The notes under the pieces: generated by a model
The model's input: only the letters and a program-made list of their open reading frames with translations
Databases searched by the model: none
Told to the model about the DNA's origin: nothing
Translations under genes and position numbers: made by a program
DNA from: an uncultured Clostridia bacterium
GTDB lineage: Bacteria; Bacillota; Clostridia; UMGS1883
DNA: 64,000 bases
Direction: 5' to 3'
Assembly (NCBI GenBank): GCA_947626145.1
Contig: CANQRB010000001.1
Location: 186,001-250,000, forward strand
In this document: positions 1-64,000 of the stretch, one piece after another
Position numbering within the stretch: position 1 is the first letter of the stretch
Layout of the letters: each line of letters begins with the position of its first letter

Positions 1-40
1 CTATATTGGAAAAAAATCATAGTCTAATTTTGCACAAACT

Positions 41-532
41 TTACACTACCCCGCCATGCAGTTTCCGCAGTTTTTGCCAAATCACGGCGAAAAGCAGTGC
101 CACAAGGGCTCCGGTCAGGGCACCGAGGGTGTCGATGCACACGTCGCGAAGCTGACAGGTCCGCCCGGGAACAAAGTATTGATGGATCTCATCGGTAACG
201 GCATAGGCCATTGAAAAGACCACGGTCATTAGCAGGGCGCGTTCCTTACGGTACTGGCGGACAAGGTGCATCAGCCAAAAGCCCAAAAAGGCGTAAATGC
301 AGAAATGAGCGCATTTCCGCACAATAAACATCACCGATTCAACCAGCCCGTCCTGAGCGGCCAAGCTCATGCGTCTGAAACCCGGAAACAGACCGAAAAC
401 AAAGCGTATAAATGAGCCGCTGGTGTCATTGGAGGCCGTGGCATCCTGAGCGGAAAACATGAAGATCATCACGGCCGAAGCAAGCACAAATACCCAAAGT
501 ACGGTTTTTAAAGCTGTCCTTTTACTCATCAC
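41..532 (-). CDS. VanZ-like family membrane protein
   Basis: This 163-residue integral membrane protein has the VanZ pattern: a Cys-Ala-His-Phe 'RKCAHF' turn in the middle, followed by a helix and then 'TDEIHQYFVPGR' and 'DVCIDTLGALTGAL' near the C-terminus. About four hydrophobic segments can be seen, at residues 8-25, 70-90, 100-115 and 133-150. VanZ-family proteins sit in the plasma membrane; some contribute to teicoplanin resistance, but the biochemical role of most is unknown. The start used is a GTG that overlaps the TGA of the upstream GDSL gene by 4 bases; an ATG follows directly and may be the true start. The overlap suggests translational coupling with the GDSL hydrolase gene. Confidence 0.85.
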   Translation of the reverse strand: MMSKRTALKTVLWVFVLASAVMIFMFSAQDATASNDTSGSFIRFVFGLFPGFRRMSLAAQDGLVESVMFIVRKCAHFCIYAFLGFWLMHLVRQYRKERALLMTVVFSMAYAVTDEIHQYFVPGRTCQLRDVCIDTLGALTGALVALLFAVIWQKLRKLHGGVV

Positions 533-1593
533 AATTCGCCTTTCAACAGCAGTCCGCCGAGAACCTTTGCCACCGCTTCGCCGGCAAGGCCGTTGGGATG
601 GGCGTCCCCGGGATCACTCATATACTCGGGCCGCACACGGCCCGGCGTCTCAGCCTCCAGGATAGAGGCTATATCAAATACCTTCGGTGATATTTCTCCG
701 GCCAGCACGGCGCGGTTCACCTTCTGCCGCTGTTCCTCCTGCCAGGGATCCATATTGAAGGGCGGTATGGTGCATTGTATTATGTCAACCGCCGGTTTAT
801 TCCCACGAAGGAGCCGAGCCGTTGTCCTGAGACTTTCAATTATGTTCTCTCCGGTGCGTCCGCCGCTCTTTATGTCGTTGACGCCGAAGCATATTATTAC
901 CTTATCTCCGCTTTTCGCCAAATTGAGGAACAGTCCGTTTGCCGCGGCGTCGTAGGCTCTCGACCAGCCCATGCCCAGATTTATGACATTTACGGAAAGA
1001 GGCAGAGCAAGGGCGGTACGGTGAGCCCAGGCCTCATATTTATCCGTGGCCGTGCGGGTACCCTGCGTTATGCTGTCGCCGAAAAACACCAGCGTCCGGT
1101 CAAATCCGGCGTCACAGCCGATAAAGTTGGGCCGCAGCACGTTAAGTGTACGCAGACCGTTTTTGTAACCCGAGGAGGCGCTTTCGTCAGTGGATGGCAG
1201 CTCAAGCTCCTCCTCCGCCCTCACGCGGAGCCTCACGGACAGCCATGCGTTATCGGGTATGTTTACATAGATCCAGTCCGAGCTATATCCGTCGGTAACC
1301 GTCACCGACGGATCACCGCCAAAGGTCAGCGGTATTTCGACCTCCGGATTGCGGCTCACCATGGCGCCATAACCCACAGAAGCGGAAAGCACGGTAAATT
1401 TTCCGCCGGGCTTTTCCCTGACGGAGCAGCCGGTGGAGTATATTTTGTTGAAATACCGTATCATCACCTTCATCGGCCCACGCCGCCGAGGCAGGTACCA
1501 GCTCAGGAAGTCGGCCTCCTCCCCCGCCCTCATGGGTATAAAGTTGTTGTTGCCGGTGCCTGAAACGGTCAATGAGTACACGCCTTCAAGCAT
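529..1593 (-). CDS. SGNH/GDSL-type hydrolase
   Basis: This 354-residue protein carries the SGNH-hydrolase blocks in its second half: 'VFFGDSITQG' (block I with the nucleophile Ser), 'NLGMGWSRA' (Gly block), 'CFGVNDI' (Asn block) and 'DAHPNGLAGEAVAKVL' (Asp-x-x-His block). The first 150 residues or so form a beta-rich domain, probably carbohydrate-binding or an accessory domain. Enzymes of this class remove acyl groups from lipids or polysaccharides; the substrate here is unknown. The start ATG at 1593 is preceded by a strong AAAGGAGG site. The open frame runs further upstream, but only through the tRNA-Leu gene and its terminator, so the longer start is rejected. No signal peptide is seen. 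The gene is coupled to the VanZ-like gene. Confidence 0.85.
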   Translation of the reverse strand: MLEGVYSLTVSGTGNNNFIPMRAGEEADFLSWYLPRRRGPMKVMIRYFNKIYSTGCSVREKPGGKFTVLSASVGYGAMVSRNPEVEIPLTFGGDPSVTVTDGYSSDWIYVNIPDNAWLSVRLRVRAEEELELPSTDESASSGYKNGLRTLNVLRPNFIGCDAGFDRTLVFFGDSITQGTRTATDKYEAWAHRTALALPLSVNVINLGMGWSRAYDAAANGLFLNLAKSGDKVIICFGVNDIKSGGRTGENIIESLRTTARLLRGNKPAVDIIQCTIPPFNMDPWQEEQRQKVNRAVLAGEISPKVFDIASILEAETPGRVRPEYMSDPGDAHPNGLAGEAVAKVLGGLLLKGEL

Positions 1594-1620
1594 AAAGACG
1601 CCTCCTTTACGCTGCCTTAT

Positions 1621-1661
1621 CTTCAAAATATGGGAACCGTAAAGGTTCCCATATTTTGAAG
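1621..1661 (-). terminator. Perfect 18-bp hairpin after tRNA-Leu
   Basis: An 18-bp perfect inverted repeat (left arm CTTCAAAATATGGGAACC, 5-nt loop) starts 5 bases past the tRNA CCA end and lies before the GDSL gene's ribosome site. It probably ends tRNA transcription or protects its 3' end. A clean U-tract outside the stem is absent, so partial read-through into the GDSL gene is possible. Confidence 0.6.
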
Positions 1662-1666
1662 CAGTA

Positions 1667-1754
1667 TGGTGCTCGGGACCGGGATCGAACCGGTACGGCT
1701 TTATGGGCCGGGGGATTTTAAGTCCCCTGCGTCTACCTGTTCCGCCACTCGAGC
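1667..1754 (-). tRNA. tRNA-Leu (anticodon UAA)
   Basis: A class II tRNA with a long variable arm. The anticodon loop reads CTTAAAA (UAA), the T loop reads TTCGATC within a 5-bp stem, the D-arm carries the usual GGTAGACGC, and the 3' CCA is encoded (1667-1669 on the plus strand as TGG). The acceptor stem GCTCGAG/CCCGAGC contains one A6-C67 mismatch. A consensus promoter lies just upstream. Confidence 0.95.
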
Positions 1755-1771
1755 ATACCCAGCCTGTTTCT

Positions 1772-1800
1772 ATTATAATAAAAAAAGCCTGTTTTGTCAA
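1772..1800 (-). promoter_or_regulatory. Sigma-A promoter for tRNA-Leu
   Basis: Exact TTGACA (1800-1795) and TATAAT (1777-1772) on the minus strand are separated by 17 bases, placing the start site a few bases before the tRNA 5' end. Confidence 0.9.
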
Positions 1801-1819
1801 TACCCGCGAGGAAATTTCT

Positions 1820-1849
1820 TGCATAATTTAAGAACAGGCTTAATATACT
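1820..1849 (+). promoter_or_regulatory. Possible sigma-E-like promoter of spoIVA
   Basis: GCATAATT (1820-1827) and AATATACT (1842-1849) resemble the mother-cell sigma-E -35 and -10 elements with plausible spacing, about 70 bases upstream of spoIVA. The match is loose. The expectation that spoIVA is sigma-E controlled comes from Bacillus, not from this sequence. Confidence 0.3.
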
Positions 1850-1920
1850 TAGACAGAAGCGGACTGAAGAGAAAACCATTGAGCTTTGTTTATCATATTC
1901 GCGAAGGAGGGTGAAGCCTC

Positions 1921-3402
1921 ATGGCTTCTGCAAACAGTATTTACGCCGACATCGCCGAGCGCACCGGCGGCGACATCTACATCGGCGTGGTGGGCCCGGT
2001 GAGAACGGGCAAATCCACCTTTATCAAAAAATTCATGGACACCATAGTCATCCCCAACATTGACGACCAGCACCGGCGCGCCCGCACTCAGGATGAGCTG
2101 CCCCAGAGCGCGGCGGGCCGCACCATCATGACCACGGAGCCCAAATTTATCCCCAACGAGGCGGTCAGCATCGCCATAGACGAAAAGACGGATTTCCGGG
2201 TTCGGCTCATCGACTGTGTGGGCTATATCGTGGATTCCGCCAAGGGCCATACCGACGAGGACGGCCCCCGCATGGTGAGCACTCCATGGTTCGAGGAGGA
2301 CATCGAGTTCGACAAGGCGGCGGAGATAGGCACCAGAAAGGTGATTTGCGACCACAGCACCATCGGCATTGTAATGACGACGGACGGCAGCATATGCGAC
2401 ATTCCCAGGCCTGACTATGTCCCCGCCGAGGAGCGTGTCATAAAGGAGCTGAAGGATATCGACAAGCCCTTCATTATTGTCCTCAACTCCGCACGGCCGG
2501 CCGCGCCTCAGACTCAGAAGCTGCGGCAGGAGCTTGAGGAAAAATACTCCACTCCCGTGGTGGCCGTATCCTGCCTTGACCTGAGCGGCGGGGACATTGA
2601 GGAAATAATCCGTGCCGTGCTTTATGAGTTCCCCCTCAACGAGCTGAGCGTCGACCTGCCCGGCTGGATAGACGCCCTGCCCATGGATCACTATCTGAAG
2701 AAGTCTGTTTTCACCGCCGTAAGGGAGACTCTTCTGCCACTGTACAAGCTGAGCCAGATAAAAGAAGCAGTAAAGCTTCTGTGCGCCAACGAGTACATAA
2801 AAACAGCCTCGGTCGAGCGCATCAGCCCCGACCTTGGCAGCGGTCTGATAAGCATAACGGCCAACGACGGACTGTTCTACCGTGTGATAAGCGAAACAAC
2901 GGGCATCGAGCTCAAGGACGACGAGGCCCTTATTGCCTTCATCACCGAAATGGCCAAGGTCAAAAAGAAGTACAGCAAACTCGAATACGCCCTCCATGAG
3001 GTTGAGCAGACGGGCTACGGCATAGTTTTCCCCTCTATTGAGGAACTGACTCTCAAGGAGCCGGAAATCATGAAGCAGGGCGGTCGGTTCGGTGTGCGGC
3101 TCAAGGCCAGCGCCCCCAGCATCCACCTTATAAAGGCACAGATAGAGACGGAGATAAACCCCATAGTAGGCAGCGAAAAGCAGAGCGAGGATCTTATAAA
3201 CTACCTCATGTCCGAGTTCGAGAGCGATCCAATAAAGATCTGGGGCAGTAACATCTTCGGCAAATCCCTGCACGAGCTGGTTAACGAGGGACTAAACACC
3301 AAGCTCAGCAAAATGCCGTCCGAGGCCAGAGCCAAGCTTCAGGAAACTCTTGAAAAAATCATCAACGAGGGCTCCGGCGGGCTTATCTGCATAATTCTAT
3401 AA
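1921..3402 (+). CDS. spoIVA: Stage IV sporulation protein A (spore coat morphogenetic ATPase)
   Basis: SpoIVA is the cytoskeletal ATPase that polymerises on the outer forespore membrane in the mother cell and forms the basement layer for the spore coat; it also supports cortex assembly. The protein is 493 residues, essentially the family length (492 in B. subtilis). The P-loop GPVRTGKS is at residues 25-32, followed by the TRAFAC-like segment 'RLIDCVGYIVD'. The C-terminus ends in hydrophobic 'GLICIIL', the end that docks to SpoVM at the membrane in the family. The ATG is preceded by AAGGAGGG with normal spacing. The gene is monocistronic, with a terminator directly downstream. Confidence 0.97.
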   Translation: MASANSIYADIAERTGGDIYIGVVGPVRTGKSTFIKKFMDTIVIPNIDDQHRRARTQDELPQSAAGRTIMTTEPKFIPNEAVSIAIDEKTDFRVRLIDCVGYIVDSAKGHTDEDGPRMVSTPWFEEDIEFDKAAEIGTRKVICDHSTIGIVMTTDGSICDIPRPDYVPAEERVIKELKDIDKPFIIVLNSARPAAPQTQKLRQELEEKYSTPVVAVSCLDLSGGDIEEIIRAVLYEFPLNELSVDLPGWIDALPMDHYLKKSVFTAVRETLLPLYKLSQIKEAVKLLCANEYIKTASVERISPDLGSGLISITANDGLFYRVISETTGIELKDDEALIAFITEMAKVKKKYSKLEYALHEVEQTGYGIVFPSIEELTLKEPEIMKQGGRFGVRLKASAPSIHLIKAQIETEINPIVGSEKQSEDLINYLMSEFESDPIKIWGSNIFGKSLHELVNEGLNTKLSKMPSEARAKLQETLEKIINEGSGGLICIIL

Positions 3403-3421
3403 AATGATTTTATAAACTTTT

Positions 3422-3455
3422 CCACCCGGAGCGAAGGCTCCGGGCGGTTTAATTT
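3422..3455 (+). terminator. Rho-independent terminator of spoIVA
   Basis: Perfect 8-bp stem CCCGGAGC/GCTCCGGG (3425-3432 and 3437-3444) with a GAAG tetraloop, extended by flanking CC/GG and followed by a T-rich stretch. Confidence 0.85.
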
Positions 3456-3469
3456 TGTGATAATATATA

Positions 3470-3498
3470 TTGACATTCCCGGACAAAAAAGGTATAAT
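3470..3498 (+). promoter_or_regulatory. Consensus sigma-A promoter of the methionine synthase gene
   Basis: TTGACA (3470-3475) and TATAAT (3493-3498) have a 17-base spacer. The leader to the ATG at 3544 is only about 40 bases, so there is no room for a SAM or cobalamin riboswitch. Confidence 0.9.
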
Positions 3499-3543
3499 TA
3501 TAAAAACCGATAAAAGCGCCGTCGCGGCGGAACGGAGGCAGCC

Positions 3544-5883
3544 ATGACTATATTCGAAAACAGAAGATACATATTTGACGGAGGCTTCGGCACCATGCTC
3601 CAGAAAAACGGTATGGAACCGGGAGCCGTTCCCGAGGAGCTGAACGTCACCGACCCGGAAATGATTCGCTCGATCCACCGGGCCTACCGTGAGGCCGGAG
3701 CAGAGATAATGACCACCAACACCTTCGGGGCCAATCCCATAAAACTGAAGAGCAAATATTCTCTTAAAGAAATAATCCGTTCAGCCGTGGAAAACGCCCG
3801 CAGCGCCGGTGGGCTCGTGGCCCTGGACATAGGCCCCACCGGCGCCCTGCTGAAGCCAGTGGGCGAGCTGGACTTCGAGGACGCATACGCCGCCTTTCAT
3901 GAGGTGGCAAGACTGGGGGCCGAGGCGGGAGCCGATTTAATCGTTATTGAAACCATGAGCGACACCCTTGAGGCCAAAGCCGCAATCCTTGCGGCAAAGG
4001 ACGCCTGCACTCTTCCGGTCTTTGCCACAATGACTTTTGACGAAAAGGGCAAATCCCTGACGGGAGCCGACCCTGAGTGCATGGCCGCAATATTTGAGGG
4101 CCTTGGAGCGGACGCGTTGGGCATAAACTGCGGCCTTGGCCCGGCCCTTATACTGCCTCTGACAGAAAGGCTGACGGCGGTGAGCTCCACTCCCCTGCTT
4201 ATTCAGGCCAACGCCGGCCTGCCTCAGGTGGTAAACGGAGAGACGGTCTATGACGTCGGGCCGGAGGAGTTCGGCATCTGGGCCGCAAAGCTGGCAAAAC
4301 TTGGAGTACAGTTCATCGGCGGCTGCTGCGGAACAACACCCGCTCACATAAAGGAAATTGTAAAAAGCACCGAAAACATTCCGTTCGCGCCGCCATCAAG
4401 GAAAAATCTTCGCGTCTGCGCCTCCTATTCCCACGCCCTCACCGTAGGCGATGCGCCGGTAATCATCGGCGAACGCATCAATCCAACCGGCAAGAAAAAA
4501 TTCCGCGAGGCCCTGAAAAATCGGGATTTTGACTATATATTGGGCGATGCGGCGGCTCAGGCGGCGGCCGGAGCCCAAGCCCTCGACGTGAATGTCGGTT
4601 CGCCCGACATCGACGAAACCGCCATGATGAGAGAAATCGTACCGCGGCTCCAGGCCGTCACCGATCTCCCGCTGCAGATCGACAGCTCCTCCCCCGCCGC
4701 CCTGGAAGCGGCCATGCGGGTGTATAACGGCAAGCCCATCGTCAACTCAGTTAACGGCAAAAAAGAGGTAATGGACGCGGTTTTCCCGCTGGTGAAGAAA
4801 TACGGCGGCATGGTGGTGGGGCTTACCCTTGACGAGGCCGGCATACCCGACACAGCCGAGGGGCGCTTCGCTATTGCCGAAAGGATAGTTAAGCGTGCGG
4901 CGGAGTACGGCATCGGCACCCACGATATAATAATCGACGCGCTGACAATGACGGTGGCCACCGACGATATGGCGGCGGAAAAAACCCTCGCCGCGCTGAA
5001 GATGATAAAGTCGCGTCTCGGCGTGGCTATGGTGCTGGGAGTCTCTAACATTTCATTCGGCCTGCCATGCCGTCCGGCGGTAAACGCCGCTTTTCTGGAC
5101 ATGGCGGTGAAGGCCGGGCTGGACTGTGCCATATACAACCCAATGTCCCCCCGGAGCAGTGACGATCCCGCCGCGCTAAAAATGCTGCGGGGCGAGGATC
5201 CCGGCTGCGAGGCCTATATTGCCGCCTGCGCCGCCGCCGAACAGTCAGCCGCACAGCAAACGTCGGAGCTCAGCCTTCGGCAGCTCATCGCCACCGGCCA
5301 GAAGGAACGCTCCTATGAGGCGGCGAAGGAAATGCTTAAAAAACTCCCGGCGCTCGAGCTGATAAACGGCCATATAATTCCCGCCCTGAACGCCGTGGGC
5401 GAAGGCTTTGAAAAAGGCAAACTGTTTCTGCCTCAGCTGATGAGCGGGGCCGACAGCGCAAAACGGGCCTTTGACGCCGTCCGTGAAGCGGCGGAAAACC
5501 GCGGCGCCGACGCCGGAACGATCGTGCTGGCCACGGTCAAGGGCGACATTCACGACATTGGCAAAAACATAGTAAAACTCCTGCTCCAAAATTACGGCTA
5601 CAATGTAATCGACTTGGGCCGGGACGTGGATATAGAGCTGATCCTCAGCACCCTGCGGGAAACCGGCGCTCCCCTTCTGGGCCTCAGCGCTCTGATGACC
5701 ACAACCGTAGTCAGCATGGAAAGAACCATAAAGGCCGTCCGTGACGCCGGATTTGACTGCAAAATAGTTGTGGGCGGAGCTGTGCTCACCGAGGGCTACG
5801 CCATGGAAATAGGGGCCGACTATTACGCCAAGGACGCGCTGGTGACGGTTTCGATAGCAAATAAACTGTTTGGGAGGGAATAA
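3544..5883 (+). CDS. metH: Cobalamin-dependent methionine synthase, short form (Hcy, pterin and B12 modules)
   Basis: The enzyme transfers the methyl group of 5-methyltetrahydrofolate to homocysteine through cobalamin. Residues 1-290 form the homocysteine-binding barrel with zinc-binding Cys in 'GINCGLGP' and 'IGGCCGTTP'. Residues 310-560 form the pterin-binding (DHPS-like) barrel starting at 'VIIGERINPTGKKKF'. Residues 570-779 hold the helical cap and B12-binding domain with the ligand motif 'GDIHDIGKN' near residue 667. At 779 residues it lacks the C-terminal AdoMet reactivation domain of the E. coli-type enzyme (about 1200 residues), as is usual in anaerobic Clostridia, so reductive reactivation must come from another protein. 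The ATG at 3544 follows GGAGG. It is co-transcribed with the flavoprotein gene that begins two bases after its stop. Confidence 0.93.
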   Translation: MTIFENRRYIFDGGFGTMLQKNGMEPGAVPEELNVTDPEMIRSIHRAYREAGAEIMTTNTFGANPIKLKSKYSLKEIIRSAVENARSAGGLVALDIGPTGALLKPVGELDFEDAYAAFHEVARLGAEAGADLIVIETMSDTLEAKAAILAAKDACTLPVFATMTFDEKGKSLTGADPECMAAIFEGLGADALGINCGLGPALILPLTERLTAVSSTPLLIQANAGLPQVVNGETVYDVGPEEFGIWAAKLAKLGVQFIGGCCGTTPAHIKEIVKSTENIPFAPPSRKNLRVCASYSHALTVGDAPVIIGERINPTGKKKFREALKNRDFDYILGDAAAQAAAGAQALDVNVGSPDIDETAMMREIVPRLQAVTDLPLQIDSSSPAALEAAMRVYNGKPIVNSVNGKKEVMDAVFPLVKKYGGMVVGLTLDEAGIPDTAEGRFAIAERIVKRAAEYGIGTHDIIIDALTMTVATDDMAAEKTLAALKMIKSRLGVAMVLGVSNISFGLPCRPAVNAAFLDMAVKAGLDCAIYNPMSPRSSDDPAALKMLRGEDPGCEAYIAACAAAEQSAAQQTSELSLRQLIATGQKERSYEAAKEMLKKLPALELINGHIIPALNAVGEGFEKGKLFLPQLMSGADSAKRAFDAVREAAENRGADAGTIVLATVKGDIHDIGKNIVKLLLQNYGYNVIDLGRDVDIELILSTLRETGAPLLGLSALMTTTVVSMERTIKAVRDAGFDCKIVVGGAVLTEGYAMEIGADYYAKDALVTVSIANKLFGRE

Positions 5884-5884
5884 T

Positions 5885-6340
5885 ATGAGAAGGAAGGACC
5901 GTGAACAGACCCGCGAGTTCGGGCTGGAGCTGATCGACCGCTGTGAATACGGGGTCATGGCCCTTATCGACAGCGAGGGCAAGCCTTACGCCGTGGCTCT
6001 CAATTTGGTACGGGACGGGGAAAAGCTCTATTTCCACTGCGCAATGGACGGGAAAAAGACCGGCAGTCTGCGGGAAAATCCGGAGGTGTGCATTTCCTTT
6101 ACCGGCGGCGTAAAGCCGGTGCCGGACAAGTTCACCACTTTGTACCGTTCGGCCATAGTACGGGGCCGTGCTACAGAGGTAACAGACACGAATGAAAAAA
6201 TCCACGGTTTGCGTTTGCTGTGCGAAAAGCTGGATGCCACGAACATGGCGGATTTTGACAACGCCTTAGAGCGCAGCCTCCACCGCACCGCCGTGTGGCG
6301 CATAGACATCGACGAGGTCACCGCAAAGGAAAAGAAATAA
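5885..6340 (+). CDS. Pyridoxamine 5'-phosphate oxidase family flavoprotein (NimA-like)
   Basis: A 151-residue split-barrel flavin-binding protein. The N-terminal 'EYGVMALIDSEGKPYAVALN' and the later 'LYFHCAMDGKK' are typical of the PNPOx-like/NimA group of FMN- or F420-type oxidoreductases, some of which reduce nitroimidazoles. The physiological substrate is unknown. The ATG at 5885 lies one base after the methionine synthase stop and uses the GGGAGG at the end of that gene as ribosome site, implying coupling. A bidirectional hairpin follows. Confidence 0.85.
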   Translation: MRRKDREQTREFGLELIDRCEYGVMALIDSEGKPYAVALNLVRDGEKLYFHCAMDGKKTGSLRENPEVCISFTGGVKPVPDKFTTLYRSAIVRGRATEVTDTNEKIHGLRLLCEKLDATNMADFDNALERSLHRTAVWRIDIDEVTAKEKK

Positions 6341-6348
6341 ACACAGTC

Positions 6349-6382
6349 AAAAAATCATCCGGGAGCTACCGGATGATTTTTT
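6349..6382. terminator. Bidirectional terminator between convergent genes
   Basis: 14-bp perfect stem AAAAAATCATCCGG/CCGGATGATTTTTT with a 6-nt loop. A tract and T tract on the two sides let it serve both the rightward flavoprotein gene and the leftward small-peptide gene. Confidence 0.9.
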
Positions 6383-6395
6383 GATAGAAAATTTA

Positions 6396-6557
6396 TTACT
6401 TGCCGGCCCAGTATTTCTGCTTGTCGGCGTCGCTGCGGTCTGTGTCCTTGATGGAGTAAACTATTTTAGTGTTGGTCTGCACTAAATTGGAGGACATAAC
6501 GGCCTCCACAGCGGCCAACTGAACAGCCTTTACTTCCGGGGCGTTGAACTTTTTCAT
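6396..6557 (-). CDS. Small 53-residue protein of unknown function
   Basis: A short open frame with a strong ribosome site (AGGAGG, 8-9 bases before ATG) begins 18 bases after the stop of the LamG protein gene and ends just before a good terminator. The peptide opens with 'MKKFNAPEVKAVQLAAVEAV' and ends 'DKQKYWAGK'. It contains no Cys and no signal peptide. Short proteins with a similar charged 'MKK-(Y/F)-x-x-P-E-V' opening are, from memory, common beside secreted proteins and peptide loci in Clostridia; I do not know a function. It could be a leader-like precursor peptide, but no maturation enzyme is visible nearby. Codon structure and ribosome site make a real gene likely. Confidence 0.7.
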   Translation of the reverse strand: MKKFNAPEVKAVQLAAVEAVMSSNLVQTNTKIVYSIKDTDRSDADKQKYWAGK

Positions 6558-6575
6558 TTTGAACATCCTCCTTTT

Positions 6576-9500
6576 TTACAGCTCGGGAATGAAATCCTGA
6601 GCGGCGTCCGCGTCTTCGGCGTCTGCGTCGGCCATCTCGGTGGGTACGAACTCAAGGTTCACTGCCTCGAGGGCCAGCATAACGGCCTCAGCACTGGCGG
6701 CGTCATTTATCGTGATAGTATCTTCGGTCACCGCAATGGCGTCGGCGGGAGTGGTGATATTGCCATCCTCGCCCTTAACAGCGTAGGTCATGGCGTCCTT
6801 GGTGAACCTCAGACCGAGATCGAAAGCGTCCTTATTAAGGGTAATTGTCTTGTCGGTCTTTGTCATTACCTTTTTAGCCTCGTCGGTGAGGTTGCCATTT
6901 TCGTCAACGAAGATACCGCCGTTGGCGAGAATGGAATTGACAGCGGCGAGCTGCTCGGCGTTTATCTGACCTTCGATGGTCGCGTCGGCGATAGCTTTCT
7001 CAAGAGCGGTCATAACAAGGCTGTAGATGGCCTCCTTTTCGGTGGGCTCACCCTTGAATACCGCGCCCTCAAATTCAACCGTGGGAGTGGCAACATAAGT
7101 GAGATTGGTGTTGGGAGTGGTAAGTCCGATACCGCTGTTCTCACCGGGCGTAAAGGTTCCGCTGAAGGTTTTGCCGTCAGAGGAAACAACAGTCGCACCG
7201 TAAGCGGCGTTTTCAACGGCAGTTACGTCACTTGCGATATAGTCGATAGTGAACGCGCCCTCATTCCAGCCAAGAGCGGCTTTAAGAGCGGGCACCTCGG
7301 GAGGAGTAACTACCTTCTCGTCAACAATGTAGGGCTTGTATGCGCTGTTGGCGTAAGAAGCACCGGCCACAGCAATGTCATGCTCCTCAAAATCTATTGC
7401 AAGTACTATTTTATCACCTGTACACTCATGGAGGTCGACGGTATAGCTGTTAAACTTATTCGCGGAGGGATGGATACCGGTTGCTCCGCCTATCCTTACC
7501 GCGCCGAGCTTTTCCTTCCAATTATCTAAGGTGTATTCGTCAGCAACCAACTGTCCGTCTACAACCTTTGCGGGATCGATTCTGTATACATTTACTTTGT
7601 ATACTTCGCTACTGGCCGTGCTGTTTACACGAGGATAATACACATTGAGCGCGGCGCTTGCAAGCACCTTGCCGCTCTCAACAGTGGGCGCATCAAATGT
7701 CATGAATACAGTATTTCTGCCATTGGCTCCCCATCCAAGAGGTCCGCAGGCATAGCCGTCGCTGTCCTCGACACCGAGTTTGTTGGACAAGAACATGTAA
7801 CCGAATACATCGGCGGTTTTAACGCTTATGTAGCTGAAGGTGACAGTCTTTGCAGCATCGTCCACCACGGGCGCGCCGCTTACTGCATAATTGTTTATCG
7901 CGGGGACATCGGCCTTTTCAGCGGCAGCTTTGTTAAGGAACTTCTTTTTATAGCTCTTGAAGCCCTCGATATCCTTGCCGTCACACTGAGCCTTAACGGT
8001 GTACTCGGTATAGCCCTCTGTCCACGAAATGCGGAAATTAGAGACATCTATAGCATTTTCCGTAGAGCCGTTGTCCAAAACAACAAGCGTGTCAAGCTGA
8101 TAATCTTCAAGTTGACTTCTATAAGTTATTCCTTGTTTATTTTGAAGTACCTTACCTGTCTCGTCCCTTATTTCTACATCATAGGTCTGCGCGGCAGTGT
8201 CGGTTGAAATAAGGAAATGATAGGTATTGCCTGCGGTTACAGTTTTTTCAATCACAGTTGTTCCATTAGAGCCGTCCCATGTTCGTACATTCAAGCCCTC
8301 GCTGTTGACCTGAATCGATACCGCGTCGCCTGTGCCGCCAAAAATCGGATAATTATCATTGCCATTTAATGTCTTGCTTCCCTTCTGGGCAATAGTGATA
8401 GTGCTGTTGCCAAGAGCATTGAACCTTGCGTCAAACTCAAATACAACCTTGCCCTTTACGGGATTGAACATTTTAGCAGACGCGCCATTTCCCGCCTGTC
8501 CTTTTGTTGCCGTTATAGTTTCATTCGCCAAGGCATCATCGTCACACTGGAGCTTTGTAACGCTCACTTCCGGAGTTCCTAAAGAAGCATATTCGCTGTC
8601 AAGTGTGCCGGTAATTGTTACAGGTTCACCGTAATTGGCGGTTTCAAGAAGCGTCTTGTCCCATGTCACATCAACATCAAGGGTAACGCCGTCCTGGTCA
8701 GTCCCAAGAGTCACCTTTTGAGGAAGGGGCGCCTCGTTACCTTCGATATATGTTACACCGTCAACAGGCTTTATATCCGTGGCTTTGGCCTTAGTCTTTT
8801 CATACTCTACTTCAGCGGTATCTCCCTTTGCGGTTCTATTGGTTTCACCTACCAGATTATAGGGAATACCGTCATAAATAACGGTCTCCGGCACGGTGAA
8901 GGACGCTTCATCGGAGAAATATTCAACGATCTGCTTCTGAAGCTCCACCTCACCGGCCATATAGCTTACCGTCAAGGTCTTTTTAGCGCTGAGCAGTGCC
9001 TTTACCTCTTCGGCAGTCAGAGCCTTGTTATAAATACGCACATCGGCCATGCCGCCTTGAAGCTCGGGGTTATCGCCGTTATTCCACACATTATGTCCGA
9101 GGAGAATTGTTGCCCCTGTAAGAGTAGACGGAGCTGTGCTTGTGTCAAATTCCTGATCTGTTGCGCTATCCTTACCACGGGTTCCGTTGGTAAGCGGCTC
9201 ACCGTTTATGTAAACGGTGGCCTTCTTTTGATTCGTAAGGTCAAATGTCGCTGTGACAAGGGCCCACTTATCCTTTGTGGCGTCTAAATTATTATACTCA
9301 TAATAAATGCGGTTTCTGTCAGGCCTGTACTGAACAGTCATAAGCTTGCCTGTCATCTGGAGCAGCATTCTGTTTGTGGTACCGTTAGCGATATCCCAAA
9401 ACGCGACAGCCTTGCCGTCCATATTGTACTTGGAATCCTGCTTTACCCACATGGAAACGGTATAGTCACCCGTAAGCTGTTTAACCAGCTCATTGGGCAA

Positions 9501-9761
9501 ACTGATATATGCAGTTCCGCTGTATGTGCCATTTTTTGATATCCCACCGGGGAAAGCAGCAAATCCGTTGGGGTCAAATACGAGGCCGGTTCCGTTGACA
9601 GTTCCGTTATTTGTCCCAGCTGAGTCATTTGCGTTGCCGTTAAGCGTGTAGTGTGCGATAAGCCCATCCTCCGCCGCGGCGGCCGGCAGTCCGAAGGCCG
9701 GGATCACTGTCAGGGTCATGGTCAGCGCAATAGCTAATGACAGCACTTTTTTGATGTTCAT
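6576..9761 (-). CDS. Large secreted LamG-domain, multi-domain surface protein
   Basis: A 1061-residue exported protein. Residues 1-30 form a classic signal peptide ending 'LPAAAAEDG'. Residues about 32-262 form a LamG/concanavalin-like lectin domain ('GLIAHYTLNGNANDSAG' ... 'GGMADVRIYNKALTAEEV'). Residues about 320-405 are a bacterial Ig-like domain. A second jelly-roll-like segment (about 410-585) and further beta-rich modules follow. The C-terminus is acidic ('ADADAEDADAAQDF'). No catalytic glycosidase motif, LPxTG signal, SLH domain or dockerin is seen, so it is probably a secreted binding or scaffold protein; the ligand is unknown. It has its own consensus promoter, and the 53-residue gene follows in the same transcript. 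The ATG is preceded by AAAGGAGG. Confidence 0.8.
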   Translation of the reverse strand: MNIKKVLSLAIALTMTLTVIPAFGLPAAAAEDGLIAHYTLNGNANDSAGTNNGTVNGTGLVFDPNGFAAFPGGISKNGTYSGTAYISLPNELVKQLTGDYTVSMWVKQDSKYNMDGKAVAFWDIANGTTNRMLLQMTGKLMTVQYRPDRNRIYYEYNNLDATKDKWALVTATFDLTNQKKATVYINGEPLTNGTRGKDSATDQEFDTSTAPSTLTGATILLGHNVWNNGDNPELQGGMADVRIYNKALTAEEVKALLSAKKTLTVSYMAGEVELQKQIVEYFSDEASFTVPETVIYDGIPYNLVGETNRTAKGDTAEVEYEKTKAKATDIKPVDGVTYIEGNEAPLPQKVTLGTDQDGVTLDVDVTWDKTLLETANYGEPVTITGTLDSEYASLGTPEVSVTKLQCDDDALANETITATKGQAGNGASAKMFNPVKGKVVFEFDARFNALGNSTITIAQKGSKTLNGNDNYPIFGGTGDAVSIQVNSEGLNVRTWDGSNGTTVIEKTVTAGNTYHFLISTDTAAQTYDVEIRDETGKVLQNKQGITYRSQLEDYQLDTLVVLDNGSTENAIDVSNFRISWTEGYTEYTVKAQCDGKDIEGFKSYKKKFLNKAAAEKADVPAINNYAVSGAPVVDDAAKTVTFSYISVKTADVFGYMFLSNKLGVEDSDGYACGPLGWGANGRNTVFMTFDAPTVESGKVLASAALNVYYPRVNSTASSEVYKVNVYRIDPAKVVDGQLVADEYTLDNWKEKLGAVRIGGATGIHPSANKFNSYTVDLHECTGDKIVLAIDFEEHDIAVAGASYANSAYKPYIVDEKVVTPPEVPALKAALGWNEGAFTIDYIASDVTAVENAAYGATVVSSDGKTFSGTFTPGENSGIGLTTPNTNLTYVATPTVEFEGAVFKGEPTEKEAIYSLVMTALEKAIADATIEGQINAEQLAAVNSILANGGIFVDENGNLTDEAKKVMTKTDKTITLNKDAFDLGLRFTKDAMTYAVKGEDGNITTPADAIAVTEDTITINDAASAEAVMLALEAVNLEFVPTEMADADAEDADAAQDFIPEL

Positions 9762-9798
9762 ATTTTTCCTCCTTTAAACTTATCTATGGTATGTTGTA

Positions 9799-9827
9799 AT
9801 TATACAATATCCCCTTCTGTATGTCAA
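9799..9827 (-). promoter_or_regulatory. Consensus sigma-A promoter of the LamG gene
   Basis: On the minus strand TTGACA (9827-9822) and TATAAT (9804-9799) are separated by 17 bases, about 38 bases before the ATG. Confidence 0.9.
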
Positions 9828-9876
9828 TACAAATATATCTTGGGTAACAGTTTTTTTGTTATTCCGATCCCAAATT

Positions 9877-9927
9877 AAAAGCATCAACCAGGCGGCGCAA
9901 AAAATACCGCCTTGAATTGATGCTTTT
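9877..9927 (-). terminator. Terminator after the GH16 gene
   Basis: An 11-bp perfect outer stem (AAAAGCATCAA/TTGATGCTTTT) encloses an inner GC-rich AGGCGG/CCGCCT stem. It lies between the GH16-phosphatase gene and the LamG promoter. Confidence 0.75.
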
Positions 9928-9969
9928 AGATATGGATACTTTTTACCACCTGCGCCGTGGGTCAGGGCG

Positions 9970-12039
9970 TTATTTTTCCAAAAATTTATCCTGAAGTGCC
10001 TTCCTCTTCTCATCGGTCAGGCCCAGACAATCCCTTAAATAGTTGTCTATGGAACCGTATTCTTTCTTAACGCTTTCCATGGCGAGCACAAGATATTTTT
10101 CTTCCACTCCCTTTGTGGCCGCTATAAGCTCGGCAGTCTCCTCGGCGTTAAGGCCGTTTGCCTCGGCAATGGCCTTAATTTCCCCGATATCCTTCACATT
10201 GGACTCGTTTGTAAGGAGATAATCCCGCATCACCATTTTTTCATCCGCTCCGAGGGCAAAGAGCAGCAGCGCGGCCGCTATCCCCGTCCTGTCCTTGCCG
10301 TATTCGCCGTGGAATATTATCGTATCGCCTTCTTCCGCGGAGAGAAGGATGTCAAAAAATTTTGCATAAGCGGACTGAACGTGGTCAACAAGCAGCATCC
10401 GTTCGTAACGTTCGGTTATAATACCGTTGCGGGCATAAGCCAGCGCCCTTTTCATATTGTCCCCGTCCTCGGGTTCTATTTCTCCGAGCTTAATAGACGT
10501 ATCCATAGTAAATATATTTCCGCCATATATCGGAACGGAGAAATACTGTGCGCCGGGTATTTCCACATCGGGATCGTCCGACGACTCTTTTTCAGAGCGG
10601 AGATCTATTATATACTTAAGCCCGTACTGTTCAGCAAGAGTTTTTGTGTCCCTCGTGCTGAGCCATGAGAGCATGGCCCCGCGAAAAAGCACATTTTCTT
10701 TGACCCTCCGTCCTTCCGCGCAGGGATAGCCGCCGAGCTGACGGACGTTGTCGGCGGACTTGATGTTTATCGCCTGAGTCTTTGCCGTGTAGTTTTCGGG
10801 TCGGGCCGCGGAATTTCTAATCGTTACCGCCTGAGCTTCATTGTCCCACGATACATCAAGATTGAAGCTTTCCGCTACAAAGCGAATGGGCAGCATGGTT
10901 TTTCCGCCAATAATGACTGGAGCGGCGTCAAGCGCCTGAGCCTTATCATTGAGATAGGCCGTTGTGCTTCCTATTTGAAGCTTAACCGTGTCCTCTCCAC
11001 GGCTCAGGGTCACGGTCCGGGTGTCGCCGTCCCAAAGAACCGTTCCGCCTATTTCCTCAACTACGGCACGTACCGGCAGAAAGGTCCTGCCGTCCACAAT
11101 GACAGGCGTTGTGCCCTGGGAGTCCACGGGTTTATCCACTCCGTTCACCGTCATAACCGGATTGTCGATCTGAAGCCTGATGTCAACAGCTCTCTCGGCC
11201 CTGACATCAGCATTGTTGTGCGGATTAGTGTCCCATACGCGCACATAATCCACTTCCATCTGTGCGGGCAGCTCCGCTATCGCCTCTTCCGTTCCTCCTC
11301 CGGCCCAGTAAGAGGCCTCCATCGACAGGATTATAGTCCCGTCCAGCGGACAGATGCCGCCGCCCTGCGAGCGCCATGTTTCCTTTCCGTCCACATAAAA
11401 GATATAATCGGTCATGGTACGCCAAAGGCCGAAGGTGTGGAACTTGCCGTCGTAAATGTCCAAATTGGAATGAGTTCGATCATCTTTTTTTGTATTTGAT
11501 CCGTAGCCGTCCCAATGAACGGCGTGATTGCAGTAGCCGCCGTCCCCGCCGATGCTTTCTATGATATCAAGCTCTATGCCGTCCTCGCTGCTGTTGTCCT
11601 CCGCAAGGACATCGCCCACCATCATCCAAAAGGCGCCCCAAATTCCGCGTGCGGTAGGAAAACGGATTGACGCTTCGTAGTATCCGTATCCGTTAAAGCT
11701 GCTGCCGGTCGAATATACCGCTCCGGACAGAACGCTGTTTTTTTCCTCGTCCCATTTTGCGCCCAGGATCAAGCATCCGTTTCCGTCGAGATACGACATT
11801 GAATTGCTCCAGTAATCTATGCCGTCGGAGCGGGGCATCTCAGGGCAACGCTGCCACTTGCTGTAATCGAGATCGTCTCCGTCAAAATTATCCTCAAACA
11901 AAACCGTCGCCGCCGCGGCCTGTACTTCGGGCTCATTTTGAGCCTCCTCAGCTCCGCAGCCTGTAACCATAGTACCGAACACGATAACAACGCTCAATAT
12001 AAAACAAATCGTTTTTTTGCTCCAGCCCCTAAACGACAT
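9970..12039 (-). CDS. Lipoprotein: GH16 glucanase + copper-amine-oxidase-like stalk + phosphatase-like domain with missing Cys
   Basis: A 689-residue exported lipoprotein with a lipobox ending at Cys28 ('MVTGC'). Residues 45-272 are a family 16 glycoside hydrolase with an intact catalytic signature E156-L-D158-I-I-E161, predicting endo-action on beta-1,3/1,4-glucans or related galactans. Residues 290-410 form two repeats of the copper amine oxidase N-terminal-like stalk domain ('FLPVRAVVEEIGGTVLWD', 'MLPIRFVAESFNLDVSWD'). Residues 425-689 match the tyrosine phosphatase family with the HCxxGKDRTG loop, but here the loop reads H577-G-E-Y-G-K-D-R-T-G: the nucleophile Cys is replaced by Gly578. 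The phosphatase part is therefore predicted inactive as a phosphatase and may bind a ligand instead. The ATG follows GGAGG. Confidence 0.88.
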   Translation of the reverse strand: MSFRGWSKKTICFILSVVIVFGTMVTGCGAEEAQNEPEVQAAAATVLFEDNFDGDDLDYSKWQRCPEMPRSDGIDYWSNSMSYLDGNGCLILGAKWDEEKNSVLSGAVYSTGSSFNGYGYYEASIRFPTARGIWGAFWMMVGDVLAEDNSSEDGIELDIIESIGGDGGYCNHAVHWDGYGSNTKKDDRTHSNLDIYDGKFHTFGLWRTMTDYIFYVDGKETWRSQGGGICPLDGTIILSMEASYWAGGGTEEAIAELPAQMEVDYVRVWDTNPHNNADVRAERAVDIRLQIDNPVMTVNGVDKPVDSQGTTPVIVDGRTFLPVRAVVEEIGGTVLWDGDTRTVTLSRGEDTVKLQIGSTTAYLNDKAQALDAAPVIIGGKTMLPIRFVAESFNLDVSWDNEAQAVTIRNSAARPENYTAKTQAINIKSADNVRQLGGYPCAEGRRVKENVLFRGAMLSWLSTRDTKTLAEQYGLKYIIDLRSEKESSDDPDVEIPGAQYFSVPIYGGNIFTMDTSIKLGEIEPEDGDNMKRALAYARNGIITERYERMLLVDHVQSAYAKFFDILLSAEEGDTIIFHGEYGKDRTGIAAALLLFALGADEKMVMRDYLLTNESNVKDIGEIKAIAEANGLNAEETAELIAATKGVEEKYLVLAMESVKKEYGSIDNYLRDCLGLTDEKRKALQDKFLEK

Positions 12040-12112
12040 TACAATACCTCCATATTTGTGACAACATTAACTATACCGAGCTGCGATATTTCACATTACA
12101 ACCCAATTTGGT

Positions 12113-12141
12113 ATTATAACACGGAATTGAAATTTTGTCTA
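12113..12141 (-). promoter_or_regulatory. Sigma-A promoter of the GH16 lipoprotein gene
   Basis: TAGACA (12141-12136) and TATAAT (12118-12113) on the minus strand have a 17-base spacer, giving a leader of about 70 bases. Confidence 0.75.
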
Positions 12142-12240
12142 TCCCAAAACCAAAGAATTTACAAAAAAATAAGGTAAATTCAAAACAGGCCGTGGAAGGC
12201 ACCCAAGTGAACGGGCAAAATCTAATGCTGTATTAACGTA

Positions 12241-12268
12241 GAAAATTCGCTCTTACGAGCGAATTTTC
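12241..12268 (-). terminator. Terminator overlapping the 3' end of the S-component-like gene
   Basis: 12-bp perfect stem GAAAATTCGCTC/GAGCGAATTTTC with a 4-nt loop. The upstream arm lies inside the last codons of the gene ending at 12253 and the loop contains its stop codon. Confidence 0.7.
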
Positions 12269-12873
12269 GTGTTTTTAAACGGAGAGCCCCAAGTCGTGGC
12301 GCTTATATGAGTCACATTTTTCATACTTTCCGGCAAAAGCATATAAACAACGGGAATGACTATACACATCACCGCTGTGTCAACCAGCTTCAGCGCTCCG
12401 GCCGAAACGGCGTAAGCAAAGAAGTTTGGCACGCCGGCCGAAATCATTTTTCCGTAGACCATAAGCTCCCATCCGCTGCTTGGAAGACTGTTGCGCCAGA
12501 TAGATATTACGGCTGACAAAACGGCCGACACCGTCACATAGCTCAAGGCCGCCAGCGGAAGCCGCTTCCATGATATTTTTCCGTCTTTTCTCAGCATAAT
12601 TCCGAAAATCAAGGCACACGACGCCGTTATGGCGTAGTAAATTATGGTGTCGCTCATATAGACCGCGCTTGACTCAAAAAGGTTGGTGGCATATCCGATA
12701 ATAAGTCCCGCCGCGGGCTCAAGCGTTACCGCGGCGACCGCTGTACCCACGGTGTCAAGCCACATAGGCAGCTTAAGTATGTGAGCGATCCAATAAAGGC
12801 CAATATTCAGGCCGAGACCGATGAGCATGACGACTGCGTATTTTATTATCATTTTCTTCTTGCTGTCATTCAT
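12253..12873 (-). CDS. Integral membrane protein resembling ECF-transporter S components
   Basis: About 206 residues with five to six hydrophobic segments. The segment 'LDTVGTAVAAVTLEPAAGLI' followed by 'GYATNL' resembles the glycine/alanine-rich second helix of ECF-type vitamin S components and of the related membrane sensor modules. No substrate can be predicted, and no ECF A/T genes are nearby. It starts at an ATG that overlaps the end of the K+ channel gene by 8 bases and is last in the leftward cluster. The terminator hairpin reaches into its final codons. A longer upstream start exists but would overlap the channel gene more and adds only a charged stretch. Confidence 0.6.
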   Translation of the reverse strand: MNDSKKKMIIKYAVVMLIGLGLNIGLYWIAHILKLPMWLDTVGTAVAAVTLEPAAGLIIGYATNLFESSAVYMSDTIIYYAITASCALIFGIMLRKDGKISWKRLPLAALSYVTVSAVLSAVISIWRNSLPSSGWELMVYGKMISAGVPNFFAYAVSAGALKLVDTAVMCIVIPVVYMLLPESMKNVTHISATTWGSPFKNTKIRS

Positions 12874-13591
12874 TTCCTTCAGCCTCTCTTTCCTTCTCTT
12901 TTTCCTCAGAGGCAAGCTCGTCCATGAAGCCGGCCGTCACGACGCCCGCCGGCATGGCTATAATGGCGATGCCGAAGAACGAGGAAACCATACTTATGAT
13001 CTGACCTATATCCGATGTGGGATATATATCGCCGTAGCCCACCGTCGTAAGCGCGGTGGTCGCCCAATATAGGGCGTCGAAAAACGTGGGGAAATTATCG
13101 GCAGGCTCATAAATAAACATGACAAGGGCCGAAATAAAGATATAGGCTACGGCTATCAAGAGTACCGACGCCAGAGTTCGCCCCTGTTTGCGGAAAACGT
13201 TGACCACCATGCGGAAGCTCTTTGAATACTGCAAAAGCTTAACAAGACGCAATACCCTCAAAATCATGAAGCTCGAGGGAAGAAGCCCAAGGGTTGGCAG
13301 CAGGCCCGCTATATCCATCAACGCCAGCGGCGTGAAGGGATAGATGAAGAAAGCCCAAATCGAGTTGTTCTTCATGTTCATGTCATACGTCATCCAGCGA
13401 AGTATATAGTCAAAAAACAGTATATATACCGCAACCGACTCCAAGGCCCGGAATATCGGAGCGGAATTGTCCCTGAACATCATGGGAACGACGCTTATTA
13501 CAGCCACGATCATTATGAACCAGTCGTAAAACAGACCGTCGCGCCGATGAGAGTCGCTGTTATGCAGCAATCTGTAAATATATCTTCTCAT
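12866..13591 (-). CDS. Voltage-gated-type potassium channel
   Basis: A 241-residue six-TM channel. The K+ selectivity filter TTVGYGD is at residues 182-188 between the pore helix ('FFDALYWATTALT') and the last TM helix. Residues 110-130 ('MILRVLRLVKLLQYSKSFR') form an arginine/lysine-rich S4-like helix, so the channel is probably voltage-sensing (KvAP/Kch-like). The C-terminus is a short charged coil without an RCK or cyclic-nucleotide domain. It overlaps the preceding 155-residue gene by 4 bases and the following membrane protein gene by 8, so the three are translationally coupled. Confidence 0.9.
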   Translation of the reverse strand: MRRYIYRLLHNSDSHRRDGLFYDWFIMIVAVISVVPMMFRDNSAPIFRALESVAVYILFFDYILRWMTYDMNMKNNSIWAFFIYPFTPLALMDIAGLLPTLGLLPSSFMILRVLRLVKLLQYSKSFRMVVNVFRKQGRTLASVLLIAVAYIFISALVMFIYEPADNFPTFFDALYWATTALTTVGYGDIYPTSDIGQIISMVSSFFGIAIIAMPAGVVTAGFMDELASEEKEKEREAEGNE

Positions 13592-14055
13592 TTTTCATTC
13601 ACCGTCTTTTGATTATCTTCTTTTCCGTCATCCTCTATCACGGCAACCGGCACATTCTTATCAATGGAAAGATAGTCCGCCACTGATTGAGGCATGAACC
13701 GCAGCACCAACAGCACAAGGCCGAGAATAATGGCCTTATCCAAAATGCTGGCAGAAACGTAAGCCGCCACGCTGGCTATAACGCGGAAATAGCTGCTTCG
13801 CATATTAATTTCACGAATGCTTTCGAGATAAGTGCCGGTGTTGACCCATGTCGCGTTCTTTGATCTGGCGAGAAAGACGGGATTGTTGGCTTCGGTGTCA
13901 TTAAGGGCCCTTTGCCAGTACATCTCCTCTCCGGTCTTGTCGTTGTACAGACTGTGGGTGGCGTAGCAAATATATCCGCCGCCCAGAAATACTACCGCAA
14001 TGAACCACAGCAGGAGCTTTTTAATCTGCCACCTTTTAAAGTTCATTTTATTCAT
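13588..14055 (-). CDS. Two-TM membrane protein of unknown function next to a K+ channel
   Basis: A 155-residue protein that I do not recognise. It has one hydrophobic segment at residues 13-31 and a second at about 104-117, with a roughly 70-residue loop that should face outside ('YWQRALNDTEANNPVFLARS' and onward) and a short charged cytoplasmic tail ending 'KEDNQKTVNEK'. Its stop overlaps the start codon of the channel gene (ATGA), so it may be an accessory subunit; that is inference from coupling only. The start has a GGTGAG ribosome site. 86 bases separate it from the upstream ATPase gene. Confidence 0.7.
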   Translation of the reverse strand: MNKMNFKRWQIKKLLLWFIAVVFLGGGYICYATHSLYNDKTGEEMYWQRALNDTEANNPVFLARSKNATWVNTGTYLESIREINMRSSYFRVIASVAAYVSASILDKAIILGLVLLVLRFMPQSVADYLSIDKNVPVAVIEDDGKEDNQKTVNEK

Positions 14056-14141
14056 GGCTAATTCTCACCTTTTATCACTAAGTCTGAAAATAAAAGTCAT
14101 TCCGCGCCTATAACTTAAGCTTCGCGTGTATCAGACCGCGG

Positions 14142-15734
14142 TCACCACTTCAGGTTTCCGAAAATTCCTCTCAATATCTTGCGGCTGACCTCACGGCCTA
14201 CCTGCGAAAGGGCGCTGTTGGCGACCTTGTTCACAATGGCAAATTTCTTTTTGCGCTCTTTTTCAAGCTTGGCCTCCTCGCGCTCCTTTTCCCGTCTGGC
14301 ACGGTCCTCCTCGCGCTCGGCCTCCCTGCGTTCACGGGCCTCTTCCTTTTCACGGGCGATGCGCTCCTTCTCGGCCTCTTTTTCGGCCTTGATGCGCTCC
14401 TTTTCTGCCTCGGCGGCGGCTTCCTCCGCCTCCCGCTCCTCTCGGGCTTCCGCAAGTTCTTCATAAGCCGAACGGTTGTCAACGGCGTCCTTATACTTCA
14501 GGCACAGCTCGGAGCTGTTCACCAGCTTTTGACGCAGGTCGTCGCCGCAGGGGCCCATAAAGCTCTGGGGCGGCAGGATAAAGGCCCGCTGCACAACGGA
14601 GGGCGCGCCGTCTTCATCAAGGAAGGACACAAGCGCCTCGCCGGTGCCAAGAACTGAAATCGCCTCCTCGGTGTCAAAGGCCGGATTGGCACGGAACGTC
14701 TGAGCGGCTACCTTTACGGCCTTCTGCTCGGAGGGGGTGAAGGCCCTCAGTGCGTGCTGGATGCGGTTACCCAGCTGGGCAAGTATGGACTCGGGAATAT
14801 CCGCCGGACTTTGAGTGATGAAGTAAATTCCAACGCCCTTGGAGCGTATCAGCCGTATAACCTGCTCGATTTTATCCAGCAGAGCCTTGGGCGCGTCCTT
14901 AAATAAAAGATGAGCCTCGTCGAAAAAGAATGTCATTCTGGGCTTGTCCAGATCGCCAACCTCGGGGAGCGTCTCATAAAGATCAGTGAGCAGCCACAGC
15001 AGGAAGGTGGAATACATAAGCGGGTGATTGGCCAGCTTTACACAGTCGAGGACATTGATTATCCCGCGGCTGTCGGATGTGGTCCTTATCCAGTCCTTAA
15101 TGTCAAGCTCCGGTTCGCCGAAGAAGATGTCGCCGCCGTCGTTTTCAAGGGACAGCATGGCCCGTGTTATAGCGCCGACGCTCTGGGAGGACACGTTTCC
15201 GTATTCGGCCTGAATTTCCTTTGCGTTCTCGGACACGTAGTTCAGCATGGCCCGCAGATCTTTCATATCGATAAGCAGAAGGTTTTTGTCATCGGCCACG
15301 CGGAAGGCGATTTCAAGCACGCCCTCCTGAGTGGGATTTAGATCCATCAGCCGGGCCAGCAGGGTAGGGCCCATGTGTGACACGGTCGTCCTGACCGGTA
15401 TGCCCTTTTCGCCGTACACGTCCCAGAACATGACCGGGAAATCCTTATATTCAAAGCCCTCAGTCACATTACATTTTTCCAGCTGCTCCGTGACATGCTT
15501 ATTTTCCTCGCCCATTTTGGCGATACCGCAGACGTCGCCCTTGATGTCCACCATGAACACCGGCGAACCGACCATGCTCAGGGTCTCGGCCATAACCTTA
15601 AGGCTTATTGTCTTACCTGTACCGGTTGCTCCGGCAATAAGGCCGTGGCGGTTGACCATTTCGGGCCTGAGCATAATGGGCTCTCTGGGCTCCTCGCCGG
15701 TGGCTATCCAAAGCTTTCCTTCTCTTGTATACAT
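14142..15734 (-). CDS. HerA-like ATPase, DUF853/YjgR family
   Basis: A 530-residue P-loop ATPase. Walker A is GATGTGKT (residues 35-42), a Walker B-like 'MTFFFDEAHLLF' is near residue 265, and 'GIYFITQSPADIPESILAQL' is the sensor region typical of the DUF853/HerA-FtsK clade. The domain from residue 1 to about 410 is followed by a roughly 75-residue Glu/Arg/Lys-rich coiled coil and a short hydrophobic C-terminal tail. HerA-type ATPases are hexameric motors acting on DNA; the role of the YjgR branch is not established. The gene starts 14 bases after the C11 peptidase gene with a strong AAAGGAGG site, so the two are probably co-transcribed. Confidence 0.9.
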   Translation of the reverse strand: MYTREGKLWIATGEEPREPIMLRPEMVNRHGLIAGATGTGKTISLKVMAETLSMVGSPVFMVDIKGDVCGIAKMGEENKHVTEQLEKCNVTEGFEYKDFPVMFWDVYGEKGIPVRTTVSHMGPTLLARLMDLNPTQEGVLEIAFRVADDKNLLLIDMKDLRAMLNYVSENAKEIQAEYGNVSSQSVGAITRAMLSLENDGGDIFFGEPELDIKDWIRTTSDSRGIINVLDCVKLANHPLMYSTFLLWLLTDLYETLPEVGDLDKPRMTFFFDEAHLLFKDAPKALLDKIEQVIRLIRSKGVGIYFITQSPADIPESILAQLGNRIQHALRAFTPSEQKAVKVAAQTFRANPAFDTEEAISVLGTGEALVSFLDEDGAPSVVQRAFILPPQSFMGPCGDDLRQKLVNSSELCLKYKDAVDNRSAYEELAEAREEREAEEAAAEAEKERIKAEKEAEKERIAREKEEARERREAEREEDRARREKEREEAKLEKERKKKFAIVNKVANSALSQVGREVSRKILRGIFGNLKW

Positions 15735-15748
15735 TCTTTTTTCCTCCT

Positions 15749-17602
15749 TTATATAGTGGGTGTCCAGTAGACGTTGTTGTATATATCGGTCAGACGGAAC
15801 AGAGCCTTGCAGCCTGCGTCAACGGTAACGGAGCCGATCTCGGGCTCGCCGTATACGGTGTACTGTTCGCCAAGATAATAGCTGTCAATATACTCGCCGT
15901 CATAGGTGTAGTAATCACACAGGAAATCTATCCTGTCTCCGTCCTGAAGCTCAATAAGTCCCTTTGCCACGGTGTCGGCGCTGCCGCCGTAATCGGGCTG
16001 GGCCCCAAGAACGCTTCCGTAGGGGTTATCGTCGGTAAATTCAAGAATTAAATTCACCAGCTCACCGTTGAGCATGGCGGGCACGCGGCCCCTGATGGTA
16101 TACTCTCCGTCGCCGTGGGATTCGGCGGAAATCATATAGTAACTTACGGCCTGTCCGTCGATAGACAGCCATGTTCCGTCGTATTCGGCGATTAGATTGC
16201 CGTCGTCGTCAAAGGACGCCGAGTTGTCCATGCCAAGGTCTATATAGCCATCGCCGTCGTCCATAAACACGCTCAGCTCCACGTTCTGCACAAGCTCCCA
16301 CTGATCCTCTTCAAGGCTGAGCACACGGTCACCGTCACGGTTTTCGGTGAATATAAGGGCTTCCTCGTCCAACATATTTTTAGCGTAATAGTCCGCGCTG
16401 TCAGTTATCATCTTTCCGTCTATCCAGCCGGTGTCCATGCCGGAGGTAAAGCCGGAAAGCATACTCAAATCGCCGCCGCCCAAAAGCGAACTGAGGAGGC
16501 TGCCAATGGCGCCGCTGCCGCCGGGCTGCTGGATCTGCGCTCCCGAACCCATGAGCTGACCCAAAAGGTCGGTGAGTGATCCGGACTGACCGCCGGCGGC
16601 CATCTGTCCGCCCAGCTGAAGGCTGGCAAAGGTACGGATGCACTCGCTGTATTCCTCATCCATATCAATTTTATCGTAGGTGGAAATCATTCCGCCCACC
16701 TTTGAAGGATTTGCGTATGGAAAGTAGATGGAAATACCCTGAGAATTGTTCATTCCTCTTCCGGTACGGTTATAAACCACGCCTGTTTTGAGGGCCTTTG
16801 CCAGATCTTCGCCCTCCATGGTACCCATACGGTTCGCAAGATCAATAAGATCCACCTGATCGATGTGTACCGACTGTGCAAATTCCCTGACGCCGCTGCG
16901 GGCATTGGAAACCGTGGCGTAATCTCCGTCCTTTATAAGCTTTGAAACGCTCTTCGCGAAGTCCGCAAGCCGGCCCTCGGAGGCTTCCTTTATCTGAGCC
17001 AGATCAATCACTGAAAGAGTAGTCTGGCCCTGAGGCGTTTTGTCAACAAAGGTGTCGGCAATTATCTTGCCGATTTCCGGCGTACTTAGAGAGGTGTTTT
17101 CCGACACAGCGTTGAGCCAATCCGTGTAATACCAGCCAGAGCCGGGCTCGTTCTCCTCCGAGGCTATCATGTAATCGGCGTATTCCTCAAGGGTGAGGCC
17201 CGTTTCAAGAGTTGCCATCAGGCAGGCGTCAAAGCCTATAAAATCAAAGGTGCAGCTGCCGTCGTCCAGCGCTCTCTCAATCTTGTCAAGGGTCATTGAG
17301 CCGCTGTTCGGGTAATTCATATCATAGCCGTAGCCGCCGGTGGAGCCGCCGCCGTGATCCCAGAGGATAAGCTCGTACCGGTCGGCGGGGTAGTTCTGCT
17401 TGCAGTAGCGAATAAATTCGGAAAGAGTGTTCGGGTCAGTCATTGGCTTCGATCCAAGTTTCGGAACCAGACACTGGAGACCTCCGTCGGTAACCTTGTA
17501 TATCTGATTGGTGCTGGCGCTGACGACGTTGTTCTGCCATTTTGCGGCGCCGCCGGTTTCTATTATCAGGTTCACCCTGTCGCTCAGCCGAGCCCGGAGC
17601 AT
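15749..17602 (-). CDS. Clostripain family (C11) peptidase, catalytic part downstream of an in-frame TGA
   Basis: This part carries the C11 caspase-like fold: catalytic His in 'ELILWDHGGG' and catalytic Cys in 'IGFDACLMATLE' (about residues 307 and 351 of the joined protein). A flexible Gly/Leu-rich stretch and a roughly 200-residue beta-rich C-terminal domain follow. The first 17 codons of the peptidase fold lie upstream of the ATG used here, in frame, back to a TGA at 17654-17656; beyond that TGA the same frame continues as the N-terminal part (17654-18274). The ATG at 17602 has AGGAG immediately adjacent with almost no spacing and would drop the first strand of the fold, so independent initiation is doubtful. 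Read together the gene would be 841 codons plus stop. Confidence 0.8.
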   Translation of the reverse strand: MLRARLSDRVNLIIETGGAAKWQNNVVSASTNQIYKVTDGGLQCLVPKLGSKPMTDPNTLSEFIRYCKQNYPADRYELILWDHGGGSTGGYGYDMNYPNSGSMTLDKIERALDDGSCTFDFIGFDACLMATLETGLTLEEYADYMIASEENEPGSGWYYTDWLNAVSENTSLSTPEIGKIIADTFVDKTPQGQTTLSVIDLAQIKEASEGRLADFAKSVSKLIKDGDYATVSNARSGVREFAQSVHIDQVDLIDLANRMGTMEGEDLAKALKTGVVYNRTGRGMNNSQGISIYFPYANPSKVGGMISTYDKIDMDEEYSECIRTFASLQLGGQMAAGGQSGSLTDLLGQLMGSGAQIQQPGGSGAIGSLLSSLLGGGDLSMLSGFTSGMDTGWIDGKMITDSADYYAKNMLDEEALIFTENRDGDRVLSLEEDQWELVQNVELSVFMDDGDGYIDLGMDNSASFDDDGNLIAEYDGTWLSIDGQAVSYYMISAESHGDGEYTIRGRVPAMLNGELVNLILEFTDDNPYGSVLGAQPDYGGSADTVAKGLIELQDGDRIDFLCDYYTYDGEYIDSYYLGEQYTVYGEPEIGSVTVDAGCKALFRLTDIYNNVYWTPTI

Positions 17603-17653
17603 CTCCTGAAGGTCGGCGGTTGCCGCGCCTCCCTTGGCCTCAAGGTCTGTGCC

Positions 17654-17656
17654 TCA
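17654..17656 (-). other. In-frame TGA replacing a family-typical Cys codon
   Basis: The codons read ATG TGA GGC ACA on the minus strand, inside an otherwise intact frame of 841 codons. TGA is used as a normal terminator by many genes in this window (for example those ending at 529, 12866 and 59410), so whole-genome reassignment is excluded. A single base change would restore TGC or TGT. Confidence 0.85.
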
Positions 17657-18274
17657 CATATAGAGCATTACTGTCACCGTGTCCCTGCCGTTGCCCAGAA
17701 TTTGCGTCCGCTTCGGTGCGTCGGTGACGTTGAGCTGCTGATAATTGCTGTTTTGTCCGTAAGTGGGTGCCGATGTGTCCAGATAGCCGCCCAGCAGGTC
17801 GGATAAGCTGCCGTGCTGATTGTTAATTGTCTGAGCGCTCTGATCTGTGCCGTAGCCGCCCATGCCCATAAGTCCGTCAAGCAAATTGCCCATGCCGCCG
17901 AACATCGAAAAGAGCACCACGGCACCCACCACGAGAATTATCAGTATCAGACAGCCGCACCCGCAGCCCGCCGGCCTGCGGCCCATTCCGTTCATTCCGT
18001 CGTTGTTGCTTCCGCCGCCCATAAGGCCGCCGAGGAGAGAGCCTATCAGTCCGCCCATGAGCGCTCCGCCCATGCCGCGGCTGCCCCCGTTAAAATCCCT
18101 TTCGTTTTGTTCAATATTGGGACTGTCAATATTGCTTCCCTGTCCGGGCATATCCTGCGATCTTCTGCGTCCGAGTGGGCCGGACATACCAAAGCCCGAG
18201 CCCCTGCGCCTTATCGGTCCGCCTTGAGATGGCGTCCTCTTCTGCCGCTGGGGAGGCCGTCTGTTTCTGTCCAT
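17654..18274 (-). CDS. N-terminal anchor part of the C11 peptidase gene, ending at the in-frame TGA
   Basis: 206 residues: an Arg/Pro-rich cytoplasmic start ('MDRNRRPPQRQKR'), a Gly/Met-rich linker, one TM segment ('LILIILVVGAVVLFSMFG', about residues 112-130), a Gln/Ser-rich linker, and then 'GRDTVTVMLYM', the first strand of the clostripain fold. The frame then meets TGA where the family normally has Cys ('YM-C-G-(S/T)-D-L-E') and continues 'GTDLEAKGGAATADLQEM'. The gene is thus one membrane-anchored protease interrupted by a stop codon: a nonsense mutation, a sequencing error or a recoded codon. It starts at an ATG with a GGGGGAAGTG site and has its own promoter. Confidence 0.75.
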   Translation of the reverse strand: MDRNRRPPQRQKRTPSQGGPIRRRGSGFGMSGPLGRRRSQDMPGQGSNIDSPNIEQNERDFNGGSRGMGGALMGGLIGSLLGGLMGGGSNNDGMNGMGRRPAGCGCGCLILIILVVGAVVLFSMFGGMGNLLDGLMGMGGYGTDQSAQTINNQHGSLSDLLGGYLDTSAPTYGQNSNYQQLNVTDAPKRTQILGNGRDTVTVMLYM

Positions 18275-18312
18275 AATACACTTCCCCCCATTTTACTATC
18301 CTTTTATATTTA

Positions 18313-18341
18313 ATTATACCATAACCAAAATTTTTTTACAA
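18313..18341 (-). promoter_or_regulatory. Sigma-A promoter of the C11 peptidase operon
   Basis: TTGTAA (18341-18336) and TATAAT (18318-18313) on the minus strand, 17-base spacer, about 40 bases before the ATG. Confidence 0.7.
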
Positions 18342-18368
18342 TAAATTTTTGAAAAAATCTAAAAAATA

Positions 18369-18395
18369 TTGACAAAAAGGTTTTTATGTGATAAT
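18369..18395 (+). promoter_or_regulatory. Promoter of the barnase-barstar operon
   Basis: TTGACA (18369-18374) with an extended -10 TGTGATAAT (18387-18395). The spacer is short (15 bases), which the TG extension can compensate. Confidence 0.65.
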
Positions 18396-18430
18396 GTGTT
18401 GCCATAAACGGAATAAAGGAGGAAAGAAAA

Positions 18431-18994
18431 GTGAATATGAAAAAGCTTCTTAAGGCCGGTCTGTCAGCGCTGGTCGTAATACTGCTGGCCGCCGGTCTGT
18501 ACATTTTCGGTTTTAACACCAACGACCGGACGGAGAATACAATCGGGTCGAGTCCGGCGGAGGTAGCCGTAATCGCTGACGACACGCCGTTACAGGCGGA
18601 GCAGAATGAATCGGGAGATCTACCGTCAGGAGAAGAAATAGACCCTGAACAGGAATTATCCCTCGACGAGGACGGCTCCTATACTTCAAAAGAGGATGTG
18701 GCGCTGTATCTTCACGAATACGGCAAGCTCCCGCAAAACTACATAACAAAGGAAGAAGCCAGAGATTTGGGCTGGGACAGCAGGAAGGGCAACCTTTGGG
18801 ACGTTGCCCCGGGTAAGTCCATCGGCGGCAGCCACTACGGCAATTATGAAAAGCTCCTGCCGGAAAATGACTATGAGGAGTGCGACATAGACTATGACGG
18901 CGGCCGCCGCAACGCCAAGCGCATAGTCTACTCCGACGACGGAGACATATATTACACCGAAGACCATTATAACACCTTTGAGCAGCTGTATTAA
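18431..18994 (+). CDS. Secreted ribonuclease of the barnase family
   Basis: A 187-residue exported RNase. Residues 5-27 form a signal or anchor helix, residues 30-85 an acidic linker, and residues 86-187 a barnase domain nearly collinear with Bacillus barnase. The catalytic set is complete: Lys99 ('GKLPQNYIT'), Glu150 ('YEECDIDY'), Arg160 and Arg164 ('RRNAKRIVYS') and His179 ('TEDHYNTF'), corresponding to barnase K27, E73, R83, R87 and H102. It should cleave single-stranded RNA, preferably after G. A GTG start is preferred because AAAGGAGG lies 8 bases upstream; an ATG two codons later is the alternative. The inhibitor gene follows after 13 bases. Confidence 0.93.
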   Translation: MNMKKLLKAGLSALVVILLAAGLYIFGFNTNDRTENTIGSSPAEVAVIADDTPLQAEQNESGDLPSGEEIDPEQELSLDEDGSYTSKEDVALYLHEYGKLPQNYITKEEARDLGWDSRKGNLWDVAPGKSIGGSHYGNYEKLLPENDYEECDIDYDGGRRNAKRIVYSDDGDIYYTEDHYNTFEQLY

Positions 18995-19007
18995 AAGGAG
19001 TAACGCT

Positions 19008-19265
19008 ATGAAAACCGTCTATCTGAGCCGGGAAAATTCGGCTACACCGGACAGCCTGTACGACTTTTTGAGTAATGAATTGGCCTTTCCTGATTATTTC
19101 GGCCGCAATCTTGACGCCCTCTATGATGTCCTGACGGACATTTGCGAGGAGACCCACATCAGTCTGCCCGAATCGGGAGTGCCGGAAGGCGTCTGCCATG
19201 TACTGCGGGATGCGGAAAAGTACAACAGCATGATACATCTGCATTTCCGGCCTACAAAACAATGA
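19008..19265 (+). CDS. Barstar-like ribonuclease inhibitor
   Basis: An 85-residue cytosolic immunity protein. 'FPDYFGRNLDALYDVLTD' aligns with the barnase-binding helix of barstar; Asp36 and Asp40 are kept at the positions of barstar D35 and D39, while the barstar Trp38 position is Tyr39. It would protect the cell by plugging the RNase active site before export. The ATG at 19008 follows AAAAGGAG; a longer upstream start would run into the RNase gene. It is directly downstream of the RNase and ends at a strong terminator. Confidence 0.9.
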   Translation: MKTVYLSRENSATPDSLYDFLSNELAFPDYFGRNLDALYDVLTDICEETHISLPESGVPEGVCHVLRDAEKYNSMIHLHFRPTKQ

Positions 19266-19266
19266 T

Positions 19267-19310
19267 AAAAAGTGCGTTTGTGACAAAATTTTGTCACAAA
19301 CGCACTTTTT
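19267..19310. terminator. Strong bidirectional terminator
   Basis: A perfect 22-bp inverted repeat with no spacer (arm AAAAAGTGCGTTTGTGACAA plus AA) lies between barstar (rightward) and hemZ (leftward), with A and T tracts on both sides. Confidence 0.92.
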
Positions 19311-19374
19311 AGTATTAGTCAAAGCAGAATAAACGGGCCTTGCCCCGGTCCGACCCACAATCTCTTGCAGTCGG

Positions 19375-20796
19375 TTACAAAACCTCCGGCGATGTTCCGA
19401 GAAACTCAAGGATATAATCCTTTTTCTTTAAAATCTCATCAATACGGTTGACATAATCTCCGGCCTCTTTTGGGTTGAAAATCCGTTCGATACGGTCGCC
19501 GCGCACAAGCTTCGTCGATGCCCCGCCGCCAATGGCGAAAATAGAGTGAACCTCCTCCATGATATACACGTTGTAGAGACATTCGGCTCCGGGCCGTGCG
19601 AAGCTGACGTTTTCCAGATTGCCGAGAGTGTTTTTCTGCTTATACATATAATAGGGTTCGGCTCCGTATTCCTTCATGCGGCGACGGCAAAGCTCCATCA
19701 TTTCGTTGACGTTACGGGCGAAGCGCAACTTTTCAAAATCGTCGCGAAGCCGGGCCGCCCGTTTCAGATACATGGTGTGGACGGTGACGGTGTCCGGCCC
19801 AAGGGCGGTTATCCTGTCCAGCGTCTCTGCCAGCATTTTCACGTCCTCCCCCGGCAATCCCAGAATGAGATCCGCGTTGATTACCTCCATGCCCTCCCGT
19901 CGGGCCAGCGCAAAGGCCTGCTCCACGTCCTCGGGACTGTGGCGACGGCCTATGGCGTCCAAAGTCCTCTGGTGCATGGACTGAGGATTTATACTTATGC
20001 GGCGGATGCCGTTTTTTCTCAACATGGACATCATTTCCGGAGTAAGAGTGTCGGGACGTCCGGCCTCAACGGTGAGCTCTTTGAGCTCGGACATATCAAA
20101 GGAGCTTTTCAGCGTCTTTATGAGCCTTTCCAGAAGCTCCGCCGGTATGGCCGTGGGCGTTCCGCCGCCGAAATATGCGGAAACAGGCTTTAGCCCCAGC
20201 TCCGCCGCGATCTCGCCGCTGCGGCGTATCTCTCTTTCGCAGGCGTCAACGTATGGCAGCAGAAATTTGTTGTTATGAGTCAGGGCCTGAGAAATAAAGG
20301 AACAGTAAGCACAGCGTGTCGGACAGAAGGGTATGCCGACATAGAGGCTGACGGCCTTTTCACCGGCCATGCCGATGATTTTCTGCTCCTTTTGAGCCAC
20401 CTCTATACAGAGCCGGGCCCGGTCAGGCTCTATCCAATACTCGTTTTCCAGCTCAGCCGCCGTCTCAGCGGGAGTTTTGCCCTCTTCAAGGAGCAGACGG
20501 GCCAGCTTGGCCGGGCGAATGCCGGTAGATATGCCCCAGGGAGTCGGCATATCGGAAATTTCTTTGCAGGCCAGAAGCGCCGACTTTTTTACGGAATTTG
20601 ATAGAGCCTTTTTGTCAAAGTTCTCAGGGACCGGCCAGCTTCCCATGCCTGTCAGTCCGTCCTTGGTGACTCTTGCGGAGGCAAGGCCGTTTTCGACAAC
20701 GCTTTCGACCTCTAAATCCGAATGTACATCAAAAAAGAGCTGAGCTATCTGCTCAACGGCCGTGGAAAGCTCATGCCCTTTTGTGGTGATTGTCAT
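19375..20796 (-). CDS. hemZ: HemZ-type radical SAM coproporphyrinogen dehydrogenase family protein
   Basis: A 473-residue radical SAM protein. The [4Fe-4S] motif CPTRCAYC lies at residues 158-165, after an N-terminal domain of about 150 residues characteristic of HemZ ('MTITTKGHEL'). 'SAYFGGGTPTAIPAELLERL' and the HemN-like barrel follow. HemZ is annotated as an oxygen-independent coproporphyrinogen III oxidase, although clostridial members may have other roles. The ATG at 20796 is chosen because it fits the family N-terminus and has GGAG upstream; an ATG at 20838 overlapping the MBL gene stop is possible. It is the last gene of the long hisS operon. Confidence 0.88.
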   Translation of the reverse strand: MTITTKGHELSTAVEQIAQLFFDVHSDLEVESVVENGLASARVTKDGLTGMGSWPVPENFDKKALSNSVKKSALLACKEISDMPTPWGISTGIRPAKLARLLLEEGKTPAETAAELENEYWIEPDRARLCIEVAQKEQKIIGMAGEKAVSLYVGIPFCPTRCAYCSFISQALTHNNKFLLPYVDACEREIRRSGEIAAELGLKPVSAYFGGGTPTAIPAELLERLIKTLKSSFDMSELKELTVEAGRPDTLTPEMMSMLRKNGIRRISINPQSMHQRTLDAIGRRHSPEDVEQAFALARREGMEVINADLILGLPGEDVKMLAETLDRITALGPDTVTVHTMYLKRAARLRDDFEKLRFARNVNEMMELCRRRMKEYGAEPYYMYKQKNTLGNLENVSFARPGAECLYNVYIMEEVHSIFAIGGGASTKLVRGDRIERIFNPKEAGDYVNRIDEILKKKDYILEFLGTSPEVL

Positions 20797-20834
20797 ATCT
20801 ATTCTCCATTCGATCCCATGCGTCACGCGGCAGT

Positions 20835-21446
20835 TCATTTTTCACGCTGTATATAAGGATTGTACTTTTTTTCATATCCGACGGTAGTTTTCGGCCCATG
20901 GCCGGGGTATATCACCGCCTCGTCGGGAAAACTCTCCAGCACCCGACGGACGGAAATCATCTCCTCCATTATACTGCCGAAATCGTAACGGCCTATGCTG
21001 CACTTGAAAATCAGGTCGCCGTCAAACAAGTTATTGTCAACCGCATAAACCACACCTCCGGCGCTGTGACCGGGAGTGTGCATGACTTTAAATTCAAGGG
21101 GCCCGAAATTGAGAACGTCCCCGTCCTCCACAAAGCCGTCCACCTCAAAGGCCTCAGGCGCGGGCGAATTTGTAAGGAAGCAAAGGCTGTTGCGGCTACC
21201 GACCATGTTAAAGTCGCTCCTGTGCATATAGACCTTTGCGCCCGTGACGTTCTTGATACGGTTCACCGCTCCGGTGTGGTCATAATGGCCGTGAGTGAGC
21301 AGAATCGCGGCCAGGTCACGGCCGTGAATTTTTTCCAGTATCTTATCCGCCTCATCGCCGGGATCGACCAGCACGGCGGTCTCCCCCTCGGACAGCAGAT
21401 AGCAGTTGGTGTCAAGGTCACCGACAACTATCGTTTCAATATTCAT
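20835..21446 (-). CDS. Metallo-beta-lactamase fold hydrolase (glyoxalase II-like)
   Basis: A 203-residue MBL-fold protein with the metal motif H52-G-H54-Y-D56-H57, a later 'HTPGHSAGG' metal His and 'PGHGPKT' at the C-terminal end. This subgroup (YqgX-like) is usually called hydroxyacylglutathione hydrolase-like, but glutathione is rare in Clostridia, so the true substrate is unknown. The ATG overlaps the stop of the PDZ/radical SAM gene by 4 bases (ATGA). Association of MBL, hemZ, hisS and aspS genes is a recurrent arrangement in Firmicutes. Confidence 0.9.
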   Translation of the reverse strand: MNIETIVVGDLDTNCYLLSEGETAVLVDPGDEADKILEKIHGRDLAAILLTHGHYDHTGAVNRIKNVTGAKVYMHRSDFNMVGSRNSLCFLTNSPAPEAFEVDGFVEDGDVLNFGPLEFKVMHTPGHSAGGVVYAVDNNLFDGDLIFKCSIGRYDFGSIMEEMISVRRVLESFPDEAVIYPGHGPKTTVGYEKKYNPYIQREK

Positions 21447-22756
21447 CCCAAATCAACTCCCAGCAGCTTTTCCAACAAGTCAAAGCCGTCATTGTCAGCC
21501 GGTTCTATTTTCACCCTCAGCGCTTCCTCCAGCTGGGGCACGGTCACATCGTCCAGCAGCACATCCGTCCCCTCGCGAAGCATATCCCGTGAGATGACGG
21601 CAACGTCGCCGAGGTCGCGGCCCCGCAGCTGATCCATAATGTCACAACCGCACAACAGCCCGGCCACGGTTATGCTTTCACCGAAAAAGCGATTGATTAT
21701 CACCGCCACATCAACGGTCACATTGGGGTATTTTTCCGTTACCATGGTAGCAAAGGCCTTCATAAGCGGCCCGGCGGCGGCGCCTGTGATTACCGTCGCT
21801 TTACGGTCGGGCAAGAAATCCGGCCCAAGCTTCAGGGCGGTGGCAAATTCCTCCTTGAGGGAGGCGATAAGGCCGACGCCGTTTTCTATCTGAGGGTAGC
21901 CGTCGTAGCTCTCGCCGTCGGGAATATCCAGCCCGGCCTTTAAATACAGCTCGTCGGCGGCGTAGACAAAGCCCCGCCCTATCTCCCCGCGGGCCCTTTG
22001 CTGCCATTTTTCCACAATTCCAACCGTTTCACAGGCCTTTTCCACGCTGACCGGCGTCATTGGCGCCAGCCCTTTTCTGTGAGCTGTAAGACCCACGGGC
22101 ACAACGGATACGCTGATAATGTTTTCTCTCAGTCCGTACAGTCCGTTCAGAGTGAACTCCAGCTCTTCCCCATCGTTGTACTCGGGACAGAGAACGATCT
22201 GGCAGTTCATCATTATGCCGTTTTGAGCGAAACGCTCCATTATCTCCGGCAGCATCCGCGCCCGGGGATTTTTCAGCATTTTCACACGAAGCTCCGGATT
22301 CATGGTGTGAACCGAAATATTTATCGGACTGACCCGCAGCCGTATAAGCCGGTCAATATCCGCTTCCTTAAGGTTGGTGAGGGTCACGTAATTCCCCTGA
22401 AAGAACGACATTCTGGTGTCGTCGTCCTTGAAGTACAGGCTGTCGCGCATACCCGGGGGGAGCTGGTCTATGAAGCAGAACACACAGGCGTTGGCACAGC
22501 GCTGAGCCTTATCCATGAGTCCGCTGTCAAATTCCACGCCCAAATCGTCATAGGCGTCCTTTTCAAAGTCCAGCTCCACTATTTCCCCCTGTACCGTCTG
22601 AATTTTCAGCACGATAACCTCGTCATTCATGAGGTAGCGGTAATCCAGCACATCGTGAACCTCTTCGCCGTTGACGGCCAGCAGCACGTCCCCCGGTTCA
22701 AGGCCCAGCTCAGCCGCTATGGAGTTTTCATACACGGTTTTTATCCTCGCGGCCAT
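21443..22756 (-). CDS. PDZ - radical SAM - DUF512 protein
   Basis: A roughly 437-residue cytosolic protein. Residues 1-60 form a PDZ-like domain ('NSIAAELGLEPGDVLLAVNG'). A Cys cluster 'CANACVFCFID' fits a radical SAM-type [4Fe-4S] site, followed by 'GNYVTLTNL' and the DUF512 C-terminal half with 'VITGAAAGPLMKAF'. The family is widespread in Clostridia and has no assigned function. The ATG at 22756 has AGGA nine bases upstream; a GTG three codons earlier is possible. The gene ends in a 4-base overlap with the MBL gene. Confidence 0.9.
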   Translation of the reverse strand: MAARIKTVYENSIAAELGLEPGDVLLAVNGEEVHDVLDYRYLMNDEVIVLKIQTVQGEIVELDFEKDAYDDLGVEFDSGLMDKAQRCANACVFCFIDQLPPGMRDSLYFKDDDTRMSFFQGNYVTLTNLKEADIDRLIRLRVSPINISVHTMNPELRVKMLKNPRARMLPEIMERFAQNGIMMNCQIVLCPEYNDGEELEFTLNGLYGLRENIISVSVVPVGLTAHRKGLAPMTPVSVEKACETVGIVEKWQQRARGEIGRGFVYAADELYLKAGLDIPDGESYDGYPQIENGVGLIASLKEEFATALKLGPDFLPDRKATVITGAAAGPLMKAFATMVTEKYPNVTVDVAVIINRFFGESITVAGLLCGCDIMDQLRGRDLGDVAVISRDMLREGTDVLLDDVTVPQLEEALRVKIEPADNDGFDLLEKLLGVDLG

Positions 22757-22771
22757 AAATGTCACATCCTG

Positions 22772-24148
22772 TTATTTAAAGTAGCTGTTTATATCGTCAA
22801 AAATTTTGTCCACATTTTTAATGGCAACGGTGTAATCTTCCTGACCGTTGACCGAAACCCAATAGTTCCGCTCGTCGTAGCCTGTGAACGTAAGCTTAAG
22901 GCTCTCTCCGTTGGTGAGCACATACTCTATCGAACCCACAGGCGTCGGAGACTGTGAATAGTCCGGAGGCTGTTCAAGGCTTCCGCTGACGTTGATAGCC
23001 ACGATATGGCTGTAAAAGTCCCGGAAGGTATCGGCATCCAGCTCCACCCCGTCCTTGAAGAAGGCCGCGTTTTCGCCGCCGCCGTCCACAATATCAAAAT
23101 TCATCGTTTCGCCCTTATGCTCAATGTGTATCTCGCTGATAAGACTGATGTCAACCATGGCCAGGAGCTTCTCCTCCAAGTCGTCGGCGGTGAGGGCAAG
23201 AATGCTCCATGTGTCGGCTCCGGTGCGCATGAGATAGTCAACATCGCTGCGGCGGATCCAACGGTAAGTCCCGTCCGAGGCGGAAACCTTATACTCTGTG
23301 ACCCCACTCCTGGTTTTAACCGTTATAGTGTATTCCGGAGCGTTCAGGCCGACAGAGGCCATATTTTCCTCATTAATAGGCAGTATGCCCGAAACATGGC
23401 TCTCCGTCTGGGTCAAAGGCGTAATAAGCCTTTCAGTCAGATCGTTGTTGGAGGCGCTGCGCCGGACGGGAGAAACTATATTCCAGTAGCTCAACAGAGA
23501 ATACTGATCCTTGGGCCCGGCGGGATCCATCTCCACGGCCAGGGAACCGTTCGGGCCGTCGATTGCAACACCGGTAATGTCCTCTGCCGTCAATCCGGCC
23601 GCAATGTCGGCATAATCCTTAGCCACGAGATTTATAACGTCCACCATGTAGCTCTTCATGATGTACACGTCGCTCGAGGCGTCGGTATTGAAATAGCATC
23701 CGCTGCCGTCAGGAGTCTTATTGCCGATGTAAAAGGTACGGCTGCCGGAGGTCGTTGTCAGTGTCAGAACGGCATTGGGGGCATCGAGGCCAAAATCAGC
23801 CAAATTTTCGGGACTTTCGGCCGCACGTCCCTCGCTGGTTATATTCTGAAATGTGCTCACGAGAGTGTCAACGGCGGTCGCCTTCAGCGTAACGCCGTCG
23901 AAACCCTCCATAGCCCAGCCGTTATCTCCCCTGACCAGACTGTAGCTGCCGTACTTGTTGGTCACATCCGCGCCGATGAGCTCGTCACCGGCGTATGAAA
24001 ACACTTTAATGACCTCGTCGTCGGTATACATTTCGCCCAGCGAGTCGCCGTCCTTGTGTTTTGTCAGGAAATATATTCCGCCCACAAGAAGGCCGATAAC
24101 AAGCACAACGATTATGATATTTACTATGAATTTAACGTTCCTGCTCAT
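22772..24148 (-). CDS. DUF4340 domain membrane-anchored protein
   Basis: A 458-residue protein with an N-terminal TM anchor (residues 8-29) and a long extracytoplasmic beta-rich region with two DUF4340 repeats ('GVTLKATAVDTLVSTF', 'LTERLITPLTQTESHVSGIL', 'DADTFRDFYSHIVAI'). DUF4340 proteins are found beside GldF/GldG-type ABC transporters in many bacteria and probably act outside the membrane with that complex. Here the gene follows the gldG-like gene by 10 bases. No enzymatic motif is visible. Confidence 0.88.
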   Translation of the reverse strand: MSRNVKFIVNIIIVVLVIGLLVGGIYFLTKHKDGDSLGEMYTDDEVIKVFSYAGDELIGADVTNKYGSYSLVRGDNGWAMEGFDGVTLKATAVDTLVSTFQNITSEGRAAESPENLADFGLDAPNAVLTLTTTSGSRTFYIGNKTPDGSGCYFNTDASSDVYIMKSYMVDVINLVAKDYADIAAGLTAEDITGVAIDGPNGSLAVEMDPAGPKDQYSLLSYWNIVSPVRRSASNNDLTERLITPLTQTESHVSGILPINEENMASVGLNAPEYTITVKTRSGVTEYKVSASDGTYRWIRRSDVDYLMRTGADTWSILALTADDLEEKLLAMVDISLISEIHIEHKGETMNFDIVDGGGENAAFFKDGVELDADTFRDFYSHIVAINVSGSLEQPPDYSQSPTPVGSIEYVLTNGESLKLTFTGYDERNYWVSVNGQEDYTVAIKNVDKIFDDINSYFK

Positions 24149-24158
24149 GGCGTACCTC

Positions 24159-25646
24159 TTACAAATGTCTTCTGCGGAGCCAGATTATCACGCCCGCAAG
24201 AACTATCAGTATGGGCAGAGCAAAGCAGAAAATAATACGGTATAATTTCTGCTGGGCCTCGGTCATGATAAGGCGGGTGGCGCTCAGGCTCTTGCCCTCG
24301 ATAGTGAGCTTTGTGCTGTTGAGGCCTATCATCTCATAGGCGCTGTCAACAAAGAAGCTGTTGTTGCCGAGACTGCTTTCGCTGAGAAGTCCTGTCAGGT
24401 TGGCCACCTCGGCATACTGAGTAACGCCCCAGAATGACGAGCTGCCGGCCACCAGCAGTCTGGCGGTCTTATCGTAGTCCTCGCCCACGGTCTTTTCCAG
24501 ATAGAGAGCAAGATCGTAAACTCCCTGCACGCCGTCGCTCATGCCACTGTTTTCGCCGTTTGCGTCCCTGATGAGCTCATAAGCCATACCCTGCTTGGTG
24601 GTATAGAATACGGTCTTATTGGTTATGGCGCCCAAATTGTCCTGCTCAAAGGTAAGGCTGCGGCAAAGTGTCGCGTACACGGGAACGTTCTTGCTCACAA
24701 TGTCCTTGGTGAGGCCGCTTTCAACAACCTGTGGGAAAATTATGTCAAGACCGGTGTTCTGATCCATGGTGCTGTAATTTGGACTGCCCTCAGCAATAAC
24801 GTTGTCCTCCACGGTCACGCCCCACTCGGCCAGATAAGCCTGAAGCCGGGGCAGCTCAAAGTAAGGCTCAATGGCGATCTGGACGCTGCCGCCCTGATCA
24901 AGATATTTGTCCAGCCGGTCTATCTCTTCGGGCAGGAAGTCATCCACCGGCGAGATGATGTAGAGCATTTTGCACTCCGGAGGCACGTCGGCCATCTTAA
25001 GACTGAACTGGGTGGGCGTGATGTTCTCCCCCGCCAGAATATTTGACATTTCGGCGGGATTGGGTTCGCCGTGGTCGGTGGTGAAGCAGACAACTGTCTC
25101 CTCCTCGCTGATGCAGTAGGCCAGAGCGTTGGTGAGCTTGCTCTCCAGTATGGCGGCGCTGGGGTAGCGCTGGCCGGTGGAAAGGTCGCTGGATATTTCA
25201 AACATATCAACATAGCTCAGCATACGGTGCCGTCCGTTGGCGGCGTTTTCAATAATCAGGCTGTGCTCGCTTACATTTTCAATATCAGTAAACTTGTTCA
25301 CAAAGCCGGGATCCTTGATATAGAAAACGTCCTCATACTTCAAATTTTTGGAAGCCGCCACGTATTTGAGGACTACCTCGTTTACATAGCTGTCCTTCTC
25401 GCTGCTGCCCCGCATATAATAGACGGTGACGTCGTTGTCCCCCTCGTCCAGCTCGGCCAGCACGTTTTTCGTGGCCTTGCCTATCTCGTATAGACCGTTC
25501 TCCGTCAGGTCAATACGGGTGACGGGGAATTTTTCGGACAGGGCCGACGCCAGCAGGTTTACCAGTACGAAGATCACTATCGCGCCGATTATCAGAACCG
25601 TATTGTTTGCGCCGTACTTAAGGCGGCGTTTATTTATTTTTTTCAT
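24159..25646 (-). CDS. GldG-like ABC transporter auxiliary protein
   Basis: A 495-residue protein with TM segments near both ends (residues 15-36 and about 467-489) flanking a large extracytoplasmic domain: 'FPVTRIDLTENGLYEIG' near the start and 'VVCFTTDHGEPNPAEM' followed by 'DYFLPEEIDRLDKYL'-like turns in the middle. This is the GldG/ABC_transp_aux architecture. In Bacteroidota the GldAFG complex is linked to gliding; in Firmicutes the transported substrate is unknown. It lies between the permease and the DUF4340 gene. Confidence 0.88.
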   Translation of the reverse strand: MKKINKRRLKYGANNTVLIIGAIVIFVLVNLLASALSEKFPVTRIDLTENGLYEIGKATKNVLAELDEGDNDVTVYYMRGSSEKDSYVNEVVLKYVAASKNLKYEDVFYIKDPGFVNKFTDIENVSEHSLIIENAANGRHRMLSYVDMFEISSDLSTGQRYPSAAILESKLTNALAYCISEEETVVCFTTDHGEPNPAEMSNILAGENITPTQFSLKMADVPPECKMLYIISPVDDFLPEEIDRLDKYLDQGGSVQIAIEPYFELPRLQAYLAEWGVTVEDNVIAEGSPNYSTMDQNTGLDIIFPQVVESGLTKDIVSKNVPVYATLCRSLTFEQDNLGAITNKTVFYTTKQGMAYELIRDANGENSGMSDGVQGVYDLALYLEKTVGEDYDKTARLLVAGSSSFWGVTQYAEVANLTGLLSESSLGNNSFFVDSAYEMIGLNSTKLTIEGKSLSATRLIMTEAQQKLYRIIFCFALPILIVLAGVIIWLRRRHL

Positions 25647-25662
25647 ACTGCACGCCCCTCCC

Positions 25663-26364
25663 TCAGCTCCAGCGGCGCTTTTCGATGTTCCGGACTGTCA
25701 GGAACACGAACAATGCCGAAATACTCAGATAATAGATTATGTTCTCCGCCATCAGAATTCCGTTGCGGAAATCCACGAAGCGTTCGGTCACGGCCACAAG
25801 CCTGATAACCTGATTAAGCATATCGATACCCGTAGACGGAAGTATGCTGGCAAGGAACGAGGCCAGAAGCACGCCAAGGGTTATTACAAGGGCAATTATC
25901 TGGCTTTCGGTCACGGAGGAGAAGAAAATGCCGATAGACACAAAGCACAGTCCAAGCAGCAGGAAGCCCAGATACGAGGCCAAAATCTTGCCCCAAACGG
26001 GACTGCCATGGATTGCGATTATCACCACATATGGAAATGACGTCGCCATAGCGCCGGCAAAAACACACATGGCCGCCATCAGCTTGCCAAGCACCACGCC
26101 CCACACGCTGACCGGAGCGGAAAGCAGAAGCTGGTCAGTTTTGTTCGCCCTTTCCTCGGCGATAAGGCGCATGGTCAGCACCGGCACAAGAAGCACAAGT
26201 ATGAGCAGGCTGCTGTACATGGGGATGGAAATGTCCCCGCTGCCGCCCACAAGCACATAATCATTGAAGTAAAAGCCGGAGATAAAGGCGAAAACCCCGA
26301 TAAACACATAACCGACAGGCGAGGTGAAATAAGCCATCAGCTCACGCTTGAATATCGCTTTCAT
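25663..26364 (-). CDS. ABC-2 type permease (GldF-like)
   Basis: A 233-residue permease with six predicted TM helices and the typical opening 'MKAIFKRELMAYFTSPVGYV'. It should form the membrane channel with the ATPase encoded just upstream, whose 3' end overlaps this gene by 23 bases, indicating translational coupling. The export substrate is unknown. Confidence 0.9.
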   Translation of the reverse strand: MKAIFKRELMAYFTSPVGYVFIGVFAFISGFYFNDYVLVGGSGDISIPMYSSLLILVLLVPVLTMRLIAEERANKTDQLLLSAPVSVWGVVLGKLMAAMCVFAGAMATSFPYVVIIAIHGSPVWGKILASYLGFLLLGLCFVSIGIFFSSVTESQIIALVITLGVLLASFLASILPSTGIDMLNQVIRLVAVTERFVDFRNGILMAENIIYYLSISALFVFLTVRNIEKRRWS

Positions 26365-27301
26365 CAGGCTTCACCTCCTCTGCGTTTCCTGTGAGTTTGA
26401 TAAATATGTCCTCGAGACTGAGCTCGTTGGTTTTCATTTCAATTATGGTACCGCCGGCATTTGCCACCGCCAGTGAGACCTCACGACGCACATCGCCCGC
26501 GGCCTTGATCAGGTACTCACTGCCGTCGGGACGGGCGTTCACCAGTTCTACTCCCGTGACGCCTTCCACAGAGCGTATGGCGGCGGAAACAGTCTCAACG
26601 TCACCGTCAATAACGGCGGTTACGGTATTCTCGCCTTCAACCTTGCGGGAAAGGTTCTCCGGTGTGTCCTCCGCCACGATTTTTCCCTTATTGATAATCA
26701 GTACACGGTTGCAGACGGCGCTGACCTCCGGCAAAATGTGGCTGCTGAGGATTATGGTGTGGCGCTTGGCCAGCTCCTTTATGACGTTGCGTATCTCTAT
26801 TATCTGAGCGGGGTCGAGGCCAACTGTGGGCTCGTCCAGCACCAGCACCGCGGGATTGCCGATTAGGGCCTGGGCAAGCCCGACTCTCTGGCGGTAGCCC
26901 TTGCTCAGGTTCTTTATCCGCCGCTTGCTGACGTCGGTTATGGCGGCGGCGTTCTTTATGTCGTCAAGATGAGCCTTTTTATTCAGTTTTACCCTCTTAA
27001 GCTCGTATACAAAGCCCAGATACTCGTCCACGGTCATATCCATGTACAAAGGCGGCTGCTCCGGCAGATAGCCAACGCTGCGCTTGGCCTTGTAGGGCTC
27101 GTCCAGCACGTCATAGCCGTTGACGCTGACAGAGCCGTCAGTGGCGCTGAGGCAGCCGGTTATAATGTTCATGGTCGTGCTCTTCCCTGCCCCGTTGGGG
27201 CCAAGAAAGCCCAGTATCTCGCCGTTCTCCACGGTAAAGGTCAGGTCGTCCACGGCCACCTTGCCGCCGAAACGCTTAGTCAGGTGATTTACTTCAATCA
27301 T
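26342..27301 (-). CDS. ABC transporter ATP-binding protein (GldA-like)
   Basis: A 319-residue ATPase. Walker A GPNGAGKS is near residue 36, the ABC signature reads 'LSKGYRQRVGLAQAL', and Walker B 'VLVLDEPTVGLDP' follows. The extra C-terminal domain of about 90 residues ('VEGENTVTAVIDGDVETVSA') is typical of GldA/CcmA-like exporters. It powers the overlapping permease and the GldG/DUF4340 partners. Confidence 0.93.
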   Translation of the reverse strand: MIEVNHLTKRFGGKVAVDDLTFTVENGEILGFLGPNGAGKSTTMNIITGCLSATDGSVSVNGYDVLDEPYKAKRSVGYLPEQPPLYMDMTVDEYLGFVYELKRVKLNKKAHLDDIKNAAAITDVSKRRIKNLSKGYRQRVGLAQALIGNPAVLVLDEPTVGLDPAQIIEIRNVIKELAKRHTIILSSHILPEVSAVCNRVLIINKGKIVAEDTPENLSRKVEGENTVTAVIDGDVETVSAAIRSVEGVTGVELVNARPDGSEYLIKAAGDVRREVSLAVANAGGTIIEMKTNELSLEDIFIKLTGNAEEVKPDESDIQA

Positions 27302-27330
27302 TTTTTATTCCCTCCAGTGCGGGGTAAATT

Positions 27331-29118
27331 TTATTGTTCCGCTTCCTCGGCGGTTATGGCTATCCCCAGCTCGTCAAGCTGCTTTTTGTCCACCGTTCCG
27401 GGGGACTCAACCATGAGCTCGCCGCTGTCCTTTACCTTGGGGAAAGCCATCACGTCGCGTATGGACTCCTTGCCGGTCATCAGCATCACCATGCGGTCAA
27501 GGCCGTAGGCCATGCCGCCGTGAGGAGGCGTGCCGTAGCGGAAGGCGTTTATCAGGAAGCCGAAGCGCTCCATAGCCTGCTCGGGAGTGAAGCCAAGAGC
27601 TTCAAACATCCGTGACTGGAGCTCGCTGTTGTGAATACGTATGCTGCCGCCGCCCAGCTCGACGCCGTTGAGCACTATGTCGTAGGCTTTGGCCCTGACG
27701 GCGCCAGGGTCGGTGTCCAGCAGCTCTATGTCCTCATCCTTCGGACAGGTGAAGGGGTGGTGCATGGCAACGAAGCGTCCTTCCTCCTCGCTGTACTCAA
27801 GCAGCGGGAAGTCGGTAACCCAAAGGAGATTGAATTTTGTCTTATCTATCAGGCCGTAACGCTGGGCCAGTTCACAGCGGAGCGCGCCCAGAGAGGCATA
27901 AACCACGCTGTCCTTATCGGCCACGATGAGAATGGTATCCCCCGCCGAAGCTCCCATCTTGTCGGCTATGGCGCGGAGCTCATCCTGAGTGAAGAATTTA
28001 ACGATCGAGCCCTTGATCTCGTCCTGACCCACGATGAGCCAGGCCAGGCCCTTGGCACGGTAGGTCTTTACGAACTCAACGAGGGAATCAAGAGTTTTCC
28101 TTGTCAGCTTGTCCGACAGGCCCTTGGCGTTTATAGCTCGGACACTGCACCCCTTCTGTTCGGCAACGGAGGCGAAAGCGGTGAACTGGCAGCCCTTAAA
28201 GCTGTCGGTCAGATCGACCAGCTCCATGCCGAAGCGGGTATCAGGCTTGTCGCTGCCGAAGCGATCCATGGCCTCTTTGTACGGCAGCCGTGGCAGCGGT
28301 ATCTGAACGTCCACGTCGAGGATCTCCTTAAATACCGTCTTTATAAAGCCCTCGTTGACGGTCATGACGTCGTCCTCGTCCACAAAGGACATTTCAAGGT
28401 CGAGCTGAGTGAACTCCGGCTGGCGGTCAGCCCGCAGATCCTCGTCACGGAAGCATTTGGCTATCTGGAAATATCTGTCCATGCCCGCAAGCATCAACAG
28501 CTGTTTGTAAAGCTGCGGCGACTGGGGCAGGGCAAAAAAGTGGCCGGGATAGATACGGCTGGGTACAAGGTAATCCCTTGCGCCCTCGGGGGTCGACTTA
28601 CAGAGGATGGGAGTCTCCACCTCAAGGAAGCCATTTTCATCATAGTATTTACGGGCTATTTGAGTAATGCGGTGACGGGTCTTAAGTGTGCGCTGCATCT
28701 CGGGGCGGCGCAGGTCAAGGTAACGGTACTTAAGACGCAGCTCCTCGCCGGCCTTCACGTCGTCCTGAATGACGAAGGGCGGAACATCGCTCTTTGAGAG
28801 GATGCGCAGCGCAGTGGCCGCAACCTCCACCTCGCCGGTGGGAATATTTTTATTGACGCTCTCCCGGGGACGGACAAGACCCTCGACAGCGATGACGTAT
28901 TCGCTCTTCAGCTCACCGGCCTTATCAAAAAGTTCCTTATCCTCCGGAGAAAATACCAGCTGACTTATGCCGCTGCGGTCACGGATGTCCACGAAGATCA
29001 GACCGCCCATGTTCCTGGCCCTTGACACCCAGCCCGAAAGCCGCACCGTCTGTCCGGCGTGCTCGCTCCTGAGCTGACCGCACATATGCGTTCTTTTCAT
29101 TCCTTTAATTGTTTCCAT
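27331..29118 (-). CDS. aspS: Aspartyl-tRNA synthetase
   Basis: A 595-residue class II synthetase of the bacterial AspRS type: N-terminal OB-fold anticodon domain ('VRLSGWVSRARNMGGLIFVD'), motif 2 'KCFRDEDLRADRQPEFTQLD', the bacterial-type insertion domain, and motif 3 'GMAYGLDRMVMLMTG'. It charges tRNA-Asp. No GatCAB genes are nearby, so whether it is discriminating is unknown. It starts 16 bases after hisS with an AGGAGG site. Confidence 0.97.
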   Translation of the reverse strand: METIKGMKRTHMCGQLRSEHAGQTVRLSGWVSRARNMGGLIFVDIRDRSGISQLVFSPEDKELFDKAGELKSEYVIAVEGLVRPRESVNKNIPTGEVEVAATALRILSKSDVPPFVIQDDVKAGEELRLKYRYLDLRRPEMQRTLKTRHRITQIARKYYDENGFLEVETPILCKSTPEGARDYLVPSRIYPGHFFALPQSPQLYKQLLMLAGMDRYFQIAKCFRDEDLRADRQPEFTQLDLEMSFVDEDDVMTVNEGFIKTVFKEILDVDVQIPLPRLPYKEAMDRFGSDKPDTRFGMELVDLTDSFKGCQFTAFASVAEQKGCSVRAINAKGLSDKLTRKTLDSLVEFVKTYRAKGLAWLIVGQDEIKGSIVKFFTQDELRAIADKMGASAGDTILIVADKDSVVYASLGALRCELAQRYGLIDKTKFNLLWVTDFPLLEYSEEEGRFVAMHHPFTCPKDEDIELLDTDPGAVRAKAYDIVLNGVELGGGSIRIHNSELQSRMFEALGFTPEQAMERFGFLINAFRYGTPPHGGMAYGLDRMVMLMTGKESIRDVMAFPKVKDSGELMVESPGTVDKKQLDELGIAITAEEAEQ

Positions 29119-29134
29119 TCTTATGTCCTCCTAA

Positions 29135-30388
29135 CTATTTATCGCTTATGATACGGGCCACATCGTCCCAGGCTCCGACAGCCAGAGCTTTCTCTTCACC
29201 CGTTTCAAGATTTTTCAGCGTAATTTCGTTGTCCTCGGTTATTACCAGCCAGCGTGCCCCACATTCACCGGCGGCGGCAAGCTGAGCGTCGAGTTCTATC
29301 CCCATCAGGTCGCGCTCCGCATAAATGCCAAGTCCACGGAGCCTTGCCGCGCCGCGGCTGGCCCTTGACGGCACTGCCGAAGCCACATAGACCAGCGGCT
29401 TCATAGGCGGAATTTCACCCATGCCGCTTTCACGCATGGCAATTATCGCCCTCTCCTCCCCTATGGCAAAGCCCACGGCGGGTATTTCCGGACCGCCAAG
29501 GCGGGCGCAGAGGCCGTCGTACCTTCCTCCGCCGCACACGGTGCCGTTGGCTCCGCCGTCGCCTGCCTTTAGCTCAAAGACGGTGCGGTTATAGTAATCA
29601 AGGCCGCGTATGAGGTGATTTTTTTCGTTGTACGCTATGCCAACCGCGTCCAAGCTGGCCTTCACTCCCTGATAATGGGCGCGGCAGTCGTCGCAAAGGA
29701 AGTCGGCAAGCTTGGGAGCCTTCTTGGCAACTTCACGGCAGGACGGATTTTTACAGTCCATCACCCGCAAGGGACTGCGGCCCAGACGGCTGACACAGGT
29801 GGGGCACAGCGCCCCGCTGTTGGCATGGGGCAGCAAATAGCGCACCAAAGCGTTTATATAACCCGTCCGGCAGTCGTGACAGCCAAGGGAGTTGATATTA
29901 AGCGAAAGCTTGTTTATCCCCATGGAGCGCAGGGCCGTATAGGCAAGAGTGATGATCTCGCTGTCCGCCTGCGGCTTGGTGCTTCCATAGCATTCCGCCC
30001 CGATCTGGTGGAACTCCCGCAGCCGTCCTTCCTCGGGATTTTCCTGACGGTAGCAGGTTATTTTGTAGCTCAGCTTCAACGGCAGCTCCTTGGCCATGTC
30101 ATGCTCAATGATTATCCTCGCCAGACCGGCGGTGCCTTCGGGCCGCAGGGCCAAGCGGTCGCCGTGCTTGTCGGTGAAGGTGTACATTTCCTTTTCAACT
30201 ATATCCGTAACAGGGCCTACGCCCCGCTCAAAGAGCTCGCTGTATTCAAAGACCGGAGTGTGGGCCTCGTTGTAACCGTAGCACCGGCAGTGCTCCATGA
30301 AAACCGACTCCACAAACCGTTTCATTCTGATTTCCCCGGGCAGGCCGTCCTGTGTGCCCCGAGGCGCGTATATCCGCGACGAAGCCAC
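29135..30388 (-). CDS. hisS: Histidyl-tRNA synthetase
   Basis: A 417-residue class II HisRS. 'APRGTQDGLPGE' is the normal start of the catalytic core, motif 2 is 'CYRQENPEEGRLREFHQIGA', the HisA/B boxes include 'LIRGLDYYNRTVFE' and 'RYDGLCARLGG', and a C-terminal anticodon domain follows. The GTG start at 30388 has a GGTGGAG site. It is the first gene of a nine-gene leftward operon; no T-box leader is seen between its promoter and the start. Confidence 0.96.
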   Translation of the reverse strand: MASSRIYAPRGTQDGLPGEIRMKRFVESVFMEHCRCYGYNEAHTPVFEYSELFERGVGPVTDIVEKEMYTFTDKHGDRLALRPEGTAGLARIIIEHDMAKELPLKLSYKITCYRQENPEEGRLREFHQIGAECYGSTKPQADSEIITLAYTALRSMGINKLSLNINSLGCHDCRTGYINALVRYLLPHANSGALCPTCVSRLGRSPLRVMDCKNPSCREVAKKAPKLADFLCDDCRAHYQGVKASLDAVGIAYNEKNHLIRGLDYYNRTVFELKAGDGGANGTVCGGGRYDGLCARLGGPEIPAVGFAIGEERAIIAMRESGMGEIPPMKPLVYVASAVPSRASRGAARLRGLGIYAERDLMGIELDAQLAAAGECGARWLVITEDNEITLKNLETGEEKALAVGAWDDVARIISDK

Positions 30389-30427
30389 CCGGCTCCACCC
30401 CTCTCAATAATTTCATACTATTTTTAT

Positions 30428-30457
30428 ATTATACTATTTTTGGCCCTGTGTTGTCAA
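30428..30457 (-). promoter_or_regulatory. Sigma-A promoter of the hisS-hemZ operon
   Basis: TTGACA (30457-30452) and TATAAT (30433-30428) on the minus strand with an 18-base spacer, about 30-40 bases before the hisS start. No other strong promoter is seen until hemZ, so it may drive all nine genes. The remaining gap sequence up to 30613 shows only a short AT-rich hairpin (30489-30508). Confidence 0.85.
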
Positions 30458-30613
30458 GTTTTTTGCACGAAAAAAGCCAAAATCCATATGAATTTTTTGT
30501 AAAAAATTCAGGACAGTATTTAACGCTGAGAAACTGCTTGCAAATTTAATCGCAGGCAAACGATGAAAACACAGACCATGAACGAAGGGACAACTTTACA
30601 TTCGAACGAACAT

Positions 30614-30656
30614 AAAAATCCCCTCCAGTACCATTGTAATACGGGAGGAGACTTTT
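30614..30656 (-). terminator. Terminator of the hydrogenase operon
   Basis: An approximately 13-bp stem pairs AAAAGTCTCCTCC with GGAGGGGATTTTT (two G-U pairs), giving a T-rich descending arm just after the hndD stop. Confidence 0.8.
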
Positions 30657-30672
30657 ATCAAATGATATTCAA

Positions 30673-32412
30673 TTAATATTTGGGACGGGCCACATAGTGA
30701 GTGTGGAGCAGCTCGTGAGCCTTGTGGTCGCCGGGCTTACCCAGATACTCATCATAAAGCTTCTGGATATAGGGATTCTCGTGGCTCTTGCGGAGCTTGA
30801 GGCCCTTATCCTCGGCGTAAATAGCCTTGGCGCGCTCGGCGGAAACGTTCACGTCCATCTTCACTCTGGAGGAAACGATGGGCTGACCGCCGCCGGTTAC
30901 GCAGCCACCGGGGCAGGCCATGATCTCAATGAAATCAACCTGAGTCTCGCCGGAGCGAACGCTGTTGAGAAGCTTGCGGGCGTTGCCCAGACCGTGAGCA
31001 ACGGCGGCACGGATAGTCTTGTCGCCAACCTGAACGGAGGCGATCTTCACGCCCTCAAGACCGCGGACGGCCTCGTAGTCAACGTGCTCGATAGACTGAC
31101 CGGTGAGGACGTCAGCCACGGTACGGAGGGCAGCCTCCATAACGCCGCCGGTAGCGCCGAAGATAACGCCGGCGCCGGTGGCCTCGTCGCCGAAGGGAGA
31201 GTCAAAGACCTCATCGGGCAGCTTGGCAAACTGAATACCGCTCTGCTTTATCATCTGAGCCAGCTCACGGGTGGTGAGAACGGCGTCAACGTCGGGAGTG
31301 CCGGTGGCCGCCAGCTCATCGCGCTGAGCCTCGAACTTCTTGGCGGTGCAGGGCATTACGGAAACGGTGTAGATGTTCTTGGGATCAATACCGGCCTTTT
31401 CCGCATAGTAGCTCTTGATAACGGCACCAAACATCTCGTGAGGCGACTTGCAGGAGCTGAGGTTGGGGATAAAGTCGGGGAAATTGTGCTCGCAGAATTT
31501 TACCCAGCCGGGGCTGCATGAGGTGATCATGGGCAGCACGCCGCCGTTCTGCATACGGTGAATGAGCTCGGTGCCCTCTTCCATAATGGTCAGATCGGCG
31601 CCGAAGTCGGTGTCGAACACCTTGTCAAAGCCCAGGCGGCGCAGAGCGGCAACCATTTTGCCGGTGGTGCACTCGCCCATGGGAAGGCCGAATTCCTCGC
31701 CGATGGCGGCACGAACCGCGGGAGCGGTCTGAACCACAACGTGCTTGTCGGAGGCAAGAGCCTTCCATACGTCCTGAATGGAGTCCTTCTCACGAAGGGC
31801 GCCGACGGGGCAGACGGCGATACACTGACCGCAGTTTACACAGTCAACGTCGCCGAGGCTGGCCTCAAAGGCGCAGCCGACCTTGGTCTTGAAGCCGCGC
31901 TCCATAGTGTCGATAACGCCGACGGTCTGCACTTTCTTGCAGACGTTCACGCAGCGGCGGCAGAGCACACACTTGTTATTGTCGCGAACGATAGAGGGAG
32001 AAATTTCGTCGATATTGTACTCGTTTCTCTCGCCCTCGTAGGGAATGTCGGAAACACCCAGCTCATCGGAAAGAGCCTGAAGCTCACAGTTCCGGTTGCG
32101 TGGGCAGGTGAGGCACTTGCGGTCGTGGTTGCTGAGCATGAGCTCGAGCACGGCCTTGCGGGCCTCGCGGACGGTGGGGGTATTGGTCTGTACCTCGATA
32201 CCCTCGGCCACAGGATATACGCAGGCCGCTTGAAGAGCGCGGCCGCCCTTGATCTCAACAAGGCACATACGGCAGGAGCCTGTCTGGCTTACGTCCTTAA
32301 GATAGCAAAGGGTGGGGATCTCTATCCCGGCGGCGCGGGCCGCCTCCAAAACGGTGGAACCGGCAGGCACGCTGACGGGCTGACCGTTTATTTTTAAATT
32401 AACCATATCCAT
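30673..32412 (-). CDS. hndD: [FeFe] hydrogenase catalytic subunit (HndD-like, group A)
   Basis: 579 residues; makes or oxidises H2 in the cytosol. In order: a [2Fe-2S] ferredoxin domain (Cys36, 47, 50, 64), a His-ligated [4Fe-4S] site (H96, C100, C103, C109), two [4Fe-4S] clusters (C148-C158, C191-C201) and the H-cluster domain with TSCSPGW (297-303), MPCTAKKFE (353-361) and MACPGGCVTGGGQP (498-511), then the small-subunit-like tail. The L1 motif reads TSC-S-P where the textbook form is TSC-C-P. The gene is last in the hnd operon, 17 bases after hndC. It probably couples NAD(P)H, and possibly ferredoxin, oxidation to H2 evolution. Confidence 0.95.
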   Translation of the reverse strand: MDMVNLKINGQPVSVPAGSTVLEAARAAGIEIPTLCYLKDVSQTGSCRMCLVEIKGGRALQAACVYPVAEGIEVQTNTPTVREARKAVLELMLSNHDRKCLTCPRNRNCELQALSDELGVSDIPYEGERNEYNIDEISPSIVRDNNKCVLCRRCVNVCKKVQTVGVIDTMERGFKTKVGCAFEASLGDVDCVNCGQCIAVCPVGALREKDSIQDVWKALASDKHVVVQTAPAVRAAIGEEFGLPMGECTTGKMVAALRRLGFDKVFDTDFGADLTIMEEGTELIHRMQNGGVLPMITSCSPGWVKFCEHNFPDFIPNLSSCKSPHEMFGAVIKSYYAEKAGIDPKNIYTVSVMPCTAKKFEAQRDELAATGTPDVDAVLTTRELAQMIKQSGIQFAKLPDEVFDSPFGDEATGAGVIFGATGGVMEAALRTVADVLTGQSIEHVDYEAVRGLEGVKIASVQVGDKTIRAAVAHGLGNARKLLNSVRSGETQVDFIEIMACPGGCVTGGGQPIVSSRVKMDVNVSAERAKAIYAEDKGLKLRKSHENPYIQKLYDEYLGKPGDHKAHELLHTHYVARPKY

Positions 32413-32429
32413 TTCAACAAGCTCCTTCC

Positions 32430-34223
32430 TTACTTCTTTACTACGGCGCCGAACTTACAGGTCTCCATGCAGACGCCGCACTTTACGCACTTGGTGGTGT
32501 CGATGACGAAAGGCTTTTTGATCTCGCCGGAAATGGCGCCAACAGGGCACTTTCTGGAGCAGGCGGAGCAGCCCTTGCACTTCTCGGGATCGATAACATA
32601 GCTGAGAAGGGCCTTACATACGCCGGCGGGGCAGCGCTTTTCAACAACGTGAGCCTCATACTCATCACGGAAGTAGCGGAGAGTGGAGAGCACGGGGTTG
32701 GGAGCGGTCTGGCCCAGACCGCAGAGGGAGGCGTTCTTGATATGATAGCAGAGAGCCTCCAAACGGTCAATGTCCTCAAGGGTACCCTGACCCTTGGTTA
32801 TCTTATCCAAAATCTCAAGAAGGCGCTTCGTGCCTATACGGCAGGGAGTGCACTTACCGCAGGACTCGTCAACGGTGAACTCCAGGAAGAACTTGGCGAT
32901 ATCAACCATACAGTTGTCCTCATCCATAACGATAAGACCGCCGCTGCCCATCATGGAGCCAATGGAGATAAGGGAATCGTAATCGATAGGCGTGTCAATA
33001 AGAGAAGCGGGGATGCAGCCGCCGGAAGGTCCGCCGGTCTGAGCCGCCTTGAACTTCTTGCCGTTGGGTACGCCGCCGCCGATCTCTTCAACGATCTCGC
33101 GGAGGGTGGTGCCCATGGGTATCTCAACAAGACCGGTATTGTTGATCTTGCCGCCCAAAGCGAACACCTTGGTGCCCTTGCTCTTCTCGGTGCCGATGGA
33201 AGCAAACCAGTCGGCGCCCTTGTTGAAGATAACGGGGATGTTGGCGTAGGTCTCAACGTTGTTAAGGATGGTGGGCTTTTCCCAAAGACCCTTTACGGCC
33301 GGGAAGGGAGGACGGGGACGGGGCTCGCCTCTGTGGCCCTCGATAGAGGTCATAAGGGCGGTCTCCTCACCGCAGACGAAGGCGCCGGCGCCGAGACGCA
33401 GCTCAATGTCAAAGTCAAAGCCCGTGTCGAAAATATTCTTGCCCAGCAGGCCGTATTCCTTGGCCTGATCGATGGCTATCTGAAGTCTCTTTACCGCGAT
33501 GGGGTACTCGGCGCGGATGTAGATATAGCCCTGATTTGCGCCGATAGCATAGCCGGCGATGGCCATGGCCTCAAGGACGCTGTGGGGATCGCCCTCAAGC
33601 ACGCTTCTGTCCATGAAAGCGCCGGGGTCGCCCTCGTCGGCGTTACAGCAGACATACTTCTGCTCGTTCACGCTCTTGCGGGCAAAATCCCACTTTGTGC
33701 CGGTGGGGAAGCCGCCGCCGCCGCGTCCGCGAAGGCCGGACTTCTTTACTGTGTCGATTACCTCCTCGGGGGTCATTTCGGTGAGAACCTTGCCGAGGGC
33801 CTGATAACCGTCAACGGCGATGTACTCCTCGATGTTCTCGGGGTTGATAACGCCGCAGTTGCGCAGCGCCACACGTTGCTGCTTTTTATAGAAATTAACG
33901 TCGTTAAGGGACTTGATGTCGTTCTGTTCAACGGTCTCGTCATATACGAGGCGCTTTACGATACGGCCCTTGAGAAGATGCTCCTGAACGATCTCCTCAA
34001 CGTCCTCCTTCTTGACGCGGCTGTAAAACGCGCCTTCGGGATATACGACAACTACGGGGCCAAGGGCGCACAGACCGAAGCAGCCTGTCTTAATAACCTT
34101 GACTTCCTTATCCAGGCCGTACTTGACCAGCATATCGTCAAACTCCTCATGGAGAACCTCGCTGCCGGAGGAGGTACAACCGGTACCGCCGCAGATAAGA
34201 ACGTGGGATCTAACCAGCTCCAT
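32430..34223 (-). CDS. hndC: NADH-binding hydrogenase subunit (HndC/NuoF-like)
   Basis: 597 residues. Residues 1-110 form a thioredoxin-like [2Fe-2S] domain ('CGGTGCTSSG' ... 'KTGCFGLCALGP'). The NuoF core follows: NADH-binding 'GLRGRGGGGFPTGTKW', FMN-binding 'GAGAFVCGEETALMTSIEG' and the [4Fe-4S] site 'ESCGKCTPCRIG'. The C-terminus adds two ferredoxin-like [4Fe-4S] motifs (CKGCSACSRKCP, CVKCGVCMETCK). It is the electron-input module of the trimeric or tetrameric hydrogenase and exchanges electrons with NAD(H). Confidence 0.95.
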   Translation of the reverse strand: MELVRSHVLICGGTGCTSSGSEVLHEEFDDMLVKYGLDKEVKVIKTGCFGLCALGPVVVVYPEGAFYSRVKKEDVEEIVQEHLLKGRIVKRLVYDETVEQNDIKSLNDVNFYKKQQRVALRNCGVINPENIEEYIAVDGYQALGKVLTEMTPEEVIDTVKKSGLRGRGGGGFPTGTKWDFARKSVNEQKYVCCNADEGDPGAFMDRSVLEGDPHSVLEAMAIAGYAIGANQGYIYIRAEYPIAVKRLQIAIDQAKEYGLLGKNIFDTGFDFDIELRLGAGAFVCGEETALMTSIEGHRGEPRPRPPFPAVKGLWEKPTILNNVETYANIPVIFNKGADWFASIGTEKSKGTKVFALGGKINNTGLVEIPMGTTLREIVEEIGGGVPNGKKFKAAQTGGPSGGCIPASLIDTPIDYDSLISIGSMMGSGGLIVMDEDNCMVDIAKFFLEFTVDESCGKCTPCRIGTKRLLEILDKITKGQGTLEDIDRLEALCYHIKNASLCGLGQTAPNPVLSTLRYFRDEYEAHVVEKRCPAGVCKALLSYVIDPEKCKGCSACSRKCPVGAISGEIKKPFVIDTTKCVKCGVCMETCKFGAVVKK

Positions 34224-34239
34224 TCAGTACACCCCTTCC

Positions 34240-34611
34240 TTACATTCCTGCCGCGCCAATCGTGTACTCGGCCACTGGCTGGCCGTTGACGATGTGGTCG
34301 GCGACTACTCTTGCCACCTTGTCAGGGGTCATCTTTACGTATGTAACCTTATCCTGACCGGGCGTATAGATCTCAACGATGGGCTCAAGACGGCAGAGAC
34401 CGATGCAGCCGGTCTGCTCAACGGCCACGTTGTTGAGGTTCCTCTTGCTGATTTCCTCAAGGAAGGATGTCATGACGGGACGGGCGCCGGCGGCGATGCC
34501 GCAGGTTGCCATGCCGACAACTACTCTTACGCCGTCCTCTCTGTCCTTTCTGAGATTGACGTTTTCGATAGCCTTCTGCTTTAAAGCCTGAAGCTCAACT
34601 AAACTTTTCAT
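34240..34611 (-). CDS. hndB: [2Fe-2S] thioredoxin-like hydrogenase subunit (HndB-like)
   Basis: A 123-residue protein with a thioredoxin-like [2Fe-2S] fold: 'VVVGMATCGIAAGARPV' and 'VEQTGCIGLCRLEPIVEI' supply the Cys ligands. It corresponds to HndB of NADP-reducing hydrogenases and to the N-terminal domain of HndC. The start overlaps the stop of the ATPase-domain gene (ATGA), so it is coupled. Confidence 0.9.
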   Translation of the reverse strand: MKSLVELQALKQKAIENVNLRKDREDGVRVVVGMATCGIAAGARPVMTSFLEEISKRNLNNVAVEQTGCIGLCRLEPIVEIYTPGQDKVTYVKMTPDKVARVVADHIVNGQPVAEYTIGAAGM

Positions 34612-35165
34612 GATTCTTCTACACCTCCATAAATATTTGCGATACCCTCGCCGATAAACTCTCTCAGCCAGGCGGCGACCGTGGGGTCGCTCAGCGGCAC
34701 CTCGCCGAGGATTTCCTTCATTTCCTTTGTGTTGAACTCGAACACGGCTCCGTTATAAGTGTGTTTGTAGTAAAAGTCAATGTGACTGTTCATTGAGATC
34801 AGGGAGGTCATTGTGTCCGCCATATTGCCAAGGGGCTGGCGGTCAATGTGGCTGTGGGAAAAAACCGCTTTGATAAAGGTTCCCTTCCCCACCTGGGAAC
34901 GGAGCTCCACGTCTCCTCCCGTGGCCTGAGCGGCGCTGCGCAGAAGCGAGATCCCCATACCGACCTTGCGGGTGGTGCGGGTGGTGACAAAGGGATCCAT
35001 GACCCGGGCCACCATTTCTTCATCCATGCCGCAGCCGTTGTCCTCCACCGAGAAGGACAGCACATCCTTGGGCAGATCCTCAAAGAGCTCGACCCAAATG
35101 GTATCCGCGCCGGCTCTAACGGAGTTCTGCACGATGTCAAGTATGTTCAGACTGATCTCCTGCAT
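34608..35165 (-). CDS. Stand-alone HATPase_c protein in the hydrogenase operon
   Basis: 185 residues made mainly of a GHKL/HATPase domain: N-box 'LNILDIVQNSVRAGADTI', G1 'VEDNGCGM', G2 'KVGMGISLL' and 'GGDVELRSQVGKGTFI'. There is no dimerisation/phospho-His domain, receiver domain or TM segment. Such lone ATPase proteins recur in hnd-type operons of Clostridia (recalled from family knowledge) and may be an anti-sigma-like or kinase regulator; the partner is unknown. It lies between hndA and hndB, with a 4-base overlap to hndB. Confidence 0.85.
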   Translation of the reverse strand: MQEISLNILDIVQNSVRAGADTIWVELFEDLPKDVLSFSVEDNGCGMDEEMVARVMDPFVTTRTTRKVGMGISLLRSAAQATGGDVELRSQVGKGTFIKAVFSHSHIDRQPLGNMADTMTSLISMNSHIDFYYKHTYNGAVFEFNTKEMKEILGEVPLSDPTVAAWLREFIGEGIANIYGGVEES

Positions 35166-35183
35166 AGGTTTTTACCCGCTTCC

Positions 35184-35678
35184 TCAGTCGGAGTACTTGG
35201 CGAGTATGCCGGGTACATCGTCCACGGTGAGTCGGCCGTAAACCTCGTCATTGACTGTCAGTACGGGAGCAAGGCCGCAGGCGCCTATGCAGCGGGTGGC
35301 ATTGAGGGAATACTTTCCGTCAGGGGTGCAGCCGCCGACCTCAAGGTTGAGGGACTCCTGTATCTTGTTGATGATGTTGCCGCTGCCCTTGACGTAGCAG
35401 GCGGTTCCGAGACATACGGCGATGGCGTATTTGCCCTTGGGATTAAGGGAAAACTGGGTATAGAAGGTCACAACGCCGTAAACCTCCGCCAGTGTGACGC
35501 CAAGTCCCTCGGCGATCATTACCTGCACCTCCAGGGGCAGATAGCCGTAGATGTCCTGAGCCTCATGCAGAACAGGAATGAGCGCGCCCCGGGTGTCCTT
35601 GTACTTTGCGATGACTTCCTTGAGCTTTGCTTCCTGCTCGGCCGTACCGTTGAACGGTACCGATGATTTCACGCTCAT
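35184..35678 (-). CDS. hndA: NuoE-like [2Fe-2S] hydrogenase subunit (HndA)
   Basis: 164 residues; first gene of the operon. An N-terminal helical part ('DTRGALIPVLHEAQDIYGYL') is followed by the thioredoxin-like [2Fe-2S] domain with Cys in 'CLGTACYVKGS' and 'CIGACGLAPVLTVND'. It relays electrons between the NADH/FMN subunit and the H-cluster subunit. The ATG follows AAGGAGG. Confidence 0.94.
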   Translation of the reverse strand: MSVKSSVPFNGTAEQEAKLKEVIAKYKDTRGALIPVLHEAQDIYGYLPLEVQVMIAEGLGVTLAEVYGVVTFYTQFSLNPKGKYAIAVCLGTACYVKGSGNIINKIQESLNLEVGGCTPDGKYSLNATRCIGACGLAPVLTVNDEVYGRLTVDDVPGILAKYSD

Positions 35679-35774
35679 ATTCTTTACCTCCTTATATTGA
35701 TTGAATTGGACGGAGATGCCCGTCCGTTATTCAGCATGACAAATGTTGTGAGCACACAGTAATCACACACAGAC

Positions 35775-35803
35775 ATTATATCAGATTTTTCACGGTTTGT
35801 CTA
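35775..35803 (-). promoter_or_regulatory. Sigma-A promoter of the hnd operon
   Basis: TAGACA (35803-35798) and TATAAT (35780-35775) on the minus strand, 17-base spacer, leaving a leader of about 90 bases. No clear operator palindrome or riboswitch is visible in the 300-base gap 35679-35980; the rest of that gap is AT-rich and featureless apart from the spoVAE terminator. Confidence 0.75.
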
Positions 35804-35929
35804 CACTAACATTAGATTTTCGTTAAAAAAATCACAAAAAAATATGCGCAGCATAAATCAGCAAATGAGAAGGGCGGAAGATTTTGGAATAAACGTATAT
35901 TTGCCCCGCTGCCGTCCGTTATAAAACGC

Positions 35930-35960
35930 AAAAAAGCCTTCCCCCTCGAGGGGGGAAAGC
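35930..35960 (-). terminator. Terminator of the spoVAE transcript
   Basis: 10-bp stem GCTTTCCCCC/GGGGGAAGGC (one G-U pair) with a 5-nt loop, followed by six T on the minus strand. Confidence 0.9.
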
Positions 35961-35980
35961 TCAGAGCGTCAACGTACTTT

Positions 35981-36334
35981 TTATTTTATCTTAGGTCTGG
36001 CGACAATGGCCGCAATCAGGGCGAACAGTATCACCGCCGCGATGCCCGCCGCCGTGGCCGAAAGTCCGCCGGTGACAACGCCAAGGAAGCCGTCCTTTTC
36101 CACGGCCTTTATAACTCCCTGATAGAGGGCGTGACCGAAGCCCAGAAGCGGCACCGTGGCTCCCGCGCCGGCAAATTTTTCAAGAGGCTTGTACACCCCT
36201 ATGAGAGACAGGAACACTCCTCCGACCACATAGCCCGTCAGCAGCCGCGCCGGAGTAAGCTTTGTCCGGTCGATTATGACCTGCCCGACGGCGCATATAA
36301 GCCCGCCCACCAGAAACGCCTTGATGTAATCCAT
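35981..36334 (-). CDS. spoVAE: Stage V sporulation protein AE (SpoVAEb type)
   Basis: A 117-residue membrane protein with three to four hydrophobic helices; 'FLVGGLICAVGQVIIDRTKL', 'LTGYVVGGVFLSLIGVYKPL' and 'GAGATVPLLGFGHALYQGV' are signature stretches of SpoVAE. SpoVA proteins form the channel that moves dipicolinic acid into and out of the spore. It normally sits in an operon with spoVAC and spoVAD; here it stands alone, flanked by a terminator and ung. The ATG at 36334 follows AAAGGAG. A roughly 10-bp inverted repeat (TGCTGATTTT/AAAATCAGCA) lies in its leader. Confidence 0.92.
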   Translation of the reverse strand: MDYIKAFLVGGLICAVGQVIIDRTKLTPARLLTGYVVGGVFLSLIGVYKPLEKFAGAGATVPLLGFGHALYQGVIKAVEKDGFLGVVTGGLSATAAGIAAVILFALIAAIVARPKIK

Positions 36335-36411
36335 AAACACTCTCCTTTGCTGATTTTAGATTAGTGTTTACGGAAACAAATTTTTTATTCGTCAAAATCA
36401 GCAGAGGCCGG

Positions 36412-37086
36412 TTAAATATTCGGTATCTGCCAGTCTATGGGCGGCCGAAGGGCGCTTATAAGGGCGTCGTTGGCCCTGGCAAAATGGTTGCAGCCGAAGA
36501 AGCCGCGGCTTGCGGAAAGGGGACTTGGATGGGCCGCTTCGAATATAAAGTGGCGCTCCGGATCGATAAGCTCCTTCTTTTTGCGGGCGTTGTTGCCCCA
36601 GAGCAGGAACACCACGGGCTCTTCCCGACGGTTCAGGGCGCTTATGACGCTGTCAGTGAAGATTTCCCAGCCCTTGCCCTTGTGGGAGTCTGCCTCGCCC
36701 CGACGGACGGTGAGCACCGCATTGAGGAGCAGTACGCCCTGACGGGCCCATGGCATGAGGAAGCCGTTGTTGGGAATGTAACAGCCAAGACTGTCACGAA
36801 GCTCCTTGTACATGTTCAGCAGGGACGGCGGTATGGGCGTTCCCGGCTTGACGGAGAAGGCCATACCGTGGGCCTGTCCCGGCTCATGATAGGGATCCTG
36901 ACCTATTATTACTACCTTTGTGTCGCTGTAAGCCGTGACCTTTAGGGCGGAAAACATATCATACATATTCGGATATACCTCATACTTTGAGTATTCTGAT
37001 TTCAGAAATTCCCTAAGCTGAAGGTAGTAGTCCTTCTGAAATTCGCCGCCTATTATTTCGTCCCAGTCGTTGCCGAGCCTGACCAT
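36412..37086 (-). CDS. ung: Uracil-DNA glycosylase, family 1
   Basis: A 224-residue DNA repair enzyme that removes uracil from DNA. The catalytic water-activating loop GQDPYH is near residue 62 and the DNA-intercalation loop HPSPLSA near residue 187; '[15 protein letters not shown]' and '[17 protein letters not shown]' are the other conserved blocks. Length matches the family (about 225). It lies 12 bases after the acetyltransferase gene. Confidence 0.97.
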
Positions 37087-37098
37087 TCCCTCATCTCC

Positions 37099-37560
37099 CT
37101 ATATAAATTTTTCCATTATTTTGTTCTCAAACGTGACGCCGCGCCGCTCGACCCGCTCGATGCCGCAGACCCTGAATCCGTACTTTATGTAAAAGCCGTA
37201 GCCCACCCGGCTCGAGGCCAGGAATATGCGGTTGATCCCGCGCTTTTTTGCCCAAGCGGCAGCCGTGTCCATCAGCGCGGTCGCCACTCTCCGGCCGATA
37301 TAGTCCGGATGAGTAAAAAGCCGGTTGACATAACCGTCCCGCTCGATACAGACAAAGCCCACAAGACGGCCGCCCTCCTCCATTACCCAGGTAACGTTGC
37401 GCATAAGGGAATATGTAAGCTTGGCCGTATCCATTTTTTTGGGAGCCCATGCCTCCAGCTCCTCGGGAGTGTAGGCTCCGGCGCACAGCCGATGGACAGA
37501 GCTGTAGAGCAGCTCAGCCAGCTTCTTCCCCTCGCCGGGGCGCATCCTGCGGATCTTCAC
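37099..37560 (-). CDS. GNAT family N-acetyltransferase
   Basis: A 153-residue GNAT-fold protein. The acetyl-CoA loop is 'YIGRRVATALMDTAAAWAKK' and the C-terminal strand 'YGFYIKYGFRVCG' completes the fold. The substrate is unknown. The GTG at 37560 is chosen because GGGGAGG is 8 bases upstream; an earlier GTG would lie inside that ribosome site. The MITE-like element lies just upstream, so the native promoter may be inside or beyond it. Confidence 0.85.
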   Translation of the reverse strand: MKIRRMRPGEGKKLAELLYSSVHRLCAGAYTPEELEAWAPKKMDTAKLTYSLMRNVTWVMEEGGRLVGFVCIERDGYVNRLFTHPDYIGRRVATALMDTAAAWAKKRGINRIFLASSRVGYGFYIKYGFRVCGIERVERRGVTFENKIMEKFI

Positions 37561-37578
37561 GACGTACACCTCCCCCCG

Positions 37579-37752
37579 TTGTAAACACTGATTAAATGCA
37601 GTGCTGCGATTGGCGAGACATAATTTTCTTTAAACAAGGAAAAAAGCGCAGAAATACTTGCTGTATTTCGAGCATTTTTGACGCAGTGTAAAGGAAATTT
37701 GGCCGTCAAGCGCGGCGCTGAGCCAAATGCGCTATTTAATCAGCGTTTACAA
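37579..37752. mobile_element. 174-bp MITE-like palindromic element
   Basis: Terminal inverted repeats TTGTAAACACTGATTAAAT (37579-37597) and ATTTAATCAGCGTTTACAA (37734-37752) match at 18 of 19 positions. The interior is also imperfectly palindromic and centres on a perfect hairpin GAAATAC-TTGCT-GTATTTC (37651-37669). There is no coding capacity and no clear target duplication. A TATAAT facing the acetyltransferase gene straddles its right edge (37757-37752). It could be a non-autonomous transposable element or a structured repeat. Confidence 0.6.
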
Positions 37753-37765
37753 TTATAGACAAGAT

Positions 37766-37792
37766 AACCCACATACGTCACGTATGTGGGTT
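37766..37792 (-). terminator. Terminator after rpsU
   Basis: 12-bp perfect stem AACCCACATACG/CGTATGTGGGTT with a 3-nt loop, starting 8 bases past the rpsU stop; the T-tract is weak. Confidence 0.75.
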
Positions 37793-37799
37793 AGCCGTC

Positions 37800-37976
37800 T
37801 TATTTAAACTTTCTTTTTCTGGCCGCTTCGGACTTCTTTTTACGTCTTACACTGGGCTTTTCGTAGTGTTCTCTTTTGCGAACCTCGGAAATAACCCCAG
37901 CCTTGGCGCAAGAGCGTTTAAATCTTCTAAGGGCGCTATCTAAAGACTCGTTTTCCTTAACTCTTACCTCGGACAT
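37800..37976 (-). CDS. rpsU: 30S ribosomal protein S21
   Basis: 58 residues, essentially the family length: '[20 protein letters not shown]' followed by a very basic tail ('[15 protein letters not shown]'). It binds the 30S platform near the anti-Shine-Dalgarno. The ATG at 37976 has GGGAGGG upstream; the frame extends further upstream but without a better start. It has its own consensus promoter and terminator. Confidence 0.97.
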
Positions 37977-38034
37977 CTCTAACCCTCCCCTCGCAGCTCC
38001 TAAAGAAATAGTTACCGCATATAGTGACACCTTA

Positions 38035-38062
38035 ATTATACCACAAATAAAAAATATGTCAA
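38035..38062 (-). promoter_or_regulatory. Sigma-A promoter of rpsU
   Basis: TTGACA (38062-38057) and TATAAT (38040-38035) on the minus strand with a 16-base spacer. Confidence 0.85.
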
Positions 38063-38120
38063 GCCATATTTGTAAATTTTTTAAAAAACTTTTAAAACGC
38101 CCATATTATGCGGTTTTATG

Positions 38121-38462
38121 TCAGCCCGGAGGCCAGGCAAGGCTCCGTCCTCCCAGCATGTGGAAGTGCAGATGTCCCACGGTCTGGCCGCCGTCAACGC
38201 CGCAGTTATTGACGATGCGGTAGCCGCCCTCGGCTATGCCCTCCCGGGCGGCGATCTCCTTCGCCGCAAGGAAGATGTCGGCAATAATACCGGCGTTTTC
38301 CGCCGTGAGCTCGTTGGCCGAGGCGATATGCTCCTTCGGCACGATGAGCACATGGACGGGTGCCTCGGGGTTTATGTCCCGAAAAGCGTAGACCTTGTCG
38401 TTTTCGTAGACCTTGGCCGAGGGTATTTCCCCGGCAATTATCTTGCAGAACAGGCAGTCCAT
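38121..38462 (-). CDS. HIT family nucleotide-binding hydrolase (HinT-like)
   Basis: A 113-residue histidine-triad protein with 'CLFCKIIAGEIPSAKVYEND' at the N-terminus and the catalytic triad 'VGHLHFHMLGG' at the C-terminus. HinT-type enzymes hydrolyse nucleoside phosphoramidates and acyl-AMP adducts. The start ATG overlaps the flavodoxin gene's stop (TAATG). It is third in the alaS-flavodoxin-HIT series. Confidence 0.95.
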   Translation of the reverse strand: MDCLFCKIIAGEIPSAKVYENDKVYAFRDINPEAPVHVLIVPKEHIASANELTAENAGIIADIFLAAKEIAAREGIAEGGYRIVNNCGVDGGQTVGHLHFHMLGGRSLAWPPG

Positions 38463-38923
38463 TACTTTCTCTCCTTCTTATTATATTTTTCTATTACTTC
38501 AAGTATAAATTTTTTCCCGTTTTCCAGATCACCCTCATTCGGGCGGCCTTTATTGATGCCGCCGGCCAGCTTGAAGATAAAGAACTTATCCAGGCCCTTG
38601 CAGGCGAACGAACCCAGCACCTCCGCCCCGTTGTTTTTCAGTACGGACACAAGGGACTCGTTGTTCTTCTCAGTGCCGGTACCGCTGGTTGAAAACACAA
38701 ATACCGGGCGGTCATGGATCAGTCCGGCGGCCTCGGTGACCGAGGCCCCGTGCTTTCCGAAATATATGCCGCCGCCGAAACCGATAATGTCGTAATCGGC
38801 AAAATCCAGCCCAGCCGCCTCTTCGGCCCTCACTACCGTAAGAGGAGCAGCTTCGGCCATGGCCTCGGCTATTTTCATTGTGTTCCCCTGATGGTGAGAA
38901 TCTACTAAAACGAGAATTTTCAT
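38462..38923 (-). CDS. Flavodoxin-like FMN protein
   Basis: A 153-residue flavodoxin fold: 'MKILVLVDSHHQGNTMKIAE' gives the FMN phosphate loop, 'DYDIIGFGGGIYFGKHG' the next loop and 'VFVFSTSGTGTEKNN' the third. It may be an electron carrier or a menaquinone-dependent-oxidase-like flavodoxin; the partner is unknown. The ATG at 38923 begins 4 bases after the alaS stop and is preceded by GGAGCG inside alaS. Confidence 0.88.
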   Translation of the reverse strand: MKILVLVDSHHQGNTMKIAEAMAEAAPLTVVRAEEAAGLDFADYDIIGFGGGIYFGKHGASVTEAAGLIHDRPVFVFSTSGTGTEKNNESLVSVLKNNGAEVLGSFACKGLDKFFIFKLAGGINKGRPNEGDLENGKKFILEVIEKYNKKERK

Positions 38924-38927
38924 ATCT

Positions 38928-41564
38928 TTACGCTCCGATCTGTTTGGCGACAATCTCATCGACTATGGCAAGAGCGTTGTCTATCTTGTCGGCGTCCCTG
39001 CCGCCGCCCTGGGCCATGTCGGGCTTGCCGCCGCCGCTGCCTCCGGCGACAGCGGTTATTTCCTTGATTATTTTGCCCGCGTGTACGCCCTTGGCCACAG
39101 CCTCCTTGGTGGCCATAGCCACAAAGGTTATCTTGCCGCCGTTGTTGGTGGCGAGAACTATGGCGCAGCAGGGGTTGTGATCCTTCACGGCGTCGCCCAT
39201 CTTCTTCAGCTCGTCCACTGTGGCCCCGTCGTTCTGGGTGACAAAGAGGGAAACTCCGCCTATCTCACGGGCGCTGGCCATAAGGTTGTTGGCCTTGGCG
39301 TTGGCCATTTGAGCGGCCACGGCCTCGGCGGCCTTCCTTGCCATACGGATGTCATCCATAAGACCTTCAGCCTTGTGTGGCAATTCGGTCTCGGAAGTTT
39401 TAAGAGTTGAGCAGAGAGTGCCCACAAGGGCATCACGACTCTCGATATACTTCAGCACTCCGCCGCCGGTAATGGCCTCGATACGGCGCACGCCGGCTGC
39501 CACGCCGCCCTCGGAAAGGATCTTGAACAGTCCCGCCTGAGCGGTGTTTTTGAGGTGCGTGCCGCCGCAGAACTCCACGCTGTAGTCGCCGACGGAAACC
39601 ACCCGAACAATGTCGCCGTACTTTTCGCCGAAGAGGGCGATGGCGCCAAGCTTCTTGGCCTCGTCTATGGGCAGTTCCCGAACGTTCACGTCGATGGCGT
39701 CAAGTATCTTCTCGTTGACTATCCGCTCAACGGTCTTTATCTGCTCGTCGGTCATGGCTTCAAAGTGTGAGAAGTCAAAGCGAAGCTTGTCGGCGGTCAC
39801 AAGGGAGCCCGCCTGGGCCACATGAGTGCCCAGAACGTCCCGCAAAGCCTTGTCCAGCAGGTGGGTGGCGGTGTGGTTGCGGCAGATCGCGGCCCTGTTT
39901 TTGGCATCCACTTGAAGTGTCACGCTGTCGCCAAGACTGAGAGTGCCCCGCTTTACGGCAACCTCATGGAGATACAGACCGTCGCCGGTCTTTGTGGTGT
40001 TTACCACCTCGGCGGCCGCGCCGTCGTTGAACAGCACGCCTATATCCCCGACCTGTCCGCCCATTTCGGCATAGAAGGGGGTCTTTTCGGTGACAATGAT
40101 ACCCTTTTCGCCCTCGCTTATCTCGGCGCTGACTTCGCCCTCGGAAACTATACCCACAATTTTAGACTGAGCCTCAAGGCCGGTATAGCCCACAAACTCG
40201 GTGGCGGAGACGTCCTCAAACTCATAATTCTCGTCGCCGTCCCAGCTCGAACCGTCCTTGCGGGCGGCCTTGGCGGTGGCCTTCTGCTCGGCCATGGCCT
40301 TATCAAAGCCCTCGACATCAACGCCGAGGCCCTTTTCCTGAGCCATTTCTATCGTCAGATCCAAAGGGAAGCCATAGGTGTCATGGAGCTTGAAGGCCAT
40401 AGCGCCGGTGAGCTCACTCGCTCCGGCGGACCGGGCCTCCTCAATATACTGATTGAGCACCACAAGTCCGCCCTCGATAGTGGCGTCGAAGCGCTCCTCC
40501 TCTTTTTCGATGATGCGCTTGATATACTCCCGCTTTTCGCCCAGCTCGGGATAAGCGGATTTTGAACAGTCGATAACGGTGTCGGCCACCTCGCTGAGGA
40601 AGCGGCGATCAATACCCAAAAGCTTTCCGTGGCGGGCCGCCCGGCGGAGCAAACGGCGGAGCACATAGCCCCGGCCCTCGTTAGAGGGGATAACGCCGTC
40701 GCTGACCATCATTACGGTGCTGCGGATGTGGTCGGTAATAACGCGGAGGGAAACGTCGGTCTTTTCGTTTTCCTTATAATTTACGCCTGCGATGCGGGAG
40801 ATGTGCCTCATAACGTCCTGGACGGTGTCCACCTCAAAGAGGTTGTTGACGCCCTGCATAACAACGGCCAGACGCTCAAGGCCCATACCGGTGTCGATAT
40901 TGGGCTTGGGCAGGGGGTTGTAGTTGCCCTGCTCGTCCTTGTCGAACTGAGTGAACACAAGGTTCCAGACCTCCATGTAACGGTCGCAGTCGCAGCCCAC
41001 GCCGCAGGTTGGCTGACCGCAGCCGAACTCCTCGCCACGGTCATAATATATCTCGGAGCAGGGGCCGCAGGGGCCGGTGCCGTGCTCCCAGAAGTTGTCC
41101 TCCTTACCCAGGCGGACGATGCGCTCGGGCTTTACGCCCACCTCGTTGACCCAGATGTCTCCGGCCTCGTCGTCGTTTTCATAAATGGACACCCAGAGCT
41201 TTTCCTCGGGTATCTCCATGACCTTTGTGAAAAACTCCCAGGCCCAGGCAGTGGCCTCGCGCTTAAAGTAGTCGCCGAAGGAAAAATTGCCCAGCATTTC
41301 AAAGAAGGTGCCGTGGCGGGCGGTGTGGCCCACACGCTCGATGTCGGGGGTTCGGATGCACTTCTGGCAGGTGGTGACTCTACGGCGTGGAGGGGTCTCC
41401 GCTCCGGTGAACCAGGCCTTCATGGGCGCCATGCCGGAGTTTATCAGCAGCAGGCTGGCGTCGTTTTTTGGCACAAGGGAAAAGCTGTCCAGCCGAAGGC
41501 AGCCCTTCGACTCGAAAAAGCTCAGGAACTTTTCTCGAATTTCGTTTACTCCTAATTTTTGCAT
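38928..41564 (-). CDS. alaS: Alanyl-tRNA synthetase
   Basis: 878 residues, the normal full length. The class II catalytic domain opens 'REKFLSFFESKGCLRLDSFS', the editing domain has the zinc/editing motifs 'HTATHLL' and 'CGGTHLKNT', and the C-terminal DHHA1-like domain ends 'GGGGGKPDMAQGGG'-like (here 'GGSGGGKPDMAQGGGRDADK'). It charges tRNA-Ala and clears mischarged Ser/Gly. The leader between its consensus promoter and the ATG is about 40 bases, too short for a T-box. Confidence 0.98.
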   Translation of the reverse strand: MQKLGVNEIREKFLSFFESKGCLRLDSFSLVPKNDASLLLINSGMAPMKAWFTGAETPPRRRVTTCQKCIRTPDIERVGHTARHGTFFEMLGNFSFGDYFKREATAWAWEFFTKVMEIPEEKLWVSIYENDDEAGDIWVNEVGVKPERIVRLGKEDNFWEHGTGPCGPCSEIYYDRGEEFGCGQPTCGVGCDCDRYMEVWNLVFTQFDKDEQGNYNPLPKPNIDTGMGLERLAVVMQGVNNLFEVDTVQDVMRHISRIAGVNYKENEKTDVSLRVITDHIRSTVMMVSDGVIPSNEGRGYVLRRLLRRAARHGKLLGIDRRFLSEVADTVIDCSKSAYPELGEKREYIKRIIEKEEERFDATIEGGLVVLNQYIEEARSAGASELTGAMAFKLHDTYGFPLDLTIEMAQEKGLGVDVEGFDKAMAEQKATAKAARKDGSSWDGDENYEFEDVSATEFVGYTGLEAQSKIVGIVSEGEVSAEISEGEKGIIVTEKTPFYAEMGGQVGDIGVLFNDGAAAEVVNTTKTGDGLYLHEVAVKRGTLSLGDSVTLQVDAKNRAAICRNHTATHLLDKALRDVLGTHVAQAGSLVTADKLRFDFSHFEAMTDEQIKTVERIVNEKILDAIDVNVRELPIDEAKKLGAIALFGEKYGDIVRVVSVGDYSVEFCGGTHLKNTAQAGLFKILSEGGVAAGVRRIEAITGGGVLKYIESRDALVGTLCSTLKTSETELPHKAEGLMDDIRMARKAAEAVAAQMANAKANNLMASAREIGGVSLFVTQNDGATVDELKKMGDAVKDHNPCCAIVLATNNGGKITFVAMATKEAVAKGVHAGKIIKEITAVAGGSGGGKPDMAQGGGRDADKIDNALAIVDEIVAKQIGA

Positions 41565-41605
41565 CTATTGTCAACTCCAATTATAGATTACCGGTTTATT
41601 CTATT

Positions 41606-41634
41606 ATTATATAATTTTATTTACGGTTTGTCAA
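41606..41634 (-). promoter_or_regulatory. Consensus sigma-A promoter of alaS
   Basis: TTGACA (41634-41629) and TATAAT (41611-41606) on the minus strand, 17-base spacer, directly downstream of the ABC exporter stop. No terminator separates the two genes. Confidence 0.9.
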
Positions 41635-41643
41635 CAGTTATTT

Positions 41644-43368
41644 TTATTCCGTTTCGTTTGCGAAATACAGCCGCTTATACATTCCGCCCCTGGCGATAAG
41701 CTCCTTATGGGTGCCCGTTTCACAGATGGCGCCCTTGTCGATCACGGCGATCTTATCGGCGTTCCGTATGGTGGACAGCCGGTGAGCAATGATGATTGTC
41801 GTCCGGTTCTGAATAACCTTATCTATGGCCTGATGTATGAGCCGCTCGGTGGAATTGTCAACGGCGGCGGTGGCCTCGTCCAAAATGAGGATGGGCTTGT
41901 TGCGGAGGATGGCACGGGCAATAGCTATGCGCTGCTTCTGGCCGCCGCTCAGCTTGACGCCGCGTTCGCCCACTATGGTGTCATAGCCGTTCTCCATCTC
42001 CATGATGAAATCGTGGGCGTTGGCCACCTTTGCCGCGGCCTCTATCTCGTCGCTTGTGGGATTGTCGGCACCATAGGCTATATTTTCCCGGGCGGTGCCG
42101 TGGAACAGGAACACGTCCTGAAGCACCATTGAAATATTGTCGTGGAGGGAACTGAGGCTTATGTCCCGCAGATCCACCCCGTCAAGGGTTATCCTGCCCG
42201 CAGACGGGTCGTAGAACCGGGCCACAAGGCTGGCAACGGTGGTCTTACCCACTCCGGTAGGCCCCACAAGAGCCACGGTCTCGCCGCTTTTTATGTCGAG
42301 GTTAAAGTCGCGCAGCACCGGCGAGCCGTCTATATACTCGAAGTCCACATTCTCAAAGCGAATGTCGCCCTTGGCCTTCTGTATCTCGACTGGGCGCTCC
42401 GCCTCGGGCACGTCGGCCTTTTCGTCCAGCAGCTCAAAAATCCTCTCACCGGCGGCAAGGGAGTCCTGCAAATCCTCGTTCAGCCGGGCAAGGTTATTTA
42501 TGGGCGCGTAAAGGGAGCTGAGGTACAGGATAAAGGCCACGATTTCTCCGGCGTCCACTCCCCTCGTGGCAAGGTAGCCACCCACGGCTATAACAAGCAC
42601 GGTGCCCACCTGATTTAGAAAGGCTATGGAAGGGTGTATGACGGCGCTGCGGGTAAGGGCCATGATGTTGTACTTGGTAAACTGGCGGCTCACGTCGGCA
42701 AAATGCCCCAGTTCCCTGTCCTGACGGTTAAATATCTGAATTTCCTTTATGCCGGAAATGTTGTCCTGAAGTACGCCGGACAGCTCCGCCAGATACTGGT
42801 GCCGCTGCTTGAACAGCGGCCGCACCTTTACGGCGTAGACCCAGACGCCCACTCCCACCAGCGGGATCACCGCCACGCTGATGGCGGCAAGGGTGACATT
42901 CATACGGAACAGCATTATCATCACACCCACGAACATTACAACACCGGCCAGAGCGTCGGCGCTGGCATGGGCGATGAAAAGCTCCATTTTTTCGGTATCG
43001 GCGATGATGCGGCTCATGAGCTGGCCTGTCTGTTTGTCGTGGAAAAAGCGCATGGAAAGGTGCTGGAGATGGTCGTACAGCTTCAGCCGCAGATCATGGA
43101 CGAAGCTCCACGCCGCCTTGTGAGAGGCAAAGGTTCGCAGGAACTGGGTCAGCCACTGGAGCAGCGACACAACCAAAAAGGCGGCGGCCATATGGATGGC
43201 CTTGTCCACTATCTGAGGATCGTTGTCGGTAATGAGGCCGATAAGCCGGCGCACCACCTGCGGCAGGTACAGGCCCAAAACACTGTTGCCGATGATGGCG
43301 AACATGGTGATTATCAGAAGCCACCAGTATTTTCTGGCCTCTCGGAGAATTTTAAACGCGGTTTTCAA
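41644..43368 (-). CDS. ABC exporter, fused permease-ATPase (MsbA-like)
   Basis: About 574 residues. Six TM helices span residues 15-310, then a nucleotide-binding domain with Walker A GPTGVGKT, signature LSGGQKQR and Walker B 'ILILDEATAAVD', plus the H-loop 'IIIAHRLST'. It works as a homo- or heterodimer exporting lipids, peptides or drugs; no partner half-transporter is adjacent. The start is a TTG at 43368: AGGAG lies 7 bases upstream and the family N-terminus ('LKTAFKILREARKYWW') begins there, whereas the longer frame runs into the dGTPase gene. Confidence 0.93.
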   Translation of the reverse strand: MKTAFKILREARKYWWLLIITMFAIIGNSVLGLYLPQVVRRLIGLITDNDPQIVDKAIHMAAAFLVVSLLQWLTQFLRTFASHKAAWSFVHDLRLKLYDHLQHLSMRFFHDKQTGQLMSRIIADTEKMELFIAHASADALAGVVMFVGVMIMLFRMNVTLAAISVAVIPLVGVGVWVYAVKVRPLFKQRHQYLAELSGVLQDNISGIKEIQIFNRQDRELGHFADVSRQFTKYNIMALTRSAVIHPSIAFLNQVGTVLVIAVGGYLATRGVDAGEIVAFILYLSSLYAPINNLARLNEDLQDSLAAGERIFELLDEKADVPEAERPVEIQKAKGDIRFENVDFEYIDGSPVLRDFNLDIKSGETVALVGPTGVGKTTVASLVARFYDPSAGRITLDGVDLRDISLSSLHDNISMVLQDVFLFHGTARENIAYGADNPTSDEIEAAAKVANAHDFIMEMENGYDTIVGERGVKLSGGQKQRIAIARAILRNKPILILDEATAAVDNSTERLIHQAIDKVIQNRTTIIIAHRLSTIRNADKIAVIDKGAICETGTHKELIARGGMYKRLYFANETE

Positions 43369-43378
43369 AAAATCACTC

Positions 43379-44587
43379 CTAATTAAAGTAGGATCTATAT
43401 TCAATATGGTACTTGCTCTTGGGGAAAAGCTCCCTGTGCAGCGCCACAAAGTAGTCGTCTGTCATGCTGGCGATAAAGTCCGCCACTATCTGGTTTGGCT
43501 CCTCGCTCCGGTAGTCAAAATTCTGATAATACTTTACGTTTTCTTCTATCTGACGGATATGATGACGGTACACCACAGTATTTTCGTCCCCGCCGCGCAC
43601 ATCGGACAGCAGCCGCGCATAAAGCTCGCCGAACATGGGGCGTATGCTACCCTCGTACATTTTGTTCACGTTTTTATTGTTGTAAATTACCTCGTAGTTT
43701 TCACGCTTGGCGGTGCGCAGATCCTCAAAGGCCTCGGCCCCCAGCCGGATATGATCCCTGCCGTAGCTGTTTTCAACTATGTCCACAATAAGATTGTTTA
43801 TCATCTGGGCGTTTTGAGTTCCTATTAGGCGGGCGGAAAATTGCTGATCCTCTCCTATTATTTTGGCGGTAACCGCGTCCTGACGGTCCCGTCCCACATA
43901 GGCTATCATGTCGCTGACCCTCACCACACAGCCCTCGAGGGTGGAGGGCACCAGTGTCTTGATGGCTTTATCGCCCTGAACATAGCAGCTTTCCACATTG
44001 GCGTCGTACTCCTCAAAGCCGTTCAGAGGACGGGGGCGGTATTCCTTCAGCTCAAACTCCCCATTGTGGCAGAGAATGCCGTCAAGGGTCTGAAGGCTCA
44101 CGTTCCGGCGGTAGAGCACGTCCAGCACCCGTGTGCTGTGGACGTTGTGATTGAAGTAACGGCCCGTACCCTGCTCAAGCAGCTCGCTGAGATAGCGCTC
44201 GCCGGCGTGGCCGAAGGGGGTGTGGCCAAGGTCATGACCAAGAGCCATAGCCTCGATCAGGTCAAGGTTAAGGCCCAGCAATCGGCCTATGTTCCGTGCA
44301 ATTCTGGAAACAAGCTGGACATGGAGGCCCCGGCGGGTGATGTCGTCGTTCAGATAAAAGGAAAAGACCTGAGTTTTATCGTTGTACCGGTTATAAATCG
44401 GAAGGTGGAGTATTTTTTCAATATCACGGATAAAGGCCGGTCTGAGCAGACTGTTCTTGTCACGGCTCATATCCCGGCGCAGGGCGTCCCCGTCACGGAA
44501 GCTCCAGGGATTAACCTTCCCCGACGCCCGATCCTCAAGTATGCGCTGTTCGGTTTCATGGGAAAGCTGTTTATAACGGTATTCCAT
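43379..44587 (-). CDS. dgt: Deoxyguanosinetriphosphate triphosphohydrolase-like HD protein
   Basis: A 402-residue HD-domain phosphohydrolase. The HD motif is 'MALGHDLGHTPFGHAGE' and 'VVRVSDMIAYVGRDRQDA' supplies the later metal-binding Asp. Such enzymes hydrolyse dNTPs to the nucleoside and triphosphate, controlling the dNTP pool. It precedes the ABC exporter by 10 bases and lies downstream of the fba terminator; no strong promoter of its own is seen. Confidence 0.93.
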   Translation of the reverse strand: MEYRYKQLSHETEQRILEDRASGKVNPWSFRDGDALRRDMSRDKNSLLRPAFIRDIEKILHLPIYNRYNDKTQVFSFYLNDDITRRGLHVQLVSRIARNIGRLLGLNLDLIEAMALGHDLGHTPFGHAGERYLSELLEQGTGRYFNHNVHSTRVLDVLYRRNVSLQTLDGILCHNGEFELKEYRPRPLNGFEEYDANVESCYVQGDKAIKTLVPSTLEGCVVRVSDMIAYVGRDRQDAVTAKIIGEDQQFSARLIGTQNAQMINNLIVDIVENSYGRDHIRLGAEAFEDLRTAKRENYEVIYNNKNVNKMYEGSIRPMFGELYARLLSDVRGGDENTVVYRHHIRQIEENVKYYQNFDYRSEEPNQIVADFIASMTDDYFVALHRELFPKSKYHIEYRSYFN

Positions 44588-44624
44588 AGCACACCCACCT
44601 TAAATTAAAAAAATATTCACTTGC

Positions 44625-44650
44625 AAGAGGGGACATTCCTGCCCCCTCTT
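44625..44650 (-). terminator. Terminator of fba
   Basis: 8-bp stem AAGAGGGG/CCCCTCTT with a 10-nt loop about 24 bases after the aldolase stop; the T-run comes several bases later, so strength is uncertain. Confidence 0.6.
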
Positions 44651-44673
44651 TTATCAACGTTTGAATAATCGGT

Positions 44674-45537
44674 TTACGCTTTGCCTACGCTGCCGAAGAG
44701 CTCCATCTTCTCCTTAACGGTGGCCTTGATGGCCTCGGCGCCGGGAGCCAGCAGCTTTCTGGGGTCGAAGCCCTTGCCCTGCTGATCCTTACCTGCCTCG
44801 ATATACTCACGGGTGGCGGCGGCAAAGGCCAGCTGACACTCGGTGTTTACGTTTATCTTGGCCACTCCCAGATCGATAGCCTTCTTTATCATATCCTCGG
44901 GAATACCGGTGCCGCCGTGGAGAACCAGGGGCATATTGCCGGTCTTGGCCTTGATGGCCTCAAGAGCGTCAAAGCGGAGTCCGGGCCAGTTGGCGGGGTA
45001 TTTGCCGTGAATATTGCCTATTCCGGCCGCCAGCATGGTAACGCCCAGATCGGCAATCTTCTTGCATTCGTCGGGATCAGCTACCTCGCCGCCGCCGATA
45101 ACGCCGTCCTCTTCGCCGCCTATGCTGCCAACCTCGGCCTCAAGGGAAAGACCCTTCTGTGCGCAGATCTTGACAAGCTCGGTGGTCTTGGCGACATTCT
45201 CCTCAATGGGATAGTGAGAACCGTCGAACATAACGGAGGAGAAACCGGCCTCGATGCACTTAAGGGCGCCCTCGTAGCTGCCGTGGTCAAGGTGAAGGGC
45301 CACGGGAACGGTTATCTTCAGCTCCTCAAGCATACCGTTGACCATGCCGACAACGGTCTTATAGCCGGTCATGTACTTGCCGGCGCCCTCGCTTACGCCC
45401 AAAATGACGGGCGATCTGAGCTCCTCGGCGGTGAGCAGGATAGACTTTGTCCATTCAAGATTGTTGATATTGAACTGACCCACGGCATAATGGCCGTCAC
45501 GGGCCTTTTCAAGCATTTCTTTTGCGGAAACCAACAT
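44674..45537 (-). CDS. fba: Class II fructose-1,6-bisphosphate aldolase
   Basis: A 287-residue zinc-dependent TIM-barrel aldolase of central glycolysis. Metal-binding His lie in 'VALHLDHGSYEGA', 'GIGNIHGKYP' and 'LVLHGGTGIPEDM'; 'LEAEVGSIGGEEDG' is the flexible catalytic loop. Length equals the B. subtilis FbaA type (285). It is monocistronic, with its own promoter and terminator, and diverges from spoIIP. Confidence 0.96.
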   Translation of the reverse strand: MLVSAKEMLEKARDGHYAVGQFNINNLEWTKSILLTAEELRSPVILGVSEGAGKYMTGYKTVVGMVNGMLEELKITVPVALHLDHGSYEGALKCIEAGFSSVMFDGSHYPIEENVAKTTELVKICAQKGLSLEAEVGSIGGEEDGVIGGGEVADPDECKKIADLGVTMLAAGIGNIHGKYPANWPGLRFDALEAIKAKTGNMPLVLHGGTGIPEDMIKKAIDLGVAKINVNTECQLAFAAATREYIEAGKDQQGKGFDPRKLLAPGAEAIKATVKEKMELFGSVGKA

Positions 45538-45570
45538 TTAGTATAACCTCCTGTTTTTTTATTTTAAGGA

Positions 45571-45599
45571 ATTATATCATATTATTTAAAAAAAATCAA
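45571..45599 (-). promoter_or_regulatory. Sigma-A promoter of fba
   Basis: TTGATT (45599-45594) and TATAAT (45576-45571) on the minus strand, 17-base spacer, about 35 bases before the ATG. Confidence 0.75.
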
Positions 45600-45604
45600 T
45601 ATAT
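45577..45604 (+). promoter_or_regulatory. Possible sigma-E-like promoter of spoIIP
   Basis: TCATATT (45577-45583) and CAATATAT (45597-45604), spaced 13 bases, resemble the sigma-E elements and lie about 55 bases before spoIIP. The region is very AT-rich, so chance matches are likely. Confidence 0.3.
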
Positions 45605-45658
45605 ATATTTCACAAAGAGGAATTATCTTCAAAAAAATTTTTTTAAAAGGTCATAATT

Positions 45659-46627
45659 ATGAATAAAAGAACCGGCAAACATTTATTTTTTAAAACAGTG
45701 GCCGCCGTCTGCTGCCTTGCGGCGGCCCGTGCCTCGGTGACCGGAGCTCTGCCGGTGCCGGAGGGCGTCATGAAGGGTATGCTCTATATGACGGTGAACG
45801 TCAGCGAGGCCTCGGCCAAGTCCGATCCGCCGCCGGATGCGGACATTCCGGAAAGTCCCGCTCCGGCCGCCGTAACTCCTCCCGTTGCGCAGAAGATCGC
45901 TGCCACCGTCAGTCCCGAGCCGGAGCTGCTGATCTCCAACCTCGCCAAGGCCGAGGTAAATATCGACGAGCTGCTGTCCCTGCCGCCGGAAACCGCCGGG
46001 GCGGAGGTGCTGATTCTGCACACCCACGGCTGCGAGTCCTACACTCCGTCCGAAAATTATGCCTACGAGCCGTCAAGCGACGTGCGAACCACAGACAAAA
46101 ACTTCAACGTGGTGCGGATAGGCGACGAGATACAAAAGGAGCTCGAAGCTGCTGGAGTTACCGTTATACACGACACCACCCTGTGCGACGAGCCTGACTT
46201 CAACAAGAGCTACAGCAAATCTCTGGAAGTGGCAAAGAAGCACATAGCCGAAAACTCGAAAATAAAGGTCATTCTCGACGTTCACAGGGACAGCATCGAG
46301 GACAGCGACGGTGGGCGGGTAAAAACCAATGGGCCGGACGGAGCCTCGCAGCTTATGTTTGTGGTTGGCACGGACACCGGAGGAGCCGAGCACCCACTCT
46401 GGCGGCAAAATCTGGCCTTTGCCCTCAATCTCCAGCGGCGTATCGAGGCCGCCCATCCCGGCCTTATGCGGCCCGTAAATCTCCGTTCCAGCCGCTTCAA
46501 CCAGCAGCTTTCCACCGGCAGCCTGATTTTGGAGGTTGGCAGCGACGGCAACACTCTTGACGAGGCCCTCGCCGCGGCGAAAATTTTCGGTCAGGAGCTG
46601 GGACAGTACCTATCCGGTCAAAAATAA
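45659..46627 (+). CDS. spoIIP: Stage II sporulation protein P (peptidoglycan hydrolase of engulfment)
   Basis: A 322-residue protein with an N-terminal TM or signal segment (residues 8-30), a Pro/Ala-rich linker and the SpoIIP amidase/endopeptidase domain from about residue 110: 'VLILHTHGCESYTPS' supplies the first zinc His and Glu, 'DVHRDSIED' another metal His, and 'GSLILEVGSDGNTLDEA' the catalytic Glu region. Together with SpoIID and SpoIIM it drives the engulfing membrane around the forespore. It is shorter than the Bacillus protein (about 400), mainly in the linker. The ribosome site is AAAAGG. Confidence 0.95.
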   Translation: MNKRTGKHLFFKTVAAVCCLAAARASVTGALPVPEGVMKGMLYMTVNVSEASAKSDPPPDADIPESPAPAAVTPPVAQKIAATVSPEPELLISNLAKAEVNIDELLSLPPETAGAEVLILHTHGCESYTPSENYAYEPSSDVRTTDKNFNVVRIGDEIQKELEAAGVTVIHDTTLCDEPDFNKSYSKSLEVAKKHIAENSKIKVILDVHRDSIEDSDGGRVKTNGPDGASQLMFVVGTDTGGAEHPLWRQNLAFALNLQRRIEAAHPGLMRPVNLRSSRFNQQLSTGSLILEVGSDGNTLDEALAAAKIFGQELGQYLSGQK

Positions 46628-46652
46628 GGAATGTTTTTTGACTTAAAAACTA

Positions 46653-46681
46653 TTGAAAAAAGGATTTCTTTGTGATATAAT
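46653..46681 (+). promoter_or_regulatory. Sigma-A promoter of the DUF4364 gene
   Basis: TTGAAA (46653-46658) and TATAAT (46676-46681), 17-base spacer. Confidence 0.8.
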
Positions 46682-46714
46682 AGTCCTGCAAAGCATCAGA
46701 CAGGAGGCAGGGCC

Positions 46715-47251
46715 ATGGGGTACTTTTTCAGCGGGCTGACCGACGTAAAGCTGTTGGTCATAAGGACAATACAGTATTTCAGGGACGCTATACCCGAAAA
46801 CATTCTCCTTGACGTAATACTCACCAACGAGTACGCCAACTATTTCGACGTGGAGCAGGCCATATATGAGCTCACCGAGAACCGTCTTATAACCTATTAC
46901 GATGACAGTAGCGGCCGGCGCTTCAGCCTGACGCGCATGGGAGAGACCGCACAGGAGAGCTTCGCCGACCGTCTGCCCGTTTCCGTATGTGAAAAGCTGT
47001 ACCAGACTGTACGGATAAAAATCAGGGAGTTTGAGAACGACCTGGCCGTCACCGCCGACTATGAACAGGGCGGCGACATGGAGTATACGGTAAAATTAAG
47101 AATCAACGAAGGAAAATACGAAATTTTTTCTCTTTCCATACCGCTCTTCGATGAAAAGCTGGCCCAGAATATCTGCCGCGAATTTAAGCGCTCGCCCCAG
47201 ACCTACTATAACGAGTTTCTGTCCATCATACTGAACGAGCCGAAAAGCTGA
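46715..47251 (+). CDS. DUF4364 family winged-helix-like protein
   Basis: A 178-residue cytosolic protein. The first 80 residues look like a winged-helix DNA-binding domain ('LLVIRTIQYFRDAIPENILL' ... 'FDVEQAIYELTENRLITYYD' ... 'RRFSLTRMGETAQESF'), followed by an alpha/beta domain ending 'LAQNICREFKRSPQTYYNEF'. This is the DUF4364 layout common in Clostridia; its targets are unknown. The ATG follows AGGAGG. It is monocistronic. Confidence 0.85.
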   Translation: MGYFFSGLTDVKLLVIRTIQYFRDAIPENILLDVILTNEYANYFDVEQAIYELTENRLITYYDDSSGRRFSLTRMGETAQESFADRLPVSVCEKLYQTVRIKIREFENDLAVTADYEQGGDMEYTVKLRINEGKYEIFSLSIPLFDEKLAQNICREFKRSPQTYYNEFLSIILNEPKS

Positions 47252-47261
47252 TACATAACAA

Positions 47262-47301
47262 CATAAAAAAGCAACCGCCCCCGGCTGGTTGCTTTTTTAT
47301 G
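47262..47301 (+). terminator. Terminator of the DUF4364 gene
   Basis: 15-bp perfect stem CATAAAAAAGCAACC/GGTTGCTTTTTTATG with a GC-rich 10-nt loop. The remaining gap to the next promoter holds only AT-rich sequence. Confidence 0.9.
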
Positions 47302-47401
47302 TAACGGTAAGAGCTTAACTTACCGAACATCGCATATATATATTACTACATTTTTTTCATGTTGTCAAGAGTTTTTTATTAAAAAAATTTGTAAAAAACT
47401 A

Positions 47402-47430
47402 TTGACAGAAAAGAATTGTTGTGCTATACT
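47402..47430 (+). promoter_or_regulatory. Sigma-A promoter of the GntR-ABC operon
   Basis: TTGACA (47402-47407) and TATACT (47425-47430) with a 17-base spacer, immediately followed by the operator palindrome. Confidence 0.88.
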
Positions 47431-47432
47431 AC

Positions 47433-47459
47433 AACTGTATTAAACGTTCTAATACAGTT
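47433..47459 (+). promoter_or_regulatory. Perfect palindromic operator for the GntR/YtrA regulator
   Basis: AACTGTATTA (47433-47442) and TAATACAGTT (47450-47459) form a perfect 10-bp inverted repeat with a 7-base spacer. It covers the predicted transcription start, so a dimeric repressor bound here would block its own operon. Confidence 0.8.
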
Positions 47460-47489
47460 AACACATCAAAAACGGAAGGAGGCAGTTGA

Positions 47490-47864
47490 ATGTTCAGTCT
47501 GAATTATGGCGACCGCCGCCCCCTGTACCAGCAGATAACCGAAAGATTTAAGGAGCTGGTGCTGACCGGCGCTATGAAGGAGGGCGACAAAATTCCCTCG
47601 GTGCGGGAGCTGGCGGCCACGCTGGCCATCAATCCCAACACCATACAGCGGGCCTACCGGGAACTGGAAAATCAGGGCTATATCCTGTCGGTTCCGGCCA
47701 AGGGCAGCTTTGTGGCCCCGGTCAAGGCGGCCAACCTGCCGAGGCTGGAGGAACTGAGGCGCAAGCTGCGGGAGCTGCTGCGGGAGCTCAGGTACACGGG
47801 CGAAACGAAGGAGAACATTCTCGGCGAGCTTGAAGCGATATACAGTGAGGAGGTAACAAAATGA
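47490..47864 (+). CDS. GntR family regulator, YtrA type
   Basis: A 124-residue repressor. Residues 10-75 form the GntR winged helix ('PLYQQITERFKELVLTGAMK' then 'KIPSVRELAATLAINPNTIQ'), and the short C-terminal tail is a helical dimerisation segment rich in Arg/Leu/Glu. YtrA-type regulators normally sit upstream of ABC transporters induced by cell-wall antibiotics and repress their own operon. The gene overlaps the ATPase gene by 4 bases (ATGA), and a perfect operator lies at its promoter. Confidence 0.94.
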   Translation: MFSLNYGDRRPLYQQITERFKELVLTGAMKEGDKIPSVRELAATLAINPNTIQRAYRELENQGYILSVPAKGSFVAPVKAANLPRLEELRRKLRELLRELRYTGETKENILGELEAIYSEEVTK

Positions 47865-48760
47865 TCAAGGTCAGAAACGTGACGAAAAATTTTGACGGCT
47901 TTACGGCACTGGACGGACTTAATCTCAGCGTTGAGCCGGGCAGCGTCTACGGCCTTGTGGGCCCCAACGGCGCCGGCAAGACCACCATTATGAAAATTCT
48001 GGCCGGCATATACCGGGCGGACGGAGGGGAAATAGCCATCGACGGCGAAAGCCCCTGCGAAAATCCTAAGATAAAGAACGAGAGCCTTTACATCAGTGAC
48101 GACCCCTATTTCTTCAACAGCTATACCATAAAGGACATGGCCAACCTCTACGCCGGAGTCTACACCAACTGGGACTGGGCCCGGTTTGAGAAGCTGAGAG
48201 AGGTGTTCGGCATCGACATCAAACGCAGGCCGGTAAAGCTCTCCAAGGGCATGAAAAAGCAGGTGGCCTTTTGGCTGACACTCAGCGCCCGGCCCAAGGT
48301 GCTGATACTCGACGAGCCTCTGGACGGCCTTGATCCGGTAATGCGCCGCAGCGTGTGGAGCCTGATAATGCAGGACGTGTCCGAGCGGGGCATGACCGTG
48401 CTGATAAGCTCCCACAACCTGCGGGAGCTGGAGGACGTGTGCGACCACGTGGGCATTATGTCCGCCGGAAAGATAATCCTTGAAAAATCTCTGGACGACG
48501 TAAAGGGCAACATTCACAAGCTGCAAATAGCATTTAAAGAGGGCTTCCCCGAGGAGCTGCGCTCCGCTCTGGACGTTATGCACGCCGAGACCTTCGGCAG
48601 TGTGAACATCCTCATCGTCCGGGGCGAACAGGAGGAAATTCTCGGCATGGCGGCGGCCTATTCCCCGCTGATATGCGAGATACTGCCCCTGACGCTGGAG
48701 GAGGTGTTCATCTACGAGATGGACACCGACGGCTACAACGTGAAAGACATTATGATATAA
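47861..48760 (+). CDS. ABC transporter ATP-binding protein (YtrB-like)
   Basis: A 299-residue ATPase: Walker A GPNGAGKT near residue 35, signature-like 'KLSKGMKKQVAFWLTLSARP', Walker B 'VLILDEPLDGLDP' and H-loop 'LISSHNLRELED'. The C-terminal extension is the usual accessory domain. It pairs with the permease 14 bases downstream. Confidence 0.93.
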   Translation: MIKVRNVTKNFDGFTALDGLNLSVEPGSVYGLVGPNGAGKTTIMKILAGIYRADGGEIAIDGESPCENPKIKNESLYISDDPYFFNSYTIKDMANLYAGVYTNWDWARFEKLREVFGIDIKRRPVKLSKGMKKQVAFWLTLSARPKVLILDEPLDGLDPVMRRSVWSLIMQDVSERGMTVLISSHNLRELEDVCDHVGIMSAGKIILEKSLDDVKGNIHKLQIAFKEGFPEELRSALDVMHAETFGSVNILIVRGEQEEILGMAAAYSPLICEILPLTLEEVFIYEMDTDGYNVKDIMI

Positions 48761-48774
48761 AAGGAGGGAGAGCA

Positions 48775-50448
48775 ATGTTCAAAACGGTTTTAAAATCAAA
48801 TCTCAGGCGCTACTGGTGGGTTTTCGGGCTGAATATCGCCCTCATATTCCTCACCCTGATGCTGCCGGTGATAACGGATAATTATTACGGACACTACTAT
48901 TTTCCCTACAGTCTGCCGGTGATCTTTGCCATAGCCTTCGGCGCTGTCAACGCTTGGAGCGTGTTCGGCTACATGAACTCCTCCCGGGCGGTCAACCTCT
49001 ATCACAGTCTGCCCTCCACCAAGACGGCCATTTTCGGGGCCAACGTGCTGTATGGGCTGACAAGTGAAATTTTACCCATACTGTTCTCGCTGCTTCTCAT
49101 CCCATTGGTAAACGGTCACGGCTATGAGTACGTCGACGACAGGCTGACTGTGGGCTATATCCTCTTCCCCGCCCTCAGCGTGGGACTGGTCATCTTTGCC
49201 GCGTCCTGCTTTACCGTGATGTTCAGCGGCAGCTCCGTGGCGGGCAAGGTGTTCACGCCCATTATCATATTTCTGCCCATGGTGGGCGAGGGCTTTATCG
49301 CCTACATGAAGGATGAGCGTCTCTTCGGCGGTTACTACGGCACACCCGTTATGTCCGAAACGCTGTACGGTATGTCCTACGACGACGGACTCACCGTCTC
49401 CTTCTGGATACAGCTGGCAGCAGCGGCCGTACTGCTCATTCCGGCCTACATCGCCTACCGCCGCCGGAAGATGGAGAACGCCGGCGAGGTGGTCACAGTC
49501 AAGTGGGCTAAGGTGCTGTTCATACAGGGCGCGGCTCTCTGCTTCGGCACAATCATAAGCTACGTTGTATGGAACCATTTTACCTACCTGGGCACGATTA
49601 TCATCGGCCTTGTGGCGGCCGCCGGAGCCATGATGGTACTGCAAAAGACCTACCGCATAAAGGGCTTTATTAAGCAGGCTGTCGGCTTCCTCTGCATAGT
49701 CGGAGCAATAGCCCTCGTTTACGAGGCGGACATCACCGGCTTCGAGAACCGCATACCCGACCCGACCGACGTGAAATCCGTGAGCTTTTCCGCGGATTAC
49801 AGCTACTCCGACGGACTGGCCTCGTCAGACCCGGCGTTAATTGAAAAAATAATCACGGCTCACAGAGCTATCGTCAGGGACCGTCCCGAGGATATTTACA
49901 GCTGCAGAATATATCTTGAATACAGGCTGAAAAACGGCCGAACTCTTGTCCGCGTATACCATTTGTCCGCAGATGACAGAGATAAATATGTCAAGGAGCT
50001 GCTTGACAGCCGTGAATACCGGCAGAGCCTCTATGAGATGGACCACGAGTGGAAGACAGTCACTTTAGACGTCCATATTCCTTACGGCTACAACGTGGAC
50101 GGTGTGGATTACAACCTGACCCCCGCCGAGATAAAAGAGGTTCGCGAGGCTCTCACCGCCGACATTGAGACCATCAGCTATGATGATATCTACAATTACA
50201 CATACGACTCCGACAGGCAGGCCATCAATCTGAGCATGGACGAACTAAGGGAAAAGAGTTTTGAGGGCGAAACCTGGGTATACCGGCCTATACTGTCGGT
50301 AGGCCCCAATATGCCCCGTGCCTACGCCGTTCTGGAACGGATACAGGCAAAGGTCAGGGCGGAATACACCGAGGCTGATGTCTCCGAAACTGAGAACTCC
50401 GAAGGGGAAACCGCTTTGCCTCAAGCCACGGTAGAACAAATACGGTAA
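48775..50448 (+). CDS. ABC transporter permease
   Basis: About 557 residues. The first 370 or so contain multiple TM segments ('VFGLNIALIFLTLMLPVI', 'LPVIFAIAFGAVNAWSVF', 'LFSLLLIPLVNG' and others); the C-terminal 200 residues form a soluble, probably extracytoplasmic domain with Tyr/Asp-rich beta strands and an acidic Ser/Glu tail. The frame is open further upstream, but the ATG at 48775 has AAGGAGGG with proper spacing and starts the conserved 'MFKTVLKSNLRRYWW'. The substrate is unknown; cell-envelope stress is likely from the operon type. Confidence 0.9.
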   Translation: MFKTVLKSNLRRYWWVFGLNIALIFLTLMLPVITDNYYGHYYFPYSLPVIFAIAFGAVNAWSVFGYMNSSRAVNLYHSLPSTKTAIFGANVLYGLTSEILPILFSLLLIPLVNGHGYEYVDDRLTVGYILFPALSVGLVIFAASCFTVMFSGSSVAGKVFTPIIIFLPMVGEGFIAYMKDERLFGGYYGTPVMSETLYGMSYDDGLTVSFWIQLAAAAVLLIPAYIAYRRRKMENAGEVVTVKWAKVLFIQGAALCFGTIISYVVWNHFTYLGTIIIGLVAAAGAMMVLQKTYRIKGFIKQAVGFLCIVGAIALVYEADITGFENRIPDPTDVKSVSFSADYSYSDGLASSDPALIEKIITAHRAIVRDRPEDIYSCRIYLEYRLKNGRTLVRVYHLSADDRDKYVKELLDSREYRQSLYEMDHEWKTVTLDVHIPYGYNVDGVDYNLTPAEIKEVREALTADIETISYDDIYNYTYDSDRQAINLSMDELREKSFEGETWVYRPILSVGPNMPRAYAVLERIQAKVRAEYTEADVSETENSEGETALPQATVEQIR

Positions 50449-50468
50449 ATATATTATAAAACAAAAAC

Positions 50469-50506
50469 GGAGAGCGCAAACGACGGCAAAACCGTTTACG
50501 CTCTCC
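50469..50506. terminator. Terminator between convergent transcripts
   Basis: GGAGAGCG-C-AAACG pairs with CGTTT-A-CGCTCTCC around a 10-nt loop, with a T-rich tail on the plus strand; it separates the permease gene and the TSCPD gene. Confidence 0.82.
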
Positions 50507-50527
50507 TCTGTTTTGGTTAAATTTTTG

Positions 50528-50782
50528 TTAAAGCACCAGTGCCTCGGTCAAAGCGTTGGCCAGCTGATCGGGACAGGAGGTGCCCCGTCCGTTGCAGTCG
50601 ATGCCCCTCAGGGTATCAATAACATCCTCGGCCTTACGGCCCTGGGCCAGCTTTGCCACGCCCTGGGTGTTGCCGTTGCAGCCCCCCTGGAACATGACGC
50701 TTTTGATAATGTGGCTGTTTTCGTCGATGTCCACCACTATATTGCGGGAACAGGTCCCTCTCGTCTTATACGTGTAAACCAT
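50528..50782 (-). CDS. TSCPD domain protein (TIGR03905-like)
   Basis: An 84-residue cysteine-containing protein: 'YKTRGTCSRNIVVDID' at the start, 'FQGGCNGNTQGVAKL' in the middle and 'DCNGRGTSCPDQLANAL' at the end. This matches the small TSCPD-domain family related to a C-terminal segment of vitamin-B12-dependent ribonucleotide reductase, possibly metal- or nucleic-acid-binding. Function unknown. It follows araD by 9 bases. Confidence 0.88.
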   Translation of the reverse strand: MVYTYKTRGTCSRNIVVDIDENSHIIKSVMFQGGCNGNTQGVAKLAQGRKAEDVIDTLRGIDCNGRGTSCPDQLANALTEALVL

Positions 50783-50791
50783 GGCCGCGCC

Positions 50792-51490
50792 TCACTTACT
50801 CTGGCCGTAGTAGGCGCCGGGGCCGTGCTTGCGCATGAAGTGCTTGTCCAGCAGATAGGCGTCCACGTCAGGGATGGCGGGGTTAAGCAGCTTGGTGTTG
50901 AGGGCCATCATGCCTACCTCCTCCATGACGACGGCGTTGTGTACCGCCTCGTCGGGGTTTTTGCCCCAGGCAAAGGGGCCGTGGCTCTGTACCACAACAC
51001 CGGGCACATAGACGGGATTGATACCGGCATTGTTGAAGGTCTCGATTATGACTTTGCCGGTGTTGAGCTCATACTCGCCCTCTATCTCCTCCTTGGTGAG
51101 GGGACGGGTGCAGGGAATGGGGCCGTAGAAATAGTCGGCGTGGGTGGTTCCAAGGGGCGGGATGCTGAGTCCGGCCTGAGCCCAGATGGTGGCGTAGCGG
51201 GAGTGGGTGTGTACAACGCCGCCGAGAGCCGGATATTCCTTGTACAGGGCGATGTGGGTTGGGGTATCGCTGGAGGGGCGGAGATTGCCTTCAACGATGT
51301 TGCCATCCATATCCAGCACTACCATGTCCCCGGCCTTAAGCTCGTCGTAGGGGACGCCGCTGGGCTTTATGACAACAAGGCCCTTTTCACGGTCGATGCC
51401 GCTGACGTTGCCCCAGGTGTAGGTAACAAGATTTTTCTTCGGCAGCTCCAGATTTGCCCGGAGCACCGCTTCTTTCAGTTGTTCAAGCAT
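50792..51490 (-). CDS. araD: L-ribulose-5-phosphate 4-epimerase (class II aldolase fold)
   Basis: A 232-residue enzyme interconverting L-ribulose-5-phosphate and D-xylulose-5-phosphate. Zinc-ligand His lie in '[17 protein letters not shown]' and '[11 protein letters not shown]', with '[15 protein letters not shown]' between them. Length equals E. coli AraD (231). The upstream isomerase starts the same transcript; no ribulokinase gene is adjacent. Related phosphosugar aldolases or epimerases cannot be excluded by eye. Confidence 0.92.
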
Positions 51491-51505
51491 GGTGATTTTA
51501 TCTCC

Positions 51506-52990
51506 TTACTTAAAAGGGTTTTCCGTTTTGTAAAGCATTCCGGCAGGCTGGTTGAAGCCTATCTCCTCCACGGGCACGCCTATGTACTTGAATACCTCGT
51601 AGAGGGCCTTGCCGTGGTGTCCGAAGGCTACCGCGCCGTGGTGGGGGAAGTTTTTCTCGATGAGCACATGGCGGTAGAACCGTCCCATTTCGGGAATGGC
51701 GAACACGCCAATACCGCCGAAGGAGCGGGTGGCCACGGGCAGTATCTCACCGTTGACAATGTAGCCCCTGAGCTTGGCGTCAGCCGTGGACTGGAGACGG
51801 AAGAAAGTGATGTCGCCGGGAGCGATGTCGCCCTCAAGGGTGCCGTTGGTAACCTCGATGGGCAGGCTGCGGGCCATTATCTTCTGATACTTCATAGAGC
51901 AGGCGGCCAGCTTGCTGGAGCAGGTGTTGCCGCAGTGGAAGCCCATAAAGGTATCCTTGTGAGTATAGGGGAACTTGCCCTCGATGTCGGCCTTGAACAT
52001 ATCGGCGGGCACGGAGTTGTTGATGTCGAGAAGGGTTACAGCGTCCTCGCTGACGCAGGCGCCTATGTACTCACTGAGCGCGCCGTAGATGTCCACCTCG
52101 CAGGAAACGGGGATCCCCCGTCCGGTGAGACGGCTGTTCACATAGCAGGGCACAAATCCGAACTGGGTCTGGAAGGCGGGCCAGCACTTGCCTGCGATGG
52201 CCACGTACTCCTTGGAGCCCTTATGCTCCTCTATCCAGTCCAGAAGGGTCAGCTCATACTGAGCCAGCTTGGGCAGTACCTCGGGCTTGAGGTTGCCGGC
52301 GCCAAGCTCCTTCTCCATATCGGCCATTACCTCGGGGATGCGCTTGTCGCCCTCGTGCTTATTGAAGGCCTCGAAGAGGTCAAGCTCGGAGTTCTCCTCG
52401 ATCTCGACGCCCAGCTTGTAAAGCTGGTAGATGGGAGCGTTGCAGGCCAGGAAGTTGAGGGGCCGGGGGCCGAAGGAAATGAGCTTAAGGCTCTTAAGAC
52501 CGGCCACGGCCCGGGCTATGGGCAGGAAGTCGTGTATCATGTCGGCGCAGTCGTCGGCGTCGCCAACGGGATATTCGGGAATGTAGGCGGTGACGCCCCG
52601 AAGCTTCAGATTATAGCTGGCGTTGAGCATACCGCAGTAGGCGTCGCCCCGGTCGTCGGACAGGCATCCCACGTTTTCCTCGGCGGCAGCTACGAACATC
52701 TTGGGGCCGTCGAACTCCTGAGCCAGCATAGACTCGGAAATTTCGGGGCCGAAGTTGCCCAGGTACACGCAGAGGGCGTTGCAGCCGGCGGCCTTGATGT
52801 CGGCCAGAGCCTGCTTCATGTGTATCTCGCTCTCAACGATGCAGACGGGGCACTCGTAGATGTCGGCGGCGTCGTACTTGGCGGCATAAGCCTGAACAAG
52901 GGCCTTGCGGCGGTTGACCGACAGGGATTCGGGGAAGCAGTCGCGGCTGACGGCCACGATGCCAACCTTGATTTTGGGAATGTTGGTCAT
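51506..52990 (-). CDS. L-fucose/L-arabinose isomerase family protein
   Basis: A 494-residue sugar isomerase. The N-terminal Rossmann-like domain has 'CNALCVYLGNFGPEIS' and the C-terminal barrel has 'TFMGFHCGNTCSSKLAACSM' and 'NFPHHGAVAFGHHGKALYE', the latter two with probable metal-binding His. It belongs to the broad L-fucose/L-arabinose isomerase superfamily rather than to classical AraA. With the 4-epimerase it suggests catabolism of a pentose or deoxysugar to the pentose phosphate pathway. The substrate is not certain. The ATG follows AAAGGAG. Confidence 0.88.
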   Translation of the reverse strand: MTNIPKIKVGIVAVSRDCFPESLSVNRRKALVQAYAAKYDAADIYECPVCIVESEIHMKQALADIKAAGCNALCVYLGNFGPEISESMLAQEFDGPKMFVAAAEENVGCLSDDRGDAYCGMLNASYNLKLRGVTAYIPEYPVGDADDCADMIHDFLPIARAVAGLKSLKLISFGPRPLNFLACNAPIYQLYKLGVEIEENSELDLFEAFNKHEGDKRIPEVMADMEKELGAGNLKPEVLPKLAQYELTLLDWIEEHKGSKEYVAIAGKCWPAFQTQFGFVPCYVNSRLTGRGIPVSCEVDIYGALSEYIGACVSEDAVTLLDINNSVPADMFKADIEGKFPYTHKDTFMGFHCGNTCSSKLAACSMKYQKIMARSLPIEVTNGTLEGDIAPGDITFFRLQSTADAKLRGYIVNGEILPVATRSFGGIGVFAIPEMGRFYRHVLIEKNFPHHGAVAFGHHGKALYEVFKYIGVPVEEIGFNQPAGMLYKTENPFK

Positions 52991-53056
52991 GATTTTTTTC
53001 TCCTTTGCTGTTTTTATGGTTTTATTGTAAAATTATTTTCTTAGCCGCGAACGGGC

Positions 53057-53476
53057 TTACTCCTTCGCGGACTGTTCCTCCGGCGCTTCTTCAACGTCCT
53101 CCACCACAAGCTTATCCGCGTCCGCCTTTTCGGCGCAGATGGAGTCCACAAACACATTGACCGTCACGCCGCTGAGGCCCACATAGGACTCGAGGGCAAA
53201 ACGCACGGACTCCTGTACCTTCCGAGCCACATCGCAAATTTTATGGCCCAGACGGACGCTGATATGGATGTCCACCTCGGCGGAGCCGTCGGTGAGCTCG
53301 GCCTTGACGCCCTTGGTCTGGCTCTTTTTGCCCCAGAACTCGGAAAACGAAGCCGAGGGGGTGCCCAAAGCGGCCACTCCCTCTACCTCACGGGCGGAAA
53401 TGGCGCTGATGCGCACCACTACCTCCTCGGAAATTTTTATATTACCGTTTTCATTGGAAATAAATCCGTCTGCCAT
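53057..53476 (-). CDS. Asp23/Gls24 family protein (YqhY-like)
   Basis: A 139-residue cytosolic protein: 'GNIKISEEVVVRISAISARE' opens the Asp23 domain and 'VDIHISVRLGHKICDVARKV' closes it, with an acidic tail rich in Glu/Ala. YqhY-type members lie next to spoIIIA in many Firmicutes and are linked to control of fatty-acid synthesis or envelope stress. Here it follows spoIIIAH and has its own promoter inside the intervening gap. Confidence 0.92.
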   Translation of the reverse strand: MADGFISNENGNIKISEEVVVRISAISAREVEGVAALGTPSASFSEFWGKKSQTKGVKAELTDGSAEVDIHISVRLGHKICDVARKVQESVRFALESYVGLSGVTVNVFVDSICAEKADADKLVVEDVEEAPEEQSAKE

Positions 53477-53521
53477 GACTGAAAACCTCCATTTGCGTTT
53501 GTATAAATTTTTACATTTACT

Positions 53522-53550
53522 ATTCTATCACAGTTTTTCCGCAAATGCAA
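53522..53550 (-). promoter_or_regulatory. Sigma-A promoter of the Asp23 gene
   Basis: TTGCAT (53550-53545) and TAGAAT (53527-53522) on the minus strand with a 17-base spacer, in the gap after spoIIIAH. It would keep Asp23 expressed in vegetative cells. Confidence 0.6.
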
Positions 53551-53556
53551 GTATTA

Positions 53557-54075
53557 TTAATTCAATTCCACAATTTTTATCTTTTCGCTGGGTATTCCGC
53601 TCTGTTCGGTCACTATTTCCGAAATTACGGCAACATCGCTGCTGTCTATGGACTCGGCCTTGACCACCACGTTCGCGCTGCCGTTGTTGATATAGCAGAC
53701 GGCATCCTCAAAGCCCTTTGCCCTAATCAGATTTTCCACGGCGGTCTCGGTCTCGGTGTTCTGAGCAAGGGCCAGTACTCCCTGCTGGGCGGTCTCGCGG
53801 GTCTCGGGGTCGGCGTCCTCATTTGAAATAAGGGCGTTAAAGGTCTCTATGGACTTGCCCCGTCCTGCCTCGCGGTCGATGCGGGCCTGAGCGAAATAGT
53901 CAGTGACACTTTCACTGTCCACCAGCTGTGCCTGACCCAGATAATCCGCTCCGGTCTGTACGTCCTCCGCCTCAGTGGAAACTGTTTTTTCCCGGCTGAT
54001 GTTGATGTAGCCGGCTACACCCACCAGCACCGCCAGTACCGCCACAACAAGCTGCTTGCGTTTTAATACCATCAT
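53557..54075 (-). CDS. spoIIIAH: Stage III sporulation protein AH
   Basis: A 172-residue protein with an N-terminal TM helix (residues 8-23, 'LVVAVLAVLVGVAGYI') and a periplasm-side YscJ/FliF-like ring domain ('VENLIRAKGFEDAVCYINNG' then 'AVISEIVTEQSGI'). It forms the mother-cell half of the channel with forespore SpoIIQ. It is shorter than Bacillus SpoIIIAH (218). An ATG is used at 54075; TTG and ATG codons around it make the exact start uncertain. An 87-base gap separates it from spoIIIAG. Confidence 0.9.
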   Translation of the reverse strand: MMVLKRKQLVVAVLAVLVGVAGYINISREKTVSTEAEDVQTGADYLGQAQLVDSESVTDYFAQARIDREAGRGKSIETFNALISNEDADPETRETAQQGVLALAQNTETETAVENLIRAKGFEDAVCYINNGSANVVVKAESIDSSDVAVISEIVTEQSGIPSEKIKIVELN

Positions 54076-54162
54076 CAATGTGATCTTACCTTTCCGTCCG
54101 CTGAATATTTATTCGCAAATTCCGCCGCGGACACGCGGAAACAGCGGGAGCCATTCCCATTC

Positions 54163-54645
54163 CTAACCCCTCATTTTATACACCTTCACCCTGTGCGCCC
54201 CTATACCGAGGGCGGTGCTGACCGCCTCGGCCAGATCGGCCCTTACCCTGTCGCTGCCCGCTCCCTGAGCCACCACTATCGCCCCCTGCACGGCGGGGTA
54301 CTTTTCCGCCAGCACCAGAGCCTGACCGCCGCCCTGACCGCTGACTATTACGGTTTTGGAGCCGTCTCCGCTGCTGTCCTTCCCCACATCCAGTGAGCCG
54401 CGGTCCCGAGGCACAAGCGTAACGCTGACCAGGCCCGCTCCCTCTATCGAGGAAAGGGTCTCCTCCAGCCGGGTCTCAAGGCCGGAAAGATAATCCTCTT
54501 CCCCGCTCCCTGCCACGGGCTGGGGCTTGGGATCATCTTTCCCCGGCAGAGAGCCCAGCAGCAGCAGCCCTATCCCCACGGCCAGTAATATATATATTCC
54601 GGTCTTGGGCTTTTTATCACCCTTGAACAGCTCACTTATCCTCAT
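54163..54645 (-). CDS. spoIIIAG: Stage III sporulation protein AG
   Basis: A 160-residue protein with a TM helix at residues 17-33 and a ring-forming domain in 'GLVSVTLVPRDRGS' ... 'VQGAIVVAQGAGSDRVRADL' ... 'GIGAHRVKVYKM'. It builds the large secretion-like ring of the SpoIIIA-SpoIIQ channel. It is shorter than the Bacillus protein (229), lacking part of the central beta-insert. It overlaps the end of spoIIIAF by 14 bases. Confidence 0.92.
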   Translation of the reverse strand: MRISELFKGDKKPKTGIYILLAVGIGLLLLGSLPGKDDPKPQPVAGSGEEDYLSGLETRLEETLSSIEGAGLVSVTLVPRDRGSLDVGKDSSGDGSKTVIVSGQGGGQALVLAEKYPAVQGAIVVAQGAGSDRVRADLAEAVSTALGIGAHRVKVYKMRG

Positions 54646-55051
54646 TAATTTTCACCCTGTCCATGTCCAAATTCAGTTCCCCGGCGTATTCCATGACCTC
54701 GTTCGCATCCGCCGGGCCGTTGACTGTCAAAGCGGTGACCCTGCCTTCGCCGTCCACCTCGATATATGCCCGGCATCCGGGGAACCGTTCCTCGGTTATG
54801 GCCTCAAGGTTTTTCTTATGCTCGGTCAGCACTCTCGCCCGCGCCTGAGCCTGCGCCGCCGCGGTATCGGGTATCTCCACATTTTCATAGGAAAATCCTG
54901 ATGTGAGCGGGCCAAGCATCGCCGCCACCACCACGAAGCCCCACGCCAGACGGCAGTATTTTTTAAAACTTCCCTCTGGAGCGAGAATATCCATCAGAGC
55001 GGAAAGAACCACCGCCGCGCCCACAGTACGAATATACAACGCAAAGTCCAT
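54632..55051 (-). CDS. spoIIIAF: Stage III sporulation protein AF
   Basis: About 139 residues: two TM helices (residues 7-25 and about 35-52; 'CRLAWGFVVVAAMLGPL') and a small soluble ring-like domain. It is shorter than Bacillus SpoIIIAF (206). The ATG at 55051 follows AAAAGGTG with 9-base spacing; a TTG four codons upstream is the alternative. It lies between AE and AG in the conserved order. Confidence 0.9.
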   Translation of the reverse strand: MDFALYIRTVGAAVVLSALMDILAPEGSFKKYCRLAWGFVVVAAMLGPLTSGFSYENVEIPDTAAAQAQARARVLTEHKKNLEAITEERFPGCRAYIEVDGEGRVTALTVNGPADANEVMEYAGELNLDMDRVKINEDK

Positions 55052-55077
55052 ATAACGCAACACCTTTTCCGGCGTAA

Positions 55078-56112
55078 TCAGCTTATCATCGCCACTACGC
55101 TTATTACCATCATCAGACCGGTACAGGCCACGGCGGCGAGCATGGTTTCAAGACAACCGGCCATGCTGTACACCGCTCCGGAAAGACGTCCGCCTCCCAA
55201 AGGCCCCATCAGGGCCCCTCCCGCCCGATACACCAGCGACAGCGCCCCGATCTTTACCACCGGCAGCAGCGCCACGCCTATTATTACCGCCACTCCCGCC
55301 GCACCCACGGTGTTTTTTAGAAGTATACTGCCTCCGGCCACGGTATCCATGGCCTCGGCTATGGAACCGCCCACCAGCGGCACCGCCGAGGATACCGCAA
55401 ATTTCAGTCCACGGGCCGCCACCGAGTCAAAGGAGGCCGCCGCGAACTTCGTCACCGAAAGCACTCCGGTAAAAATCACCATAACAAAGCTGAGAAAGCC
55501 GCGGTTTACCCTTTGGCAAAGATCGGCCAGCCCGGCCACACTTATTCCTGATGCCGCGCTGTCCAATATGTACAGGGCCAGCGAAACCAGCGACAGCGGG
55601 ATAACAAGGCCGCCCACCGCCTTTGACATAATGCCGCACATTAAATAAATCACCGGATGCATCGCCGCGCCGCTGGCCGCCATACCGCCGCTGAACATCA
55701 GGGACAGTGTCACAGGGGCCACGGAGTCCATTATAAGATTTAGGTCCGCCACGGCTCCCCGGGCATATTCCGCCGCGGATGTAAAGGTTTCCAACGCTAT
55801 GGCCGTCAGGTAGGCCGCCGCCGCCAGCTCTGCCGTCCGCGCCACTCCGTCCCGGCCAAAGGAGGACTGGAGGTTTTTCAGCACGGCGAGGAAGATCCCC
55901 ATTGCCAGCAGCATCGCCAGTACACGCAGGCTCAGCCGAAGCTCGCCCAGGAACATATCCGCCAGCCGTCCAATGACGGAGCCGGGATCCAGCCGAAAGC
56001 TGCCGTCAAGCATGGCCTTCACAGCCCCGTCGACGGAAAATTCCGGCATGAGCCGGGCCAGCCATGAGCCGCTTTCTTCGGAAAGAGAGGGTAAGGCAAA
56101 ATCGGTTTCCAT
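55078..56112 (-). CDS. spoIIIAE: Stage III sporulation protein AE
   Basis: A 344-residue polytopic membrane protein with about seven TM helices ('LSLRVLAMLLAMGIFLAVL', 'FVMVIFTGVLSVTKFAAASF', 'VAVIIGVALLPVVKIGALS'), the multi-span component of the SpoIIIA complex. Bacillus SpoIIIAE (399) begins with a cleaved signal peptide; this protein starts with 'METDFALPSLSEESG' and has none visible. The ATG at 56112 follows GAAAGG; a GTG three codons earlier is possible. Confidence 0.92.
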   Translation of the reverse strand: METDFALPSLSEESGSWLARLMPEFSVDGAVKAMLDGSFRLDPGSVIGRLADMFLGELRLSLRVLAMLLAMGIFLAVLKNLQSSFGRDGVARTAELAAAAYLTAIALETFTSAAEYARGAVADLNLIMDSVAPVTLSLMFSGGMAASGAAMHPVIYLMCGIMSKAVGGLVIPLSLVSLALYILDSAASGISVAGLADLCQRVNRGFLSFVMVIFTGVLSVTKFAAASFDSVAARGLKFAVSSAVPLVGGSIAEAMDTVAGGSILLKNTVGAAGVAVIIGVALLPVVKIGALSLVYRAGGALMGPLGGGRLSGAVYSMAGCLETMLAAVACTGLMMVISVVAMIS

Positions 56113-56137
56113 CCCACGCACTACCTTTCATTCGGTA

Positions 56138-56524
56138 TTAATCGATGAGCTTCGTCAGGCTGACGAACACCTCCTTAATTATAGGGAAGCTCATAAGGGC
56201 TATGGCGGTTTTTCCGGCGAACTCCACCCGCCCAGCCAAAGCCGTCTCCCCGGCGTCACGACAGAGCTCGGCGGCGAACTGCGCAATGTACGCTATGCCG
56301 GTTATTTTCAGCAGCGGCCCCAAAAAGCCCGCAGAATATGAGTTGAGCAGACCGAAATTTCGTATGCCGTCCACAAACTCCCCCGCCATGGGCAGAACCG
56401 CCAGCATTATTACTATCCCCGTGCCGAGGGCGACCAACCGCGACAGCTCGGGTCTCAGCTCCCGCAGGAAAAGGGCCGTTATCGCCCCGCATACTCCCAC
56501 GGCGCAGATCGCGGCCACGCTCAC
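56138..56524 (-). CDS. spoIIIAD: Stage III sporulation protein AD
   Basis: A 128-residue membrane protein with about four TM helices ('AAICAVGVCGAITALFL', 'LVALGTGIVIMLAVLPM', 'KTAIALMSFPIIKEVFVS'). It is homologous to SpoIIIAC and close to the Bacillus length (133). A GTG start overlaps the spoIIIAC stop by 4 bases (GTGA), indicating coupling. Confidence 0.93.
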   Translation of the reverse strand: MSVAAICAVGVCGAITALFLRELRPELSRLVALGTGIVIMLAVLPMAGEFVDGIRNFGLLNSYSAGFLGPLLKITGIAYIAQFAAELCRDAGETALAGRVEFAGKTAIALMSFPIIKEVFVSLTKLID

Positions 56525-56715
56525 AGGCCAAACACCGCCCTCACCGTGGTGAACAGCTCGGCAATCTTGTCCACCAACAGGAGCAGCACCACCACCAGCC
56601 CGGCTATGGTCACCATCATGGCCTGCTCCTCCCTCCCCGAACGGGAAAGAAGCTGATTTATGACCGCGACTATTATACCCACTCCCGCGATGCGGAATAT
56701 GAGATCAATGTCCAT
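56521..56715 (-). CDS. spoIIIAC: Stage III sporulation protein AC
   Basis: A 64-residue membrane protein with two TM helices ('IAGVGIIVAVINQLLS' and 'VTIAGLVVVLLLLVDKI'), near the Bacillus length of 68. The ATG at 56715 has AAGGGGGG upstream; the longer upstream frame adds ten residues without a ribosome site. Confidence 0.93.
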   Translation of the reverse strand: MDIDLIFRIAGVGIIVAVINQLLSRSGREEQAMMVTIAGLVVVLLLLVDKIAELFTTVRAVFGL

Positions 56716-56726
56716 TTTAACCCCCC

Positions 56727-57191
56727 TTAAAACAGCATCACGCACACCGCCGCTCCGCCGAGAACGCCCAATCCAAGATACAACCGGCCTTTTTTTGCAA
56801 GCTCATCACGGGCGACGGAGACGGCCTCCGCCACGCTCCCGTCGAACAGATCAACGTTCCTGAGCTGGCCGTCCAGAGTTTCGGCCCCCAGTCCGGCGGC
56901 AAACAGCGTCAGGCCGTCGGTATCAATGCCGCAGCGCAGCAGAGCACGCTCCGGAGGCTCACCCACACGCAGCCCCTCAGCCGCCGGGGCGAAAAGCAGG
57001 CTCTGGTCAAAGCAGTCCTCAAGGCTCATACCGCAGGAGGCCATTCTCGCTCTCAGCCGTCCCAGCTCCCACCGGAGCCGCTCCAGCTCCTCCACCCGAT
57101 CCGCAAGCCTTTTTCTTCCGGCCAGACCAAGGGTCAGGGCGGCGGCCATGACCATCACGGTTCCGGCCAGCTTAAGAATAAACGGTGACAT
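56727..57191 (-). CDS. spoIIIAB: Stage III sporulation protein AB
   Basis: A 154-residue protein with a TM helix at each end ('LAGTVMVMAAALTLGLAG' and 'LGLGVLGGAAVCVMLF') and a helical, GspF-like cytosolic middle ('LERLRWELGRLRARMASCGM'). It probably couples the ATPase SpoIIIAA to the membrane complex. It overlaps spoIIIAA by 20 bases. Confidence 0.93.
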   Translation of the reverse strand: MSPFILKLAGTVMVMAAALTLGLAGRKRLADRVEELERLRWELGRLRARMASCGMSLEDCFDQSLLFAPAAEGLRVGEPPERALLRCGIDTDGLTLFAAGLGAETLDGQLRNVDLFDGSVAEAVSVARDELAKKGRLYLGLGVLGGAAVCVMLF

Positions 57192-57999
57192 CCTTTATTT
57201 CTCCCGTCCCGCAAAGGGTTATGACGGTATTGAAAATCCCGCCCTCTATCAGCTCCCCCAGTCTGCCCCTGCGGGCGGCGTCCTCCGGGCCGAAGCCGTG
57301 GACGGTGGTTATCAGCCTTACTCCGGCGTTGACAAGAGCATACACGGCCTCGGTATCTTCCTCCGCTCCCAGCTCGTCGGCCACAATAACTCTGGGCGAC
57401 ATGGAGCGCAGAGCCATGAGCATTCCCTTTGATTTTTTCACCCCGTCAAGCACGCAGGTGAATTTCCCCACATCAAGCTGTGGAACACCGTGAGTCACGG
57501 CGGCGATTTCGCTGCGCTCGTCAACTATGCACACCGGCGACCTGTTCCCCAGTATCCGCGCGGCGTCCCGCAAAATCGTGGTTTTTCCGCAGCCGGGCGG
57601 GGAAATGATGAGCAGATTTCTGTCCAGATACCTTTCTATTTTCCCGGCCGCGCCGACCACCTGCCTCGCTATACGAAAGCATAGGGCCGAGGGTTCAAGC
57701 ATAGCCCCCTCCCCCACTGCCGACAGATGGCCGCAGACCCCCACACGGTGGCCGCCCTCGATGGTTACAAAGCCCTCACGCAGAGTATTCTGGCTGGAAT
57801 AAGCCGCTCCCCGGCAAATGAAGTTCAATATGCCGCGGAGCTGGGACGCCGTGACCGGCGCGTCCAAATCTATTATATCCCTGTCGGTCACCACCGCCGA
57901 CACTCCGGTGGACATGAGCCTTATTTCCCGGGCAATATCCATGTAGGGCATGGCTCTGCGCCCCACCTCGGCCGGCAGGTAACGGAGAAGCTGTTCCAT
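57172..57999 (-). CDS. spoIIIAA: Stage III sporulation protein AA (secretion-type ATPase)
   Basis: A 275-residue ATPase. The P-loop is 'SPPGCGKTTILRDAARIL', with Walker B-like 'SPRVIVADELGAEED' and sensor 'LITTVHGFG'. It resembles type II/IV secretion ATPases and energises the mother cell-forespore channel needed for sigma-G activity. It is the first gene of the leftward spoIIIA operon; the ATG has GAGG nine bases upstream. Confidence 0.95.
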   Translation of the reverse strand: MEQLLRYLPAEVGRRAMPYMDIAREIRLMSTGVSAVVTDRDIIDLDAPVTASQLRGILNFICRGAAYSSQNTLREGFVTIEGGHRVGVCGHLSAVGEGAMLEPSALCFRIARQVVGAAGKIERYLDRNLLIISPPGCGKTTILRDAARILGNRSPVCIVDERSEIAAVTHGVPQLDVGKFTCVLDGVKKSKGMLMALRSMSPRVIVADELGAEEDTEAVYALVNAGVRLITTVHGFGPEDAARRGRLGELIEGGIFNTVITLCGTGEIKDVTVYS

Positions 58000-58022
58000 T
58001 TTATCCGCCTCACTTTCGATAT

Positions 58023-58050
58023 ATTATATGGGACGGGCAGGCGATTTAGA
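58023..58050 (-). promoter_or_regulatory. Possible sigma-E-like promoter of the spoIIIA operon
   Basis: CATATAAT (58030-58023) on the minus strand is close to the sigma-E -10 element CATACAAT and lies about 25 bases before spoIIIAA; the -35 region (TCTAAAT around 58050-58044) is a poor match. Confidence 0.35.
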
Positions 58051-58097
58051 ACAAGCCTCAGTTCACGCACAAAATTCAGCATTTCCGGATTCTTTTA

Positions 58098-58126
58098 TTG
58101 ACTTTTTGTATACGCAGTGATATAAT
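58098..58126 (+). promoter_or_regulatory. Sigma-A promoter of the YbjQ gene
   Basis: TTGACT (58098-58103) and TATAAT (58121-58126), 17-base spacer. Confidence 0.82.
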
Positions 58127-58152
58127 TTCAGTATAAATAAGGAGGGACAATT

Positions 58153-58464
58153 ATGCTGCTCGTAAACACAGACTTCATCAGCGGAAAAACCTTGGAGACA
58201 CTTGGCCTTGTAAAGGGAAGCACCATCCAGTCGAAGAACATCGGCAGGGATATAACCCAAAGCTTCAGGACCATTGTCGGCGGAGAACTCAAAGCCTACA
58301 CAGATATGATGAACAAGGCCCGGGATCAGGCCACTGAGCGGATGGTCGCCGAGGCGGAAGGTCTTGGCGCGGACGCCGTGATCAACGTCCGTTTTTCGTC
58401 CTCGGCCGTAATGCAGGGCGCGGCGGAGGTCATGGCCTACGGCACCGCGGTAAAATTCGTCTGA
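58153..58464 (+). CDS. YbjQ/UPF0145 family protein
   Basis: A 103-residue cytosolic protein of the YbjQ family (heavy-metal-binding-domain-like fold, pentameric in known structures): 'LGLVKGSTIQSKNIGRDI' followed by 'ARDQATERMVAEAEGLGADA' and 'VINVRFSSSAVMQGAAEVMA'. Function unknown. The ATG follows AAGGAGG; the gene is monocistronic with its own terminator. Confidence 0.93.
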   Translation: MLLVNTDFISGKTLETLGLVKGSTIQSKNIGRDITQSFRTIVGGELKAYTDMMNKARDQATERMVAEAEGLGADAVINVRFSSSAVMQGAAEVMAYGTAVKFV

Positions 58465-58478
58465 TAAGCAACCCGGTC

Positions 58479-58514
58479 AAAAACGGCACCGTCAGATTAC
58501 GATGCCGTTTTTTT
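58479..58514 (+). terminator. Terminator of the YbjQ gene
   Basis: 10-bp stem AAAAACGGCA/TGCCGTTTTT with a 14-nt loop and additional T residues. Confidence 0.88.
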
Positions 58515-58526
58515 GACGAAATACAC

Positions 58527-58555
58527 TTGACACACGATTCATTTTAGTGTAAAAT
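58527..58555 (+). promoter_or_regulatory. Sigma-A promoter of the WG-repeat lipoprotein gene
   Basis: TTGACA (58527-58532) and TAAAAT (58550-58555), 17-base spacer. Confidence 0.82.
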
Positions 58556-58588
58556 GTATTGTAATGCAGATTTGTGGAGGTAAGATCT

Positions 58589-59410
58589 ATGACGAAAAAA
58601 AGAATAAAAATACTGTCCCTGACCGCGGCCGCCGTTTTGGCGCTGTGCTCATGCCAAAGCCGGGCAGAGAAGGACTTTTTGGCGAATAAAGCCGCTGCGG
58701 AAAGCAAAAGCGGCCTGATATACCGCACCACCTACTTTGTTACTCACGCCGACGAGGACAAAAGATCCGGCCTTCCCTATCCCAAGGCCGAGGGTGAAAA
58801 ATATTGCTACGCCTTCATAAACGACGACGGCGCCGAAGTGGAACTCACACCGGCCACCCTTGTCGACGCCCGTGCCGGTTACGAGGTGGAGGACGGGAAG
58901 TTTATCGCCCCGGCCACCCTCGACGGCAAACAATGGGGCTATGTGCTGGTTGACATAAATAATCCCGACACCTCGAACATGATATGGGACAGCGATATAA
59001 AATATGACAACGCCGAGGCCTATTCCGAGGGCTTCGCCGCCGTGTCGGAAAACGGCAAGTACGGCATCATTGACGTGAACGGCAGTTATGTCGTTGAGCC
59101 ACAGTACGACTCCATGAAATACTGCTGCTTTGGGGTAATCCCCGCCCTTAAGGATGGCGAGTGGTACTTTATCAATCTCGGCAACGAAAAGCTCTACGGA
59201 CCCTTTGAGGACGCTGAGAGCTTTGAATACGGCTATGCGGCCGTAAAGAAAAACGGGAAGTGGGGCTTCATCGACAAGGGCGGCATCGACGCCACGACCT
59301 TCGTTTACGACGAGGCTTACAGCGTTGAGGACGACGAGGAAACCGGCTCCCTGACCGCCTGGGTGCGCACCGGCGACAAGTGGGAACAGGTGGACATAGT
59401 AAAGAACTGA
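58589..59410 (+). CDS. WG-repeat lipoprotein
   Basis: A 273-residue exported lipoprotein: charged start 'MTKKRIKILSL', hydrophobic stretch and lipobox 'LALCSC' with Cys near residue 21. The mature part contains WG/KWG-type beta-propeller-like repeats: 'AVSENGKYGIIDVNGSYV', 'ALKDGEWYFINLG', 'AVKKNGKWGFIDKGG'. Such repeats are common in surface proteins of Clostridia and Bacteroidetes with no assigned biochemical role. The ATG at 58589 follows GGAGG. Confidence 0.88.
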   Translation: MTKKRIKILSLTAAAVLALCSCQSRAEKDFLANKAAAESKSGLIYRTTYFVTHADEDKRSGLPYPKAEGEKYCYAFINDDGAEVELTPATLVDARAGYEVEDGKFIAPATLDGKQWGYVLVDINNPDTSNMIWDSDIKYDNAEAYSEGFAAVSENGKYGIIDVNGSYVVEPQYDSMKYCCFGVIPALKDGEWYFINLGNEKLYGPFEDAESFEYGYAAVKKNGKWGFIDKGGIDATTFVYDEAYSVEDDEETGSLTAWVRTGDKWEQVDIVKN

Positions 59411-59432
59411 TACATAAAATACTTTCTTATAA

Positions 59433-59464
59433 AAACAGTGGTGCCTTTTTACGCACCACTGTTT
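59433..59464. terminator. Bidirectional terminator
   Basis: 12-bp perfect stem AAACAGTGGTGC/GCACCACTGTTT with an 8-nt loop between the convergent WG-repeat and GH26 genes. Confidence 0.85.
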
Positions 59465-59492
59465 CATATTTAAGACGCAGCTTTATAAACCA

Positions 59493-61109
59493 TTATTTAT
59501 AGGCCGCAAGTCCTTCCCGGAACGCCGCTATGGTGTCCTCGTTTTCATTCATCATGTACGGCCTCGAAATGACAAGCCTATCCGGATCCGTCTTGTCGAG
59601 GTCATAGCCGCTCCACCATACCGCCGCCTTTATCATCGGATAATTCGGAAGGCTGGCAAACATATCGTTTATCCAGGCCGGCTTGTCGCCGCCTATGCCG
59701 CTGCAGGCAAACTCCGTTATCATCAGGGGTTTGGCGTACCGGCGTACATAAGTGGTGTACAGCTCATCATACAGCTCGTCAAAGGTGTTCCAGCTCTCAA
59801 AATCGTAATATGTACCCGTGTTGTAGGCCGTCATGCCAACAACGTTCACATACGGGTCGCCGGGATAATACATAAGCTCGTGGTTCCACTTGAAGTCCGG
59901 GAACGAACGATTGTTGGGATTGAAGACCCATATGGCGTTGTCGGCCCCCTGCTCGGCAAATATGTTGAATATATAACGGTAGAATTCAATATAAATATCC
60001 GGATCCCGACAGGTGACGAAGGCGCTGTAAGGGCACCAGTCGCCGTTCATCTCGTTGCCGGGGCGCATCAGCACCGGCCTGCCGAAGCGGGCAACGTCGT
60101 CGGCGTAGGCGCGGAGAAACTTCTCGTATTCGCCATTGAGCACATCGTATATCATCAGCCCCTCTTTCCCCTTCATATAGGTCTGGAGGGTCAGCTCGGG
60201 AATTTTGCCCGGCGGGCATACGCGGTCAAGCAGATCGTAAAGCCGTTCTCCCAATATCATGGGTTCGCCGTACCTGTTGACATTAAAACCTGAATAAAGC
60301 AAATATATGTCAAATTTATAGTCCACCTGTTCTTCAACCTCAGGTATTTCGCTTACCATGCTCAAATAAGCGCCCCAGGTAAGGTCGGCGTCAGGCGCAA
60401 AAATCCTGTTGTATGCCTCGCTTGCCACGCTGTTCAAAGCCGGCCCGGCGCCTTCGCCAACTCTGATGCTTTCCGGCAGAACAAACGCGTCAACGGCGTA
60501 GAAACTCTCCACAATCGGCGTGATCTCCTCCTCGAGATTCACTCCCTCCGCAAATTTGAACATCAGAGTTATCACCCGGCAAAGTTCGTCGGATCCGTCA
60601 TACTTTATGTCGTAGCAGGCGTAATTCGGGAGATCGTCGGGCACCTCGGACAGGGGTCGGCGGGACCATACGGCATAAACGGCGTCGTGTCCGTCTACCG
60701 TCATGACTCCCTGATCCCAGATGCCGATGTCACAGTCGGTGGAAAGAAAGGTGTTGGAGTAATTTATGTATTCGTCAGGCGTTACGGTCAGACAGTCCTG
60801 AGTGTAAATATGGAGCTTTACGCTGCCGTAAGACACGGTGGTCCGGAGAGGGGAAAGCCCGGTGTCCACAACCGCTCCCATGGGGAGCGTGACATTATAG
60901 CCCTCTGTGTCGTTCATCAAATTGACATGACCGTCAACGGTTTCGTAATACGAAAAACCGTCCGCCCCGCCGATGAAGCTGATCATTTCAAGGCCGTTGT
61001 GGGAGAGATAAACTTCATCCGCTCCGTAGTAGCTTCCGTGAGCCGTCGGCACGGTTAATACAGCCGCGGCCAGAATCAACGGCAAAATATGACTTAGCTT
61101 TTTTATCAT
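59493..61109 (-). CDS. Secreted GH26-like glycoside hydrolase
   Basis: A 538-residue exported protein. Residues 1-25 form a signal peptide ending 'VPTAHGS'. A beta-rich N-terminal domain runs to about residue 210 and resembles the PsbP/DcrB-type accessory domains of clostridial lipoproteins. From about residue 235 a TIM barrel of the GH26 type follows: acid/base Glu353 in 'RPGNEMNGDW' and nucleophile Glu466 in 'MITEFACSG'. GH26 enzymes cut beta-mannan or related mixed-linkage glucan. The start at 61109 is chosen because a strong promoter overlaps the upstream open frame, so an earlier Met would not be transcribed; the ribosome site (GGTGG) is weak. Confidence 0.85.
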   Translation of the reverse strand: MIKKLSHILPLILAAAVLTVPTAHGSYYGADEVYLSHNGLEMISFIGGADGFSYYETVDGHVNLMNDTEGYNVTLPMGAVVDTGLSPLRTTVSYGSVKLHIYTQDCLTVTPDEYINYSNTFLSTDCDIGIWDQGVMTVDGHDAVYAVWSRRPLSEVPDDLPNYACYDIKYDGSDELCRVITLMFKFAEGVNLEEEITPIVESFYAVDAFVLPESIRVGEGAGPALNSVASEAYNRIFAPDADLTWGAYLSMVSEIPEVEEQVDYKFDIYLLYSGFNVNRYGEPMILGERLYDLLDRVCPPGKIPELTLQTYMKGKEGLMIYDVLNGEYEKFLRAYADDVARFGRPVLMRPGNEMNGDWCPYSAFVTCRDPDIYIEFYRYIFNIFAEQGADNAIWVFNPNNRSFPDFKWNHELMYYPGDPYVNVVGMTAYNTGTYYDFESWNTFDELYDELYTTYVRRYAKPLMITEFACSGIGGDKPAWINDMFASLPNYPMIKAAVWWSGYDLDKTDPDRLVISRPYMMNENEDTIAAFREGLAAYK

Positions 61110-61160
61110 TCGAAGCACCACCGTCAGCAGGATTTTGTAAGAACGTTTATCTTTATTTAA

Positions 61161-61189
61161 GTATAGCATATTATTGTCCGCTTGTCAAG
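61161..61189 (-). promoter_or_regulatory. Sigma-A promoter of the GH26 gene
   Basis: TTGACA (61189-61184) and TATACT (61166-61161) on the minus strand with a 17-base spacer. Confidence 0.85.
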
Positions 61190-61234
61190 ATAAGGCATAA
61201 AATCCGCACGCTTAATATGTATGTAGTAAAATGA

Positions 61235-61480
61235 TATGAACCAAAAAATGAGAAATTCAACCAAAGGTATGGTATAATTGAGTTACCACACTTAACCAAC
61301 CGTTCATTGCTGGAATGGTCACATAGGCCGCACAGTCACCCAAGACAGCATACAGAAGCGGAAGAAATGCTGATATCAAAAGCATTTTGGAAGAAGTACG
61401 AACGGTACAGCATATTTTCTTTTTTTGAGGAAATTGGTTCATATCTATTGACATCACAGATATTCTTTTGCGTTACGTAA
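61235..61480 (+). pseudogene. Transposase remnant (IS481/IS3-like)
   Basis: An open frame of 81 codons without a proper start reads '...RYGIIELPHLTNRSLLEW' then 'SHRPHSHPRQHTEAEEMLI'. The latter resembles the helix-turn-helix linker of IS481/IS3-type transposases ('S-R-R-P-H-x-x-P-x-x-T'). No catalytic DDE domain, terminal repeats or target duplication remain, so it is a decayed fragment at best. It fills most of the 390-base gap between the GH26 and zinc-ribbon genes; nothing else recognisable is there apart from the promoters. Confidence 0.4.
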
Positions 61481-61488
61481 AAAATCTC

Positions 61489-61518
61489 TTGACAAGGCCG
61501 CCATTTATATATTACAAT
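61489..61518 (+). promoter_or_regulatory. Promoter of the zinc-ribbon protein gene
   Basis: TTGACA (61489-61494) and TACAAT (61513-61518) with an 18-base spacer, about 40 bases before the ATG. Confidence 0.65.
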
Positions 61519-61560
61519 TAAGATAATAGACAGGTAATAACTGAAAAAGGAGAAATAATT

Positions 61561-62289
61561 ATGAAATGTCCCAATTGCGGAACCGACTCCAGCGGTAAGT
61601 TCTGTCCCAACTGCGGCTCCTCTCTTGTCGAGCGGCAACCTGAGCAAAAGGCAAAGCAAGCGGGCTCCATGAAATACGTCATGATCGCGGCGACGATTCT
61701 TGCTGTCGGTATGATTGCTGCCTCCCTGATAGTTGTCTTCGGCCTCCATATCAATGACGGTAGTATTCATCCTGTCCCTGATGATTCTGATCCGAAAGTT
61801 TTATCCTCCGTTCCAAGCGACGAACAATCCTCTGAGGGAGATGCGATGCCCACGGAAGAGTTAGTTGAGGATGAACAGTCCTTCGAAGGAGATGGGATAC
61901 CCATGAAAGAGTTAGTTGAAGGGGAACAGTCGTCAGATGAGAATGCGACGGACAATGACGATCTTCCACTAAGCCCTAAGGCTTTTATTGAGCTCGAGGA
62001 CGCCATCGGGCCCATCCTCCCCGATGTCCATGCCGCCAATGATTCTCCTTATGGTGTGATAGACGACAACAATTATGAAATTCTGGACGAAAGCGATATG
62101 TATTGGATGATAGGCTTCAACTGGAAAATCGGTGACACTTCGAATTACAGCGATGAGGCCTGGTCCTATATCGATTATGTGCCGGCATACCTGGTAAATA
62201 AGCTTACAGGGAATATACGCTGGCACGGAGGCGTTCAGGATTCATGGGACGGCATGATAGAGGACGCCCTCGACGGCAAGCTGGATTAA
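61561..62289 (+). CDS. Zinc-ribbon membrane protein with acidic tandem repeats
   Basis: A 242-residue protein: an N-terminal zinc ribbon with two CxxC knuckles ('MKCPNCGTDSSGKFCPNCGS'), one TM helix at about residues 39-60 ('VMIAATILAVGMIAASLIVV'), then an extracytoplasmic acidic region with two and a half copies of a 17-residue repeat (about 87-127), and a C-terminal Trp/Asp-rich domain of about 100 residues that I do not recognise ('MYWMIGFNWKIGDTSNYSDE'). The architecture suggests a membrane sensor or envelope protein. The ATG follows AAAAGGAG. Confidence 0.8.
   Translation: MKCPNCGTDSSGKFCPNCGSSLVERQPEQKAKQAGSMKYVMIAATILAVGMIAASLIVVFGLHINDGSIHPVPDDSDPKVLSSVPSDEQSSEGDAMPTEELVEDEQSFEGDGIPMKELVEGEQSSDENATDNDDLPLSPKAFIELEDAIGPILPDVHAANDSPYGVIDDNNYEILDESDMYWMIGFNWKIGDTSNYSDEAWSYIDYVPAYLVNKLTGNIRWHGGVQDSWDGMIEDALDGKLD
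61819..61941 (+). repeat. 51-bp tandem repeat inside the zinc-ribbon gene
   Basis: Two full units (61819-61869, 61870-61920) and a partial third encode 17-residue acidic repeats DEQSSEGDAMPTEELVE and DEQSFEGDGIPMKELVE. The unit length is a multiple of three, so copy number can change without frameshift. Confidence 0.85.
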
Positions 62290-62443
62290 AAGCTCGTTTA
62301 ACGAATATCAAAAACTCGATTTTTCGTATAAATATTGGTTTTAAGACATCTTTTTGAATTGGAGATTTCGGTGAAGCGCTGCGGCATATCACGAATTTTA
62401 AGGATTGTAATAAGCCACTATTAATGATTTAACATAGAAAGCA

Positions 62444-62474
62444 ACCGGAGCGGCCAACAACCGCTCTGGTTTTT
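62444..62474 (+). terminator. Terminator of the zinc-ribbon gene
   Basis: 10-bp stem ACCGGAGCGG/CCGCTCTGGT (one G-U pair) with a 7-nt loop and a following T-run. The 150 bases between the gene and this hairpin show no coding signal. Confidence 0.8.
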
Positions 62475-62476
62475 AC

Positions 62477-62496
62477 ATAGCGCATTAATGCGCTAT
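62477..62496 (-). terminator. 20-bp perfect palindrome after the riboswitch-controlled gene
   Basis: ATAGCGCATTAATGCGCTAT is a perfect palindrome 24 bases beyond the stop of the minus-strand gene ending at 62521. It may act as its transcription end or as a protein-binding site; a clear T-tract is missing. Confidence 0.4.
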
Positions 62497-62520
62497 AAAC
62501 CCAACATTTCCGATAAATTG

Positions 62521-62832
62521 TTATAAAATATACTCCTCCTCTCCGTCCATATATTTCTGAAAATCCACACGAATGAGCCTTTCATCGCCAACGACAGCCT
62601 CGGGATGCCGGAAGGCCATGTTGCCGGCAAATCCGATAAAGCTCACCGTCATGTCGTGATTCAGCGCCATAATTTCATCGTTCGGCCTCGCCATAACGCA
62701 CACGCCGTCCTGAAAAGTCACGCCCTCATTTGCCGCCTGCCGCATAAAACGCCTTTTAGTCTCCTTTGATGAAAAGTATAAGTATACCCTTCCATCCATT
62801 TCCGCCAGATTTTTGATTGTCCTGTTTTCCAT
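62521..62832 (-). CDS. Uncharacterised 103-residue protein behind a SAM-type riboswitch
   Basis: I do not recognise this small soluble protein. It opens 'MENRTIKNLAEMDGRVYLYF', is basic in its first half ('SSKETKRRFMRQAANEG') and has a hydrophobic, likely buried second half ('ALNHDMTVSFIGFAGNMAF') and an acidic C-terminus ('YMDGEEEYIL'). It has one Cys and no signal peptide or TM helix. The ATG at 62832 follows AGAGAGG. Its leader contains a SAM-I/IV-clan riboswitch-like aptamer and two hairpins, so expression probably responds to S-adenosylmethionine, which points to methionine, SAM or methylation metabolism; that is inference. Confidence 0.75.
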   Translation of the reverse strand: MENRTIKNLAEMDGRVYLYFSSKETKRRFMRQAANEGVTFQDGVCVMARPNDEIMALNHDMTVSFIGFAGNMAFRHPEAVVGDERLIRVDFQKYMDGEEEYIL

Positions 62833-62840
62833 AAAAAACA

Positions 62841-62897
62841 CCTCTCTAAAAATTTTTTAGAGTACATAAAAGATCCCATCGTTACCGACAGGATCTT
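62841..62897 (-). promoter_or_regulatory. Riboswitch expression platform: two hairpins before the start codon
   Basis: A 12-bp stem with G-U pairs (outer arms AAGATCC at 62897-62891 and GGATCTT at 62876-62870, GTAA loop) is followed by TTAT and could be an intrinsic terminator. A second hairpin (CTCTAAAA/TTTTAGAG, 62862-62844) overlaps the ribosome site AGAGAGG (62847-62841), so it could hide it. Confidence 0.55.
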
Positions 62898-62910
62898 GAA
62901 AGCGTATTTT

Positions 62911-62997
62911 ATCCTATCGGCCAAGCATTAGCACCTTGCCATCCGGCAGGTTGCTGTGCGGTCAACGAGCTTGTCTCTCACGCACTCTATATAGGAT
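62911..62997 (-). promoter_or_regulatory. SAM-I/IV-clan riboswitch aptamer, compact and lacking P4
   Basis: On the minus strand the element folds into P1 (ATCCTAT/ATAGGAT), P2 (GTGCG/CGCAC) with kink-turn-like TGAG/GTTGAC and an inner GAG/CTC stem, then the conserved CAGCAACC, P3 (ACC-TGCC-GGAT-GGCA-A-GGT) and AAGGTGCTAAT, the hallmark SAM-I core. The P2 loop CAAGC can pair with GCTTG after the core, which is the expected pseudoknot. The usual P4 hairpin is missing. The whole aptamer is 87 bases, downstream of a consensus promoter. Confidence 0.75.
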
Positions 62998-63017
62998 GTA
63001 CCTCTTGGTACAGTGTC

Positions 63018-63046
63018 ATTATAACATAGTAGATCATGTTTGTCAA
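63018..63046 (-). promoter_or_regulatory. Consensus sigma-A promoter of the riboswitch transcript
   Basis: TTGACA (63046-63041) and TATAAT (63023-63018) on the minus strand with a 17-base spacer; transcription would start about 15 bases before the aptamer P1. Confidence 0.9.
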
Positions 63047-63087
63047 GAATTATTTTCTTGAAACTGGCAAATTCATTTATATAAAAC

Positions 63088-63115
63088 TATCCGGGACAAC
63101 ATTTTGTCCCGGATA
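63088..63115 (-). terminator. Terminator of the DUF2828 gene
   Basis: 12-bp perfect stem TATCCGGGACAA/TTGTCCCGGATA with a 4-nt loop, then GTTTTATAT on the minus strand. Confidence 0.82.
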
Positions 63116-63152
63116 ATACTTTACGAGATTGTCAGGCATATTGCTAAACCGG

Positions 63153-64000
63153 TCACGCGCCTATTCTGCTGTACCGTTCCCGGCTGAGGACAGACATCAT
63201 ATAGGCATAAGGCGAAAGGATTCCGCTCATTACCATTGAAAACAGTCTTGGAGAACAGCCGGAAACCAGTGCAACGCCCTGTTCGTTCACGGTAACAGGC
63301 ACCTGCATAGTCCTGCTTGAAACGTTCCAAAACACGACGTCGGGAAGAGTGTAACCCTTACTTTCAAAGAGCCTCTTTGCGTTCTCGAAATTTGTCACAT
63401 CAGCGTTACCCGCGCAAACATTGAACTCCATGTCCGACACTATGTATATTTTGGACGGAAGCTCAGACTGGGGCACACCGTACTTTACCGCCGTGTCGAG
63501 TATGAGCCGGAACACGGCCTCAATATTGGTGTCGGCCACCTCGTTGAAGCTCTCGCAGTATCTGACCTTCTCGTAAATGTCGTTACCCTTTATCTCCACC
63601 AACCGGGGACTTTCGGAGAAGGTTATGAAGTGGTTGGCAAAAGCCCCCTTATTCCTTTCCGCAAAGTAAATGGCGAGAGATATTGCAATCGCAAATGGAC
63701 GGACGGACTTATTGGTATTCCAGTACATGGACCCAGAACCGTCGGCCACAACAATAGCGTTTTCGCCGTTTGTGAAATTATCAAGGGCGTTCCACGTGAT
63801 GTCAAGACTTTTTCTTTCATCCTTGCTCATATCATTTCCAATGGCGGGATTGATAATATCGTATGGCATGAGAGTGCCGGTGTTAAGCTTGATACGACCA
63901 TGGCGAACACTTTCCAGGAAAGCGCTGTAACGCTCCTCGTCATTTTTCCAGAAAGCCTTTCTGTATTTGAACATGGCTCTGGACGGCTGCTTTGAATAGT
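63153..64000 (-). CDS. DUF2828 family protein, TROVE/vWA-like (5' end outside the window)
   Basis: The visible 281 or so C-terminal codons include 'MFKYRKAFWKNDEERYSAFL', then a von Willebrand A-like domain with the MIDAS motif 'VVADGSGSMYWN', 'FITFSESPRLVEIKG', the Thr/Asp-containing 'ADTNIEAVFRLIL' and 'IYIVSDMEFNVCAG'. This is the DUF2828 family, related to TROVE/Ro60 RNA-binding proteins. The frame is open through the window edge without a stop ('YSKQPSRAMFKYRKAF'), and the family is longer, so the gene is cut by the edge; a Met at 63974 is unlikely to be the start. Ro-like proteins bind misfolded or Y RNAs; no Y RNA was identified here. Confidence 0.85.
   Translation of the reverse strand, partial: YSKQPSRAMFKYRKAFWKNDEERYSAFLESVRHGRIKLNTGTLMPYDIINPAIGNDMSKDERKSLDITWNALDNFTNGENAIVVADGSGSMYWNTNKSVRPFAIAISLAIYFAERNKGAFANHFITFSESPRLVEIKGNDIYEKVRYCESFNEVADTNIEAVFRLILDTAVKYGVPQSELPSKIYIVSDMEFNVCAGNADVTNFENAKRLFESKGYTLPDVVFWNVSSRTMQVPVTVNEQGVALVSGCSPRLFSMVMSGILSPYAYMMSVLSRERYSRIGA

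Follow-up and report, generated by a model that had tools for sequence, protein, structure and literature searches.

Introduction

The closest described relatives of the domain reported here are the atypical lipid phosphatases (ALPs) of family PF13350, among them MptpB/PtpB of M. tuberculosis, Lmo1800 of Listeria and Pho16B, some of which are secreted. The known substrates of this family are phosphoinositides, phosphoprotein and phytate, the loop Cys is required, the loop Asp is important for catalysis and the loop Lys for substrate binding (PMC3091653, PMC6409689). A 2010 study describes ALPs as a phosphatase domain alone (PMC3091653). ALP sequences that lack the Cys, two from Burkholderia phytofirmans and one from M. 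paratuberculosis, are called probably inactive there and set aside, in a section that mentions no glycoside hydrolase fused to them (PMC3091653). Cys-less bacterial members of PF13350 have thus already been mentioned, without being studied further there.

In eukaryotes, Gly exactly replaces the catalytic Cys of STYX (PMC8269279), and this phosphatase-dead protein competes with an active phosphatase, DUSP4 (PMC8269279, PMC10211241). Human STYX (PDB 2r0b) shares the Gly and the general PTP fold with the domain described below, but is an intracellular DUSP of another subfamily and carries no glycoside hydrolase. MK-STYX (STYXL1), in which Ser stands in place of Cys as in one relative of our protein, is likewise a eukaryotic DUSP-type protein. 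To our knowledge, pseudophosphatases have been studied almost wholly in eukaryotes and have rarely been noticed in bacteria. A search of open-licence papers found no study on a bacterial PTP-type pseudophosphatase or on a GH16-phosphatase fusion. Bacterial GH16 beta-1,3-glucanases and laminarinases carry the same ExDxxE GH16 domain as our protein, and their entries name no phosphatase domain.

Here we analysed a stretch of 64,000 nucleotides from an uncultured Clostridia bacterium (the window; its genome is designated G000), in which an ALP-type domain without Cys is fused to a GH16 and a Cu_amine_oxidN1 domain. The domain shares the fold, the DxR motif and the GKDRTG half-loop with the ALPs, whereas the first half of the loop reads HGEY instead of HCxx.

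Results

A GH16 fusion protein with Gly at the nucleophile position

The fusion gene and its features are as follows.

9970..12039, minus strand: whole fusion gene, encoding a signal peptide, GH16, Cu_amine_oxidN1 and PF13350 in 689 aa (open reading frame and Pfam)
11956..12039, minus strand: signal peptide, with VTGC at residues 25-28, which we take to be lipobox-like following the usual lipobox rule (sequence)
11242..11727, minus strand: GH16 domain, residues 105-266, with E156, D158 and E161 (Pfam PF00722)
10819..11115, minus strand: Cu_amine_oxidN1 domain, residues 309-407 (Pfam PF07833, 122 bits)
9976..10770, minus strand: Y_phosphatase3 domain, residues 424-688 (Pfam PF13350, 196 bits; AF2 model)
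10282..10311, minus strand: phosphate-binding loop HGEYGKDRTG, residues 577-586 (sequence)
10306..10308, minus strand: GGC, Gly578, replacing the nucleophile Cys codon (sequence; TGC or TGT in Cys-bearing relatives, AGC in the relative G007)
12113..12141, minus strand: promoter-like TAGACA-17-TATAAT upstream of the gene (11/12, a consensus match only)

A preliminary description of this stretch had reported a GGC codon at 10306-10308, the loop H-G-E-Y-G-K-D-R-T-G and an intact GH16 site. All three were found again: the codon lies on the minus strand and specifies residue 578 of the open reading frame 9970-12039, the loop reads as given from H577 to G586, and E156, D158 and E161 stand at those numbers. 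The Cu_amine_oxidN1 domain is a further part of the protein that had been absent from that description. In Pfam, Glyco_hydro_16 was matched with 53 bits (cut-off 22) and Y_phosphatase3 with 196.2 bits (cut-off 22.2), the latter over positions 1-240 of the 240 in the PF13350 model; in NCBIfam no family scored above its cut-off. The GH16 catalytic motif ExDxxE is present, as it is in each of the four full-length fusions in the alignment, and the closest solved structures of this domain are beta-1,3-glucanases. A GGAGG sits 5' of the ATG. The VTGC is not clearly conserved among the other fusions.

Upstream of the gene, at 12241-12268, lies a perfect palindrome with 12-base arms, present in one copy in the window. 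Roughly 60 bases around it match dozens of places in the related genomes G007, G001 and G006, and the stretch is possibly a member of a dispersed repeat or terminator family. On the other side, at 6576-9761 on the minus strand, a 1061-aa LamG-type secreted protein is encoded, with a perfect TTGACA-17-TATAAT at 9827-9799. The region of its C-terminal end (6395-6658) is found again on several contigs of G007, and the last 250 residues of the protein align with a secreted G006 protein (L143:72-2846; 29% over 269 columns, E 2e-11), which adjoins a broken copy of the fusion gene. This C-terminal region is perhaps a shared surface module.

The predicted structure is that of a PtpB-type phosphatase

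An AF2 model of residues 417-689 was obtained with a pLDDT of 96 and a pTM of 0.93. Foldseek matched it to the C. difficile PTP 8dhi (E 3e-16) and to PtpB (E about 1e-12), and VIA gave Z 26.9 to the C. difficile enzyme (8dhi/8dhj) and about 24 (24.0) to M. tuberculosis PtpB (2oz5/1ywf). In both searches these two stood far above all other fold matches, the next being plant and yeast PFA-DSP/Siw14 proteins (Z about 13); human STYX 2r0b scored Z 10.6 (VIA). At E values of no more than 0.001, a phmmer search of PDB sequences gave just two hits, both ALP-type, and a literature search for the C. difficile PTP structures found no paper. Judged by the model, the domain is an intact PtpB-type phosphatase fold, and this predicted PTP fold minus an essential catalytic residue agrees with the structural definition of a pseudophosphatase. 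The window domain departs from the ALP P-loop pattern HCXXGKDR[TA]G, with Gly for Cys in HGEYGKDRTG. By this sequence pattern it is therefore not classed as an ALP enzyme, although it carries an ALP fold domain.

Could the domain still be an enzyme, through another nucleophile or a water activated by Asp583? The acid-type Asp and the Lys and Arg remain, and the relative G007 has a Ser at the Cys position. Gly, however, supplies no nucleophile, no candidate residue has been gained in the loops of both Cys-less proteins, and Cys-less members were judged probably inactive in the earlier study (PMC3091653). We regard residual catalysis as very improbable.

The lack of Cys is rare and is shared with one relative

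We examined 391 genomes of the class, 68 of which have a PF13350 match. All listed PF13350 places except two on G235:C7 were taken into a loop alignment, in which the nucleophile column is occupied in 102 rows, and 100 of these have Cys; with the G006 gene, entered twice, counted once, the figure is 99 of 101 distinct domains. The sole exceptions are the window gene (Gly, GGC) and the G007 gene (Ser, AGC). In alignment A1, comprising 65 domains (13 of them added from a further search, with short or split matches left out), Cys was found in 63. A family-wide drift toward Cys loss was rejected in view of the 99 in 101. Glu at the position after the nucleophile column (Glu579) occurs in the window domain only, in 1 of the 102 rows.

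The three-domain fusion was found in five genomes: G000, three others of the same genus (G007, G001 and G006) and one of another order (G371). A search for further fusion genes in the sampled genomes gave none beyond these, and a scan of genome contigs gave one locus, on G007 contig CANRJP010000002.1 (uncultured Clostridia MAG Lapin-021). The G007 protein, 68% identical to that of the window, has the loop HSAQGKDRAG. The three more distant fusion genes retain the Cys: G001 (52% identical) reads HCSAGKDRAG (TGC), G371 (56%) HCSAGKDRTG, and G006 HCSAGK (TGC), after which the reading frame changes. In-frame stops occur in other parts of the G006 gene as well, so it is broken. The frame-broken copy (L006; L143 about 3500-5440) still has its Cys codon. 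A search of 95 genomes of the order to which G371 belongs gave one full-length match, the G371 gene itself (L065/L210); the other matches in that search cover the phosphatase domain only.

Sequencing error, which the preliminary description had itself raised as a possible refutation, was rejected, as was assembly error. Although the species is known from a single genome, its nearest relative, an independent MAG, likewise has no Cys at this position, and the residues flanking the lost Cys differ too (GEY, SAQ and CSA). The probability of such an error seems to us very low.

Both G000 and G007 have one other PF13350 protein each, a single-domain protein with a lipobox-like start and the loop HCSKGKDRTG. 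The two are identical at 297 of 314 residues (dS 0.37). To judge from these sequences, a live enzyme of the family is probably exported by the same cell. Competition or substrate sharing between the fusion protein and this Cys-bearing homologue is therefore possible, as for STYX and DUSP4.

Selection on the Cys-less domain

Conserved columns were defined as those with at least 80% conservation among the 63 other domains, giving 26. The window domain deviates at two, the Cys and one Leu-to-Ile change common to stand-alone homologues; the G007 domain deviates at three, and the 63 others at 0 to 6. To estimate omega, we fitted a GY94-type codon model of our own making to 10 PF13350 domains. For the two Cys-less tips jointly it was 0.064, compared with 0.082 elsewhere, and omega 1 was rejected (2dlnL 187). 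For the G000 tip alone it was 0.09 (2dlnL 9.4 against 1 and 2.25 against 0.2), and for the G007 tip alone 0.04 (2dlnL 24.6 against 1). In a tree of four fusion genes, the G000 tip gave 0.16, and omega 1 cost a 2dlnL of only 2.0, a weak resolution due to synonymous sites near saturation (dS about 2.6-3); the G000 GH16 domain in this tree had a higher omega of 0.23 (2dlnL 6.7). Omega for the Cys-less pair came to 0.06-0.07.

Protein distance within the pair was 0.298 for the PTP domain and 0.314 for GH16. The ratio of Cys-less to Cys-bearing tip lengths was 0.52 (0.38-0.64) for the PTP domain; GH16 and the stalk gave 0.66 and 0.47, respectively. The internal branch was longer for the PTP domain (0.28, 0.18-0.40) than for GH16 (0.11, 0.04-0.20), but this branch is undirected and the two intervals overlap slightly; the difference gives a hint, and only that, that function changed along the stem common to the pair and that constraint then returned. 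Relaxed selection, which the preliminary description had named as another observation that would speak against it, was thus not seen in the Cys-less pair, with two deviations in 26 columns, an omega of 0.064 and no excess PTP divergence. Should Ser and Gly be the outcome of two separate and recent changes, these tests would mostly reflect the time before the loss.

These data also bear on the idea that the domain is in early decay, its phosphatase function no longer needed and its persistence owed to selection on GH16 and the stalk. The frame-broken relative in G006, the patchy distribution of the gene, a separate Cys-bearing homologue of the same genome that could cover the function and the poorly resolved G000 tip in the four-gene tree would all fit. 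On the other hand, every other conserved column save the one Leu-to-Ile is kept, the pair omega is low, the PTP domain has not diverged faster than GH16 between the two Cys-less proteins, and the promoter-like and ribosome-binding sequences are intact. Decay is in our view unlikely. A purely structural part, stabilising the protein or mediating dimerisation with no phosphate bound, would agree with the intact fold and with a Glu579 unique in the sample. It would leave no need for H577, K582, D583, R584 and the DxR motif, all of which are kept in both Cys-less proteins, and we consider this explanation rather improbable.

History of the fusion gene

The two Cys-less genes are sisters with a local support of 0.99. 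With a stem of 0.18, tips of 0.22 and 0.19 and a total tree length of 39, a single loss on the stem is favoured roughly 180 to 1 if losses are rare everywhere, a figure that assumes equal loss rates, which is perhaps untrue. AGC to GGC (Ser to Gly) is a single transition. Under a homogeneous codon model giving Cys no special weight, the ancestral codon of the pair was estimated as Ser with about 0.43, Cys with 0.35 and Gly with 0.2, that is, non-Cys with a posterior of about 0.65. One ancestral loss of Cys for the pair is likely but not proven. A Gly fixed in a clade, which the preliminary description had proposed to look for, was not found, the two-member Cys-less clade consisting of one Gly and one Ser.

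Between the fusion genes of G000 and G007, dS reaches about 3.0, and for the PTP domain alone it is 2.6. Other genes common to the two genomes have a median of 0.58 (0.34-1.51) in 21 comparisons, some overlapping, from which frames with omega of at least 0.35 were dropped as likely non-coding. Window positions 1-6339 match G007:C44 and those from 12275 onward match G007:C8, and the G000 fusion lies at neither; the G007 fusion adjoins a flippase-like gene, and the corresponding gene of G000 is not accompanied by a fusion. That the two fusions are simple vertical orthologues was rejected, with dS far above that of shared genes and different genomic sites. We also observed that synteny with G007 breaks at both ends of 6340-12274, the stretch that holds the LamG gene and the fusion. 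The G371 gene groups with that of G001 (support 82), and its occurrence in another order points to transfer between orders. Given the high dS, the different sites and the G371/G001 grouping, the sequences identify the fusion gene as accessory, acquired by transfer or left by differential loss of old duplicates. It appears dispensable, since its distribution is patchy (PF13350 matches are absent from four of the eight genomes of the genus) and the G006 copy is frame-broken.

Discussion

We favour, as the probable explanation, that the PF13350 domain is a pseudophosphatase comparable to STYX, retained on a surface beta-glucanase as a module that binds phosphate without hydrolysing it. The protein would be secreted or displayed at the surface, with a GH16 enzyme of beta-glucanase type carried on a Cu_amine_oxidN1 stalk and the pseudophosphatase domain at the C terminus. 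This domain keeps the predicted fold, the phosphate-gripping loop with its backbone turn, Lys582, Asp583 and Arg584, and also the DxR motif known from ALPs. Without Cys the phospho-enzyme intermediate should not form. Phosphatase activity is therefore predicted from the sequence to be absent, and a phosphorylated ligand to be bound still: with the Cys gone while Lys582, Asp583 and Arg584 remain, phosphate may be gripped without turnover. Substrate-trapping Cys-to-Ser mutants behave in this way, binding phosphate with no turnover. Glu579, a loop residue unique in the sample, could weaken phosphate binding. Of the original proposal of a pseudophosphatase, the lost nucleophile, the otherwise preserved active site and fold and the unrelaxed selection stand.

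Candidate ligands are phosphoinositol, inositol phosphate, a phospholipid head group or a phosphoglycan. By analogy, the substrates of the family point to inositol phosphates at least as much as to phospho-glycans or phospho-sugars. By binding its ligand the domain may hold the glucanase at its target, through docking or tethering, or it may compete with the separate active-type homologue. More tentatively, and with some doubt, the ALP domain without Cys could represent a new kind of extracellular phosphate-recognition module, non-hydrolysing and directed at phosphorylated inositol or glycan, that guides the glucanase and arose by one ancestral loss, from Cys through Ser to Gly, before the two lineages split.

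The natural series of Cys-bearing, Ser, Gly and frame-broken forms, together with a homologue in the same cell that has its Cys, offers a testable path from phosphatase to binding domain. It also hints that carbohydrate-active enzymes may carry a phosphate-binding accessory module that has so far gone unrecognised.

What the first reader, a model, noticed from the sequence alone, without database searches (positions are those of the whole stretch)
17654..17656. In-frame TGA at a family-typical Cys position in a membrane-anchored clostripain protease
The frame from 18274 to 15749 is intact except for one TGA, in 'TVTVMLYM-(TGA)-GTDLEAKGG', where C11 proteases of Clostridia usually read 'YMCG(S/T)DLE'. 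All upstream (TM anchor) and downstream (His/Cys dyad) parts are intact, so decay has not spread. Options: selenocysteine, programmed read-through, recent nonsense mutation, or a base-call error. Bases 28-42 after the TGA can form GGCG-CGGCAAC-CGCC, a hairpin at a distance acceptable for a bacterial SECIS, and another (CCTTG/CAAGG) lies closer, but both could be chance.
Basis: partly seen in the sequence, partly recalled or inferred. Interest (0 to 1): 0.75.

Follow-up and report, generated by a model that had tools for sequence, protein, structure and literature searches.

The report
Nonsense codon in clostripain-family protease gene
A single stop codon interrupts an otherwise normal gut-bacterial protease gene; the genome shows none of the machinery needed to read it as selenocysteine, so it is most likely an ordinary recent knock-out mutation or a sequence error.

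Summary
The TGA is really there (17656..17654, minus strand, codon 207 of an 841-codon frame); the frame is otherwise intact and matches Pfam Peptidase_C11. It is ordinary. Same-genus orthologues (87, 71, 69% identical) are full length with TGC at this codon. Of 32 related loci covering the site, 31 have Cys, one Ile, none TGA. Selenocysteine is effectively excluded: SelA absent, SelB hits below cut-off (best is EF-Tu), the only SelD-model hit is PurM, tRNA-Sec-model hits are ordinary tRNAs, SelB absent from all 21 family genomes. No UCA-anticodon tRNA was found; release factor 2 is present. The proposed SECIS hairpin is weak (-3.8 kcal/mol; published limit -7.5); about 19% of ordinary codon positions in window genes have an equal or better one, as do two Cys-encoding orthologues. 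Selection on this lineage matches its sister's (N:S 40:73 against 46:88), so the stop is young or a consensus error. The Cys is not the catalytic Cys. Likely outcome: a 206-residue membrane-anchor stub without protease activity, a recent null allele. Real mutation and base-call error cannot be separated without reads.

The parts
15749..18274 (-). Interrupted gene for a membrane-anchored C11 (clostripain-family) protease, 841 codons plus TAA
   Evidence: full-length orthologues
17654..17656 (-). In-frame TGA, codon 207, where 31 of 32 related loci have a Cys codon
17657..18274 (-). N-terminal 206 codons: Gly-rich segment and hydrophobic anchor (CLILIILVVGAVVLFSMF); the expected truncated product
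   Evidence: sequence; no NCBIfam match
15752..17653 (-). Part behind the stop: C11 catalytic domain with His (WDHGGG) and Cys (FDACLM), and C-terminal extension; intact but probably not translated
17615..17629 (-).

Best explanation
A recent nonsense mutation has turned the codon for a conserved, non-catalytic Cys (position 207) of a C11 protease gene into TGA in this strain. Translation should end after the N-terminal membrane-anchor part, giving a stub without the caspase-like catalytic domain, so the allele is null. Shown here: the TGA, the intact relatives, the missing Sec genes, the normal constraint on the rest of the gene. Inferred: that translation terminates, that activity is lost, and that the base is real rather than a consensus error.
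For: Orthologues in three same-genus genomes are unbroken and carry a Cys codon; no TGA in 32 related loci. No SelA. SelB-model hits are below the cut-off, the best in a 405-aa frame that starts like EF-Tu. The only SelD-model hit is PurM, judged from its sequence and its place beside a PurF-like frame. tRNA-Sec-model hits are Ser, Leu, Gly and His tRNAs. No UCA anticodon among the tRNAs called. RF2 is present, 526.6 bits against a cut-off of 370. SelB is absent in 21 of 21 genomes searched in the family. The window lineage has the same N:S as its sister (40:73 against 46:88), so decay has had no time to spread.
Against: The frame carries no second lesion, which also fits a sequence error. Only 9 of 268 one-step nonsense changes would fall on a Cys codon, so the position is mildly unusual for a random stop. 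The assembly is about 95% complete, and tRNA-Phe and tRNA-Ile were not found either.
Confidence: 0.64

Rival explanations
1. Base-call or consensus error: the strain's gene is intact and the TGA exists only in the assembly (or reflects a minority strain in a metagenomic mixture).
For: One isolated lesion in a frame under normal constraint; all relatives intact; the genome is a draft of 23 contigs, and its nearest relatives' records are metagenome bins.
Against: Substitution errors are rare in well-covered assemblies (general knowledge); no other such interruption with homology on both sides stood out in the window. No reads were available.
Confidence: 0.31
2. Read-through of the UGA by a near-cognate or suppressor tRNA, giving some full-length protease.
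For: The part behind the stop is as constrained as in the sister lineage, but a very young stop gives the same pattern.
Against: No UCA-anticodon tRNA found; RF2 present; no relative shares the TGA; no structure beyond chance after it.
Confidence: 0.04
3. Selenocysteine insertion at TGA 207.
For: TGA aligned with a conserved Cys; a small hairpin at a permitted distance.
Against: SelA, SelB, SelD and tRNA-Sec not found; SelB absent across the family; hairpin energy fails the bSECIS rule and is matched or beaten at 18.6% of codon positions; no TGA homologue.
Confidence: 0.01

Closest known systems
Peptidase family C11 (clostripain, PmC11; Pfam PF03415)
   Same: Domain match E 3.4e-41; His of WDHGGG and Cys of FDACLM align with the conserved His/Cys regions of solved C11 proteases.
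   Different: N-terminal Gly-rich and hydrophobic anchor segment and a long C-terminal extension (shared with its orthologues); here interrupted by TGA.
Bacterial selenoproteins found by TGA/Cys alignment (e.g. PMC1088965)
   Same: TGA aligned with a conserved Cys.
   Different: No Sec machinery in the genome, no qualifying bSECIS, no TGA homologue elsewhere, not a known redox site.
Ordinary single-nonsense null alleles in bacterial draft genomes
   Same: Single lineage-specific stop, intact relatives, unchanged selection signature.
   Different: Nothing evident.

Membership tests
Peptidase C11 | C11 domain profile match above the gathering score | tested here: met
   142.4 bits against 25.8, on the read-through protein
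Peptidase C11 | His/Cys catalytic dyad (His133/Cys179 in PmC11, PMC4850288) | tested here: met
   His of WDHGGG and Cys of FDAC align to solved C11 chains; both lie behind the TGA
Bacterial selenoprotein | Genome encodes SelA | tested here: not met
   no match
Bacterial selenoprotein | Genome encodes SelB | tested here: not met
   best hit 179.4 bits (cut-off 242.25), in the EF-Tu frame; none in 21 family genomes
Bacterial selenoprotein | Genome encodes SelD | tested here: not met
   only PurM, 28.3 bits against 125
Bacterial selenoprotein | Genome encodes tRNA-Sec (UCA) | tested here: not met
   all hits below the gathering score and called as other tRNAs; no UCA anticodon. Assembly about 95% complete
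[quoted passage not shown]
   best candidate 4 bp, 7-nt loop, 28 nt, -3.8 kcal/mol (unbulged stems only); whole region z -0.42
Bacterial selenoprotein | TGA-containing homologues in other organisms | tested here: not met
   0 of 32 loci
Recent nonsense allele | Close relatives intact, lesion unique to this lineage, selection signature otherwise unchanged | tested here: met
Recent nonsense allele | Base supported by sequencing reads | not testable with these tools
   no reads are held

The most novel reading that the evidence does not exclude
The UGA is read through at low level without selenocysteine machinery, so that the anchored stub and a little full-length protease are both made from one gene.
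Probability: 0.04. Interest if true: 0.35.

Novelty: already known. Interest (0 to 1): 0.08.

Why it matters
It matters little beyond annotation. The case shows that a TGA at a conserved Cys with a hairpin after it is not by itself evidence of selenocysteine: the genome has no Sec genes, and hairpins as stable or better follow about one codon in five in the window's genes. It should not enter lists of candidate selenoproteins.

Tried and rejected
Selenocysteine: SelA, SelB, SelD, tRNA-Sec and bSECIS were all tested and not met. Reassigned TGA: RF2 is present, the tRNA-Trp found has anticodon CCA, and TGA is used as a terminal stop. Suppressor tRNA: no UCA anticodon among the tRNAs called; one weak tRNA-like match just outside the window (L089) is not called by ARAGORN. 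Long-standing pseudogene: rejected, as N:S equals that of the intact sister. Restart behind the stop: the first in-frame ATG (17602) has its AGGAG directly abutting it with no spacer (sequence) and would lose the start of the catalytic domain; thought unlikely, not tested. A literature search for clostripain with selenocysteine found two papers with one passing mention of each. One family scan failed on a stop codon in the reference and was replaced by reading the frame.

Full report
Observation. The minus-strand frame 18274..15749 holds 841 codons plus a terminal TAA, with one internal stop, TGA at 17656..17654, codon 207. Read through, the protein matches Pfam Peptidase_C11 (142.4 bits, residues 205-520), and the WDHGGG and FDACLM segments align with the His/Cys regions of solved C11 proteases. 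In PmC11 the dyad is His133/Cys179 (PMC4850288). Codon 207 lies at the start of the catalytic domain and is not the catalytic Cys.

Relatives. Three same-genus genomes have full-length, uninterrupted orthologues at 87, 71 and 69% identity, all with TGC at this codon. The matching records are titled uncultured Clostridia bacteria, isolates named 'Lapin', which suggests rabbit gut. Over 32 loci covering the site (three fetched twice) the codon is TGC 28 times, TGT 3 times and ATT once, never TGA. In what is held, the lesion is confined to this genome.

Age of the lesion. Between the window gene and its nearest orthologue dN is 0.077 and dS 1.15. Polarised with two outgroups, changes on the window lineage are 40 nonsynonymous to 73 synonymous, against 46:88 on the intact sister lineage; behind the TGA the counts are 27:58 against 37:68. 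The part behind the stop has thus been under normal constraint for nearly all of its history. This fits a very young mutation, a consensus error, or read-through, and argues against an old pseudogene.

Selenocysteine. SelA gives no match in the genome. SelB-model hits are below the cut-off, the best (179.4 bits, cut-off 242.25) in a 405-aa frame that begins like EF-Tu. The only SelD-model hit scores 28.3 bits against a cut-off of 125 and is PurM, judged from its sequence and from lying beside a PurF-like frame. tRNA-Sec-model hits are all below the gathering score and are Ser, Leu, Gly and His tRNAs. No tRNA with anticodon UCA was seen among the tRNA genes found and called. None of 21 genomes of the family has SelB. 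The assembly is about 95% complete and tRNA-Phe and tRNA-Ile were not among the genes found, so one missing gene would prove little; the absence of four separate components, together with the family-wide absence of SelB, is strong evidence.

SECIS. The published bSECIS rules are a 3-9 nt loop with G in its first two positions, a 4-16 bp stem, 16-37 nt spacing and MFE of at most -7.5 kcal/mol (PMC13188914). Of 7516 codon positions in twelve window genes, 18.6% have one at least as stable, and two of the three Cys-encoding orthologues have slightly stronger ones. The whole 60-nt region folds no better than synonymous recodings (45% fold as well or better) or dinucleotide shuffles (z -0.42). The nearer hairpin has only 13 nt of spacing. 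My scan took unbulged stems only.

Other decoding. RF2 is present, the tRNA-Trp found has anticodon CCA, and 9 of the 36 stop-to-stop frames of at least 300 codons in the window end in TGA. Reassignment of TGA is out. Low-level read-through by near-cognate tRNAs cannot be excluded from sequence, but nothing supports it.

Mechanism. Most likely translation stops after residue 206, leaving a Gly-rich stub with one hydrophobic segment and no catalytic domain, so the strain lacks this protease (inference). The gene is followed 14 nt later by a HerA-like ATPase gene that keeps its place in the nearest relative (94% identical), so a polar effect on it is possible (inference). Whether the base is real needs reads.

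Prior. A single-step nonsense change falls on a Cys codon in 9 of 268 ways and gives TGA in 54 of 268 (counted on the intact nearest orthologue).

Noticed in passing
L089 (G000:C1:250519-250984), 201-266 minus strand, about 700 bases beyond the right edge of the window: A weak tRNA-like match (RF00005, 30.2 bits, gathering score 29) that ARAGORN does not call; perhaps a degenerate tRNA.
   Followed up: partly
window 14142-15734 minus strand: HerA-like ATPase 14 nt downstream of the C11 protease, in the same order in the nearest relative (94%), and adjacent to the homologous protease in L020 (54%, there on its upstream side): a conserved pair of unknown purpose.
   Followed up: partly
window 17630-17632 minus strand (codon 215): The window protein has Gly (AKGGAATAD) where the same-genus orthologues have Ser (AKSGAATAD), eight codons after the TGA.
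   Followed up: no

Follow-up and report, generated by a model that had tools for sequence, protein, structure and literature searches.

A predicted SAM-I riboswitch without P4 precedes an orphan small-protein gene in Clostridia phages and chromosomes

SAM-I (S-box) riboswitches are described as switches that are OFF at high SAM (PMC10853860), and two other types of the SAM clan have descriptions close enough to require comparison. SAM-I/IV is reported to have a P4 stem and to be without the loop pseudoknot (PMC6890682), its variants being described as without the internal loop of P2 (PMC2864571), and SAM-IV is reported to be without P4 and to have a second pseudoknot, PK-2, together with P5 (PMC6890682). 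SAM-I also has an uncommon branch, likewise OFF in its logic and associated with genes of its own, that is described as rejecting SAM and sensing spermidine (PMC10853860). Phages are described as seldom carrying riboswitches (PMC9004378), though a glutamine riboswitch has been found in marine phages (PMC9004378) and c-di-GMP-I switches in C. difficile prophages (PMC11477304). Neither a SAM riboswitch in phages nor a SAM-I riboswitch without P4 turned up in searches of one open-access library, and reports may exist all the same.

The DNA analyzed in this study is a stretch of 64,000 nucleotides (64 kb, hereafter the window) from an uncultured Clostridia bacterium. When the window was searched with the Rfam SAM model, RF00162 matched the minus strand at 62997-62911 with 63.0 bits (cut-off 44.4, E 2.9e-12), and the RNA was aligned to model positions 1-108 of 108 with the P4 part skipped. 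A first-pass annotation made from the letters alone had proposed a compact SAM-I core with GCAACC, in which P1, P2 with a kink-turn-like internal loop, P3 and a pseudoknot followed one another within 87 bases and P4 was missing. The RF00162 alignment bore out each of these features, and its bounds were exactly the coordinates that had been proposed. The pseudoknot had been given as five pairs between CAAGC and GCTTG; both strands are present, but only four pairs were counted because the fifth competes with a pair of P2b. Read on the minus strand, the parts of the aptamer are P1 (8 positions with one mismatch), P2, GCAACC, P3, AAGGTGCTAAT and the CAAG(C)/(G)CTTG pairing. No other RF00162 match was found in the genome (2.44 Mb), for which 150 of the 167 first-look candidates were scored.

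Covariation among homologous aptamers, which the annotation had named as a check, also agreed with the proposed fold. Across 31 related aptamers 95.0% of cells were paired and changes on both sides were seen at 13 of the 28 pairs, and neither value was reached by any of 500 shuffles; when the structure was slid along the same 31 aptamers as a control, at most 39.5% of cells paired. Because both the pairing and the double changes beat the shuffles and the slid structures, a chance origin of the aptamer was excluded. The pseudoknot was paired in 100% of its cells, and the double changes at 2 of its 4 pairs both come from one sequence, L042. In alignment A7, from which L061 and L064 were left out (long P3), the P2 kink-turn internal loop is conserved. 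The GCAACC/GGUGC core of P3 is kept in the window RNA, and some relatives differ at one of its pairs. At one P3 pair, 16 aptamers have G-U, 5 have G-C and 10 were read as having A-C. The predicted window aptamer is, on this evidence, a real SAM-I structure.

The same annotation had placed the RNA nearer to SAM-IV or SAM-I/IV, and this part of its reading did not hold. The SAM-I/IV model (RF01725) scored 32.2 bits against a cut-off of 41.1, and the SAM-IV model (RF00634) did not match the locus at any E up to 10. The window RNA has the SAM core in common with both types, and SAM-IV is likewise described as lacking the P4 of SAM-I (PMC6890682), but the window RNA differs from SAM-I/IV in having the P2 internal loop and the loop pseudoknot, and from SAM-IV in that PK-2 and P5 were not seen in it. 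Since the loop and pseudoknot are present, P4 is absent and the SAM-IV and SAM-I/IV models fail, the predicted aptamer is assigned to SAM-I, of which it is a P4-less variant; P4 was not treated as defining SAM-I because it is not needed to pass the cut-off, though it is usual in the class. The core, the kink turn, the pseudoknot, the P1-based antiterminator/terminator logic and a score above the curated cut-off are shared with the S-box family. What differs here is the missing P4, an orphan small-protein target on a mobile cassette, and an extra element behind the terminator (segment B) that faces both the aptamer and the Shine-Dalgarno region. The annotation was silent on the expression platform, on the gene controlled and on any connection with phages.

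Surveys of related genomes give some measure of how unusual the loss of P4 is. RF00162 is present in 229 of the 391 genomes of the class, and each of the best matches listed (at least 86 bits) spans at least 96 bases, by reading. When a model of the P4-less aptamer (R1) was applied to these 391 genomes, with at most 11 candidates scored per genome, 22 matches among those listed reached at least 72.2 bits and the next scored 62.7. In the window's own order an RF00162 match was found in 3 of 28 genomes, with part of the first-look candidates scored, and all three are P4-less. A P4-less pattern was found in 27 viral contigs, to which a relaxed pattern adds L067, compared with 7 contigs for a pattern of P4-bearing forms, which by reading are 3 P4-bearing switches, 2 P4-less switches before or near metK-like open reading frames (L260 and L264) and 2 chance matches; this comparison is rough because the patterns are not equally loose.

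The 22 P4-less matches in genomes precede several kinds of gene. Four stand before clear members of the orphan family considered below (the window, G008, G127 and G164) and two before distant members (G265 with 20.6 bits and G065 with 16.1 bits), while the remainder precede metK in two genomes (L244 by Pfam, L246 by reading), N-formylglutamate amidohydrolase-like genes in three (L231, L233 and L245), an ADP-ribosylglycohydrolase-like gene in one, and small or unnamed genes; L243 was not parsed. One of the three amidohydrolase-like genes is a fragment just below the Pfam cut-off, and in L006/L231 the gene seems to be broken into two frames. Further small or unnamed genes stand behind P4-less SAM-I switches at L016, L017, L022, L032, L033, L037, L226, L227, L236, L237, L239, L240 and L242. 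Kinship of the main family with the small proteins of L032/L010/L240 and of L236/L237 was rejected (hhalign probability 0.7% and 0.3%), and a layout common to the main family and these two groups is an impression.

In the window, the predicted riboswitch is one part of a compact cassette whose features are collected in Table 1. The hairpin that sets the cassette apart from the gene upstream is a consensus match, and shuffles average 0.8 such sites. The -10 box of the window ends 20 bases before the aptamer. Among 37 leaders (L002 was left out, its upstream sequence being too short) the best promoter averages 10.8 of 12 consensus bases versus 7.8 in shuffles, and in 32 of them the gap between the end of the -10 box and the aptamer is 4-8 bases, which would put the transcription start at or close to P1.

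Table 1. Features of the cassette, by position in the window
Feature	Position	Strand	Basis
Terminator-like hairpin behind the upstream DUF2828/DUF7788 gene, sets cassette apart	63086..63117	-	14-pair stem, T-rich tail
Promoter, TTGACA - 17 nt - TATAAT, TG before -10	63018..63046	-	12/12 consensus bases
SAM-I aptamer without P4 (P1, P2 with kink turn, P3, pseudoknot)	62911..62997	-	RF00162, 63.0 bits; covariation
Segment A: P1 5' strand, J1/2 and P2 5' side; alternative partner of B	62975..62998	-	pairing energies
P1 5' strand	62990..62997	-	Rfam alignment
Pseudoknot 5' strand CAAG(C), P2b loop	62969..62973	-	sequence; covariation
GCAACC of P3	62949..62954	-	sequence and Rfam alignment
Pseudoknot 3' strand (G)CTTG	62922..62926	-	sequence; covariation
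P1 3' strand, common to antiterminator	62911..62918	-	Rfam alignment; duplex energies
Intrinsic terminator, predicted 12-pair hairpin and short U run	62868..62897	-	minimum-energy fold
T5, ATCCTGTCGG: terminator left arm, also complementary to P1 3' region (antiterminator)	62885..62894	-	duplex energy
Segment B: post-terminator, pairs with A or C	62848..62867	-	pairing energies
Segment C: Shine-Dalgarno region AGAGAGGTG	62839..62847	-	sequence; pairing energies
Target gene, 103-aa orphan protein	62521..62832	-	open frame; family searches; predicted fold

The arrangement of these features is probably that of a two-level OFF switch, in which termination is combined with masking of the Shine-Dalgarno region. 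With SAM bound, P1 and P2 would hold, T5 would pair with the right arm of the terminator and transcription would stop, and in transcripts that leaked through segment B would close the Shine-Dalgarno region (C). Without SAM, the 3' strand of P1 would take T5 to form the antiterminator, while segment A, the 5' part of the aptamer thus released, would take B and leave the Shine-Dalgarno region open, so that the net effect would be a small protein made at low SAM. The low-SAM direction is proposed because SAM-I switches are usually OFF at high SAM. The model draws its support in the sequence from the aptamer fold, the antiterminator/terminator complementarity, the A:B and B:C complementarity and the linkage to one protein family. 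SAM as the ligand, the OFF direction, the putative second level, at translation, and the role of the protein are inferred.

The complementarity behind this model was measured in 33 leaders, which were left from 38 parsed leaders after removal of near-identical ones (90% alike); L025, L033 and L037 had no parsed start. The duplex of the P1 3' region with T5 is -18.6 kcal/mol in the window and averages -15.7 over the 33 leaders, the weakest being -9.6. A and B of the same leader pair with a mean of -14.54 kcal/mol compared with -12.29 when leaders are swapped, and none of 20000 permutations was as good; shuffled B pairs with A at -6.5 kcal/mol. The result held in a set of 19 leaders with gene identity below 50% (-14.34 versus -12.25 swapped, 0 of 20000). 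B and C of the same leader likewise pair better than swapped ones (-10.69 versus -7.02, 0 of 20000), and the A:B and B:C pairings are mutually exclusive. The hairpin behind the terminator beats shuffles (p <=0.05) in 22 of the 33 leaders, with a p of 0.065 for the window's own. The window terminator, with its short U run, was not listed by a simple terminator scan.

Folding without SAM gave a more divided picture. In the computed SAM-free ensemble of the window leader the expected pairs are 8.5 for A:B and 9.5 for the antiterminator, compared with 2.1 for the terminator and 2.5 for B:C. Over all 33 leaders, 17 favor A:B, 15 favor B:C and one is tied; 14 favor the terminator over the antiterminator. 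Two leaders have weak A:B pairing (L041 at -2.1 and L061 at -6.4), and a cruder test of A:B against ordinary SAM-I leaders, in which 10 of 30 fetched loci were parsed, gave a Mann-Whitney p of 0.13 (33 versus 10). These mixed counts over the whole set take a little from the strength of the two-level reading as a whole, which we hold to be probable.

The most serious competitor to this reading, a genuine possibility though not the favored one, is that control is by termination only, B:C being a mere ribosome-site hairpin or mRNA stabilizer and A:B a by-product of the purine-rich character of A and of the Shine-Dalgarno region. A and C are alike in many leaders (AAAGAG and AAAGGAG), and because they resemble each other any segment complementary to C will be partly complementary to A. 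When the 17 leaders with a non-consensus A were considered, B paired better with its own A than with the consensus A in 9, worse in 5 and equally in 3; the 5 fit the by-product explanation, as do the 15 leaders that fold B:C rather than A:B. However, B in many leaders also contains TAGG, which matches the CCTA of P1, and own A:B pairs have the advantage over all 20000 permutations. Additionally, the best aptamer window for B is A itself (-14.5), whereas windows clear of A reach -4.8 to -7.4.

The ligand of the aptamer would be SAM. A SAM-I look-alike that senses something else, such as SAH, a SAM-derived signal or a polyamine, is unlikely, though some relatives do vary near the pocket. The P3 pair next to the pocket is C43-G59 (CCAACC/GGTGG) in L060, L061, L063, L064, L066, L129, L226 and L239 and A43-C59 in L047-L051 and L058. 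Against this, position 43/59 (T. tengcongensis numbering) presumably lies next to the SAM-contact residues rather than being one of them. The window RNA itself preserves the pocket nucleotides, namely GCAACC/GGTGC, AGAG in J1/2 and GAU in P1, and its GCAACC is what we take to be the SAM-contact core, going by the contacts in the T. tengcongensis structure. A loose variant pattern, CCAACC-N-AAGGTGGTAA, occurs in at least 120 places, and among the matches listed only L129 reads as an aptamer (RF00162 53.4 bits). SAM-I variants that reject SAM and sense spermidine do exist, but these are described as changed in J1/2 and in the P3 internal loop (PMC10853860). The window RNA, with J1/2 and the P3 pocket unaltered and with other targets, is therefore set apart from the spermidine riboswitch by the description of the latter (PMC10853860).

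Protein searches returned 31 loci, including several near-identical copies. They comprise a named phage (Ruminococcus phage NatCom_28274, PV036439.1), four genome-contig loci (one of which is the G008 locus), three loci in genomes of the class, and 15 and 8 loci on viral contigs that form a first and a second group. RF00162 is above its cut-off upstream of all 31 relatives, and the R1 model also matches upstream of 31/31 with 76.9-106.3 bits. One caveat of this count is that profiles A3-A6, which lie behind the class-genome and both viral searches, include members first met through the switch and may be biased to switch-linked relatives; the named phage and the four genome-contig loci were found with the window and G008 proteins only. 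When the search was started from the RNA instead, the family was directly downstream in 20 of the 27 viral contigs with the P4-less pattern and other genes in 7. An HMM confirmed the family in 16 of those 20, its pass having missed several loci through its pattern, and found it downstream in L067 as well. At L010 the gene is a fusion, with the switch before its first part. The predicted switch is linked to one orphan protein family.

Only PV036439.1 was returned from the phage collection with three queries, plasmid searches with two members gave nothing, and of the first viral and genome scans, made with the window protein or a two-row alignment, two of three were empty and the third gave 4 loci. 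The family is present in 5 of 391 genomes of the class (the window, G008 and three further) and in 2 of 398 of the phylum.

The surroundings of the cassette differ among these loci. Neighboring genes lie mostly on the opposite strand in the named phage and the first viral group, and mostly run in the same direction in the second group. The next, convergent gene is C5 DNA methyltransferase-like by motif search in 14/14 loci of the first group and the named phage with enough flank (L046-L058 and L007), though L044 and L045 are cut short and many of these loci are near-identical; at L054 this neighbor is Pfam PF00145. An N4/N6 methyltransferase motif lies beyond the C5 gene in 8 loci. No C5 DNA methyltransferase neighbor was found in the second group (0/8), and synteny within one phage lineage could explain the neighbor in the first.

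In the chromosomes viewed, the cassette stands mostly alone between unrelated genes. By eye, that of the window lies between the DUF2828/DUF7788 gene and an unrelated gene, an arrangement similar in L220, L009 and L010, and transposase-like genes are nearby in L221. In G008 (contig 172, L223), a single case, the genes that come straight after the cassette are Druantia type I defense genes (DruE1 1732.6 bits, DruD 36.6). A prophage around the window copy was considered and found no support, as no phage genes were seen by eye in the open reading frame lists over about 30 kb, few of which were scanned against families. Elsewhere in the window there are an ordinary tRNA gene (1670-1754, minus strand, 48.9 bits) and a glycosyl hydrolase family 26 gene (59493-61169, minus strand) near a sporulation stage III AA gene.

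These loci bear on the next alternative, that this is an ordinary host S-box switch on an unnamed methionine-related gene and that the phage copies hitch-hike. The Rfam family is the same, and P4-less relatives precede metK in the two genomes and stand before or near metK-like frames in the two viral contigs noted above. However, the protein has no named family, its genes are rare in the class and the phylum, no sulfur gene was recognized by eye among the neighbors, and the cassette is carried by a named phage and 23 predicted viral contigs, it being noted that the viral collection was searched on purpose. We regard this alternative as quite unlikely. It is very unlikely that the window copy is a functionless remnant in decay, since the short U run, the 88-bp decayed gene piece without a switch in G007 of the same genus and the absence of a match in the 6 other same-genus genomes searched are set against a perfect promoter, an intact aptamer, antiterminator, Shine-Dalgarno region and open frame, and a confident predicted fold.

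The target protein offers few clues by homology. No match with E <0.001 was found in Pfam, PHROGs or PADLOC for 25 members or in NCBIfam for 2 members, and the best family match (E 0.004) is PHROG 10971, whose function is unknown. AlphaFold2 predicted the 103-aa protein with a pLDDT of 94.1 and a pTM of 0.86, in the order helix-strand-helix-strand-strand-helix-strand-helix. Among PDB structures the best Foldseek E was 0.42, with no VIA-align Z >=2 among 282 chains; in BFVD, phage proteins without a name matched weakly, the best with an E of 0.012. A DNA-mimic protein was considered and rejected, as a mean net charge of -0.8 and a mean pI of 6.3 over 25 members are insufficiently acidic.

The reading we consider probable is that of a P4-less SAM-I OFF switch on a self-contained cassette (promoter, riboswitch, terminator and small gene) that occurs in Clostridia phages and as single chromosomal copies, with control at two levels and production of the protein under SAM shortage. 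The aptamer belongs to an established class, and what is new, within the reach of the searches, is its setting, platform and target. Like the glutamine (PMC9004378) and c-di-GMP-I (PMC11477304) switches this would be a phage-borne metabolite switch, but the aptamers differ and here one protein family accompanies the switch on many of the viral contigs. Phages and SAM also meet in the phage SAM lyase (PMC7877911); this is described as an enzyme that destroys SAM, whereas the element here is a predicted SAM sensor, and its 103-aa protein has no PDB match.

The phage setting, the cassette's own promoter and, in one group, the methyltransferase neighbor suggest a phage or prophage function tied to the use of SAM. 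Most likely, the protein helps the phage or prophage to manage when SAM is short, DNA methylation being one process where this could matter. More tentatively, the cassette common to Clostridia phages and chromosomes might govern, at both transcription and translation, a new family of small proteins acting at low SAM in phage-host conflict or in the host SAM economy, for example by restraining SAM-dependent defense or protecting phage DNA methylation. A switch without P4 informs how much of SAM-I can be removed with the pocket kept, and its presence upstream of every relative found by protein search gives a handle on how phages use the SAM level of the host. The occurrence of the cassette in gut phage sequences and as a single insert in chromosomes suggests that phages use the SAM level of the cell to time production of the protein. 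If the switch acts like other SAM-I switches, the protein would be wanted at low SAM, which is the first functional clue for this family.
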